Of a DNA stretch of 40,935 bases, positions 1 through 40,935 are shown one piece after another. The first letter of the stretch is position 1. The number at the start of each line of letters is the position of its first letter. This DNA is from Peptococcaceae bacterium. GTDB lineage: Bacteria; Bacillota; Desulfitobacteriia; Desulfitobacteriales; Syntrophobotulaceae. The position numbers were made by a program, and so were the translations under genes. The stretch is taken from contig DUML01000065.1 of NCBI GenBank assembly GCA_012839895.1, positions 1-40,935 on the forward strand, in the 5' to 3' direction. The notes under the pieces are model-generated. The model did not search any database. It saw only the letters and a program-made list of their open reading frames with translations, and was not told the DNA's origin.

Positions 1-163
1 ATAAGGATTTTTTATTTGATTAATAGAGGATAATCAAGAATATCTACGCTTTTTCGCAAATTTCTTTCATTTTCTTATCCTAATGGTTATTGACAATTTG
101 AAAAATAATTTATGCAAGGTTAATGAGCTAAATAAATATAATAACTTAAATAAATAACTAAAA

Positions 164-421
164 CTAATAACTAATATTAATCAAATCCCGGCCGTCAATT
201 AAAATAACATCCAGGCCGATCTTAATTACTCTTTCCCAAGGAATATAAATATCTCCGCCCCGGCCCCCGCCAAAAAAACCCTTTCCCCGAGCGGGTTCAA
301 GCACCAGCAGCCCTTTCACGACACCTTTATCCAAATCTAAATCCAAGTCGATAATTGGACCCAAACGTCTGCCGTCTTCGATGTTAATAATATCCAGTAA
401 ACGTAGTTCGGAGACTCTCAC
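164..421 (-). CDS. ylmC: YlmC/YmxH family PRC-barrel sporulation protein
   Basis: Small (85 aa) single-domain PRC-barrel protein of the YlmC/YmxH family, often found beside sporulation sigma genes; its biochemical role is not established. The sequence shows the family pattern: an SELRLLDIINI start, then G-R-R-L-G-P-I-I-D-L-D-L-D, a hydrophobic strand (VVKGLLVLEP), a glycine-rich loop (about residues 45-56) and the IPWERVIKIG strand. I place the start at GTG 421, because the SD GGAGAGGGG (427-435) lies 8 bases upstream of it; an in-frame ATG at 442 has no SD. It is the last gene of the minus-strand block, 140 bases after sigG. I see no terminator in the AT-rich 163 bases beyond it. Confidence 0.85.
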   Translation of the reverse strand: MRVSELRLLDIINIEDGRRLGPIIDLDLDLDKGVVKGLLVLEPARGKGFFGGGRGGDIYIPWERVIKIGLDVILIDGRDLINISY

Positions 422-561
422 CTTAAAAGCCCCTCTCCTCATATCTTAGCTCAACCAAATCCTGTTCGGGAGTAACGTCAAAAAATGGTTCCCTAAATAA
501 TATGAGAATTTGAGGGAGGACATTCCTGTCCAAGGTAAATGTGAGCTCCTTTCTACCACTC

Positions 562-1335
562 CTAAACGTGTTTACGCATATGCTTTAAGGCCGCTTTCTC
601 CAGGCGAGAAACCTGGGCTTGGGAAATGCCGATTTCTTCGGCAACTTCCATTTGCGTTTTGCCCTGGAAAAATCTCAAAGCTATTATTTTCTTTTCTCTT
701 TCCCCAAGTTTCCCCATTCCTTCCCGGATAGCGATTGATTCCAGCCAAATCCGGTCAGATTGTTTGTCATCCCCTATTTGATCCATAACGAAAATAGGGT
801 CTCCTCCGTCATGGTAAATAGGCTCAAAAAGAGAAACCGGTTCTTGAATCGCATCCAGGGCAAAAATTACATCTTCTTGGGAGATTTCCAACTTAGCTGC
901 AATTTCATTAATGGTCGGCTCCCGGGAACATTCGGTTGCCAATTTGTCCCTGATCTGCAGGGCTTTATAAGCAATATCCCGCAAAGACCTACTGACCCTG
1001 ATAGGGTTATTGTCCCTTAAATAGCGCCTGATCTCCCCAATAATCATCGGTACGGCATAAGTAGAAAACTTGACGTTTTGCTTAAGATCAAAATTGTCTA
1101 TAGCCTTCATCAACCCTATACAGCCTACTTGAAAAAGGTCATCAACATGTTCGCCGCGGTTGCTGAAGCGTTGAATAACACTTAATACCAATCTGAGATT
1201 ACCCTTAATTAACTGTTCACGAGCGGATAAATCACCTGCCTGAAATTTAAGGAATAATTCTTTCATTTTGGAACCACTTAAGACGGGTAACTTGGATGTA
1301 TTCACTCCACAAATCTCAACTTTGTTTAACACCAT
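562..1335 (-). CDS. sigG: RNA polymerase sporulation sigma factor SigG (late forespore)
   Basis: Sigma-70 family factor that drives late forespore transcription. The N-terminus NKVEICGVNTSKLPVL is the hallmark of SigG and carries the stretch bound by anti-sigma factors. Region 2 follows (GNLRLVLSVIQRF, DLFQVGCIGLMKAIDNFD, FSTYAVPMIIGEIRRYLRDN), then region 3, then region 4 with the helix-turn-helix QMEVAEEIGISQAQVSRLEK. Length (257 aa) fits the family. The start is ATG 1335 with SD GGAGGG nine bases upstream; a TTG at 1341 is too close to that SD. It lies 82 bases after sigE, the usual spoIIGA-sigE-sigG order, so it may be reached by read-through as well as by a forespore promoter that I could not place confidently. 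Confidence 0.97.
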   Translation of the reverse strand: MVLNKVEICGVNTSKLPVLSGSKMKELFLKFQAGDLSAREQLIKGNLRLVLSVIQRFSNRGEHVDDLFQVGCIGLMKAIDNFDLKQNVKFSTYAVPMIIGEIRRYLRDNNPIRVSRSLRDIAYKALQIRDKLATECSREPTINEIAAKLEISQEDVIFALDAIQEPVSLFEPIYHDGGDPIFVMDQIGDDKQSDRIWLESIAIREGMGKLGEREKKIIALRFFQGKTQMEVAEEIGISQAQVSRLEKAALKHMRKHV

Positions 1336-1417
1336 TAACAAATACCCTCCGTGTGGTGCAATTCTTGGGCTATTCTTTGGAGAGTATTCCCTGTCTTAAG
1401 TTAAGTTATTCCATGCA

Positions 1418-2146
1418 CTATTGCAGTCGCACAAATTCTTTGCGCAACCGGCGAATAATCCTTTTTTCCAGCCTGGAAATATAGGACTGAGATATTCCTA
1501 AACGATCCGCAACTTCTTTTTGTGTTTTTTCTTCAACTCCCCCCATTCCAAATCTTAATTCCATGATAAGTTTTTCTCTTTCGGTTAAACTTTCCATGGC
1601 TTGATTCAAAAGATGCCTGTCGACTTCTTCTTCAATCGGCCGGGAAATAATATCGTTATCAGTTCCTAAAACATCCGACAGCAAAAGTTCATTGCCGTCC
1701 CAATCAATATTTAAAGGTTCATCGAAAGATACTTCAGCACGAGTTTTATTATTACGCCTTAAGTACATTAGGATCTCATTCTCGATACAACGAGAAGCAT
1801 AAGTAGCCAGCTTAATCCTTTTCAAAGGATCAAAGGTATTAACCGCTTTGATGAGGCCAATTGTACCAATGGAGACGAGATCCTCTATTCCAATCCCCGT
1901 ATTTTCAAACTTGCGGGAGATATAAACCACTAACCTCAAATTACGTTCGATTAATGTATTCTTAACAGACTTATCTCCTTGCTCCAACCTGCTAATAAGG
2001 TGCTCCTCTTCCTCAACGCTAAGCGGTGGAGGTAAAGCTTCACTGCTGCCGACATAAAATATCTGTCTGGCTCGCTTAAATCTCCTAAATAAATTATTTA
2101 AAACCTTATTCCACCCTGAAATAATTTTTGCTAGGACAGTCTTCAT
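1418..2146 (-). CDS. sigE: RNA polymerase sporulation sigma factor SigE precursor (pro-sigma E)
   Basis: Mother-cell sigma factor made as an inactive precursor. Residues 1-30 form a basic and hydrophobic pro-sequence. By alignment with Bacillus subtilis pro-sigma E, the SpoIIGA cleavage site falls at about Phe30/Tyr31 in [14 protein letters not shown]. Region 2 ([49 protein letters not shown]), the [20 protein letters not shown] segment and the region 4 helix-turn-helix ([20 protein letters not shown]) are all intact. The ATG overlaps the spoIIGA stop by one base (TAATG) behind a strong AAGGAGGAGA SD, which implies translational coupling between protease and substrate. Confidence 0.98.
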
Positions 2147-3048
2147 TAAGCGATCTCCTCCTTGCCTTTAAGTTTCTGGATGTGTTCAGGATGAAGTAAA
2201 GCTTGGAACTTCCTCTCCGTGCTTAAGGTTTGGGGCACCAAAGCTACGGTGGCAGGATGCTCCCATTCTTGATCTCCCTGGCTGAACTTAACCTGTCCTA
2301 AGCGAATGCCCAACAGCCAAGTCTGGCCGTTAATACCTTTAGCCGCAATAAAAACTAACTTGTGTAAAGAGCTCTCTTCGTCTTGCCAAAGGTAAGACCA
2401 AGGGTTAGGGCTTTCCTGCCAGGGTAGTTGCAAAAATTGCTTTATTTTCTCCGGTAATACCTTTTGGGCTGCTCTTTCTTCTAACAGCATCACCGGAGTT
2501 CCTGTCAGGGGATCTCTTAATTCGTTGCCGGTATCTAAAAGGGCTTTAACCTTAAGTTTCCTCTCCGGCTCAAAACACAGTTCGGCATCATAGAGAACAT
2601 TATCTAAATAAAGATTGGTTTTCAGGCTTTTTTCCCAGAATTTATACCCTGCCATCAAGACCAACGCCGTCATAGGCAAAAACCAGAGATCCCGCAGGTT
2701 GAGAAATGAATTTTCACCTCCTGTAAGACCAAACCAAGCTGAAAGGGCAAAATAGATTCCGCCGCTGACAGCTGCCAAGAGGCTAAAATAAAGTACTCCC
2801 CGGGCTAACTCTCCAAAGCTTTTGGTCTTTAAGCCTAGCCCGACCATTGCCACCGGAATAATAACTTTAGCAGCAATAAGCGGAGCGGATAAATCAAAGA
2901 GTATTAAAAAAACCGGTATTTCCCCTAGTAAAACAGCCAAAAAAAGATTTAACCCCGAGATCTTTTTGCGTAGAAGATAAGCCGTGAATAATAATAAAAA
3001 GGCGTCCATTGCTCCATTGACAATGAGAATGATATCCAGGTAAATCAT
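2146..3048 (-). CDS. spoIIGA: Sigma-E processing aspartic peptidase SpoIIGA
   Basis: Membrane-embedded aspartic protease that removes the SigE pro-sequence after a signal from the forespore. The N-terminal half (about residues 1-140) is a run of five to six hydrophobic segments. The C-terminal half holds the protease domain with catalytic Asp172 in [16 protein letters not shown]. The start is ATG 3048 with SD AAGGA eight bases upstream. It sits directly upstream of its substrate gene, as in other spore formers. A TATAAT box with an overlapping Spo0A-like element at 3089-3123 is the likely promoter, and the ftsZ terminator at 3197-3228 separates it from the dcw transcript. Confidence 0.96.
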
Positions 3049-3088
3049 ACCCGAATTCCTTTCAGCCTTAGCAATTTCTCATTAACAA

Positions 3089-3123
3089 ATTATAACTTGC
3101 CTGGCCAATAAATTCTGTCGCAA
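3089..3123 (-). promoter_or_regulatory. Candidate Spo0A-activated promoter of spoIIGA
   Basis: A perfect TATAAT lies on the minus strand at 3089-3094, 40 bases before the spoIIGA start. No usual -35 sits 17 bases away; instead TTGCGA occurs at 3118-3123, 23 bases upstream. It overlaps TTCTGTCGCAA (plus strand 3113-3123), which differs from the Spo0A box core TGTCGAA by one base. The B. subtilis spoIIG promoter is known for a 22-bp spacer with 0A boxes over the -35, so this layout is a close analogue. The call is inference from pattern. Confidence 0.5.
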
Positions 3124-3196
3124 TAGGTTGTTCTCCTGACCGATTTTTTTAGCAAAGCAGAAGTACATCCTGTTGTTTCTTAGGCTTTTCTGGCAA

Positions 3197-3228
3197 AGAA
3201 AAAGGAAGGCCCCAAAAAAGAGCCTCCC
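3197..3228 (-). terminator. Rho-independent terminator after ftsZ
   Basis: On the minus strand, GGGAGGCTC (3228-3220) can pair with GGGGCCTTCC (3213-3204) through a T-rich loop, with one or two G-U pairs, and is followed by TTTTTCTTT. It lies 52 bases after the ftsZ stop and would end the dcw transcript before the spoIIGA promoter. Confidence 0.75.
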
Positions 3229-3279
3229 TATTCTTCTTCAATTCACATGTCTTCGGTGAGTGGAATATTTGGTCAATTC

Positions 3280-4347
3280 TTATTTTCTATACTTGAGAAA
3301 AACGGGGATATCCACATCATCGTGGAAAAAACTATCTCTGTCGGACTTGCCAATAGCTTCCTGCAGAGCTTTCGGCCTTTTTATGGAATTTGTTCTCTGC
3401 TCAAAGCCGGTGGCAATAACTGTTACCCGCAAATCATCCTTCATGTTTTCATCAATAACTGCGCCGAAAATAATATTGGCATCCTGATCAGCTGCTTCCC
3501 CAACAATCTCCGAAGCCTGGTTAACTTCCAACAAGGTAAGATTAGGCCCACCGGTAATATTTAAGAGCAGTCCTTTAGCGCCTTCAATAGATGTTTCCAG
3601 CAATGGACTGGAAATGGCTTTGCGGGCTGCATCCACGGCTCTGTTTTCCCCGGAAGCTTGCCCAATTCCCATTAAAGCTGAACCGGTATCAGCCATAATG
3701 GTCTTAACATCGGCGAAATCCAAATTAATCAGACCAGGAATGGTAATCAAATCGGATATGCCTTGCACACCTTGTAATAAAACATCATCAGCAATCCTAA
3801 AAGCTTCCTGAATAGTTGTATGTTTATCCACCACTTGTAAAAGTCGATCATTGGGAATAGTAATTAATGTATCAACTTTTTCTCTTAATTCCAGGATACC
3901 TCTCTCAGCCTGCATTGCTCTTTTCCGACCTTCGAAGGAAAAAGGCCTGGTTACCACCCCAACTGTCAAAGCGCCTACTTCTCTGGCAATCTCAGCAACC
4001 ACCGGAGCAGCGCCGGTTCCTGTACCTCCCCCCATACCGGCAGCTACAAAAACCATATCGGCACCCAGCAAAGCTTTTGCTATTTCATCTCTGCTTTCTT
4101 CCGCAGCGCTGTGGCCAATTTCAGGATTGGCTCCTGCCCCCAAGCCTTTAGTTAGTTTTACGCCAATTTGTATTTTTTCTGCTGCCCTTGACATCTGCAA
4201 AGCTTGAGCATCAGTGTTAATACCAATAAACTCTACCCCTTTAAGGCCGGCTGCAATCATCCGATTAACCGCATTATTGCCCCCGCCGCCAACACCAATT
4301 ACTTTAATCCTGGCAAATTGGTTCTCTTCATTATCAAATTCCAGCAT
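3280..4347 (-). CDS. ftsZ: Cell division protein FtsZ
   Basis: Tubulin-like GTPase that forms the cytokinetic Z-ring. The nucleotide-binding N-terminus [17 protein letters not shown] and the tubulin signature GGGTGTG (residues 106-112) are intact, as is the T7-loop region [11 protein letters not shown]. The C-terminal tail ends in the conserved interaction peptide [10 protein letters not shown]. The start is ATG 4347, seven bases after AAGGAGG; an in-frame TTG at 4371 precedes the SD and is unlikely. It is 355 aa, with a short C-terminal linker. The gene upstream is sbp, not ftsA, so another membrane tether (for example SepF elsewhere in the genome) would be needed. The 162-base gap before it shows no clear promoter. 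Confidence 0.98.
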
Positions 4348-4509
4348 TCCCCTGCCTCCTTTTAGTTTCAACCTCTATTGTTAATCCGACAGTGTTTACT
4401 AACCGCTATTAAATAAAAATACACCATAACAATTTCGCTATTAAGGACAATTACTCCTCTTTTTCACAACCCCTAAATTAAAATATTTTCAACTTTAGCC
4501 CAATTCCTG

Positions 4510-4854
4510 CTAGTCCTTATTGACCTTATTAATAATGTGCCTGCGGATGATACTGATATTTTGGAAAACCCTAGTACCGAAGGCTACTACAGCAGCCAAG
4601 TACAAGTCCACTCCGATCCGGTCTCCGATAAAAGCCAACAGTCCGGCCATGATAATATTAACAAAGAAGCCGCTTAAAAAAATTGTGCTGTCGAAAGACT
4701 CTTCCTGGTAAGACCTTATACCACCCATTACAGAGTCAAAAGCAACCAGTATCGCCACTGAGAAATACTTGGCATATTCAACCGGTATATTAATTGGGCT
4801 GATAAACCCAATAACCAAACCTAATAACAAACCAAAAACCGGTAACCAAATCAT
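4510..4854 (-). CDS. sbp: Small basic membrane protein Sbp (DUF1290)
   Basis: Integral membrane protein of the Sbp/DUF1290 family, commonly placed next to ftsZ; its function is unknown. Three to four hydrophobic segments are visible (about residues 2-18, 30-42, 58-78 and 82-95), with a conserved FDSVMGGIRSYQE core and a basic C-terminus (IIRRHIINKVNKD). The start is ATG 4854, seven bases from GGAGG; an ATG at 4860 is only one base from that SD. It follows ftsQ by 13 bases and is probably co-transcribed. Confidence 0.9.
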   Translation of the reverse strand: MIWLPVFGLLLGLVIGFISPINIPVEYAKYFSVAILVAFDSVMGGIRSYQEESFDSTIFLSGFFVNIIMAGLLAFIGDRIGVDLYLAAVVAFGTRVFQNISIIRRHIINKVNKD

Positions 4855-4867
4855 ATCCATTCCTCCA

Positions 4868-5593
4868 CTATAACCCTATCACTGGTTTACCCGAAGTAAG
4901 GTCAATGTACTTAACTGCATGTTGCATCTCCTGATATTCACTGCTTTCCATCAGTTTCCACAAAAGCTGTAACTTTTCGGAATAATTTTCGCCATAACCC
5001 AAGCGAACTTCCGTCTTGGTAGTCAAGTAAAGAAAAATCTGCTCATTCTGAGCGATATGTACTTCTCCCAAGACAGAAAGCAAACCGGCCGGAGCTTGTC
5101 CTACTAAAAGAAGGGCTTTATCCAGTTTAGGATTGTTGAACTTCTGTCCTAGGCCAATATTATCCGGCACTTCGATCCCAGTGAGTATCGGGTAGTCCTC
5201 TTCCGGCCAGCTGTCGTAAAATCTAAGAACAATTCCTTGGGAATCGACCTCCACCAAACTGCTAGTATTTAAAATCAAAGCTGCCGGAACCCGTTCCTTA
5301 ATCTTGATGACAATAGTCGCCGGGAGCTCTTTTTGAGCGACAACCTGGTCAACAAGAGGATGAAGCTTGACCTTCTCGGCCACAGTATCGGTATCGGTCA
5401 AAAAAAGATTTTCCCCTTTAACCGGGCCTAACAATTTATAAACTTCATCCTCGGTAATTTTATTCAAGCCTTCCAACCGAACATTATCTATTGTGAAAAA
5501 ATCCGATTTGGAAAACATAAACAAGCTTACTGCTATTAAACAAAGCAGGGCAATAAAATAGAGAAATGTTGTGTTTGGTCTGGCTTGAGGCAA
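4868..5593 (-). CDS. ftsQ: Cell division protein FtsQ/DivIB
   Basis: Bitopic divisome protein that bridges the cytoplasmic ring and septal wall synthesis. It has a short cytoplasmic tail, one transmembrane segment (about residues 10-28), a POTRA domain beginning FTIDNVRLEGLNKITEDEV (about 32-100), and an extracellular beta domain ending near residue 240. The reading frame starts at TTG 5593, with SD GGGAGAG upstream; no nearby ATG fits. It sits between murA (68 bases) and sbp (13 bases), which agrees with membership of the dcw operon. The sequence is weakly conserved, as usual for this family, but order and topology are diagnostic. Confidence 0.93.
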   Translation of the reverse strand: MPQARPNTTFLYFIALLCLIAVSLFMFSKSDFFTIDNVRLEGLNKITEDEVYKLLGPVKGENLFLTDTDTVAEKVKLHPLVDQVVAQKELPATIVIKIKERVPAALILNTSSLVEVDSQGIVLRFYDSWPEEDYPILTGIEVPDNIGLGQKFNNPKLDKALLLVGQAPAGLLSVLGEVHIAQNEQIFLYLTTKTEVRLGYGENYSEKLQLLWKLMESSEYQEMQHAVKYIDLTSGKPVIGL

Positions 5594-5661
5594 ATTATCT
5601 CTCTCCCACCCTCTATTTCGTATATTTTACAATATTAGGGCAAACCGGTGCAAATAATATT

Positions 5662-6927
5662 TTAGGAGTGCTTAACGACCCTATGTAATTTTGCACCTAA
5701 AGCTCTATATTTTTCTTCCAAGTTTTCATAACCGCGGTCAATATGATTGACTTTTTCCAAAACGGTGGCTTCTTCGGCGGCTAAAGCTGCTAAAAATAGC
5801 GCTGCGCCGGCTCTTAAGTCCGTAGCCTCAACAAAAGCCCCTTCCAAAGTCGGTACACCTCTGATAATGGCAGTTCTCCCCTCAACGGTAATATTGGCTC
5901 CCATCCTCATCAGCTCTGCCACATGCTGAAAGCGGTTTTCGAAGATTGTCTCGGTCAAAATGCTGGTACCTTCGGCGATAGTCAGCAAAGCTAAAAACTG
6001 AGGCTGCATATCGGTGGGAAAACCCGGATAAGCTAAAGTCTTAATTTCCAAAGCTTTAAATTTTCCCTTATGTCTCACTCTGATACTGTCTCCATTGACA
6101 ATAACTTCCGCCCCGCCCTGCCGCAGTTTGGCGATAACTGGGCTGATATGTTCCGGGACAACATTTTCCACCGTAATATCGCCGCCGGTCATGACAGCCG
6201 CCAGCATATGGGTGCCTGCTTCTATTCTATCGGGAATAACGATATGCTCGGCGCCGTGCAACTTTGAGACTCCATCAATTCTAATAACATGAGTGCCTGC
6301 CCCCCGGACTTTTGCTCCCATTTTATTTAAAAGATTCTGAAGATCGACAATTTCCGGTTCCCTGGCCGCATTGCGAATAATTGTAGTCCCTTCGGCCAAG
6401 ACTGCAGCCATCATCAAGTTTTCCGTTGCCCCTACACTTGGAATATCCAGATAAATATCGCCTCCTCTGAGCTTTTCAGCTCTGGCTTCAATGTAGCCAT
6501 GTTTTTCCCGGATGGTAACCCCAAGTTCTTTCAAACCTTTAATATGCTGATCCATTGGACGGGTTCCAATAGCACAACCACCCGGTTTGGAAATATTAAC
6601 CTTGCCGCATCTGGCAATCATTGGGCCTAAGATCAAATTGGAAGCCCGCATTTTTCTCATTAATTCTTCTTGCACTGTATAACCGGTCAGGGTAGAAGTA
6701 TCCAACTTCATTTCATTTTTTAGAAATTCAACCTTGCAACCTAAGCTCTTCAGAACTTCCGCCATATTAATTATATCGGTTAACCTGGGCACTCCGTTTA
6801 GTATAACTTGACCTCCGGCTAAAATAGCAGCTGCCATTAAAGGGAGAGCTGCATTTTTCGCCCCACTTGTTCTAACCCGGCCTTCCAGGCGTTGTTTCCC
6901 GGTAATGACATAGCGATCCATCGTCAT
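5662..6927 (-). CDS. murA: UDP-N-acetylglucosamine 1-carboxyvinyltransferase MurA
   Basis: First committed step of peptidoglycan synthesis: it transfers enolpyruvate from PEP to UDP-GlcNAc in the cytoplasm. The two-domain inverted alpha/beta fold is complete. The substrate pair Lys24-Asn25 is seen in TSGAKNAALPL. The catalytic Cys118 is present in KPGGCAIGTRPMDQH, so the enzyme is of the fosfomycin-binding Cys type. Length is 421 aa. The start is ATG 6927, seven bases after AAAGGAGG; the TTG at 6948 lies upstream of the SD. The 235-base leader contains two tandem duplications and an imperfect hairpin (7027-7073) with AAGAGA/TCTCTT arms, so an internal promoter or attenuation is possible but not proven. 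Confidence 0.98.
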   Translation of the reverse strand: MTMDRYVITGKQRLEGRVRTSGAKNAALPLMAAAILAGGQVILNGVPRLTDIINMAEVLKSLGCKVEFLKNEMKLDTSTLTGYTVQEELMRKMRASNLILGPMIARCGKVNISKPGGCAIGTRPMDQHIKGLKELGVTIREKHGYIEARAEKLRGGDIYLDIPSVGATENLMMAAVLAEGTTIIRNAAREPEIVDLQNLLNKMGAKVRGAGTHVIRIDGVSKLHGAEHIVIPDRIEAGTHMLAAVMTGGDITVENVVPEHISPVIAKLRQGGAEVIVNGDSIRVRHKGKFKALEIKTLAYPGFPTDMQPQFLALLTIAEGTSILTETIFENRFQHVAELMRMGANITVEGRTAIIRGVPTLEGAFVEATDLRAGAALFLAALAAEEATVLEKVNHIDRGYENLEEKYRALGAKLHRVVKHS

Positions 6928-6943
6928 GCCTTCTCCTCCTTTA

Positions 6944-6988
6944 TCCAAGCAAGTATTCTATCTATTGTCCAAGCAATATTCCATCTAT
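6944..6988. repeat. Imperfect tandem duplication upstream of murA
   Basis: Two adjacent copies of a unit of about 24 bases beginning TCCAAGCAA and ending ATCTAT (6944-6965 and 6968-6988), differing by one indel and one base. They lie in the murA leader just before the SD. A second direct repeat, AAGAGCTATAG at 7101-7111 and 7118-7128 (17-base period), lies in the same gap. Confidence 0.75.
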
Positions 6989-7162
6989 ATACGATCAAAA
7001 ACCTAGTAAGACAAAAAAATCAAGACAACAAAATCCCAAGAGACGATATCCGATTTTTCCGGCCTCTCTTCAGCGTTTTCTAATTACTATTTATTTTTTC
7101 AAGAGCTATAGATTTTAAGAGCTATAGAGCTAAAGAAATACACTCTGTCACTAAGCCAAAAA

Positions 7163-8041
7163 CTAACAAATAATTCTAACCTCAGTCTCCAACTCTATAT
7201 TAAACTTTGCTTTAACATCCTCTTGAATTGCGACAATTAGCTTCCGTACATCAGAAGCTTTGGCCTTTCCTTTGTTGACGATAAAATTGGCATGCTCTTC
7301 CGAGACTTGGGCATCGCCAATTTGGCGCCCTTTCCAACCGGCCAATTCAATCAGCCTGCCGGCAGAATCTCCTTGGGGATTACGAAAAACACTGCCGGCA
7401 TTAGGGTATTCCCAGGGTTGAGCTGCTTTTCTTCGAACCTTAAAATCTTCCATATTTTTTTTAATAACACTTTTTTCTCCCCGGGTGAGCTTCAATGTAG
7501 TTTCCAACACTAGGTAATTTTTCTCTAAAAGGGAACTTTTCCTATACTCAAAGCTAAGCTCCGGAGCGCTCAAGTTCAAAACCTCTCCTTCAAGGGTTAA
7601 AGCCAGGACATTCTTTACCAGCCTGCCGATTTCTCCTCCGAAAGCCCCGGCATTAATAGCCACTGCCGCCCCAACTGTGCCCGGAATCCCCGAAGCGAAT
7701 TCCAGGCCGCTTAATGACCGCTCGGCCGCTTCTCTCGCTAGGCGCATCAGAGAATAGCCTGCTTCACAAGTAACTGTTTCTTCTTCCCATGTAATTTTTT
7801 TCAAGTCCGTAGTGACAATTGTTATTCCTCGCAACACGTCATCAGGAAGAAGAACATTGGAGCCCCGCCCCAGCAAGAGGAAAGGCAGTTCTTTTTTCCG
7901 GCACCACTCTACCATAGTCACCAGGTCTTCCTTAGTGGCAGGCCAAAAAACTATTTCACCCCGGCCGCCAATTTTCCACGTATTAAGTTTACTTAAAGGG
8001 TAATCTCGTTCCAACCTACCCTTTAGTAACGGCAAATCCAT
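7163..8041 (-). CDS. murB: UDP-N-acetylenolpyruvoylglucosamine reductase MurB
   Basis: FAD enzyme that reduces the MurA product to UDP-MurNAc with NADPH. The FAD-binding N-terminal half has NTWKIGGRGEIVFWPAT, LLGRGSNVLL and SGIPGTVGAAVAINAGAFGGE. The C-terminal substrate domain has the catalytic-serine motif PNAGSVFRNP, and Glu/His/Asn of EEHANFIVNKG follow. At 292 aa it is a type II MurB, the common form in Gram-positives. ATG 8041 follows GGAG by eight bases and is immediately preceded, in the same frame, by the TGA of an 18-codon ORF with its own strong SD. It sits between murG and murA, as in many Clostridia. Confidence 0.97.
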   Translation of the reverse strand: MDLPLLKGRLERDYPLSKLNTWKIGGRGEIVFWPATKEDLVTMVEWCRKKELPFLLLGRGSNVLLPDDVLRGITIVTTDLKKITWEEETVTCEAGYSLMRLAREAAERSLSGLEFASGIPGTVGAAVAINAGAFGGEIGRLVKNVLALTLEGEVLNLSAPELSFEYRKSSLLEKNYLVLETTLKLTRGEKSVIKKNMEDFKVRRKAAQPWEYPNAGSVFRNPQGDSAGRLIELAGWKGRQIGDAQVSEEHANFIVNKGKAKASDVRKLIVAIQEDVKAKFNIELETEVRIIC

Positions 8042-8098
8042 TCAGTTCACTCCGGCTTCTCCTGGATTTAAATCAAACCAAAGATATGTACAAACCAT
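8042..8098 (-). CDS. 18-codon leader ORF directly abutting murB
   Basis: ATG 8098 is preceded by the near-perfect SD AAAGGAGGT at seven-base spacing and opens an 18-codon frame, MVCTYLWFDLNPGEAGVN, that ends in TGA. The next codon is the murB ATG in the same frame. I recognise no peptide family. The strong SD and exact abutment suggest a translated leader that re-initiates into murB. It could be a relic of an older, longer murB start now interrupted by TGA. Confidence 0.5.
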   Translation of the reverse strand: MVCTYLWFDLNPGEAGVN

Positions 8099-8104
8099 TA
8101 TCTA

Positions 8105-8140
8105 CCTCCTTTCTCTACTGCATATGTTATGCACAGGAGG
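8105..8140 (-). promoter_or_regulatory. Hairpin that can sequester the leader-ORF SD
   Basis: Between murG and the leader ORF, TGCATA (8119-8124) and TATGCA (8128-8133) form a perfect six-base stem with a three-base loop. Outside it, 8105-8110 (AGGAGG in the transcript) pairs exactly with 8135-8140 (CCTCCT). The AGGAGG arm is the SD of the 18-codon ORF, so folding would hide it. There is no U-tract, so this is more like translational control than termination. Confidence 0.5.
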
Positions 8141-8161
8141 CAGAAAGGTGAAAAAACACTC

Positions 8162-9277
8162 TTATCTCCAAGCTGTCTGCTGGCAAATATTTAAGATTCT
8201 ATCCAAAGCCCCAGGTTTAAATACCTCGGCAGATCTTCGACCCATTTCCTCCAGTTTAAAACGATTAAAAATTAATTTTTCTACTTTTTGCCAAAGGAGA
8301 GGGCCTGTAAGTTCCCGGTCAAGAATAACCTGAGCCGCTCCCTTCTCCTCAAAAACCCTGGCATTATATTCCTGGTGGTTTTCAGCAGCATAAGGGTAAG
8401 GGACCAAAATGCCGGCCTTCCCTGCAGCAGATAATTCCGCTAAAGTAGTCGCTCCGGCCCGGCAAAGACAAAGGTCGGCAAGAGCTAACGCTTCCGGCAT
8501 ATTAGTTAAATACTCTACGATTTTCCAGTTTTTTTGCCGCCAAGTAATGCCTTGTGATTCCAATTCCTCAATAATGGCCTTATAAGTGGCGGAGCCAGTA
8601 GCCCAAATAAGCTGGATATCAGGATATTCCTTGAGTTTGGTCAATAAATAAATCACTGCTTTATTAATGCTTAAAGCCCCACGGCTACCCCCGGTAATAA
8701 GCAAAGTTGTCTTCCCGGTTTCAAGTTCCAGGACCTTAGCGCTCTCCTTGCGGTCCAGTTTTCCGATTTCCGGCCTGACAGGCAAACCTACAACTTCAAT
8801 CTTCTGCTCCGAGGAAAAATATTTGGCGCTTTCCGGAAAAGTAACCATTACTTTTTTCACAACTCTAGCCAACATCTTGTTGGTTTTACCAGGGAAAGCG
8901 TTTTGTTCATGTAAAAGCGTGGGGAAACCAAACAAAGCAGCAGTAAGGACCACAGGGCCGGAAACATACCCGCCTGTCCCAACCACCAAGTCAGGTTTAA
9001 ACTCTTTAAGAATTTTCTTTGTTTCCCATAAAGCCTTCAGATTGGTTCCTGCAGCTTTCATGATCTCAATACTAAGTTTACGCGGCAAGCCCCGGCCGGA
9101 AATACCTTGAAAATCCAGGCCGTTTTCCGGAACCAACTTGGCTTCCATACCTTCTTTAGTGCCAACATATAAAACTTGGCAATCCGGAAATCTCTCCTGT
9201 AAGCCTTTAGCTATAGCCATAGCGGGATAAATATGACCTCCGGTCCCGCCCCCGCTGACAATTACACGCAATATCAA
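8162..9277 (-). CDS. murG: Lipid II synthase MurG (GlcNAc transferase)
   Basis: Membrane-associated GT28 glycosyltransferase that adds GlcNAc to lipid I to form lipid II on the inner leaflet. The N-terminal G-loop VSGGGTGGHIYPA, the second G-loop region TGGSRGALSINKAV and the C-terminal UDP-GlcNAc site CRAGATTLAELSAAGKAGILVPYP are present, with the family QEYNAR near the end. Length (about 370 aa) is normal. Translation probably starts at TTG 9277, or at TTG 9271, which would give the canonical MRVIVSGGGTGG start; both follow AAGGAGG. It overlaps the ftsW stop by four bases, so the two are coupled. Confidence 0.97.
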   Translation of the reverse strand: MILRVIVSGGGTGGHIYPAMAIAKGLQERFPDCQVLYVGTKEGMEAKLVPENGLDFQGISGRGLPRKLSIEIMKAAGTNLKALWETKKILKEFKPDLVVGTGGYVSGPVVLTAALFGFPTLLHEQNAFPGKTNKMLARVVKKVMVTFPESAKYFSSEQKIEVVGLPVRPEIGKLDRKESAKVLELETGKTTLLITGGSRGALSINKAVIYLLTKLKEYPDIQLIWATGSATYKAIIEELESQGITWRQKNWKIVEYLTNMPEALALADLCLCRAGATTLAELSAAGKAGILVPYPYAAENHQEYNARVFEEKGAAQVILDRELTGPLLWQKVEKLIFNRFKLEEMGRRSAEVFKPGALDRILNICQQTAWR

Positions 9278-10389
9278 ATTACCTCCTTGGATTTATCACT
9301 AGTTCCAGAGATATTCAATAAAAGTCCGGCTCCTGTCATGGTAAAGAGCAGGGATGTCCCGCCATAACTTAAGAAGGGAAGAGTTATTCCCGTAACAGGC
9401 AGTACTCCGGTTACTACTCCCATGTTGACCATGGCCTGAATGCCAATTAACGAAGTTAACCCCACGGCCAGTAAACTTAAAAAGATATTGGGAGCATTAA
9501 TAGCAATGCGAAAGCCTCTCCAAATAAAGAGAAAGAATAGCAATACCACTAAAGTCGCTCCAACAAAGCCAAGCTCTTCACCAATCATAGCAAAAATAAA
9601 ATCAGTATGATTCTCAGGCAAATAGAGAAATTTTTGCCTGCTATTGCCCAATCCTAAACCGAATAAACCACCGGGCCCCAAAGCCAGTAAAGATTGAATA
9701 GTTTGGTAGCCTTTACCGGAAGGATCAGCCCAGGGATCCAGAAAAGCAAATATCCGGCGCATGCGGTAAGGCGCGGCAATAATAGCCGCGGCAACCAGAG
9801 CAACCCCCGCCAAACCTAAGCCGACCATATGAGAAATCCTGGCTCCCATTGCCAGCAACATGAAAAATATTGTCGCTGCTAAAACCAAGACAGTCCCCAG
9901 GTCAGGTTGCAGCATGATCAAGGCGCAAACCACTCCCAAAAGAGCAAGCACAGGAACAATACCCCGGCGAAAAGAGGTTATTTTATAGGGATTGTTAGCC
10001 AGATAACGAGCTATTATCAGGACCATAGCCAGCTTGATTACTTCCGAAGGCTGGATAGACAACGGCCCTACCCCAATCCAACGGGTTGCGCCGTTTACTT
10101 CCCGGCCAATGCCGGGAATTTTAACCAATACTAACAGCAGCAAGGCGGCGTATAAAATAGGTTTGGCCCACTGGTAGAGAAAACGCCAATCAATGAACAG
10201 GGCTACAGTCATAGCGATCAGCCCCAGGGCTACCCAGACCAGCTCAGCCTTAAAATAATGATAGGGATCGTCAAAATAAAGATAACCTTTAACTGCACTG
10301 GAACTATAAGTCATAATTATCCCCAGTAACAGTAAAGTTAAGATCACTCCCAGCAATAAGGTATCAACCTTTTGGAATTTGCGAATCAC
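9274..10389 (-). CDS. ftsW: SEDS peptidoglycan polymerase FtsW/SpoVE
   Basis: Shape, elongation, division and sporulation (SEDS) family polymerase that joins lipid II into glycan strands with a class B penicillin-binding protein. About ten transmembrane segments are visible across 371 aa. The conserved extracellular loop has NGATRWIGVGPLSIQPSE, the catalytic-aspartate region is LQPDLGT, and the C-terminus has PFLSYGGTSLL. The start is GTG 10389 with SD GGGGGGAG. Position between murD and murG is that of B. subtilis spoVE. With only one SEDS gene and one class B PBP here, this pair may serve both vegetative septation and spore cortex; that is inference. Confidence 0.95.
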   Translation of the reverse strand: MIRKFQKVDTLLLGVILTLLLLGIIMTYSSSAVKGYLYFDDPYHYFKAELVWVALGLIAMTVALFIDWRFLYQWAKPILYAALLLLVLVKIPGIGREVNGATRWIGVGPLSIQPSEVIKLAMVLIIARYLANNPYKITSFRRGIVPVLALLGVVCALIMLQPDLGTVLVLAATIFFMLLAMGARISHMVGLGLAGVALVAAAIIAAPYRMRRIFAFLDPWADPSGKGYQTIQSLLALGPGGLFGLGLGNSRQKFLYLPENHTDFIFAMIGEELGFVGATLVVLLFFLFIWRGFRIAINAPNIFLSLLAVGLTSLIGIQAMVNMGVVTGVLPVTGITLPFLSYGGTSLLFTMTGAGLLLNISGTSDKSKEVI

Positions 10390-10415
10390 TCTTAGCTCCC
10401 CCCTGAAGACAATTA

Positions 10416-11777
10416 TTAGGGTTCGCTATAATGATTACGCACTAACTCCTTAAACAATTCCCCCCTGATCTCATAACTTTTAAACATATCCCAACTTGTA
10501 CAAGCCGGCGAGAGGAGGACAACATCGCCCGGCTCAGCTTCTCCAATGGCTTTAGCTACGGCGTCTTCAAAACTGCCGGCTCTTAAAACCCTTTGCATAT
10601 TTAAGCTGCGGGCCACTCTTTCCAATTCTGCGGCGGCCTCGCCGACTAAAACCAAGCTTTTCACCCGTTTCTTGGCTTCCAGCAAGAATTCCGTCATATC
10701 CAGGCCTTTATTTTTACCCCCGGCTATAAGCACTATCGGTTCCTCGTAAGATTGTAATGCTTTGATTGCTGAATCGGGATTAGTTGCTTTGGAATCATTA
10801 ATAAATAATATGTCATTAAATTTGCCCACAATTTCCTGGCGATGCTTAACCGGCCGAAATTCCCTTAAGACTTTGGCAATATCTTCTACGGTAAGACCCA
10901 TTTCTAGCCCTGCAGCCACAGCAGCCATCACATTTTCCAAATTGTGGCTGCCTCTTAATAATAGCTCCTGGTATCCGATAATTTTCGTAGCCTGGGAAGC
11001 ATGCCTAACGACGATATCTTTCCCTCTGAGGCAAATACCGTCGGTTAACTGCTCCCGGACACTAAAATATCTGACCCTGGCCTTGGTCTTAAGCTTAAAA
11101 TCCCTAATCAAGGGATCATCCCAATTCAAAACAGCCAGGTCTTCAAAAGTTTGATTCTCCAGAATCCGGGCCTTGGCTTGAACATAGGCTTCCATAGTCC
11201 CATGGCGGTCCAAATGGTCAGGTGTTAAATTTAAAACTACCGCTATATTTACCTGCATGCGGTCGATTAACTCCAGTTGAAAGCTGGATAGCTCGGCGAC
11301 TACAATTCCGTCTTCTTTAAGCTCATCTACCAAACCGCTTAAAGCAATACCAATATTGCCGGCCACAATAGTTGGCCTGCCTGTGGCTTTCGCCAGTTCC
11401 CCAATAAGAGTAGTAGTAGTGGTCTTGCCATTGCTTCCCGTAACTCCGATTTTTAAAGCCGGCAAATCTCTTAAGGCAAGCTCTACTTCACTCCAAACCG
11501 GAATGCCCTTGCTCATGGCTTCCTGAATAAAAGGAAGCTGGGGAGAGACTCCAGGGGAAAGAACCAGCAAATCCGGCTTTATTAATTCTATTTCCGGTTC
11601 CTTGCCTAAGCGTAAATGACTGTCGTCAAGAGCTAATTTTTCTATATTCTGCAGTTTATCCTTAGGCTCTTTGTCGGTTAGGAAAACTTCAGCCCCTGAA
11701 CGCAAAAGTTTACCGACCGCAGCCTGGCCGCTTAATCCTGCGCCGACTACCAGTACTTTTTTCCCTTGAAAATCCAT
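10416..11777 (-). CDS. murD: UDP-MurNAc-L-alanine:D-glutamate ligase MurD
   Basis: ATP-dependent Mur ligase that adds D-Glu to UDP-MurNAc-L-Ala. It has the N-terminal Rossmann-like domain (KVLVVGAGLSGQAAV), the ATP P-loop GVTGSNGKTTTTTLIGEL, the NLTPDHLDRHGTMEAY helix with metal and substrate contacts, and the C-terminal VLIAGGKNKGLDMTEF and LLSPACTSWDMFKSYEIRGE motifs typical of MurD. Length is 453 aa. ATG 11777 follows GGAGAG by seven bases. It is 21 bases after mraY. Confidence 0.98.
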   Translation of the reverse strand: MDFQGKKVLVVGAGLSGQAAVGKLLRSGAEVFLTDKEPKDKLQNIEKLALDDSHLRLGKEPEIELIKPDLLVLSPGVSPQLPFIQEAMSKGIPVWSEVELALRDLPALKIGVTGSNGKTTTTTLIGELAKATGRPTIVAGNIGIALSGLVDELKEDGIVVAELSSFQLELIDRMQVNIAVVLNLTPDHLDRHGTMEAYVQAKARILENQTFEDLAVLNWDDPLIRDFKLKTKARVRYFSVREQLTDGICLRGKDIVVRHASQATKIIGYQELLLRGSHNLENVMAAVAAGLEMGLTVEDIAKVLREFRPVKHRQEIVGKFNDILFINDSKATNPDSAIKALQSYEEPIVLIAGGKNKGLDMTEFLLEAKKRVKSLVLVGEAAAELERVARSLNMQRVLRAGSFEDAVAKAIGEAEPGDVVLLSPACTSWDMFKSYEIRGELFKELVRNHYSEP

Positions 11778-11798
11778 ATAATTACTCTCCTTAAACTA

Positions 11799-12806
11799 CT
11801 ATATAACCATCAAAGAGAAGGAAAATACGCCAAGTAAAGCAAAAACCACCGCCGCCATCCAGAAAACAAGGACAACCTTCTTTTCTTTCCAACCGCTTAA
11901 TTCAAAATGGTGGTGTAGGGGGCTCATTTTAAAAACCCTTTTCCCTCTGGTCTGAAAAGAAATAACCTGGATAATTACCGACAAAGCCTCCAGGACATAA
12001 ACTCCTCCCAAGATAATCAAAACAAGTTCACTGCGGCTTAAAATTGCCAGTCCCGCTAAAGCTCCTCCCAAAGCAAGTGAACCACAGTCGCCCATAAAGA
12101 CCCGGGCCGGGTAAAAATTAAAACGTAAAAAACCAAGGCAACCCCCGGCCAGGGCTGCGGCAAAAAGAGGCAAATCGGCAGGATTAACGGCTAAAGACGT
12201 TAAGTACCCGCTTTTGACAGCCAGAACGCTTATAAAAATGTAGCCTACCGCAGCAATCATGGTAGTCCCGGCAGCCAGACCGTCAAGCCCGTCGGTAAGA
12301 TTAACGGCATTTGTAGCGCTGACTACCACTAAAGCAACTAAGGGGTAGTAGAAAACACCTAAGTCTATTTCCCAGGAAGTAAAGGGCACACCGATTACCG
12401 TCCCTCGACCCAAAAAAGCAGCTGAAACTGCCGCTAAGATTAAAGCCAAGAAAAACTCGGCAGCCAGCTTTTGCTTGGCCCTTAACCCCAAGTTTTGTCG
12501 GCGCAGGACTTTGAGAAAGTCATCCAGGAAACCAACCAATCCGAAACCCAAAGTAATCCCCAATAAAGTCAAAATACCAGGAGAATATGGCCGCTCCGCC
12601 AGCAGGAGAACGGCGACTACAATCCCGCAAAGAAAGATTAAGCCTCCAATTGTAGGCGTTCCCGCTTTGGCCATATGCCTTTGGGGCCCCTCGGTCCTAA
12701 TGCTTTGGCCAAATTTCAAAACCCTTAAGACCGGGATAAGAAACGGACCTACTATTAAACTTACCAAAAGGGCAATACCTGCCGCCAAAAAAATCTTTTC
12801 TATCAC
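11799..12806 (-). CDS. mraY: Phospho-MurNAc-pentapeptide transferase MraY
   Basis: Polytopic enzyme that attaches phospho-MurNAc-pentapeptide to undecaprenyl phosphate, giving lipid I. Ten hydrophobic segments are visible. The catalytic aspartates occur in VGFLDDFLKV and NAVNLTDGLDGLAAG; the FMGDCGSLALGG segment and the histidine motif MSPLHHHFELSGW are also intact. Length 335 aa, start GTG 12806 with SD AAAGGA. Five bases separate it from murF. Confidence 0.98.
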   Translation of the reverse strand: MIEKIFLAAGIALLVSLIVGPFLIPVLRVLKFGQSIRTEGPQRHMAKAGTPTIGGLIFLCGIVVAVLLLAERPYSPGILTLLGITLGFGLVGFLDDFLKVLRRQNLGLRAKQKLAAEFFLALILAAVSAAFLGRGTVIGVPFTSWEIDLGVFYYPLVALVVVSATNAVNLTDGLDGLAAGTTMIAAVGYIFISVLAVKSGYLTSLAVNPADLPLFAAALAGGCLGFLRFNFYPARVFMGDCGSLALGGALAGLAILSRSELVLIILGGVYVLEALSVIIQVISFQTRGKRVFKMSPLHHHFELSGWKEKKVVLVFWMAAVVFALLGVFSFSLMVI

Positions 12807-12811
12807 GGTAC

Positions 12812-14224
12812 TTATTCCTTTCTCCTTAACAATTCTGTTATTCTTTCCATACGCATGCCACGGGAACCTTTAATAAGTATCCAAGCGCCCGCCCCGGTCT
12901 CTTTTAAGATCTGCTCGGTAAGGGCAGCTGCCTGCCGGCAATCGGCACAGGTGTGAATCTGTTCTAAAGCTAATCCTCCGGTTAAAGCTCCCTGGGCAAT
13001 TTCTTCAGCCAACGGGCCAACTGTGACCAATTTGTTAATACCCAACCGGGCTACCGCTTGCCCTACTTCCCGATGCCCGGAAACCGCAGCTTCTCCCAAT
13101 TCGTACATTTCACCCAGTATAGCTATGGTCTTGGCTCCGCCTCTTTCGGCTAAAATTTTCAGCGAAGCCTGCATAGAAGCAGGGTTGGCGTTATAAACAT
13201 CGCTTAAGATGGTACTGCCGTTAATTCCGGGAATAACCTCCAGCCTCATGCTGGAAAGCTCAAAATCAGCCAAAGCTTGTGAACCTTGCTTTAGGCTTAC
13301 TCCGCATACTAATCCCACGGCAAGAGCAGCCAAGGCATCAAGCACATTATGTTCGCCCGGCAAAGGCAACCTTACTTCACAGCTTTCCCCCTGGGCTTTA
13401 GCTTGAAAGAAAGTATGTAAACTTCCTGAGGGCTTCAAGCTCATTCCCTGGACATGGGGCTCGGCATAACGGCCCTCCAGTCCGTAAAAGATAATTTGCC
13501 GTTTACTGTTTGCAGCCAGCTTCACACTATGATAATCCTCAGCGTTTAACACCGCAATTCCCTCCGCCGGGAGGTTGGCGATTAATTCCCATTTTGCCTG
13601 GGCAATTCTTTCCTGAGTGCCTAACAATTCCAAATGGGTAGTTCCAATGTTCGTAATGACCCCAACGGTAGGACTGCAGATTTGACAAAGAGCGTCAATT
13701 TGGCCAAGTCCCCGCATCCCCATTTCCAGCACCAGCACTTCAGTGTCCTCAGCCGCCTCCAGGATGGTTAGCGGAAGACCGATTTCGTTATTATGGTTTT
13801 CCTTATTCTTATAGACTCTATATTTTTGGGCCAAAACAGCCGCTACCATATCTTTGGTGGTTGTTTTGCCTGTGCTGCCCGTTATTCCAATAACTTTAGG
13901 ATTAATTTCTCCCCGCCAAGCTTTGGCCAAGCTTTGCAAAGCTTCCCTGGAATTTTCCACCTCAATTACGGCCTTCCCCTCCGGGATGGGGGGTAAACCA
14001 TAACCGGCCAGGCCGCTTTTTTCGGCAATGGCGATAGTAGCCCCGGTTGCCAAGGCATTGCTTAAAAATAAATGGCCGTCTGTTTTTTCCCCTTTTAAAG
14101 CCACAAATATTTCTCCCGGTTTAACTTGCCTGCTGTCCAAGGCACAACCGCCTTTAAAGGGAACCGCTGCATCACCGTAGAGTTGACCCTTTAGATGCTC
14201 AGCAATTTTGCCGCTAGTCCACAT
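12812..14224 (-). CDS. murF: UDP-MurNAc-tripeptide:D-Ala-D-Ala ligase MurF
   Basis: Completes the cytoplasmic pentapeptide precursor by adding D-Ala-D-Ala. The Mur ligase motifs are GITGSTGKTTTKDMVAAVL (P-loop), NIGTTHLELLGT, and LSDVYNANPASMQASL, the last of these diagnostic of MurF; the C-terminal domain ends ILIKGSRGMRMERI. Start ATG 14224 lies eight bases from AAGGAG; the ATG at 14230 is only two bases from it. The start overlaps the end of murE by 11 bases, which suggests translational coupling. Confidence 0.97.
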   Translation of the reverse strand: MWTSGKIAEHLKGQLYGDAAVPFKGGCALDSRQVKPGEIFVALKGEKTDGHLFLSNALATGATIAIAEKSGLAGYGLPPIPEGKAVIEVENSREALQSLAKAWRGEINPKVIGITGSTGKTTTKDMVAAVLAQKYRVYKNKENHNNEIGLPLTILEAAEDTEVLVLEMGMRGLGQIDALCQICSPTVGVITNIGTTHLELLGTQERIAQAKWELIANLPAEGIAVLNAEDYHSVKLAANSKRQIIFYGLEGRYAEPHVQGMSLKPSGSLHTFFQAKAQGESCEVRLPLPGEHNVLDALAALAVGLVCGVSLKQGSQALADFELSSMRLEVIPGINGSTILSDVYNANPASMQASLKILAERGGAKTIAILGEMYELGEAAVSGHREVGQAVARLGINKLVTVGPLAEEIAQGALTGGLALEQIHTCADCRQAAALTEQILKETGAGAWILIKGSRGMRMERITELLRRKE

Positions 14225-15689
14225 AGCCATTTCTCCTTAAAGCTATTTCCACTTCTTCCCGGTCATCAAAATGAATCTTTTCCGTGCCGATAATTTGATA
14301 ATCTTCATGGCCTTTACCGGCAATCAGGACAGTATCTCCCGGCCGGGCAACTGAACAAGCGTGATTAATAGCTTCCCGCCGGTCCACAATAACCCTGTAA
14401 TCCACCTGGCCAATTCCGGGCAGGATATCTTCAATTATCTTCATGGGTTCTTCTGTGCGAGGGTTATCCGAAGTCACCACCACATAATCGCTTAATCTAC
14501 CGGCAGCTTCACCCATTAAAGGTCTTTTCGTCCTGTCTCGGTCCCCTCCACAGCCAAAAACTGTAATTAAACGGCCGGAAGTAATCTCCCTCGCAGTTGA
14601 CAGGACATTCTTCAGCCCATCCGGTGTATGGGCATAATCCACAATAACTAAAAAGGGCTGGCCAAAGCGAATGCTTTGAAACCTTCCGGGAACTCCTTTA
14701 ATCTCAGCAAGAGCTTTAACAACTATTTCAGGTGGGTAACCGGAGCTCACTGCCCAGGCAAAAGCGGCCAAAGCGTTGTAGACACTGAATTTACCGGGCG
14801 TGCTGTAGAATATTTCGGTTTGTTCCCCCTGATAATTAACCAAAAATTCAACTCCTTGATCGGAGAGTTTTATATGAGTAGCCTGAAAATCGGCCTGGGA
14901 ATCAACTCCATAGCTTACCACCCTGCAAGCAGCCTTTTCCTTCAGGTAAGGATAAGAACTGTCGTCGGCATTCAGCACTGCCAGCTGCTTTTCCCCTTCT
15001 TTCAGCCCGGCAAAAAGCAAAGCTTTGGCTTCCAAGTATTCTTGCATATTCTGATGATAATCCAGGTGGTCCTGAGTTAAATTTGTAAAGATTCCCGCCC
15101 GAAAAACACAGCCATTAACCCGGCCCAAATCCAAAGCATGGGAAGAAACTTCCATAACAGCCGTTTCCACTTTTTCCTGAACCATCTCAGCCAGGAGTTG
15201 TTGTAATTCAGTTGCTTCGGGAGTAGTATGTTCCCCTGGAAGTTGCCGCTCACCTATTCTTGCTCCCAAGGTGCCGATTAAGCCGGTTTTTTTCCCGGCG
15301 GTGTGGGCTATTTTTTCAATTAAATGGGTCACAGTAGTTTTCCCGTTTGTACCGGTCACCCCGATTAGTTCCAGCCGGCGGGAAGGGAAATCAAAAAATT
15401 TTGCTGCCAAGTAGCCAACAGTGTCACGGGTATTCTTGACTTTAACTTGAGGAATATCCAGTTTTAAAAAACGTTCTACCAGTAATGCTTTAGCACCGTT
15501 TGCCAGCGCAGCTACGGCAAAATCATGGCCGTCAAACTTAAACCCGGGTATACAGGCATAAATATCACCTGGCCGCACTTTTCTGGAGTCATGAGTAAGA
15601 CCTGTGATTAACACATGCGAATCACCAGAGATTTGGGCACCCGGTATTCCCTTAATCAGCTCCTCTAGAGTCCGGCCGTTTCTTGTCAT
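14214..15689 (-). CDS. murE: UDP-MurNAc-tripeptide synthase MurE (meso-DAP type)
   Basis: Adds the third stem amino acid to UDP-MurNAc-L-Ala-D-Glu. P-loop GVTGTNGKTTVTHLIEKI, EVSSHALDLGRV, FTNLTQDHLDYHQNM and the C-terminal DNPRTEEPMKIIEDIL are present. The DNPR motif is the signature of enzymes selecting meso-diaminopimelate, so the wall is predicted to be DAP-type. Length 491 aa. ATG 15689 follows AAGGA. The 156-base gap to spoVD is AT-rich with a TATAAT-like sequence (15771-15776) but no matching -35, so any internal promoter is unproven. Confidence 0.97.
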   Translation of the reverse strand: MTRNGRTLEELIKGIPGAQISGDSHVLITGLTHDSRKVRPGDIYACIPGFKFDGHDFAVAALANGAKALLVERFLKLDIPQVKVKNTRDTVGYLAAKFFDFPSRRLELIGVTGTNGKTTVTHLIEKIAHTAGKKTGLIGTLGARIGERQLPGEHTTPEATELQQLLAEMVQEKVETAVMEVSSHALDLGRVNGCVFRAGIFTNLTQDHLDYHQNMQEYLEAKALLFAGLKEGEKQLAVLNADDSSYPYLKEKAACRVVSYGVDSQADFQATHIKLSDQGVEFLVNYQGEQTEIFYSTPGKFSVYNALAAFAWAVSSGYPPEIVVKALAEIKGVPGRFQSIRFGQPFLVIVDYAHTPDGLKNVLSTAREITSGRLITVFGCGGDRDRTKRPLMGEAAGRLSDYVVVTSDNPRTEEPMKIIEDILPGIGQVDYRVIVDRREAINHACSVARPGDTVLIAGKGHEDYQIIGTEKIHFDDREEVEIALRRNGYVD

Positions 15690-15845
15690 TTAATTCAATC
15701 CTTTCATTCCCAAATAGGCACTCAACTTTTTTAAACAAGTGCATTTTTTCTTAATAGTTTACTTATTTTATTATAAACACTTTTGGGCTTTTCCAGACCC
15801 TTAAATTAATTTTTTTATAACTTCCCAAAGAAAAAAGGATCTTGA

Positions 15846-17912
15846 CTAAGGTGCAAGATCAGCTAAATTGGGATTGGAACCAAGGGGTATTCTTGGACCA
15901 AGGCTTTCAATAGCTTCAATATCCGGATCATATTCTTGGTACCAGGGTGCTATAGCAGGTTCGCCCGCTTCCGGCCCAAGATAAAGAATTACCGTCGATC
16001 CTGCTTCAACTGTAGCTTCTCCATGGGGAATCTGGTCGATAACATTTGAACCTTGGCCTTCAATCATCACTTTAAAGCCGGCCGCAGTTAAAGTTTTTTG
16101 AGCCTCGGCCAAGGGCTGACCCAAGACAGAAGGCACTACAGCGGGTTTTTTGACAGGTGGATATTCTACTCCGTACATAGGTTTACCCGGAGCCAGTGGG
16201 GCATTGGGGTCGGGTTTAATACCCAGGTATTTGAGTGAATCCAGCATGACTGCCTGAACCACCGGGCCGGCCACAACTCCACCGTAAAAAGGCACACCGT
16301 CAATAACAACCAATACCGTAAGCTTAGGATCATTGGCCGGAGCAAAAGCAACAAAAGAAGCTATATATTCTCCTTGAATATACTTTCCCCCGACTACTTT
16401 TTGGGCAGTTCCGGTTTTGCCCGCCACCCTGTAACCGGGAAGAAAAGCCCGGCGGCCTGTACCATTGGTCACAACCGATTCCAGGATTTCACAAGTAAGC
16501 TTGGCGGTCTCTTCACTAATCACCCTGCCCACCACTTCTTTGCGGAAAGGTACAATGACATCTCCGTCAGGTGTTGTGATTTCTTGGACCAGTTGAGGTT
16601 TTAAAAGGACTCCGCCGTTGGCAACAGCTGATACTGCAGTAATAAGCTGAATAGGAGTAACATTATTAGTTTGCCCCATGGACATTGTCGCCAGGTCCAA
16701 AGCTGTCGCTCTTTTCTTATCTGCTATTATTCCTTTGGCTTCTCCGGACATCTCAATCCCGGTCTTTTTACCAAAGCCAAAAGCCGTCAGGTATTTATAA
16801 AACCTATCCATCCCCAGGCGTTGGCCCATCTCAATAAACCCCGGGTTACAGGAATTCTCCACAACCTGGACCATGGTTTGGCTGCCATGCCCTCCTGCTT
16901 TCCAACAGCGTACTCTTTTCCCAAGGATAATGGCATGCCCGGGGTCATGAAACATTTCATTGGTTTTAATTACTTTTTCTTCCAAGGCAGCAGCCAGGGT
17001 AATAATTTTAAAAGTCGAACCTGGCTCATAACCGTTTTGAATAGCAATGTTTCGCCGGGTACTGGGGTCTGCGGCCTGATAATTGTTGGGATCAAAAGTC
17101 GGCGCAGATGCTATGGCCAGCATTCTTCCGGTGGAAGGCTCCATCACAAGTATCGAAGCGTTTTTGGGAGTTCTGCCTTCCATATTCAGCCCTTGCCCGG
17201 CCATCAGTTTAGCTAGCTCTCTCTCCGCAATAGCCTGGATATTTTTATCAATTGTCAGCTTGACGGTATTTCCTTGAACGGGCGGGATATACTCATGATT
17301 GCCGCCGGGGATTTTTGTGCCGTCAGCGCCGTATTCCGTGAGAACACTGCCCGGAAGGCCGGTTAGCTCCTTTTCCCGGGAATGTTCGATTCCCTCCAGT
17401 CCCTGGTTGTCAATACCGGTAAAGCCTAAGACATGCGCGGCCAGAGAACCGTTCGGATAGAACCGGGCACTGTCTTCAACAATACCGATACCGGGAAGAT
17501 TCAAACTCTTTATTTTTTCTGCCGCTTCGGCAGGTATTTTCTTCTTGACATATTCCAAAGAAGTGCGTTTAGTTATCCTCTCCAAAACATCGGCCTTATC
17601 CATTTGCAAGATTTCAGCCAGAATGGTTGCTATTTCTTCCTGACGCCCGGATTTTCTGACCTCAGCCGGCACGGCATATACCGTTTCGGCACTGATATCC
17701 ATAGCCAGGATATTGCCATTGCAATCAACAATGTTTCCCCTTTTAGGCGCTACCGGGACACCACGGAAATGTTCTTCTTCAGCCAAGTCCTTCAAAAAAG
17801 GGCCGTCTCTTAATTGCACAATCCCTAATCTTATGATTAGAACTAAAAGAAAAATGCTGCATAAGCTCAAAAGTAAGACGATTCGTTTATGCATTTTCAG
17901 GATTTGCACCAT
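15846..17912 (-). CDS. spoVD: Class B penicillin-binding protein with PASTA domain (SpoVD/FtsI type)
   Basis: Membrane-anchored transpeptidase that cross-links septal or cortex peptidoglycan and partners the SEDS protein. It has one transmembrane segment (about residues 11-31), the dimerisation domain with PKRGNIVDCNGNILA, and a transpeptidase domain with Ser299 in STFK (299-302), SCN (354-356) and KTG (499-501). One PASTA domain follows (about 612-675), then a short acidic tail. A C-terminal PASTA is typical of SpoVD. It is the only transpeptidase in this cluster, so it may also do the job of FtsI/PBP2B. Start ATG 17912; its SD GGGGGTAG lies inside a stable hairpin (see 17913-17943). Confidence 0.94.
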   Translation of the reverse strand: MVQILKMHKRIVLLLSLCSIFLLVLIIRLGIVQLRDGPFLKDLAEEEHFRGVPVAPKRGNIVDCNGNILAMDISAETVYAVPAEVRKSGRQEEIATILAEILQMDKADVLERITKRTSLEYVKKKIPAEAAEKIKSLNLPGIGIVEDSARFYPNGSLAAHVLGFTGIDNQGLEGIEHSREKELTGLPGSVLTEYGADGTKIPGGNHEYIPPVQGNTVKLTIDKNIQAIAERELAKLMAGQGLNMEGRTPKNASILVMEPSTGRMLAIASAPTFDPNNYQAADPSTRRNIAIQNGYEPGSTFKIITLAAALEEKVIKTNEMFHDPGHAIILGKRVRCWKAGGHGSQTMVQVVENSCNPGFIEMGQRLGMDRFYKYLTAFGFGKKTGIEMSGEAKGIIADKKRATALDLATMSMGQTNNVTPIQLITAVSAVANGGVLLKPQLVQEITTPDGDVIVPFRKEVVGRVISEETAKLTCEILESVVTNGTGRRAFLPGYRVAGKTGTAQKVVGGKYIQGEYIASFVAFAPANDPKLTVLVVIDGVPFYGGVVAGPVVQAVMLDSLKYLGIKPDPNAPLAPGKPMYGVEYPPVKKPAVVPSVLGQPLAEAQKTLTAAGFKVMIEGQGSNVIDQIPHGEATVEAGSTVILYLGPEAGEPAIAPWYQEYDPDIEAIESLGPRIPLGSNPNLADLAP

Positions 17913-17943
17913 AAAAATCTACCCCCATCTTATAGGGGTAGAT
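17913..17943 (-). promoter_or_regulatory. Hairpin plus U-tract over the spoVD ribosome-binding site
   Basis: In the ftsL-spoVD gap the transcript can form ATCTACCCC (17943-17935) paired with GGGGTAGAT (17925-17917), a nine-base perfect stem with a nine-base loop, followed by four to five T and then the spoVD ATG. The descending arm contains the spoVD SD. It therefore resembles both a weak intrinsic terminator and an SD-sequestering stem. Confidence 0.65.
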
Positions 17944-17960
17944 TATAAACTCCTTTGGCG

Positions 17961-18479
17961 CTACCTTTGGGTCGAGGCAAAAAAGCTCGTAAATATCTTA
18001 AAGACGCTATCCATTAGAGAATTGGCTTTGCCTTCGCTGGGCAAGGCCGCAGTCTGTTGAGTTTGTTCTACCCCTACCTCTTTTTCCGGTTGAATAAACT
18101 TATCGGGAATATAAAGTGTCCCTTCCGGTTTTTCCATTCCCATAGCTAAAGCCACTTCTTCAATTCTGGCCACGGAGCGGAGTTTATCAACTTCTATCTG
18201 GAGTAAATTGTTTTCGATTTCCAAGGCCTGAATTTCTTTTTCTAAGGCCTTAAGCTCTGCTCCCTTGACAACGGTGATATGAACGGTCTTAGCCCCAATT
18301 AAACCAAACATCGCGATGATGGCCAGCGTCATTGCCATGCTTTTAAGCTTCACACTTTCGGCTTGCAGCGCTCTTTTGGCTGGAGCGGTTTTTTTCCTTT
18401 TGGGCAGCCCTGCCTCTATGGGCTCCTCGTCATAATAATAGGGCTCTTCATAATCCAGTTTTTTTTGTGCCACTAACAT
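17961..18479 (-). CDS. ftsL: Septum formation protein FtsL-like
   Basis: Small bitopic divisome protein. A tyrosine- and acid-rich then basic cytoplasmic N-terminus is followed by one transmembrane segment (MAMTLAIIAMFGLIGAKTV) and an extracellular coiled coil (ELKALEKEIQALEIENNLL and following), then the ARIEEVALAMGMEKPEGTL motif shared by FtsL and septum-formation initiators. Sequence conservation is low, but position between rsmH and the transpeptidase gene, plus topology, identify it. I prefer ATG 18479, which follows GGAGGGGAG; an ATG at 18500 lacks an SD. Confidence 0.88.
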   Translation of the reverse strand: MLVAQKKLDYEEPYYYDEEPIEAGLPKRKKTAPAKRALQAESVKLKSMAMTLAIIAMFGLIGAKTVHITVVKGAELKALEKEIQALEIENNLLQIEVDKLRSVARIEEVALAMGMEKPEGTLYIPDKFIQPEKEVGVEQTQQTAALPSEGKANSLMDSVFKIFTSFFASTQR

Positions 18480-18506
18480 GGTATTCCACTCCCCTCCCAT
18501 TTAGAC

Positions 18507-19439
18507 CTAAAGTTTTTCCGCTACTCTGAGCTTTGCGCTCCTCGATCTGGGATTAAGTTGTTCTTCTTCCGGCGTAGGAACGATAGGTTTTCTGTTTATC
18601 AAGCGAACCTGTGGTTTAGCCCCGCATTTGCAAACCGGAAAAGACGGGGGGCAAGCGCACTTGCCAAGCCAAGATTGAAATTTATTTTTGACGATTCTAT
18701 CCTCCAAGGAATGAAAAGTAATCACTGCCAGGCGCCCTCCGGCGCCTAAAGAGTCCAAAGCTTGATCCAGAGCTTCCTCTAAGACTTCCAACTCCCGGTT
18801 AACGGCTATTCTTAAAGCCTGGAAAGTACGCTTGGCCGGGTGAGGACCCTCCCGCCGTGCCGATGCCGGTATGGCGTTCTTAATAATTTCAACCAGTTGT
18901 CCTGTCGTCCTGATTGGCTCCTTTAGGCGTTCTTCCCCAATAAATTTAGCAATTCTGGAAGCCCATTTTTCTTCGCCATAATTCCGTATGACAGCGGTTA
19001 AATCCTCAATTGCCCAATCATTGACTATCTCTTGGGCGGTCAAAGGTGCGCTGCGGTCCATACGCATATCAAGAGGCGCATCCTGCATATAGCTAAAGCC
19101 GCGTTCAGCCTCATCCAGCTGGGGCGAAGACACCCCCAGATCAAACATAATTCCGTTAACAGGAAGAACATCCAGGGCTTTGAGTGTTGCTTTAAGTTCT
19201 GAGAAGTTTTTATGAAAAATTTTTACCCGGTTATCTCCGGCAAATTTAACCAGCGCATTCTGAACGGCTTTTTCGTCCTGATCAAAACAAATTAATTGTC
19301 CATTGTTGCCAAGCTTACGACGAAGTAAATCGGAATGACCTCCTCCGCCTAGGGTACAATCAACATAAATACCCTCGGGGACGGTAAAAACCAAATCCAC
19401 TGTCTCCTCCAGCAAAACACTTTGATGTTCAAATACCAC
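18507..19439 (-). CDS. rsmH: 16S rRNA (cytosine1402-N4)-methyltransferase RsmH
   Basis: SAM-dependent methyltransferase (formerly MraW) acting on C1402 in the ribosomal P site. The HQSVLLEETVDLV start, SAM loop DCTLGGGGHSDLLRR, DLGVSSPQLDEAERGFSY, PLDMRMD, ALRIAVNRELEVLE and the C-terminal ITFHSLEDRIVK are all family motifs. Length 310 aa. The start is GTG 19439 with AAGGA nine bases upstream. It lies 20 bases after mraZ. Confidence 0.97.
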   Translation of the reverse strand: MVFEHQSVLLEETVDLVFTVPEGIYVDCTLGGGGHSDLLRRKLGNNGQLICFDQDEKAVQNALVKFAGDNRVKIFHKNFSELKATLKALDVLPVNGIMFDLGVSSPQLDEAERGFSYMQDAPLDMRMDRSAPLTAQEIVNDWAIEDLTAVIRNYGEEKWASRIAKFIGEERLKEPIRTTGQLVEIIKNAIPASARREGPHPAKRTFQALRIAVNRELEVLEEALDQALDSLGAGGRLAVITFHSLEDRIVKNKFQSWLGKCACPPSFPVCKCGAKPQVRLINRKPIVPTPEEEQLNPRSRSAKLRVAEKL

Positions 19440-19459
19440 TATGGGTCATCCTTTCTGGG

Positions 19460-19891
19460 CTAGATACCTAAATCGACCAGGGATTCGGCGGCTTTTTCAT
19501 AATTGCTTTCAGCTTCAGCGCTATATTTTTTCCATCTCTCAGCATTCCAGATTTCTATCCGGCTCATGACGCCCACAACCATTACATCCTTATCCAAAGC
19601 CGCATATTCCCTTAAATTTGCAGGCAGTAAAATTCTCCCCTGTTTATCAAATTCACATTCAGCGGCACCGGAAAAAAAGAAACGCACAAAAGCCCGGGCG
19701 TTAGGCTGAGAAATCGGCAGCTTTTTTAATTTCTCTTCAAAGTTTTGCCACTCGTCTAGGGGGTAAAGAAATAAGCAATTATCAAGACCCTTGGTGGTAA
19801 TAAACTTTTCACCAAGGGCTTCTCTGAATTTAGCCGGAATAATCAGCCTTCCTTTACTGTCTATGGTATGGAGGTATTCCCCCATAAACAT
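19460..19891 (-). CDS. mraZ: Transcriptional regulator MraZ
   Basis: AbrB-like DNA-binding protein that forms oligomeric rings and regulates the dcw operon, usually its own. Two tandem SpoVT/AbrB-type halves are visible, each with a DxxGR core: [15 protein letters not shown] (near residue 11) and [15 protein letters not shown] (near residue 80). 143 aa. The start is ATG 19891 ([15 protein letters not shown], the family N-terminus), six bases from GGGGTGA; a GTG at 19900 is less likely. Three candidate MraZ boxes lie 30 bases upstream. It is the first gene of the cluster. Confidence 0.96.
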
Positions 19892-19920
19892 AATCTTCAC
19901 CCCACAAGGGTTGATTTCTA

Positions 19921-19950
19921 TACCACTTTACCCCACTTTACACCACTTGT
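19921..19950 (-). promoter_or_regulatory. MraZ operator: three direct repeats
   Basis: On the minus strand three decamers follow head to tail: AAGTGGTGTA, AAGTGGGGTA and AAGTGGTATA. The exact 10-base period and the (A)AAGTGG core match reported MraZ boxes (AAAGTG or TGGG repeats before mraZ in other bacteria). The array ends 30 bases before the mraZ start, consistent with autoregulation. The promoter is less certain; TTGCAG-17-GAGAAT just upstream is one option. Confidence 0.75.
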
Positions 19951-19993
19951 ATTCTCCATTGAACTTTAAATTCCTGCAAAAAAAATAGAATAT

Positions 19994-20018
19994 AAAAAAA
20001 ATAGGAACAAAGTCCCTA
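19994..20018 (-). terminator. Second terminator between the patatin gene and mraZ
   Basis: On the minus strand TAGGGA (20018-20013) pairs with TTCCTA (20007-20002) over a five-base loop, followed by eight T (20001-19994). The stem is short (six pairs, one G-U) but the U-tract is strong. It backs up the terminator at 20063-20090. Confidence 0.5.
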
Positions 20019-20062
20019 CTGAAAAGGGCCAACAGGCCAGAAAGGAATATTATTTGAGCCCC

Positions 20063-20090
20063 AAAAAAGATGCCCCCAATATAGGCATCT
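20063..20090 (-). terminator. Rho-independent terminator after the patatin gene
   Basis: AGATGCC (20090-20084) and GGCATCT (20074-20068) form a seven-base perfect stem on the minus strand, followed by six T. It lies 83 bases after the patatin-gene stop and insulates the dcw operon. Confidence 0.75.
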
Positions 20091-20172
20091 TCATTAATAT
20101 TTGGTTTATATAATCTCCATGAGTCCACAATTATACCTAAATATCTCAGTGCCCAAGCTTCTGAAGGTAAGC

Positions 20173-21408
20173 TTAATGGGCCACCTCCATTTCATTCAAA
20201 TACTCGCCAAAAAGCCCATTAACCATTTCCCGAACCACTTTGTCCTTAACAGCCCGTGCTAAAATGTCACTTTGTTTAACAAATAGCGGGAGGCGGGGAC
20301 TTTCCCCGACATTCACGAATTTCCCATCCCTGCAGTTTTTTCTGATTGCAGCCAAAAAATCATTAAAAGAGTAAATTTTAAAACGTTCCACCTTATTGTC
20401 GGCTGCCACCAGCTCGAGAATTGCAATTACCAAATCTTCGTAGCTGCTTTCCTTTGATAGATCCAATAAAAGCGCAAATTTAGGAATAATATGTTCAAAT
20501 AACAGCCGCCGGTAAGGGATACCGGTCAAACCTAAAGACTGTCCCAAACGAAGAATAGCCTTCTCGCCGGGGGCTAACAAAAAATTCATAAAAAATTCCT
20601 CATCCCCGGTGGGACGGAGGTAATATTTGCGTCCTTTCAACCCTTGCCACTGCCGGTAAGCGTCAAAATACCCCAGTTGCAGATTAAATCTGGCCTGGTC
20701 TTGATTGAAATCCAGGATACCTCCCAGATTTTCATCAGTGGCAATATATTTCACCTTCACGTTAGGATTCAAAACTTTGCGCGTCCTGCCCGGAGCTTTG
20801 GTCCTAATGGCAATAATATCCCGATAGCCTTTTTTAACCAGCATATTTAAGGGCAGGTTATCATAAAAGCCTCCATCCATATAACGTTTGCCATCAATTT
20901 TTTCCTGTTTAAAAGCCGGCAAATTGGCACTGGCCAAAAGATACTCTATCACTTTTCCTTCCGGAATGTCTTCCAAAAATAATTCCAAAGGCTTTAGGTC
21001 AGTGAGAGATATAGTGACAAAGCCAAAAAGAACTTTGGATTTTCTCAGTTTTGATTCCTGGATATTTTCTTGCAACAATTTTTTAATAAAAGTTATATCC
21101 AACCCTTTATCTTGAGCGATTTCTTTGGCTTTCTTCATAAAGTAAAGCAAACCGTCGTGGGATATTTCCAGATTTTTTAGTTCCAGCAAGCGGGATTCTT
21201 CGATATCAAAAACCTGGTAAGGAGAAATATTATACCAAAGCTCGTAAGCTCTTTCCAGTTGCCCCTGGACAATCATAGCCCCGTTTAAAGCCCCGATTGA
21301 AGTACCGGTTACGGCATTAACCTCAACCCCAAGCTCTTGCAAGGCTTTAAAAGCTCCTATTTGATAAGAGCCCCTGGCGCCGCCGCCTTCCAATACCAGA
21401 CCATACAT
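20173..21408 (-). CDS. Patatin-like phospholipase
   Basis: Predicted lipid acyl hydrolase with a Ser-Asp dyad. The oxyanion-hole motif EGGGARG (residues 7-13), the nucleophile elbow GTSIG with Ser37, and DGG with Asp178 are intact, so it should be active. No signal peptide is visible; RssA/YjjU-type bacterial patatins are cytoplasmic or membrane-associated. A C-terminal part of about 120 residues beyond the patatin fold (after roughly 290) is not recognised. Length 411 aa; ATG 21408, weak SD (GTGGGA). It has its own candidate promoter (21444-21472) and terminators, so it looks monocistronic. The substrate cannot be deduced. Confidence 0.9.
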   Translation of the reverse strand: MYGLVLEGGGARGSYQIGAFKALQELGVEVNAVTGTSIGALNGAMIVQGQLERAYELWYNISPYQVFDIEESRLLELKNLEISHDGLLYFMKKAKEIAQDKGLDITFIKKLLQENIQESKLRKSKVLFGFVTISLTDLKPLELFLEDIPEGKVIEYLLASANLPAFKQEKIDGKRYMDGGFYDNLPLNMLVKKGYRDIIAIRTKAPGRTRKVLNPNVKVKYIATDENLGGILDFNQDQARFNLQLGYFDAYRQWQGLKGRKYYLRPTGDEEFFMNFLLAPGEKAILRLGQSLGLTGIPYRRLLFEHIIPKFALLLDLSKESSYEDLVIAILELVAADNKVERFKIYSFNDFLAAIRKNCRDGKFVNVGESPRLPLFVKQSDILARAVKDKVVREMVNGLFGEYLNEMEVAH

Positions 21409-21443
21409 CTTAATCCCACTTCCGTCACTTGCTCTTTAGATTA

Positions 21444-21472
21444 ATGATAAGCTCCACCCTGCCAAAAATCAA
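21444..21472 (-). promoter_or_regulatory. Candidate sigma-A promoter of the patatin gene
   Basis: TTGATT (21472-21467), a 17-base spacer and TATCAT (21449-21444) lie on the minus strand, 36 bases before the patatin-gene ATG and just after the hairpin at 21471-21504. Confidence 0.5.
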
Positions 21473-21504
21473 AACATATTAAAAGGGCCCTGCAATGGCC
21501 CCTT
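21471..21504 (-). terminator. Probable terminator after the DUF1858 gene
   Basis: AAGGGGCC (21504-21497) pairs with GGCCCTT (21489-21483) with one bulged base, followed on the minus strand by a T-rich but interrupted tract. It lies about 115 bases after the DUF1858 stop. Confidence 0.5.
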
Positions 21505-21618
21505 AAATTTCTATTTTGAATATAGTATTTCCTTTGAATTTCTAAATAATATTAAATTTTGAATTTCCTTATAGCATATTAATTATTTTTTGTATTACTA
21601 AGCGAACCGTTAATATGT

Positions 21619-21813
21619 TTATTCCTTAATTTTCTTGTTCAACTCGGCGACAAGCTCATCCGGATCTTTACCGTGAGTGAGAGCCGCTCCTTCCACACTC
21701 TCCATAGTTGCAGAAGGGCATCCCAAGCAATGCATGCCGAGACCCATAAAGACTTCCGCAGTCTGGGGATATTCTCTAAGCACCTGACCTATACGCATTT
21801 CTTTTGTAATCAT
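21619..21813 (-). CDS. DUF1858 domain protein with CxxC motif
   Basis: A 64-residue, whole-length DUF1858 domain: MRIGQVLREYPQTAEVFMGLGMHCLGCPSA. Members have a CxxC pair (Cys29 and Cys32 here) and are often linked to hybrid-cluster or redox proteins; the molecular role is unknown. The start is ATG 21813 with a strong AAGGAGGA SD. The leader contains the six-base hairpin TAGGAT/ATCCTA (21831-21846) just upstream of the SD. A TTGCTT-17-TATAAT promoter lies at 21871-21899 with a palindrome in its spacer, so the gene is probably a regulated single unit. Confidence 0.85.
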   Translation of the reverse strand: MITKEMRIGQVLREYPQTAEVFMGLGMHCLGCPSATMESVEGAALTHGKDPDELVAELNKKIKE

Positions 21814-21870
21814 TAAAAAATTCCTCCTTATAGGATTACCATCCTAAAAAATCAAAGTATTCTTGGTCTT

Positions 21871-21899
21871 ATTATAAATTATGACATAATAAGAAGCAA
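21871..21899 (-). promoter_or_regulatory. Promoter of the DUF1858 gene with a spacer palindrome
   Basis: On the minus strand TTGCTT (21899-21894), a 17-base spacer and a perfect TATAAT (21876-21871). Within the spacer lies ATTATGACATAAT (21878-21890), a 6-1-6 perfect palindrome of the size of a dimeric repressor site. It does not match the PerR consensus well. Confidence 0.6.
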
Positions 21900-22048
21900 A
21901 TTTATTCATTCCAGATCCTAACTGGATTTTCTGTTATCCTGAGCCTTATTCTCCATATATATTATCCTGAATTATCCCAAACGAATATTTCTTATTTCTG
22001 AAAGAATTCCCGGGCTTTAAGGCCAAGTCAAAATCTATTTTAATTTTG

Positions 22049-24199
22049 TTAAAAATTTATATTGAAAAGTTGAAAGGCTTGAATCTTAGGCCAGACCAGC
22101 TCAAGCAGATACAAAAGATCGTCCCGTTGCCAGAGCGAAATCCCGGCCCCAACAACCAGTGCAGTGAATGGGAGTAACAAAAAATAACGGTATTTTCCTC
22201 CGGTCTTCCAAACGTCCTTAACTCTCCAGGGCAGTAAAAGCAGCAGGAACAGGCAATAGACAGCCCAAGGAGTAAACCAAGGCCAACCATAGCAAACCCC
22301 CACCCAAGCTATGCCAACCAAGAAAACCCAAGAATATCTTCTTTCCAACCAACAACAGAGGCCAAGAGTACTGGGGTGCTCCGGCCAAGAAGCGGCAGCC
22401 AGGCCAACCTGCATCATCCTTATCAGCGAGAATAAGGAAGAACAGAATAACCAAAGGAGTAAGGGACTTTGGCTCCTTAAAAGCAACAGTGGGGAAATAT
22501 CGTAAGACAGCCAGTAAGGGATTTCCAGCGGAAGCCTAAACAAGAAAGAAACAAAGATGGCACCAAGGGTAAACATACGGCTGACAAAGCCCAAACTCCG
22601 CCAAAAGAAAGCCCGGCGGATTTTTCTCTTTGGGTTTGGATTATATAGTTCCTCGTAAGCCCAGTTTGGGCTACGGAAATTTTGAACGGTAATTAGCAAG
22701 AGAAAGACCAACCATAAAATAGCCGCTTTCTTTTCTCCAGCCCAAAACAATGTCGCTTGAGGAAAGGTATCAACGCCAGCCTGAGAAGAGGATTGATATA
22801 GCACTTGACCCCATTCTCCTTGCAGCCCATCCTCGCCTAAAACGACAACTTCCGGATTACTTCCCTTTTCTTGGCCGGGAAGAATAAGGTTATAAACTGG
22901 CAAAAGGCCAATTCTTTGTTTAACCTGCCGGAGGTACTCATTTGTCTCGGCGGAAGGCTGCGCACCTTTGGCTGCTGTCCAAGCCAAAACAGAAGGATGA
23001 TGTTCTGCCAACAAGATAAGCTCTTCATAAATTTGGGGGGAGGGGAGCTTGCCTTGGGTGGCCAAACTGACAGGCAGTTCCAGCCAAACCCCCAAACCGA
23101 GGCGATCCGCAGTATAAAGCCATTCCTCATCCGGGAAAAATCCCATAAAATAAAGAACATTAATACCCTGATCTTTGAGATTATTCAGATACTCGGTAAC
23201 TTGGCGCTTATTTCTAATGTTGAATTCCTGTTTTTGGGTCAAAATTTGCCCATTAATGGCAAAATTATAGTCCGGTTTCCGGACCCCGATGGGAAGTTGA
23301 ACCCGGTCATAAACGCCGCGGTTATTGTTTAAGGTTAGTTCCAGTACATAAAGAACCGGGTTATCCAAACTCCAAAATTTGGTCTCCGGCAGGTTAAATA
23401 CCAGATCTACTTTTTGCCTTTGACCGTCGCAGGTAAAAGGCAAGAGACAGTCAGCAACTTTTTCTCCCTGGTCTTTAAGAACGCCGCTTAAAGTCCAAAC
23501 CTCAGGGCCCGATAACTGATGATTCTTTAAACTAACCCCAACCGTAAGCTGTTTTTGCCCAGGATCATAGGAAACAGTCGTCCGGGAAAGTTCAATACTG
23601 CTTTGAGCAACTGCCTCCAAACGGATTTGACCTGTTACTCTTCCCAGTTCGGGCCACAACCGGCCAAATAATTTTGCTTGTGCCGCACGAGTCGGAGCCA
23701 TTTCCAGATAAAAAATATTCTCCTCACTTAAATTCAACCGGGCCGGAGAAATATCCAAGGTGTATATACCTCCTGCCCCTTCTATTTCCCCCAGGAAATT
23801 AACTTCATCAATCCCGTTGAGAAAGACCCGGGCTTGGCCATATAAACCTCCCAAAACCAGTTGAGCCGGGCGACCTCCCCATTTCCCCGTTACCCGAAAG
23901 CGTTTGGTTGCGACCTGAAAACCTTGATCCGAAGGCAAAACCAAACTCTTAACTTGAATTAATCCTTTTAAGCCTTGCTTTTCCCCGGTTTGCGATAATC
24001 TGGTTTCCTGATCCCAAGCTTCTCTTAAGGACGAATAGCTATTCCATTTCCCCCCCAGATCCTGAATAATCCGATCCGCTGTAGTGAGAGGTACAGTACT
24101 GTATAATTCCCTTCCGGGAAGATGCTGCCAAAATATTGCTAAGGCTGCAAAAGAAAGAACAAACATTGCTATTATTAAAACGCCAAATCTTTTAAACAT
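22049..24199 (-). CDS. Membrane protein with a GH2-like (beta-galactosidase fold) ectodomain, probably catalytically inactive
   Basis: 716 aa. A signal anchor (about residues 5-24) leads to a jelly-roll sugar-binding-like domain (about 45-200), an Ig-like domain ending in the GH2 phrase WSLDNPVLYVLEL (276-288), and a partial TIM barrel (about 310-480) with LKDQGINVLYFMGFFPDEEW and HHPSVLAWTAAKG. At the last site active GH2 enzymes have an Asn-Glu pair holding the acid/base glutamate; here it is Ala-Lys, so I predict no hydrolysis. From about 490 to 700 there are five or six membrane segments, an unusual addition. It may bind extracellular glycan or act as a membrane scaffold; this is inference. 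ATG 24199 has only a weak SD. No operon partner is obvious. Confidence 0.75.
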   Translation of the reverse strand: MFKRFGVLIIAMFVLSFAALAIFWQHLPGRELYSTVPLTTADRIIQDLGGKWNSYSSLREAWDQETRLSQTGEKQGLKGLIQVKSLVLPSDQGFQVATKRFRVTGKWGGRPAQLVLGGLYGQARVFLNGIDEVNFLGEIEGAGGIYTLDISPARLNLSEENIFYLEMAPTRAAQAKLFGRLWPELGRVTGQIRLEAVAQSSIELSRTTVSYDPGQKQLTVGVSLKNHQLSGPEVWTLSGVLKDQGEKVADCLLPFTCDGQRQKVDLVFNLPETKFWSLDNPVLYVLELTLNNNRGVYDRVQLPIGVRKPDYNFAINGQILTQKQEFNIRNKRQVTEYLNNLKDQGINVLYFMGFFPDEEWLYTADRLGLGVWLELPVSLATQGKLPSPQIYEELILLAEHHPSVLAWTAAKGAQPSAETNEYLRQVKQRIGLLPVYNLILPGQEKGSNPEVVVLGEDGLQGEWGQVLYQSSSQAGVDTFPQATLFWAGEKKAAILWLVFLLLITVQNFRSPNWAYEELYNPNPKRKIRRAFFWRSLGFVSRMFTLGAIFVSFLFRLPLEIPYWLSYDISPLLLLRSQSPLLLWLFCSSLFSLIRMMQVGLAAASWPEHPSTLGLCCWLERRYSWVFLVGIAWVGVCYGWPWFTPWAVYCLFLLLLLPWRVKDVWKTGGKYRYFLLLPFTALVVGAGISLWQRDDLLYLLELVWPKIQAFQLFNINF

Positions 24200-24305
24200 T
24201 CTTTTCTGATTACTCCCGCAAAGTTAAGTTATTAATACTGACATAATTCGCGAAATGTACGCAAAAACCTCTTTATCATAGGCAAAAAGAGAATGCCTCC
24301 AAAAA

Positions 24306-24359
24306 TGTACTGACCCCCAAAAGTTAGACCTAAGAATCTAAGGATTGGAGATCAGTACA
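24306..24359. mobile_element. 54-bp remnant of an IS3-family (IS150-like) element, both ends only
   Basis: The left end TGTACTGACCCCCAAAAG resembles the terminal inverted repeat of IS150-group elements. Only 54 bases later the sequence closes with GGAGATCAGTACA, whose complement begins TGTACTGAT. No transposase lies between. The flanks are A-runs on both sides (AAAA), compatible with a short target duplication but not proof. It sits between perR and the GH2-like gene. Confidence 0.6.
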
Positions 24360-24437
24360 AAAATGAAGACATCTTCTAACATAACAGAAAGCCTATTATT
24401 ATAACAAAAAGAGAAAACTTCCGCCGGTAAATGCTGT

Positions 24438-24863
24438 TTAATTTTCCCTGTTTTCTTGACAAGCAGGGCATATCCCATAAAAAACAAGATTATGAGTATG
24501 AATATCAAAGCCAGTTTTTTCTGTAACAAGCTCATCCATGTTAATCAAATTACAGTGAAAATCGACAACTTTTCCGCAATTTGAACACATAACATGATAA
24601 TGATTGGCAGGATTACCGTCAAACCTGCTGGACATATCACCACAAGGCAATTCCAGAATAAAGCCGTGCTCTTTAAGCATATTTAAAGTATTATAGATAG
24701 TGCCTAAACTGACTCCCGGAAATCTTATTTTTACTTGTTTATAAATCTCCTCAGCTGTAGGATGAGAATCAGTAGCCAGCAAAAACTCCAAAATTGCCTG
24801 CCTTTGGGGAGTAAAGCGAATTCCCTTATCTTTTAATCCTTTAAGTATTGCTATTGCATCCAC
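24438..24863 (-). CDS. perR: Peroxide-responsive repressor PerR (Fur family)
   Basis: Fur-family metalloregulator. The winged helix has RFTPQRQAILEFL and SLGTIYNTLNMLKEHG. The metal-sensing motifs are SRFD (the aspartate that distinguishes PerR from Fur), NHYHVMCSNCGKVVDFH, and a second Cys pair in CPAC, which with CSNC makes the structural zinc site. 141 aa. It starts at GTG 24863, nine bases after GAGG. A consensus promoter and a 14/15 PerR box lie directly upstream, so it is probably autoregulated and controls peroxide defence in this anaerobe. Confidence 0.93.
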   Translation of the reverse strand: MDAIAILKGLKDKGIRFTPQRQAILEFLLATDSHPTAEEIYKQVKIRFPGVSLGTIYNTLNMLKEHGFILELPCGDMSSRFDGNPANHYHVMCSNCGKVVDFHCNLINMDELVTEKTGFDIHTHNLVFYGICPACQENREN

Positions 24864-24906
24864 AGTTATTTTCCTCTCATCTCCAAGTATTCAAATAATA
24901 TTTTAG

Positions 24907-24921
24907 TTAAAATTATTATAA
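24907..24921 (-). promoter_or_regulatory. PerR box upstream of perR
   Basis: On the minus strand this reads TTATAATAATTTTAA, which matches the PerR consensus TTATAATNATTATAA at 14 of 15 positions. It lies just downstream of the -10 box of the perR promoter, where bound repressor would block transcription. Confidence 0.7.
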
Positions 24922-24931
24922 TTACAACTTA

Positions 24932-24960
24932 ATTATATAACTACAAATCTTCCTCGTCAA
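24932..24960 (-). promoter_or_regulatory. Sigma-A promoter of perR
   Basis: TTGACG (24960-24955), a 17-base spacer and TATAAT (24937-24932) on the minus strand, about 70 bases before the GTG start of perR. Confidence 0.75.
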
Positions 24961-24962
24961 TT

Positions 24963-24997
24963 AAAAAAAGAGTATTCGCTTGGAATACTCTTTTTTT
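24963..24997 (-). terminator. Terminator after the ferredoxin gene (symmetrical, could act both ways)
   Basis: AGAGTATTC (24969-24977) and GAATACTCT (24983-24991) form a nine-base stem with a five-base loop, flanked by seven A on one side and seven T on the other. It lies 15 bases after the ferredoxin stop and abuts the perR promoter. Confidence 0.85.
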
Positions 24998-25011
24998 AAG
25001 AAGATCACTAA

Positions 25012-25182
25012 TTACTCTTCAATAATAGCTCCTGAAGGGCAGGCATCTACGCATGCACCGCATTCAGCACAAGCATCTTGGTCAATAACATATTTGCCAT
25101 CGCCTTCACTAATTGCTCCTGTTGCACACTCATCAACACAGGTGGCACAGCTAGTGCATTCATCAGTAATAACGTATGCCAT
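25012..25182 (-). CDS. 2[4Fe-4S] ferredoxin
   Basis: 56-residue clostridial-type ferredoxin carrying two CxxCxxCxxxC cluster motifs: CTSCATCVDECATGAI (N-terminal half) and CAECGACVDACPSGAI (C-terminal half). It is a low-potential electron carrier of the cytoplasm. The first motif has Ala instead of the usual Pro after the fourth cysteine, the second has the normal Pro. ATG 25182 follows GAGGAGG. It has its own extended -10 promoter and a strong terminator, so it is a single-gene unit; the electron partners cannot be told from context. Confidence 0.95.
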   Translation of the reverse strand: MAYVITDECTSCATCVDECATGAISEGDGKYVIDQDACAECGACVDACPSGAIIEE

Positions 25183-25218
25183 AGATTTGAACCTCCTCTT
25201 TTCTCCATCTCCAAAGAA

Positions 25219-25247
25219 ACTATATCAAAACAGATGAAAAAAGGCAA
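25219..25247 (-). promoter_or_regulatory. Sigma-A promoter of the ferredoxin gene (extended -10)
   Basis: TTGCCT (25247-25242), a 17-base spacer and TGATATAGT, an extended -10 (hexamer TATAGT at 25224-25219), 37 bases before the ATG. Confidence 0.7.
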
Positions 25248-25339
25248 GATATATTTTTCACAAAAAAATTAAACTAAAAAAATTGTCTAATATTAATGAT
25301 CCAATCACTTTATTAATCCAATCACTGTTTGGAAAATGT

Positions 25340-25489
25340 TTATCTATTGGGGCGATAAGGCACTTTATAGAGTCTGCGCAGGCAATAAGAACAATAAGGG
25401 AGAAGACGATTGCTGACGTGATTCCGGCGAAAAACCACTTTGGAAGTATCCTCATGCTCATAACCACAAGAACGGCATTTTTCAAGCAA
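25340..25489 (-). CDS. 49-residue putative zinc-ribbon protein
   Basis: A short frame opening at TTG 25489 behind AGGAG (ten-base spacing) encodes a protein with two Cys pairs, KCRSCGYEHED and YCSYCLRRLYK, separated by 24 residues, and a very basic C-terminus ending RPNR. Two CxxC knuckles with basic flanks fit a zinc ribbon that could bind nucleic acid. I do not recognise a family. Longer frames cover the same bases on both strands, but neither has an SD or a motif. No terminator follows; a duplicated CCAATCACT lies just after it. Existence is moderately supported. Confidence 0.5.
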   Translation of the reverse strand: MLEKCRSCGYEHEDTSKVVFRRNHVSNRLLPYCSYCLRRLYKVPYRPNR

Positions 25490-25609
25490 AATCCTTCAAC
25501 TCCTAGTTGTGTTTTTCTGGACAATGTTAGGCTTTTAATCTCAATTCCTAGTATTAGGCAATTCTCCGATTTTTAAACATAAATTTTTAAAAAATTTATT
25601 AGCCTTAGC

Positions 25610-26374
25610 TTAGAAAGCTAAAGGCAGTTGGATAGACTTACGCCCGCTAAAGAAGTTGATTTCTTTAACTCCCAGGGACTGCAAGGTAAGGCAAGCTTCA
25701 GAAATATCACGTCCCACAGCACCCGGATGATGAGCATCGGAGCCCAAAGTAACAGGAATACCCAATTCTTTAATTAACTCCAGCAGTTTATACTCTGGGT
25801 AAAACTCCTGGACAGGTTTATAACGGCCATTGGTATTAACCTCTACAACCAAGCCGGCCTCTTTAATGGCCTCTAAAGCCGGGGCCGCTAAAAGCCTAAC
25901 ATCCGTTTGCGGTCGTACTCCAAAAAGCTTAATCAAGTCAAAATGACCGATAATATCGAACAGCCCACTTTTAGCGGCCTTCTCGACAATAGCAAAATAC
26001 TCCTTATAAAGCTTATCGGCATCACGCTTGTGATGATTTTTTTCTTCTTCAGGATAATCAAAAAGCCAATCCCCAATTTGATGTACCGAACCAATAACGT
26101 AGTCAAAAGGGCAAGCTTGGAGCATAGCTGCAATTTCTTCTTCTCTGTCTTCCCGGTAATCAACTTCCAAACCTATTCTAACCTGCAATTCCGGATATTC
26201 CTCACCGACCTGACGCACAAGGGAGAAATTAAAATGTTCCCAATACAAATCATGATCGGCAAACCCAATGTAACTGATCCCTTTCTCAACCGCTGCATTT
26301 AAAAATTCACGGACAGCAGCTTTTGTCACCTTGCGGTCCAGGTGTCCAAGCAAGTGAACATGCAAATCCAGCAT
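25610..26374 (-). CDS. PHP-family phosphoesterase, histidinol-phosphatase (HisJ/HisK) type
   Basis: Trinuclear-metal PHP enzyme. The metal ligands appear in order: DLHVHLLGH (His5, His7), GFADHDLYW, GLEVDYRED, GSVHQIGDW, IIGHFDLIKLF, EVNTNGRYKP and GSDAHHPGAVG. This pattern and the 254-aa length match HisJ-type histidinol-phosphate phosphatases, which act in the penultimate histidine step; other PHP proteins share the motifs, and no his genes are nearby, so the substrate is not certain. ATG 26374 follows AAGGAG. A T-rich, repeat-laden leader lies upstream. Confidence 0.85.
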   Translation of the reverse strand: MLDLHVHLLGHLDRKVTKAAVREFLNAAVEKGISYIGFADHDLYWEHFNFSLVRQVGEEYPELQVRIGLEVDYREDREEEIAAMLQACPFDYVIGSVHQIGDWLFDYPEEEKNHHKRDADKLYKEYFAIVEKAAKSGLFDIIGHFDLIKLFGVRPQTDVRLLAAPALEAIKEAGLVVEVNTNGRYKPVQEFYPEYKLLELIKELGIPVTLGSDAHHPGAVGRDISEACLTLQSLGVKEINFFSGRKSIQLPLAF

Positions 26375-26613
26375 AATTAAGCTCCTTCAATTTTCTTTTT
26401 TACTTTTATTATCTTTCTTTTATTATCTTGATTTTATTTTCTTATATTTTCTTACTTTTACCTACTTTTCGAGTTATTTTTTTGAGTTATTGATTCTTTT
26501 ATTTTAATTTTCTTTTTATAATATTTTAAATACATTTAATCTTGCCATAGCTTTTATTTTAATTTACCAAAAGAATTAATAATAATTAACTTTTATCTGT
26601 GTATATTTTTTAA

Positions 26614-26712
26614 AGGAGCGGGAAAAAATCTTAATAGTCTCACGTTTTCCAATTTTATCCCCACTCCTCTCTTTTTCTTAACTTGCGGCTTTTGATGACC
26701 GCAAGTTTTTTT
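26614..26712 (+). ncRNA. Candidate structured RNA or attenuated leader upstream of the Na/Pi gene
   Basis: AGGAGCGGG (26614-26622) can pair with CCCCACTCCT (26659-26668) with one mismatch, and the neighbouring A-run and T-run (26623-26629, 26652-26658) extend that stem. An intrinsic terminator follows directly. No gene precedes the terminator on this strand, so some transcript begins and ends here. It could be a small RNA or a riboswitch-like leader of the gene at 26818. It matches no riboswitch class I know. Confidence 0.4.
26680..26712 (+). terminator. Plus-strand intrinsic terminator with no upstream gene
   Basis: ACTTGCGG (26681-26688) and CCGCAAGT (26699-26706) form a perfect eight-base stem with a ten-base loop, followed by seven T. 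It is 105 bases before the Na/Pi cotransporter start. Confidence 0.8.
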
Positions 26713-26817
26713 ATTAATACTGCTGGTCTTAGATTATTCCTTAGCTAATAAAATTAACTAGCCTGCTAAAAAATGTTTTAGCCGGTAGTTCTTACTAAGG
26801 AGACTAAAGAGCAGCCT

Positions 26818-27735
26818 ATGCATTTATCCCTTCTCTTAACCCTTATTGGTTTTCTTTTGCTTTTAACCGGGTTAGCCTTTCTCCGGGACGGGTTGGAAAA
26901 ATTCGCCGGACAACAATGGAAAAAGATTTTATACCAATTAACGGCAACACCAGGCAAAGGTTTTGTCTGCGGTATTGTCGCAACAGGTTTTTTGCAATCA
27001 AGTACAGCTCTAACCCTAATGACGGTATCCTTAGTGGATGCCAAACTTCTGCCCTTCTCTAACGCCCTGGGGCTAATCCTGGGCAGCAATATTGGTACAA
27101 CCGTTACTCCTCAACTTCTAGCTTTCCCTTTAAATAAAATCTCAGCCTGGCTTATTCTCCCCGGACTCCTAATTTATATTTTAAACAAAAACCGGCTCAG
27201 ATATATAATGTTAGCTCTGGCCGGTTTGGGGATTATGTTCTTCGCTCTGACCGTATTGCAATCAGCTTTGGCTCCGCTCATAGAAATTCCAACAGTCCGG
27301 AACTGGCTTCATAATTTAGATAACAACTTTATCTATAGTATTATAGCCGGGACATTAATCGCCGCAACTTTGCATTCTTCCAGTGCCGCTACCGGCTTGG
27401 CAATGCTTCTAACCGAAGAACAATGGCTTAATTTGCCTGCAGCCTTAGCCTTTATTTTCGGCGCCAATATCGGCACCTGTTTTACGGCTCTGTTTGTTTC
27501 TTTTTTCGCTTCCCGAGCTGCCCAAAGAGTTGCAATTTTTCACGTTATCCTCAATATCTTTGGGGTTTTAATTTTCTTTCCTTTTCTTACCCCACTGGCT
27601 GAAATTATTAGTTTCTTGGGCGGCAGTTTAAGCCGTCAAGTGGCCAATGCCCATACAATCTTTAATTTGGTCTCTTCTTTGCTGGCCTTCCCATTACTCC
27701 CTTATGCCAACCGTTTTCTCCAGAAAATTAGATAA
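26818..27735 (+). CDS. Na+/phosphate cotransporter family membrane protein
   Basis: Two inverted NaPi-II repeats, each with the hallmark pair of motifs. The first has GFLQSSTALTLMTV and LILGSNIGTTVTPQ, the second has ATLHSSSAATGLAM and IFGANIGTCFTALF. About eight hydrophobic segments are visible in 305 aa. It lacks the C-terminal PhoU-like domain seen in longer NptA proteins. Import of inorganic phosphate is the family role. ATG 26818; the best SD (AAGGAG) is 15 bases away, longer than usual. A terminator-bearing leader precedes it, and it converges on the FapA-like gene with a 31-base gap and no visible terminator. Confidence 0.88.
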   Translation: MHLSLLLTLIGFLLLLTGLAFLRDGLEKFAGQQWKKILYQLTATPGKGFVCGIVATGFLQSSTALTLMTVSLVDAKLLPFSNALGLILGSNIGTTVTPQLLAFPLNKISAWLILPGLLIYILNKNRLRYIMLALAGLGIMFFALTVLQSALAPLIEIPTVRNWLHNLDNNFIYSIIAGTLIAATLHSSSAATGLAMLLTEEQWLNLPAALAFIFGANIGTCFTALFVSFFASRAAQRVAIFHVILNIFGVLIFFPFLTPLAEIISFLGGSLSRQVANAHTIFNLVSSLLAFPLLPYANRFLQKIR

Positions 27736-27766
27736 TGCCGCTTTGGTTAACATTCTGCTAAAAATA

Positions 27767-29716
27767 CTAATTTCGACCGTCCCATCTGAGCTTTTCAACT
27801 TGCAAAAGGCCTTTATCCCGGTATATCTCCACTTTTTGAGCTGCACTATCGATTCTGATCAGCTCTTTTCCATGGAAAATCCGCACATTGGAATGACAGT
27901 ATTCTATTGTAATGCGGCTGCCTTTCCCGGCTCTGACGATAGTTGAGCTCACATTGGAACCGCCTAGCTCCCAAATATAAATATCCCCGGCACAGCTTAT
28001 TTCCCCGCCTCGACAAACACCCGCAATCTTAATATTGCCTTCAATTTTCAAAGTGGAGTTATAAATACCTTTTTTACAAAAGAAGTCACCGGCGCAATCA
28101 ATTTCTGAATTTTGTACATAATTGGTGTCACACACCACATTTACAGGCATAAACTCCTCTTTGTCGGCCAAAAAGCAATCTACTGCTTTCAAAGCCCTTT
28201 TGAGGTGCTCAAAGCTTTGGGGCTGGAGCGGACCCATTCCCACCAAAAATTGCCCTATATTCATTACGGCCCCTTCCAGCTCTGGGGTAACACAATCCGG
28301 GTCTTTATTGTTAAGCAGGTTTTGCAAATCTTTTGCTTTCTGGGGTAAAGTTTTAAAATTCCGTTCTAAAATAATCTTTAAAAGCTGACCGGCATTAAAA
28401 TTCCCAGGGGCATTTTGCAGTTGTTCAACTTGGGCTAAGCAAAGGCTAAGGTCTTCCCGGACTTCTTTCAACCCTTTAAAAAGCTGGGAACGAAAAACAT
28501 GTTTTTCTCCCACAATAATTTTACTGGCAATAATACTGTTATTTACTTTAAGCCCGGCTTCGGCTTTCAAACTGGCTCCGGAAACAGAACCTTGCACATG
28601 GATTTTGCCACCGGAGTGGACATAAAATCCTTCAGTAACGTTTCGCCCGATTTTGACATCTCCGGGAAAATTTATGCTGCCTGTAGTTAAATCAACATTT
28701 TGGTTCACAATATAAGCATTCTCCACTTGATAAGTGTACTTATTAACCCGCAGCGGAGTACCGGCACAAGCAGCCCTTACCTCCAGGCCATCCTCCGATA
28801 GATAAACATTTTTTTTTAGTTTAAACTCAAAATCCTGCATTTTAGGGACAGGAATTATCTTGCCGAAAATATCCATGCCGGGTTTCCCTTCCCGCCCTGG
28901 AACCTTGCGGGCTAAGACCTCATCTTTTTGGCAAATCCTCAATTTACAGGCAAAGAAATCAATTTTGTCTTGTTCCTCATCTTCCTTAAAGATCGGCTCG
29001 CCTACATAATCTATTATTTCCGGCTGAAGAGGTTCAAGGGGTGGAGTATATTCAGCTATTAATACTTCCCCTTCCCCGTCAATAGTCAAGAAATCTATCC
29101 AAATGTTAGGTTTAATCCCGTAAACAATCCCTCTTTGAGCTAATTCCCGTTTTAATTCTTCTTCGCTTAAAGTTTCTCCGGGATTTGAAGAATGCTGCCA
29201 AGTTACGAATTTTTCTAAAACTATTCTAGAGGAGGGAGGTATTTCTTCAGCCAAAACATACCTGCCGGGACGTTCACGTTTTACTTCAGCCACAGCTTTA
29301 CTCCCATCAGCTGCCACTTCAAGGTTCCAGGTAAACTCTTTCTGTTTTACCTCCGGGTAAAATTCCAAAACAGTTCCCGGTTGCAAACGCTGCTCCGCTT
29401 TAATTTCTTGATCGTCCAGCATTAGTTTTCCTGCTAAAGGATAAGGGACAATACTTTTAACCCGTCGTCCAGGCTTAATCAAGTATTTGTTTCCATCCCA
29501 AGATACTTTAGTATACTCCTCCGTTGCCTCCCCATCATCTGCAGCCGGTCCGCCTTCTTTTTCCGGCAAGACTACTTTGACTTTCCAATACCGTTTTAAA
29601 AGGCTGGGTTTTTCTATCACGTCAAGGTTTAGCTCCTCAGGCGAACAAGACCATTGCTTCGCATATTGTTTCCGAATGGATTCCAACGAGCTACCTGTAG
29701 CAATAATCTCTTTCAT
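27767..29716 (-). CDS. FapA-family (DUF342) protein with Jag-N-like N-terminus
   Basis: 649 aa. The first 50 residues (KEIIATGSSLESIRKQYA and onward, ending KRYWKVKVVL) resemble the Jag-N/KhpB N-terminal domain. A linker and an EYTKVSWDGNKYLIKPGRR module follow, then the FapA core: PGREGKPGMDIFGKIIPVP and a right-handed beta-helix with repeated glycines (SINFPGDVKIGRNVTEG, KIHVQGSVSGASLKAEAG), and at the end a second helical stretch after a coiled-coil-like insert (about 420-540). FapA proteins are widespread; a polymerising or surface role is suggested, not proven. ATG 29716 follows GGAGG by seven bases. Confidence 0.85.
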   Translation of the reverse strand: MKEIIATGSSLESIRKQYAKQWSCSPEELNLDVIEKPSLLKRYWKVKVVLPEKEGGPAADDGEATEEYTKVSWDGNKYLIKPGRRVKSIVPYPLAGKLMLDDQEIKAEQRLQPGTVLEFYPEVKQKEFTWNLEVAADGSKAVAEVKRERPGRYVLAEEIPPSSRIVLEKFVTWQHSSNPGETLSEEELKRELAQRGIVYGIKPNIWIDFLTIDGEGEVLIAEYTPPLEPLQPEIIDYVGEPIFKEDEEQDKIDFFACKLRICQKDEVLARKVPGREGKPGMDIFGKIIPVPKMQDFEFKLKKNVYLSEDGLEVRAACAGTPLRVNKYTYQVENAYIVNQNVDLTTGSINFPGDVKIGRNVTEGFYVHSGGKIHVQGSVSGASLKAEAGLKVNNSIIASKIIVGEKHVFRSQLFKGLKEVREDLSLCLAQVEQLQNAPGNFNAGQLLKIILERNFKTLPQKAKDLQNLLNNKDPDCVTPELEGAVMNIGQFLVGMGPLQPQSFEHLKRALKAVDCFLADKEEFMPVNVVCDTNYVQNSEIDCAGDFFCKKGIYNSTLKIEGNIKIAGVCRGGEISCAGDIYIWELGGSNVSSTIVRAGKGSRITIEYCHSNVRIFHGKELIRIDSAAQKVEIYRDKGLLQVEKLRWDGRN

Positions 29717-29941
29717 GCTTAGGCCTCCATTCCAATTTTTCCCCACAGTACACAGAATAGGCCAATAGTCCTAAAACAGTTCGTTTTCTCATGGCACTCA
29801 AGAAAATAGTAGATACGCAGAAAAAATAAAAGATAAAAGTACTGCATTATTTGGTAAAAAATACAGTCCTTTCATCTTCATTTTAATAATTTACACAATT
29901 TTTGTCTATATAAAATATTTTCTTGTTCAAATTTAAATAAA

Positions 29942-31327
29942 CTATGAAACCTCCACTCGCTTTAAGCCGCTAAAAGAGCTGTTACCGGCTCCTGTTCCAC
30001 CTGGGGGCTGAATACCGGGAGGGTTATTACCAAATTCTTTTCCTTCCCCGGGTACCTCACCGGGATTTGTCCCTTCCCCGGGCCCCCCACCTTGATTTGC
30101 CCCTTCTCCGGGTTCGTCACCGGGATCTGTTTCTTCCCCGGGATCTTTACCGGAATCCTTACCAGGTTCCGTTCCCACTTCCGGCCCATCATTTGGTTCG
30201 GTCTGATTTGGCTCGTCAGTGCCTGGTGACGGATCCCTTTGCGTGCCGGTGGTTTCATCACCATCACCTTTCACAGGCACACTATGGCCGGGAGAATCAG
30301 TGCCATTGGGATCTTTAGGACTGCCCGGCACAGTAATATGGGCTTTAATATCTGGGTCCAGCAAATCAATAACTTTGTTGTCAAATACCCTGTCCGAAGT
30401 AATTCCCAGTAACAAATTTTGTACTACTTCTTTGGCTTGCTCCCTATTTACTTCCCAGAAGCTGATATTGTCTAAATAAACACCTACGCCGGGTAAAGTC
30501 ATACTGACAATATTGGAGCTGTCAAAAGAAGCGGCAACCTTTGCCAATGTCAAGAGATCAGACAGTTTCAAGTTTGTCTCTACCATTTCCATGACTTGGG
30601 GTATTAATTTAGGCAGTTTGGTAATAGTACTAGGCTGCAAGGCTTCTTTAGCAATAGCTTTCAAAACTTTCTGCTGTCTCGCCGTCCGGCCGATATCAGC
30701 CAAATCATCATTACGCCAGCGGGCATATTGCAAAGCCAAGGATCCGTTTAATCTTTGTTGTCCCTGTTGCAGGTCAATCAGACCGTCTTCTATATCCCCG
30801 GTATGGAAAGGACCCATTCTTTTTTCCACATAAATGTCAATCCCGCCTAAAGTATCAATAATCCCTTTAAAACCTTGAAAGTTAGTTACAATATATCCGT
30901 CGAGAGGAATTCCCGTTAAATCGGTGACCTGCTTTAAGAGTTCCGGTATTCCCCGGTGTAACACCGCGGAATTAATTTTTAAAAACTGATCCGAGCCAAT
31001 AGTTATTCTGGTGTCTCTGGGGATAGATAGAAGGGAAATAATTTTAGTCTCAGGATCTACACTGGCAACAATTAAGGTATCAGTGTTATAGGTCGTTTCA
31101 CCCGGCCTTTTATCGGCACCAATTAAGAGAACACTAACTCTGTTATCCAATTTTGCAGAGCTGTCAGGAAACTCTCCACCGCTTAAATTCTCGCTATCCC
31201 CGGGGCTAACACCTATATCCTGGGTAAAAAAAACATAGCCAAATGCTGCGGTCCCTAACAAAACCCCGGCAAACAAGACGGCTATTATTATTAATATTTT
31301 TCTTTTATTTTTAATTTTTTTCTTCAA
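29942..31327 (-). CDS. LytR-CpsA-Psr (LCP) family cell-wall glycopolymer ligase
   Basis: Transfers lipid-linked glycopolymers to peptidoglycan outside the membrane. There is a basic N-terminus, one transmembrane segment, then the LCP domain with VLLIGADKRPGETTYNTDTL, SIPRDTRITIG, TNFQGFKGIIDTLGGIDI and LNGSLALQYARWRNDDLADIGR, carrying the conserved Asp and Arg residues. The last 130 residues are low-complexity P/G/E/D with four decapeptide repeats, suited to crossing the wall. I prefer TTG 31327, nine bases from GGAG; TTG 31342 has no SD. A promoter at 31542-31570 gives a leader of about 200 bases. Confidence 0.9.
   Translation of the reverse strand: MKKKIKNKRKILIIIAVLFAGVLLGTAAFGYVFFTQDIGVSPGDSENLSGGEFPDSSAKLDNRVSVLLIGADKRPGETTYNTDTLIVASVDPETKIISLLSIPRDTRITIGSDQFLKINSAVLHRGIPELLKQVTDLTGIPLDGYIVTNFQGFKGIIDTLGGIDIYVEKRMGPFHTGDIEDGLIDLQQGQQRLNGSLALQYARWRNDDLADIGRTARQQKVLKAIAKEALQPSTITKLPKLIPQVMEMVETNLKLSDLLTLAKVAASFDSSNIVSMTLPGVGVYLDNISFWEVNREQAKEVVQNLLLGITSDRVFDNKVIDLLDPDIKAHITVPGSPKDPNGTDSPGHSVPVKGDGDETTGTQRDPSPGTDEPNQTEPNDGPEVGTEPGKDSGKDPGEETDPGDEPGEGANQGGGPGEGTNPGEVPGEGKEFGNNPPGIQPPGGTGAGNSSFSGLKRVEVS
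30044..30163 (-). repeat. Four 30-bp tandem repeats in the LCP tail
   Basis: Exact 30-base spacing at 30044, 30074, 30104 and 30134, each unit starting TTCCCCGGG or TTCTCCGGG on the plus strand. They encode decapeptides like GEGTNPGEVP and GEGANQGGGP. In-frame length keeps the protein open, so copy number could vary between strains. Confidence 0.85.
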
Positions 31328-31541
31328 CTCTGCCCACTCCAATTGTTTTTTATAAAGTTTTATAGCTTTTATATTTTAAACCTAAAATATCAATCTTCAT
31401 TCAGGTTTTAAATCAATATTCCGATTTAATTAAACTTTTTTTAATTAAACTTTTCCGGGCTGACGAATATTCATATTTAGAGTAGCCAATAATTATTTCC
31501 TGGAATGTTGCTAAAATTTTTGGCTGCTTTTCTCCCTTGCA

Positions 31542-31570
31542 ATTATAGCACCTTGACCGGAAGCCTTCAA
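31542..31570 (-). promoter_or_regulatory. Sigma-A promoter of the LCP gene
   Basis: TTGAAG (31570-31565), a 17-base spacer and TGCTATAAT, an extended -10 (hexamer at 31547-31542), on the minus strand. It begins immediately after the selA terminator. Confidence 0.65.
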
Positions 31571-31576
31571 TAAAAG

Positions 31577-31600
31577 AAAAAACCCATAAATTTGTATGGG
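31577..31600 (-). terminator. Rho-independent terminator after selA
   Basis: CCCATA (31600-31595) and TATGGG (31588-31583) form a six-base stem with a six-base loop, followed on the minus strand by six T (31582-31577), 19 bases after the selA stop. This shows that no selB follows in the same transcript. Confidence 0.75.
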
Positions 31601-31619
31601 CAGGCCGAGCAGCCTTATT

Positions 31620-33047
31620 TTAGGCTTGAATTTTGTCCCATTCTTTAAGTCTTTCCACTATTATCTGAAAGTCATCGGCCACTAGAGTTCGAGGGTCAAA
31701 GAGTATTTTATCCCTGGATATCCTGGTTAGGATTGGAATTTCTCCCTTGCGCAGAAAATCTTCCAGTTGAGTAACTGAACCGTTTAGGGGCTGAAGAGCG
31801 CAAACAACCGTCGGCAACTTGGCCGTGGGGAAGGCGCCGCCTCCTACTTGGGAATAATTATCTTCCAACTGGATGTTTAAGCTTTTTAAATCCTTAAGAG
31901 TATTTTGCAGGACAGATGCCTCTTCTCGAAGTTTACTTTTGGTCTTCATCAGCATTCCCCAAACAGGGATCTTCCAAGCCTCTCCTCTTTGATATAAACG
32001 CAAGGTTCCGGCCAAAGCCGCTAAAGTCAGTTTGTCTACCCTTAAAGCTCTGGTAAGCTGGTTGGTTTTTAATTTTTCAATTAATTCCCTTTTACCGACT
32101 ATAATACCCGCTTGCGGCCCGCCCAATAGTTTGTCGCCGCTAAAACATACAAGGGAAACGCCTTCTTGAACAGCCTCTTGAATTGTTGGTTCTTTAGGGA
32201 GCCCAAATTTCGTTCCATCCAGCAAGCTGCCGCTTCCTAAGTCTTCCACGACAGGAATTCCAAATTCTTCCCCCAATTTCACCAACTCCCCGGTTGGAAC
32301 AGAATGGTGAAAACCCTCAATCCGGAAATTGCTGGTATGCACTTTAAGCACCAAGGCCGTATTTTCATTTACAGCCTCTCTATAATCTTGCAGCCAGGTC
32401 TTGTTGGTTGTACCTACTTCCCTTAGCTTAGCTCCCCCGGCTGCCAAAACTTCAGGTATGCGGAAAGACCCGCCGATTTCAACCAATTCACCCCGGGAAA
32501 TAATAACTTCTCTCTGCAGGGCAAAAGTATTCATGATAAGCAGTACCGCCGCGGCATTATTATTAACAACTAAGGACGATTCCGCGCCGGTCAGCTCTCG
32601 GAATAAATCCTGGATATGGTCATACCTTGACCCTCTTTGGCCTGTTTCCAGATCCAGTTCCAGGTTATTGTAATGTTTAGCTTGCTCAGCCAGGTAATCG
32701 GCAACTTCCGGAGCCAGCAAAGCGCGACCGCAATTGGTATGAAGAATTACCCCGGTAGCATTAATTACCCTTTTCAAAGATGAGCTTAAACTCTGCAATT
32801 CTTGCAGAGCTTGCCCGGCCACCCAAACCCTGATTTCCTCAGCTGTCTCCGGCTGGCTGCCGCCTATCTCCGGGCTTGTTTCAGGACAAAGAATTCTTTG
32901 CCGGGTTTTCTGCAAAACACTTCTGACAGCCCAGGTAAGGGCTGCGGGACTATAATTAGCCGCTATTTCTTCCCGTAAGGAAAGATCGGCCACAACTTCA
33001 TGCACCGCCGGTAAAAGGCGTAGCTTAGCCTTATTTCCGGAACCCAA
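31620..33047 (-). CDS. selA: L-seryl-tRNA(Sec) selenium transferase SelA
   Basis: PLP enzyme that converts Ser-tRNA(Sec) to Sec-tRNA(Sec) using selenophosphate, forming a large homodecamer. The N-terminal tRNA-binding helices, RVINATGVILHTNCGRAL, NNNAAAVLLIMNTFAL, ISRGELVEIGGSFRIPEV and the PLP-lysine motif SGDKLLGGPQAG are intact. Start TTG 33047 is eight bases after AGAGG; a GTG at 33056 overlaps the SD. Length is about 475 aa. Unusually it stands alone: no selD, selB or tRNA-Sec is in the window, and a terminator follows directly. It implies that the organism makes selenoproteins. Confidence 0.96.
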   Translation of the reverse strand: MGSGNKAKLRLLPAVHEVVADLSLREEIAANYSPAALTWAVRSVLQKTRQRILCPETSPEIGGSQPETAEEIRVWVAGQALQELQSLSSSLKRVINATGVILHTNCGRALLAPEVADYLAEQAKHYNNLELDLETGQRGSRYDHIQDLFRELTGAESSLVVNNNAAAVLLIMNTFALQREVIISRGELVEIGGSFRIPEVLAAGGAKLREVGTTNKTWLQDYREAVNENTALVLKVHTSNFRIEGFHHSVPTGELVKLGEEFGIPVVEDLGSGSLLDGTKFGLPKEPTIQEAVQEGVSLVCFSGDKLLGGPQAGIIVGKRELIEKLKTNQLTRALRVDKLTLAALAGTLRLYQRGEAWKIPVWGMLMKTKSKLREEASVLQNTLKDLKSLNIQLEDNYSQVGGGAFPTAKLPTVVCALQPLNGSVTQLEDFLRKGEIPILTRISRDKILFDPRTLVADDFQIIVERLKEWDKIQA

Positions 33048-33190
33048 AAAAAACACCTCTTATTCTGCATTCTAAGACAAAATGCCTTAGTGAAAGCTTT
33101 TAGTTTTTTTTAAGATTTCGACATTGGTTTTGGGCTACTATATAAAAGCAAGCTTTTTAAATGGAAGCTTTGTTCACTTATTATAACAAA

Positions 33191-33222
33191 AAAGTTTCTT
33201 CATATGAAAGTTTCTTCATATG
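33191..33222. repeat. Perfect 16-bp tandem duplication
   Basis: AAAGTTTCTTCATATG occurs twice with no gap (33191-33206 and 33207-33222), directly before the SD of the Gin-like gene. Confidence 0.9.
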
Positions 33223-33240
33223 CTTAACGGAGGGAAAGGA

Positions 33241-33432
33241 ATGAGGACATCCAAAAAAATTATCTATTTCCAAGAATTGAGAGACAAACGCTCACCCAAG
33301 TGCATTTTCTGTGGCAGGACAGAAAATCTCCGCTGCTTTAAAAATCAAACAGTTTGCCGGGGATGCCTCACCTCTATCAACAATCTGTATACGGCAGGCT
33401 ATTTTACGCAAAAAAAGCTTACAATAAACTAA
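33241..33432 (+). CDS. Small two-CxxC zinc protein, candidate sigma-G inhibitor Gin (CsfB)
   Basis: 63 aa. The core KCIFCGRTENLRCF followed by VCRGCLTSINN gives two CxxC pairs 14 residues apart, close to the 15-residue spacing of B. subtilis Gin, which binds and inhibits SigG early in the forespore. Length also agrees. An extra Cys lies between the pairs. The assignment rests on spacing and size only, as short zinc proteins are easily confused, but a sigG gene in the same window makes it sensible. ATG 33241 lies after GGAGGGAAAGGA; an upstream ATG at 33220 has no SD. Divergent from selA; no clear forespore promoter was found. Confidence 0.55.
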   Translation: MRTSKKIIYFQELRDKRSPKCIFCGRTENLRCFKNQTVCRGCLTSINNLYTAGYFTQKKLTIN

Positions 33433-33509
33433 AGGGCAAGCCTAGGCTTTCCAGCTGTCATTTTCCTTCATAATAGCAATAATTCCAATCTAATAATCAT
33501 AATTTTAAT

Positions 33510-33524
33510 TTATAATAATTATAA
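33510..33524. promoter_or_regulatory. Exact match to the PerR box consensus
   Basis: TTATAATAATTATAA is a perfect palindrome and a 15/15 match to TTATAATNATTATAA. It lies between two convergent genes, upstream of neither. The surrounding 80 bases are almost pure A/T, so a chance match is possible. Confidence 0.35.
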
Positions 33525-33577
33525 TTCCAAATATATTTGAAATACTTTGTTATACTTATTTCAAACCTTAAAAGGTA

Positions 33578-33606
33578 TAAAAATAAAGGAGCTAATCAGC
33601 TCCTTT
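33578..33606 (-). terminator. Terminator overlapping the end of mecA
   Basis: AAAGGAGC (33606-33599) and GCTCCTTT (33592-33585) form an eight-base perfect stem on the minus strand, followed by ATTTTTAT. The mecA TAG stop codon overlaps the loop and the start of the descending arm. Confidence 0.8.
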
Positions 33607-34218
33607 ACCATTTCCCAATTTCTTTAGATATCTCAGGGCGTTTTCCTCGATCAGCATTTCGCCATGCTCTTTGAGGAAAACCTCCGCTATCATTATCGAT
33701 TCACCAAATTCATCCAGAATAGCCTCGGCAATTTTTTTCTTCCTCGGAGTACCCAGCTTACTTAAAGTTAAATAGTATTCATCTTCATAGATATAAAGTC
33801 CAGACTGAACACCAGGCATTTCCGGCAGGAGGCGGGCCGCAGAAATAACATCTTCCAAGTCGGCAAAGACATAAACCCATTCTTGTTCGGAAGCTACTTT
33901 GCACGTTGACCGCGCCGCCTTTTTCTTATCAGCAAAACTGGACTGGATAATATGATTTATTTCGTTTTCAATATGATCTTCCTGTTTAATAACCGTAATA
34001 ACGAATTCCTCTTCGGAAGCAATTGTAGCTTGGATCCAGAAAGGCTGATCAAGATTAAAACCGACTTCTTCTCTGGCCTTGGAAATTAGTTCCCAAAAGA
34101 ATTGCTCAGTTCGGGCTGATCGCTGGAAAAAATCAGCTAGGGAAATATTGCGGTCTGCTAGTTCGGTAAAGGAGATAAAAATGCGAACAGTATTGTCATT
34201 AACTTTTAGAATGCGCAT
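33592..34218 (-). CDS. mecA: Adaptor protein MecA family
   Basis: ClpC adaptor that delivers substrates (in B. subtilis ComK and others) to ClpCP. The N-terminal substrate-binding module (MRILKVNDNTVRIFISFTEL and the ERT-like SARTEQFFWELISKAREE) is followed by a charged linker and the C-terminal ClpC-binding module (FADLEDVISAARLLPEMPG, SGLYIYEDEYYLTL). 208 aa, family-sized. ATG 34218 has SD AAAGGAG. Its leader contains a seven-base inverted repeat, CTTAACC/GGTTAAG (34239-34259), just before the SD. No competence genes are nearby. Confidence 0.88.
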   Translation of the reverse strand: MRILKVNDNTVRIFISFTELADRNISLADFFQRSARTEQFFWELISKAREEVGFNLDQPFWIQATIASEEEFVITVIKQEDHIENEINHIIQSSFADKKKAARSTCKVASEQEWVYVFADLEDVISAARLLPEMPGVQSGLYIYEDEYYLTLSKLGTPRKKKIAEAILDEFGESIMIAEVFLKEHGEMLIEENALRYLKKLGNGKGAD

Positions 34219-34289
34219 GACATTCCACTCTCCTTTCCCTTAACCTGCCTTGGGTTAAGATTACTTTTTTGAGAGATTCCTTTTATTAT

Positions 34290-34298
34290 ATTATAGCA
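34290..34298 (-). promoter_or_regulatory. Extended -10 promoter candidate for mecA
   Basis: TGCTATAAT on the minus strand is a perfect TATAAT with the TGn extension, about 75 bases before the mecA ATG. No good -35 is seen at 17 bases. Confidence 0.4.
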
Positions 34299-34370
34299 TA
34301 GTTAGTCAATATACTTATGCCATAAACTTCCAAGTAAAAGTATATGTTATTATATGACAGCATTAGCAAT

Positions 34371-34829
34371 TTAGGTTAATACTATGCACCAAAAAACTTC
34401 TTTTCTTCTTGGTAAATAAACAATTTCAACCTGATCTCCGGATTTTAACTTTAAATAAGTACCGGAGTCAATTCTAACCGTCAGTTTTTCCTCGCCGCAC
34501 CTGACATTCAAATAATAATCGTCTCGCCGACCCCCCGTCCTTACTTCCAGAGAATCAACCTGTCCTTTGGCCAAAGCCGGTTTCTCCATCCAATCACCAT
34601 AACTTAAAACAAACATTTGAGTGTAAATTGCCAAAACGATGATGGTTAAGGCCAAACGCAGGGAAACTAAGAGCCGACGGCTAAAAGTTGGTTTCTTGTC
34701 TGCGTAATTAATCTTAATTAACTTAAAAGCCCTTGTTCCTAAAAACAAATAGATAAGAAAAAGACCGCAAAGTGCCGGCCAACTTATCCTAAGCAAATAT
34801 TGATAATAGTCTAAATACATATTCTCCAT
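34371..34829 (-). CDS. Hypothetical two-segment membrane protein
   Basis: 152 aa of unknown function. There are two hydrophobic segments (about residues 14-31 and 53-75) joined by a basic loop (RAFKLIKINYADKKPTFSRRL). A soluble C-terminal domain of about 70 residues looks beta-rich (QVDSLEVRTGG, YYLNVRCGEEKLTVRID) and resembles small OB/SH3-like membrane-linked domains, though I cannot name a family. The start is uncertain: ATG 34829 has no SD and ATG 34820 is close to GGAGA. It lies 79 bases after cheW and may be transcribed with it. Confidence 0.7.
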   Translation of the reverse strand: MENMYLDYYQYLLRISWPALCGLFLIYLFLGTRAFKLIKINYADKKPTFSRRLLVSLRLALTIIVLAIYTQMFVLSYGDWMEKPALAKGQVDSLEVRTGGRRDDYYLNVRCGEEKLTVRIDSGTYLKLKSGDQVEIVYLPRRKEVFWCIVLT

Positions 34830-34908
34830 GTTAGAAGAGATATCTCTTACACAATAACATAAATATAAAATACTTTCAATTTACTGTCAAGTCTGGAAAA
34901 AAGATTTA

Positions 34909-35352
34909 TTATGTATTTTCAGCAATCAAATCCTGAAGCAGCTTTAGTTCCTCCTCCTGTAAAAGGCCTTCAGGCTTAAGCAGGATAATGATTCGCTCCT
35001 GAAGATTAATTAAACCCCCAAGCATTGGGGATTTAAGAAGCGCCGGCGGTGGAGACACTTCCTCGAAAAATTTCACCTCTTTGACTTCCTCTACAGCCAA
35101 AGCCACAAGACTGCTTTTTATCTCAATAATAATAGCATATTGAAGTTCTTGGACCTGCCGGACATCAAACCTCTTATGAAGATCAAGGAGCGGAATTGCT
35201 TGACCACGGATATTAATAAGCCCTTTAACATCTGCAAATACCTGAGGGACAGGATAAATTTTCTCCAAACGGGCAATTTCCCGTACATCTTCAATTGGAA
35301 TACCATACTCTTCCTTACCTAAAGTAAAAACTACTGTTTGCAATTCCCACAC
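34909..35352 (-). CDS. cheW: Chemotaxis coupling protein CheW
   Basis: 147 aa, a single CheW domain that bridges chemoreceptors and the kinase CheA. The double beta-barrel motifs are present: QTVVFTLGKEEYGIPIEDV, KGLINIRGQAIPLLDLHKRF and the closing LGGLINLQERIIILLKPE. The frame opens at GTG 35352, with TTG 35343 as an alternative; the SD (AGGCGGT) is poor. It follows the flagellar operon after a 107-base gap filled with 23-bp tandem repeats. No cheA or other che gene is in view. Confidence 0.92.
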   Translation of the reverse strand: MWELQTVVFTLGKEEYGIPIEDVREIARLEKIYPVPQVFADVKGLINIRGQAIPLLDLHKRFDVRQVQELQYAIIIEIKSSLVALAVEEVKEVKFFEEVSPPPALLKSPMLGGLINLQERIIILLKPEGLLQEEELKLLQDLIAENT

Positions 35353-35377
35353 CGCCTATATATGAATCTATCTTAAT

Positions 35378-35455
35378 TCTATCTTATTTCTATAGCTAGT
35401 TCTATCCTATTTCTATAGCTAGTTCTATCCTATTTCTATAGCTAGTTCTATCCTA
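35378..35455. repeat. 23-bp tandem repeat, 3.4 copies
   Basis: Units at 35378-35400, 35401-35423 and 35424-35446, each TCTATC(C/T)TATTTCTATAG plus CTAGT, with a nine-base partial copy at 35447-35455. Units 2 and 3 are identical and unit 1 differs by one base. They fill the gap between cheW and the flagellar gene. The unit contains the palindromes CTATAG and CTAG. Confidence 0.95.
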
Positions 35456-35459
35456 AACC

Positions 35460-36230
35460 CTATACCCTTCCGATTTCGTTAACTGTTTTTTGCAACAAGT
35501 TGTCATTCGTCTGAATAACCTTTTGATTAGCAGCATAAGCTTTGCTTACTTGAAGTGTCTTCACCATCTGGGAAACTAGTTCGACATTTGATTCCTCAAC
35601 ATAACCCTGGTGGATTCTTACTTCTTCCGGCAAAGCTTCTTGCGGCTCCACAGTGGAAATAAAAAGTTCCGTAAGCCCATCCTTTTGCAGAGCTTCAGCC
35701 GGAATGTTTACTATTCTTATCTTGCCCAAAATTTGATGGTTATCTTTATCTCTAATAGTGCCGTCCATATCGACAATGAAATCTTCCGGTAGAGGACCAA
35801 TCATCCCGTTTTCCCCTAAGACCATATTGCCGCCGGCCGTTCTTAGCATTCCGGCCGGATCCAAGACAAAATGCCCATTTCTGGTATACCTCTCGCCCTG
35901 CAAAGTCTCAACAACAAAATAACCCTCTGAATTTAAAGCCAAATCGGTCTTAACTCCCGTCTCGCGAAGTTGGCCTGGTTTAGAACTATAATACTTACGA
36001 GCGGCATAAACACCTGTTCCCATAATTCCTAACGGCACTTTTTCTAAGCTTCCGTCAAGAGAAGAACGGGTATCTAATCTGTTCACCAGCAGCCTGGGAA
36101 AAGAAGTCACCTGTTCACTTTCCTGCCGGTAACCCGGATGATGTAAATTCTCTATGTTTTCTCGAATTGAATTACTTTGTTGGTCGCAAAGCAGCATGCC
36201 GGAAGCCGCAGTATATAATCCGCGCAGCAA
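35460..36230 (-). CDS. Flagellar rod protein, FlgF/FlgG (FlhO/FlhP) family
   Basis: Basal-body rod-family protein of about 256 aa. It starts LRGLYTAASGML and ends with the rod C-terminal motif VEESNVELVSQMVKTLQVSKAYAANQKVIQT. The middle domain carries DLALNSEGYFVVETLQGERYTRNGHF. The usual N-terminal heptad motif (NNIANVNTPGYK) is eroded to NSIRENIENLHHPGYRQE. I place the start at TTG 36230, giving MLRGLYTAASGM behind AGGTGGTGA; GTG codons at 36242 and 36239 are alternatives. Last gene of the flagellar operon. Confidence 0.85.
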   Translation of the reverse strand: MLRGLYTAASGMLLCDQQSNSIRENIENLHHPGYRQESEQVTSFPRLLVNRLDTRSSLDGSLEKVPLGIMGTGVYAARKYYSSKPGQLRETGVKTDLALNSEGYFVVETLQGERYTRNGHFVLDPAGMLRTAGGNMVLGENGMIGPLPEDFIVDMDGTIRDKDNHQILGKIRIVNIPAEALQKDGLTELFISTVEPQEALPEEVRIHQGYVEESNVELVSQMVKTLQVSKAYAANQKVIQTNDNLLQKTVNEIGRV

Positions 36231-36266
36231 GAATCTCACCACCTAAATTTAAAAGGATAACAAAAC

Positions 36267-36671
36267 CTAACTTTGAATAACCTGGCGGAGCATATTAAGG
36301 TGAGCGGTTAAAGATGTAGCCAAAGCGTTATATTGGAGAGTATTTTGAGCCAATCTGGACATTTCTTGATCAATGTCAACATTGTTCCCATCATTGCGAA
36401 AAGAAGTACTGTAATCTTGAATTACCAAATCATTGCTCCAAGTACCTACCCCAGACAAATGCCCCGGTAAAGTCCTCTTAAGTTCAATGCTTTTTGTTTC
36501 CCCATCCTTAAGAATTGCCTGCAGGACTTGCTGAAAGTCAACATCGGAGCGTTTAAAATTGGGTGTATCAACATTGGCGATATTATCCGCCAAGACTTTA
36601 TGGCGCAAACTTAGGCCATTCAGCCCGCTTTCTAACAGATTTAAAACTTTGGAATCCAGCCAACTTGCCAT
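36267..36671 (-). CDS. flgB: Flagellar basal-body rod protein FlgB
   Basis: Proximal rod protein. The N-terminal rod motif SLRHKVLADNIANVDTPNFKRSDVDF, the GNNVDIDQEMSRLAQNTLQYN segment and the C-terminal helix are typical. 134 aa. ATG 36671 follows the flgG stop by two bases with SD GAGGGG. In most genomes flgB is followed at once by flgC and fliE; here it is followed by a FlgF-like gene and neither flgC nor fliE is present. Confidence 0.93.
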   Translation of the reverse strand: MASWLDSKVLNLLESGLNGLSLRHKVLADNIANVDTPNFKRSDVDFQQVLQAILKDGETKSIELKRTLPGHLSGVGTWSNDLVIQDYSTSFRNDGNNVDIDQEMSRLAQNTLQYNALATSLTAHLNMLRQVIQS

Positions 36672-36673
36672 TC

Positions 36674-37480
36674 TTATCCCCTCATCATAATAGCCTGCTG
36701 CAGCATTTCATCCTGAGTCTTTATAATTCTTAAATCAAATTGATAAGCTCGTTGAGCTTCAATTAAATTTGCTATGGCTCTAACAAGATCGGTATTGGAT
36801 TTTTCCAACATTCCCGCTTTAATTTCCCCGTAACCATTTTCGCCGGGAATTCCGGCCACGGCTTCCCCGGAAGCTGCAGTCGGCAGGTAAATATTCTGCC
36901 CTATTTGTTCCAAACCATCAGGGTTATTAAAGTCGTAAAGCCTAATTTGCCCCAACTCGATTAATTCCTGCTCTCCATCGCTTGGATTCGTTTCCCGCTC
37001 ATCCAGTAAAAAACCCAGGATAGTACCATCTGAATTAATACTTATCTCCGTAGCATTAGCGGGAATGTTGATCTGTGGATAAAGTAGCATTCCCTCATTA
37101 TTAACAAGATTCCCTTTACCATCAGGGCGGAAAGAGCCAACTCGAGTATAACCAAGTTTGCCGTCCGGAGTTCTTATTTGGAAAAAGCCTTTCCCCTGGA
37201 TAGCCATATCCCAGGTAATGCCGGTTTCGACCAAAGAACCTTGGCTAAAATCAACTCTTCGTCCAAGATACATATTTCTGTCCGCTGCCCAAACATTATC
37301 TCCGCCCGGCATTACCCCGCCGTACTCTGCAATGGTATTACTTCTCTCCCGCAGGTCATAGGTTTCTTCAATGGCTAAAAGCCCTTCTTTAAAAGCCGTG
37401 GTATTAATATTGGCGATGTTATTGGCGATAATATCAATATGCCTTTGCAATGTCTCAAAATACTCTGTCGAAACCTTCAT
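36674..37480 (-). CDS. flgG: Flagellar basal-body rod protein FlgG/FlgF type
   Basis: 268 aa rod protein. Rod motif HIDIIANNIANINTTAFKE near the N-terminus, central WDMAIQGKGFFQIRTPDGKLGYTR, and C-terminal LEKSNTDLVRAIANLIEAQRAYQFDLRIIKTQDEMLQQA, the last diagnostic of FlgG-like proteins. Start ATG 37480, eight bases after AAGGAG; TTG 37486 is possible. Two bases from flgB, so co-translated. FlgF versus FlgG cannot be settled by reading alone. Confidence 0.88.
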   Translation of the reverse strand: MKVSTEYFETLQRHIDIIANNIANINTTAFKEGLLAIEETYDLRERSNTIAEYGGVMPGGDNVWAADRNMYLGRRVDFSQGSLVETGITWDMAIQGKGFFQIRTPDGKLGYTRVGSFRPDGKGNLVNNEGMLLYPQINIPANATEISINSDGTILGFLLDERETNPSDGEQELIELGQIRLYDFNNPDGLEQIGQNIYLPTAASGEAVAGIPGENGYGEIKAGMLEKSNTDLVRAIANLIEAQRAYQFDLRIIKTQDEMLQQAIMMRG

Positions 37481-37531
37481 GCTCAAAAACTCCTTAAGTT
37501 ATTCTCTTTTGAGGAGAGCAAATCCTTTTAA

Positions 37532-37572
37532 TTTATAGAAATAATTATCTATTTTATAGAAATAATTCTCTA
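37532..37572. repeat. 21-bp imperfect tandem duplication
   Basis: TTTATAGAAATAATT followed by ATCTA or CTCTA occurs at 37532 and 37553 in the flgE-flgG gap. Confidence 0.8.
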
Positions 37573-37579
37573 AAAATTA

Positions 37580-38464
37580 TTAGCTACGTTTTAATTCTAT
37601 TAGCTCCTGCAGAATGGTATCAGATACGGTAATCACCCTGGAATTGGCCTGAAAACCGCGTTGGGTAACAATCATATCCGTAAACTCCTGCGCAAGGTCA
37701 ACATTGGACATTTCCAAAGTATTAGGAACAATAGTTCCTCGGCCGTCTTTACCAGCCGTCCCAATATTGGCATCTCCGGAGTTATTGCTTTGGGTAAATA
37801 AGTTATTGCCTACGGCAGTCAAACCGGCTTCATTAGGGAATTTGGCAATAACAATCTTATACATCGGCTGAGTAATGGATGTAGAACCATCGCTGAAAAC
37901 CCCGGTAATAACCCCGTTTTGGTCAATACTATAGCTAGTTAACTTGTGGTCGGGATCCGTATCCGAAGGATCTCCCAAGCTGAATTTGATGGTTTCGGTA
38001 GCAGTTCCATCATCTGGGAAAGAAGAACCATCGTACTTATAACCTTGGACAAAAGCCCCTGTTGTCAGGTCAATTAAATTACCGGACTTATCAAAACCGA
38101 AATTGCCGCTGCGAGTATAAACCATATTGCCGCCCAGTTCCAAGACAAACATCCCTGAGCCTTGAATCATCATATCAGTTTCCTTACCTGTATACTGGGT
38201 ACTACCCTGACCCATAACTATATCTACGGAACCTAAAGTTGAACCTAATCCTATCATTATTCCGTTAGTTCCGCCGTAAGCAGGGGTAGGCGCATCATCC
38301 GGCGCCGATGCTCCCTGAAGAGCCTGGCTAAGCATGGTAGCAAAAGTTGCCCTGGATTTTTTATAACCCGGAGTATTGACATTGGCAATATTGTTACCTA
38401 TCACATCCATACTGATTTGATGGTTTTTTAAACCGGTAATGGCGGAATACAATGAACGCATCAT
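37580..38464 (-). CDS. flgE: Flagellar hook protein FlgE (short form)
   Basis: 294 aa. N-terminal MRSLYSAITGLKNHQISMDVIGNNIANVNTPGYKKSRATF, central MMIQGSGMFVLELGGNMVYTRSGNFGFDKSGNLI and C-terminal LEMSNVDLAQEFTDMIVTQRGFQANSRVITVSD are hook/rod motifs, with a D1-like variable middle. It sits right after flgD (the hook cap), as FlgE does elsewhere. It is short for a hook protein, like B. subtilis FlgG/FlgE. ATG 38464, SD GGAGGG at nine bases. Confidence 0.9.
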   Translation of the reverse strand: MMRSLYSAITGLKNHQISMDVIGNNIANVNTPGYKKSRATFATMLSQALQGASAPDDAPTPAYGGTNGIMIGLGSTLGSVDIVMGQGSTQYTGKETDMMIQGSGMFVLELGGNMVYTRSGNFGFDKSGNLIDLTTGAFVQGYKYDGSSFPDDGTATETIKFSLGDPSDTDPDHKLTSYSIDQNGVITGVFSDGSTSITQPMYKIVIAKFPNEAGLTAVGNNLFTQSNNSGDANIGTAGKDGRGTIVPNTLEMSNVDLAQEFTDMIVTQRGFQANSRVITVSDTILQELIELKRS

Positions 38465-38538
38465 AAGGCATGACCCTCCAATTACTTTTGATTAATCCAA
38501 TTACTTTAATAATAACTTTTATTTCTAAATTACTTTAA

Positions 38539-39093
38539 TCAAATTTGCTTCTCGTCCGCAATCTCTCCTGTTTCTTCAGAGGGCTCTACCTCAGGGAGCC
38601 CTTCTCCAGGGATACCTTCTTCAGAAAGCTCCTCTTCAGGAATTTCCTCGCCTATCGCTTCTTTTATTTCAATGATGTTTTCCAGGTTGACTAAAGTATC
38701 CCCAATCATTACCTGCAAGAAACTATCACTTAATTTTATAGAATTAATCCGGCCGAAAACTTCTTGTCCGGTATTATCTATGCCCACCGCTTCTTTGCCG
38801 ATAAGAGCCGCACCTTGGGTTAATAACGACTGGTTAAGTAGCATGTTCATACTTGTACGCATAGCCTCAAGGGAATTGTACATTTTAATCGTTTGTTCCA
38901 AAGCACTAAACTGAGCCATTTGGGCAATAAACTCGGTATCTTGCATAGGATTCATTGGGTCTTGATTGCGGAGCTGCGCGATTAAAAGTTTAAGAAATTC
39001 ATCTTTGCCCAGCTCTTGGTTTGGAATTTTAGATTCTGGCTTGGAATATAGGGAGTTGTAGTTAGAATAATTAGGGCCATATACAGTAGGCAT
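38539..39093 (-). CDS. flgD: Flagellar hook assembly (cap) protein FlgD
   Basis: Scaffold needed for hook polymerisation. The conserved N-terminus is LGKDEFLKLLIAQLRNQDPMNPMQDTEFIAQMAQFSALEQ; a short QGAALIGKEAVGIDNTGQEVFG domain follows. The last 45 residues are a strongly acidic tail rich in Glu, Pro and Gly (EEIPEEELSEEGIPGEGLPE), which replaces the Ig/tudor part of enterobacterial FlgD. 184 aa. ATG 39093 with SD AGGAGG, 16 bases after fliK. Confidence 0.94.
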   Translation of the reverse strand: MPTVYGPNYSNYNSLYSKPESKIPNQELGKDEFLKLLIAQLRNQDPMNPMQDTEFIAQMAQFSALEQTIKMYNSLEAMRTSMNMLLNQSLLTQGAALIGKEAVGIDNTGQEVFGRINSIKLSDSFLQVMIGDTLVNLENIIEIKEAIGEEIPEEELSEEGIPGEGLPEVEPSEETGEIADEKQI

Positions 39094-39109
39094 CTTGCTT
39101 TCCTCCTAA

Positions 39110-40594
39110 TTAAGCACTGACATTTATCCTGCTACCGGAACCACTGCCGGTATAATAGGCAGCGGCTTTAAATAGAGGGGTGTTTTCCTCTTCCAACTCC
39201 TGATAGGAATAATTGCTGCCAAATCTAGAAAATTCCCTCTCGCTTTCCCTATTGCCATTGTCTTGCTGAGCCATTTCAAAATTACCGCAGTTCACACCCA
39301 ACTCAACAAGGCCATTTTTGAGGTCTTGGAGATGGCTCTGCAGGATAAAACTTGTAGCTTGTTCCGAAGCATGAAGGACGAGATGAACCAAACCGTTTTC
39401 CAGACGCAGCAAAACCTTAACTTTTCCCAGTTCTTCCGGTTGAAGCTGAATTGTCAACTCCTTGATTTCCTTTTCCGTATTAAATTTCTGTTTGAAAAGG
39501 GACTCAAGGACTTGCGACCAGACTTTAGAGGTTTCAACTGAGTCCTGGATTCTGTTCTCTAAAGGGGCTTCCGAAATGTTCATTTCATAAGCTCTGTTCC
39601 CTGTTTGAGCTATTTGCCAATCACTTTGTTTACCTGAAAATTGTTTTTCAGATTGGTTTTCCCTTTGCTCCTCTTGCGCTAAGGGCTGTTCAGGAAATTT
39701 GGTGCTCTGCTCTCCGGACCCACTCCCCAGTTCAAGCTTGCCGGAAAGCTCCTGAAGTTGCTTACCTATTTGTACTATATAATCATCCAACTCCGTAGAA
39801 ACGAGAGTCGCAAACTCTCTTGCCTTGGGACTGGGATTCCCTTCCAACCCTAAGGCTTTTACGGCCGCAGCATCCACTCGAACCTTATTATCCAGCTGAG
39901 TTTCATTTTCCGTTTTAAATTGATAAGTTAGCTCATCTGGATTTACAACAACATTCTGTTTGGGAATAACGCTAACTTGTCTTTGTCCTGAAACCTTGGC
40001 CAGCTCAGCTCTCAAAACAGTAGCCTCTTCTTCGCCCAAAATCCTGGCCAGTTCAGCTTTTAAAAATTTTGCCTCTTTTTCCCTTAAGGGTCTTGCCCCT
40101 CCATCAAATAAAGAACTTGACTGTAATGAAGAATCTACCTGTTCTTCTCCTAAAATTACAGCCGGTTCGCTCTGAAGCACACTATAGCCTTTCGGCAAAG
40201 ATTTGGGAAACTCAGAAGCTAACAAAGTCTTAACAACCTGCCAAGGATCGCTAACTTGATCCTGGGAAATGTTCAAGTTCTGCCCGCCGTTTAATCCGGA
40301 ATTGGCCTCCTTGCCTGCCGGAAATAAATCCTGAAGAATTTGGATATAAGCGTTTTGTCCCAAAATCATTTCAGCGCTTGAGTTTTCCTCCCCTGGGACA
40401 GGCTTATACGCCAATAATTCTTCAGCTCTTTGCCCCGCCGCCAGGACCGGTTTGTCCGAAACATTGTCCATAACATTATTAAGAAGGAGCGAAAAAAGAA
40501 GAATGTCTTCAAAAGAATTCCCTTCTTTTCCCTCCCATTGCTCATGCCGGCTTCCCTCGGCACTTCCTAGCGGCAGAACATTGATAATATTCAT
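39110..40594 (-). CDS. fliK: Flagellar hook-length control protein FliK
   Basis: Secreted ruler that sets hook length and switches export specificity. 494 aa. A long, Gln/Glu/Ser-rich, poorly conserved ruler part includes a duplicated helix (LKAELARILGEEEAT and LRAELAKVSGQ, near residues 180-210). The C-terminal Flg_hook domain is clear: KELTIQLQPEELGKVKVLLRLENGLVHLVL with the LGV...G close. ATG 40594 follows AAGGAGGTGA. First gene of the operon, behind a candidate sigma-D promoter at 40630-40657. Confidence 0.92.
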   Translation of the reverse strand: MNIINVLPLGSAEGSRHEQWEGKEGNSFEDILLFSLLLNNVMDNVSDKPVLAAGQRAEELLAYKPVPGEENSSAEMILGQNAYIQILQDLFPAGKEANSGLNGGQNLNISQDQVSDPWQVVKTLLASEFPKSLPKGYSVLQSEPAVILGEEQVDSSLQSSSLFDGGARPLREKEAKFLKAELARILGEEEATVLRAELAKVSGQRQVSVIPKQNVVVNPDELTYQFKTENETQLDNKVRVDAAAVKALGLEGNPSPKAREFATLVSTELDDYIVQIGKQLQELSGKLELGSGSGEQSTKFPEQPLAQEEQRENQSEKQFSGKQSDWQIAQTGNRAYEMNISEAPLENRIQDSVETSKVWSQVLESLFKQKFNTEKEIKELTIQLQPEELGKVKVLLRLENGLVHLVLHASEQATSFILQSHLQDLKNGLVELGVNCGNFEMAQQDNGNRESEREFSRFGSNYSYQELEEENTPLFKAAAYYTGSGSGSRINVSA

Positions 40595-40629
40595 TATTTC
40601 GCCTCACCTCCTTACCTTACCTAACAAAT

Positions 40630-40657
40630 ATATCGTCAGAAAGGCTCGGAGACTTTA
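40630..40657 (-). promoter_or_regulatory. Candidate sigma-D (sigma-28) promoter of the flagellar operon
   Basis: On the minus strand TAAAGTCT (40657-40650), 12 bases, then GACGATAT (40637-40630). The sigma-D consensus is TAAA-N14-16-GCCGATAT; here TAAA is exact, the spacer counted from TAAA is 16, and the -10 matches 7 of 8. It is 36 bases before the fliK ATG. Confidence 0.65.
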
Positions 40658-40674
40658 GATTTTCTTTAAGCCTG

Positions 40675-40778
40675 TCCTGAAAGATCCTTCCGTCGTTCCT
40701 CCTTCAAGATGAAAAGGTTGTAAAGTTCCTTTGTTGCACTCAGGAAAAGATCCTTCGGGCTTCGCCCTCAGGATGACA
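40675..40778. repeat. Two copies of a REP-like palindromic repeat
   Basis: Copy B (about 40741-40778) contains ATCCT-TC-GGGC-TTC-GCCC-TC-AGGAT, a near-perfect inverted repeat. Copy A (about 40675-40712) has the same AAGATCCTTC start and a degraded right half ending AAGATGA. Sequences of the type GATCCTTCG...CTCAGGATGACA are common dispersed repeats in bacterial genomes. Confidence 0.6.
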
Positions 40779-40916
40779 TAAAGAATGAATCAGGATTACC
40801 TAGAAAATAAAGGTTCTATAATAAATGTTGGGGTAACCAGCAGGAAAAAACAAAGCATAAGCGAAAACCTACCGGGTAAATAAACCCACCACGATCATTT
40901 ACAGGAGGTTTTCCTT

Positions 40917-40935
40917 ATGCTTAACTCTAATTATA
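40917..40935 (+). CDS. Start of a plus-strand gene cut by the window edge
   Basis: ATG 40917 lies eight bases after a perfect AGGAGG (40903-40908). Six codons are visible (MLNSNY), too few for any identification. It is divergent from the flagellar operon. Confidence 0.5.

Follow-up and report, generated by a model that had tools for sequence, protein, structure and literature searches.

A nearly order-wide membrane protein with a GH2-derived ectodomain that has almost certainly lost its glycosidase activity

Background

Glycosidases of family GH2, beta-galactosidases and beta-glucuronidases such as those of PDB entries 3cmg, 5z1a and 8dhe, are the closest described relatives of the protein studied here, which we call the pseudo-GH2 protein. 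Both have a jelly roll and an Ig-like domain, and they share the first five strands of the barrel and the motifs WSLDNPxLY and HPSV. They differ in several respects: the pseudo-GH2 protein is without the Asn-Glu pair and without the active-site Arg and His, its barrel ends before the nucleophile, and it has membrane anchors at both ends.

A looser likeness is that to BcsB, the accessory subunit of cellulose synthase, whose membrane part holds non-catalytic domains of carbohydrate-binding type on the outside. BcsB has a single anchor and accompanies a synthase, whereas the pseudo-GH2 protein has a different domain order and no synthase as a neighbour. No paper describing such a protein was found in the open-access literature searched, and within that literature nothing contradicts the original prediction, made from the DNA alone, that no described system has this form. 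In what follows, the window is the whole stretch of DNA that was analysed, 40,935 nucleotides from a Peptococcaceae bacterium of the order Desulfitobacteriales.

Results

Architecture and GH2 descent

The features of the locus are collected in Table 1. Of the seven membrane helices of the pseudo-GH2 protein, one is N-terminal (about 2-25) and six are C-terminal (about 487-690), where an earlier count had given five or six segments; about 460 residues lie between the anchor and the C-terminal helices. The protein starts with a conserved MF[KN]R, and the hydropathy and charge profile predicts that its N terminus is inside. The positive charge at the N terminus and in the loops 505-542, 599-631 and 655-674 marks these as inside, so that the ectodomain is predicted to face out.

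Table 1. Features of the pseudo-GH2 locus, in window coordinates
Feature	Position	Strand	Basis
SigH-type promoter of the mraZ/dcw cluster, AGGAATTT..GGAGAAT, also given as GCAGGAATTT..GGAGAAT	19951..19975	(-)	near-perfect
Patatin-like phospholipase, downstream neighbour	20173..21408	(-)	PF01734; in many genomes of the window's family
DUF1858 protein, conserved downstream neighbour	21619..21813	(-)	PF08984 5.6e-23; synteny
Pseudo-GH2 membrane protein, 716 aa	22049..24199	(-)	ORF, ATG start; single-copy family
Six-helix membrane domain, residues 487-716	22052..22741	(-)	hydropathy/charge, model
Truncated barrel, residues 307-470	22790..23281	(-)	AlphaFold secondary structure; PDB alignment ends at 441
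G461-x-W463-G464 before the membrane	22808..22819	(-)	homologue tally
Lys411-Gly412, position of GH2 Asn and acid/base Glu	22964..22969	(-)	profile alignment, homologue tally
Glu374, retained barrel acid	23078..23080	(-)	homologue tally
Ig-like GH2 domain, residues 191-306, W276..P281..Y284	23282..23629	(-)	PF00703
Jelly-roll (GH2 sugar-binding-like) domain, residues 44-190	23630..24070	(-)	PF02837, profile and fold matches
N-terminal transmembrane anchor, residues ~2-25	24125..24196	(-)	hydropathy and charge profile, AlphaFold-model helix 2-25
SigH-like promoter, AGGTTTTT..CGAAT, 18 bases AGG to GAAT	24246..24270	(-)	upstream of the pseudo-GH2 gene
Fur/PerR-family regulator, conserved upstream neighbour	24438..24863	(-)	PF01475 2.7e-32; synteny

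The ectodomain is derived from a GH2 glycosidase. The only Pfam domain in that part of the window protein is PF00703, the GH2 Ig-like domain, which matches residues 208-307 (3.1e-7); across aligned homologues it is found in 30 of 30, and the jelly roll PF02837 in 15 of 30. Compared with PDB, the ectodomain profile of the family matches GH2 structures over residues 97-441, with values up to 7.7e-30. The structural search agrees: with Foldseek, the best PDB matches of the AlphaFold model are GH2s (E up to 3e-23), a result to be read for fold class only and not for geometry, the whole-protein model, built on seven sequences, being of moderate quality (pLDDT 65, pTM 0.40). The pair N128-G129 of the jelly roll is kept in 52 of 53 homologues, the remaining one having a gap there.

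The original prediction spoke of a full train of GH2 modules, and its jelly roll and Ig-like domain stand. The full barrel, which it had itself also called partial, does not: only about 180 residues separate the Ig domain from the second membrane helix (TM2). The AlphaFold model has five clear strands (316, 348, 370, 404, 435) followed by short ones, and a complete eight-stranded barrel was not found, as judged from these strands in a model of moderate confidence and from a PDB alignment that extends to 441.

Loss of the active site

In the family profile alignment to GH2 structures of PDB, from which the register of the Arg, His, Asn and Glu positions is taken, the segment H401-P402-S403-V-L-A-W-T-A-A-K411-G412 aligns with the HPS...W...N-E of 3cmg, 5z1a, 8dhe and 5t98. 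Among 53 distinct homologues, position 411 is Lys in 43, Ile in four, Ala in two, and Thr, Val, Gln or Asp in one each, but never Asn; position 412 is Gly in 43, Ala in four, Glu in two, and Arg, Met, Phe or Asn in one each. The position of the GH2 Arg is occupied by Tyr in 48/53 homologues, and that of the His by Gly in 42/53. As a control, ordinary GH2s were taken from genomes outside the order: all 17 that could be read keep Asn-Glu, two further proteins being unreadable by the motif pattern. The replacement had been described as Ala-Lys for Asn-Glu; the loss itself is upheld and is kept in the homologues, while the residues were one position out of register, the actual pair being Lys-Gly.

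The nucleophile Glu of strand 7 was also sought. Between 415 and 488, no column of the 53 homologues is acidic in more than 50% of the copies, which bears out the earlier remark that there is no second catalytic glutamate in the shortened barrel; past the motif, an acidic majority is seen at two columns only, 414, two residues after it (Asp or Glu in 83%), and 489, at the start of TM2. The motif G-x-W-G may be a remnant of the nucleophile strand. Its second residue, 462, is Glu in the window and Ser, Pro, Val, Ala or Thr elsewhere; GEWG was considered as an alternative nucleophile and rejected, with Glu at 462 in only 7/53 homologues.

Two homologues in related genomes (L039:9869-12034 and L040:15826-17994) have Lys-Glu at 411-412, so that a Glu occupies the acid/base position but the Asn is absent; they too are without a conserved nucleophile. 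Glu374 is present in 49 of the 53 homologues, and the four copies without it are also without Lys411: this co-occurrence is what a salt bridge in the former pocket would give, although the copies are related.

Judged by its residues, the pseudo-GH2 protein is close to certain to be a pseudo-glycosidase, catalytically dead. The idea of a dead GH2 ectodomain on a polytopic base is thereby strengthened, the loss of catalytic residues being fixed across the 53 homologues; neither a homologue with Asn-Glu nor a competent glutamate pair was found.

An orphan membrane domain

The six-helix domain gave no recurrent family in Pfam and NCBIfam, only isolated weak matches, and no match among PDB sequences. 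A separate model of the domain is fair (pLDDT 73.5, pTM 0.69), and Foldseek found nothing below E 2 for its fold in PDB. Membrane proteins with a Yip1 domain (PF04893) sometimes carry an ectodomain, and they too are small multi-helix membrane domains. A Yip1 origin was rejected: the profile comparison, which rests on two Yip1 sequences, gave a probability of 0.6% over 22 columns, and PF04893 itself did not match. The cytoplasmic loops, at residues 509-535, 599-623 and 657-672, are basic, and conservation within the protein is highest in them, at 2.6-2.7 bits compared with 2.0-2.4 in the outer loops and 1.4 in the C-terminal tail. This conservation suggests that the loops serve a cytosolic partner or an anionic ligand.

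Distribution and inheritance

The pseudo-GH2 gene is present in 59 of 61 relatives, one copy each, and in 72 of the 83 genomes of the class; it is absent from the nine genomes that represent the class's other order. The two genomes of the order that gave no match are G018 and G028, the latter 99% complete, although G030, of the same genus, has one. In a set of 398 genomes of the phylum, 11 have the membrane domain, and each of these belongs to the window's order; a twelfth match, in a genome outside the order (G299), was discarded as a chance match inside an amino-acid permease. In other families the ectodomain profile picks up ordinary GH2s that have no membrane part, and its sole match in the window's own genome is the pseudo-GH2 gene.

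Pairs with a finite estimate have dN/dS between 0.05 and 0.26 in both halves: the gene is under purifying selection, about equally strong in the ectodomain and in the transmembrane half. Pairwise divergence tracks that of MraW (r 0.90) and SpoVD (r 0.90), at a faster pace (median identity 32%, against 64-71% for the neighbours). The family is single-copy, near-universal in the window's order, and vertically inherited like the genes of the wall and division cluster (dcw).

Genomic neighbourhood

Recurrent neighbours beside the homologues are PerR, DUF1858 and dcw, and their usual order is Fur/PerR, pseudo-GH2 gene, DUF1858 (with a patatin gene or a gene that looks MetE-like on inspection of its sequence), followed by mraZ-mraW-ftsL-spoVD-murE. 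In most loci PerR adjoins the pseudo-GH2 gene; in a minority, parts of the neighbourhood have been lost. The median gap is 168 bp to PerR and 101 bp to the next listed neighbour; with such gaps, and with the dcw neighbourhood lost in some genomes, the synteny near dcw may be historical. No sugar-transport gene is among the recurrent neighbours, which weakens the proposal of a transport accessory as far as nutrient sugars are concerned. An Rfam search of the 20-27 kb part of the window gave no match.

Two small ORFs lie further upstream, on the same strand. One, upstream of perR and conserved in related loci, is ferredoxin-like (25012-25182, minus strand, 56 aa) with two CxxCxxC..C clusters, and a larger ORF on the opposite strand, 24980-25237, is its antisense. 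The other (25340-25489, minus strand, 49 aa) has two CxxC motifs and relatives in about 14 related loci, and is possibly a zinc ribbon.

SigH-like promoters

In SigH promoters the spacer is 11-12 bases, that is, 18-19 bases from AGG to GAAT. The corresponding pattern, AGG-N18/19-GAAW, occurs upstream of the pseudo-GH2 gene in 20 of 34 loci, where 0.9 are expected; the same motif occurs before PerR in 0/28 and before DUF1858 in 0/23. A SigH-like motif is found before mraZ in 16-17 of 20 related loci, and related motifs before spoVG in 6/13 and before spoIIAA in 4/15, all these counts including related genomes and hence not being independent. The wall and division cluster of the order may thus be SigH-controlled.

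The published half-sites of SigH are RNAGGAWWW and RNNGAATWW (PMC8510167). Most copies of the pseudo-GH2 gene have AGG[TG]TTTT in the -35 region and not AGGA, the fourth base being usually T or G. The spacing and the comparison with mraZ, spoVG and spoIIAA support SigH; the fourth base does not. Genome-wide, the strict SigH pattern is not above the backward control, and, given this count and the -35 mismatch, SigH control is a reading specific to this position. Of the 14 copies without the motif, several, not all, lie close behind perR (9-72 bp), and these may be read through from it. Promoters of SigE, SigF/G and SigK types were looked for upstream and had no recurrent match.

Discussion

The usual place of the gene before dcw, together with the SigH-like promoter, points to the cell envelope, and a role there is the most economical inference for the protein. 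We give about even chances to the reading in which it is a non-catalytic, wall-facing protein that binds a glycan or docks another protein, has a conserved cytoplasmic face, and is probably raised at the transition phase; both the wall role and the ligand are inferred. The ligand of the outer GH2 fold would be a wall glycan, whether peptidoglycan, a secondary wall polymer or a lipid-linked precursor; alternatively, the fold would dock a wall protein. The membrane helices would relay binding to the basic, conserved loops on the cytoplasmic side, where a cytosolic partner would dock, and expression would rise with dcw at the transition phase from the SigH-like promoter. The loss of those GH2 active-site residues that can be checked counts against glycan binding. 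A bolder version, which we hold to be unlikely, makes the protein a novel type of envelope receptor, order-wide, whose dead GH2 fold would read the state of a wall glycan; the six-helix domain, itself previously undescribed, would pass the signal to a cytosolic partner, and wall synthesis or septation would thereby be coordinated as cells enter stationary phase.

The fold might instead have been kept solely as a docking surface, for instance for divisome or spore-envelope proteins, with no sugar bound. In favour of this, active-site Arg, His, Asn and Glu are gone while N128-G129, W276..Y284, H401-P402, D365 and G368 are kept, and the position beside dcw is order-wide; yet conservation is the same in the jelly roll, the Ig domain and the barrel, this reading is hardly separable from glycan binding, and we judge it rather improbable. 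It is also doubtful that the work is done by the membrane domain, acting as a six-helix transporter or flippase of an envelope precursor, with the pseudo-GH2 part as an accessory for substrate handling or gating. Polar and aromatic residues are indeed conserved in the six helices, the inner loops are basic, and the transmembrane half is under purifying selection about as strong as that of the ectodomain, but Pfam, NCBIfam, PDB sequences and Foldseek gave no match to a transporter family or fold (chains of the O-antigen exporter Wzm rank near the top in Foldseek, with E values of 3 or worse, which is chance), and no ATPase or transferase recurs next to the gene across the order.

An enzyme of changed chemistry, with Lys411, Glu374 and the acidic residue at 414 as a new active site, would account for the conservation of these residues (43/53, 49/53 and 83%) and for the four copies that are without both Glu374 and Lys411, consistent with a linked pair. 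We consider it very unlikely: Lys411 is missing in 10 of 53 copies, a barrel without its last strands is unlikely to form a closed pocket, and the pair is more simply explained by a salt bridge between Lys and Glu that fills the former site. Finally, the lost active site might suggest the decaying relic of a GH2 gene, a reading already contradicted, and whose probability is next to nil: the gene is intact and of full length in nearly all genomes, with invariant residues, a usually conserved position and the low dN/dS reported above for both halves.

Conclusions

The finding holds up, and on firmer ground than the original prediction could know. Sequence-based annotation would name the pseudo-GH2 protein a glycosidase, which it almost certainly is not. 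Its gene is single-copy and occurs in nearly the whole of an anaerobic order, with a dichloromethane degrader among the relatives, and the protein carries an orphan membrane domain. Given the usual place of the gene and its likely promoter, a role in the wall or in sporulation would be directly testable in a cultivated, non-pathogenic relative.
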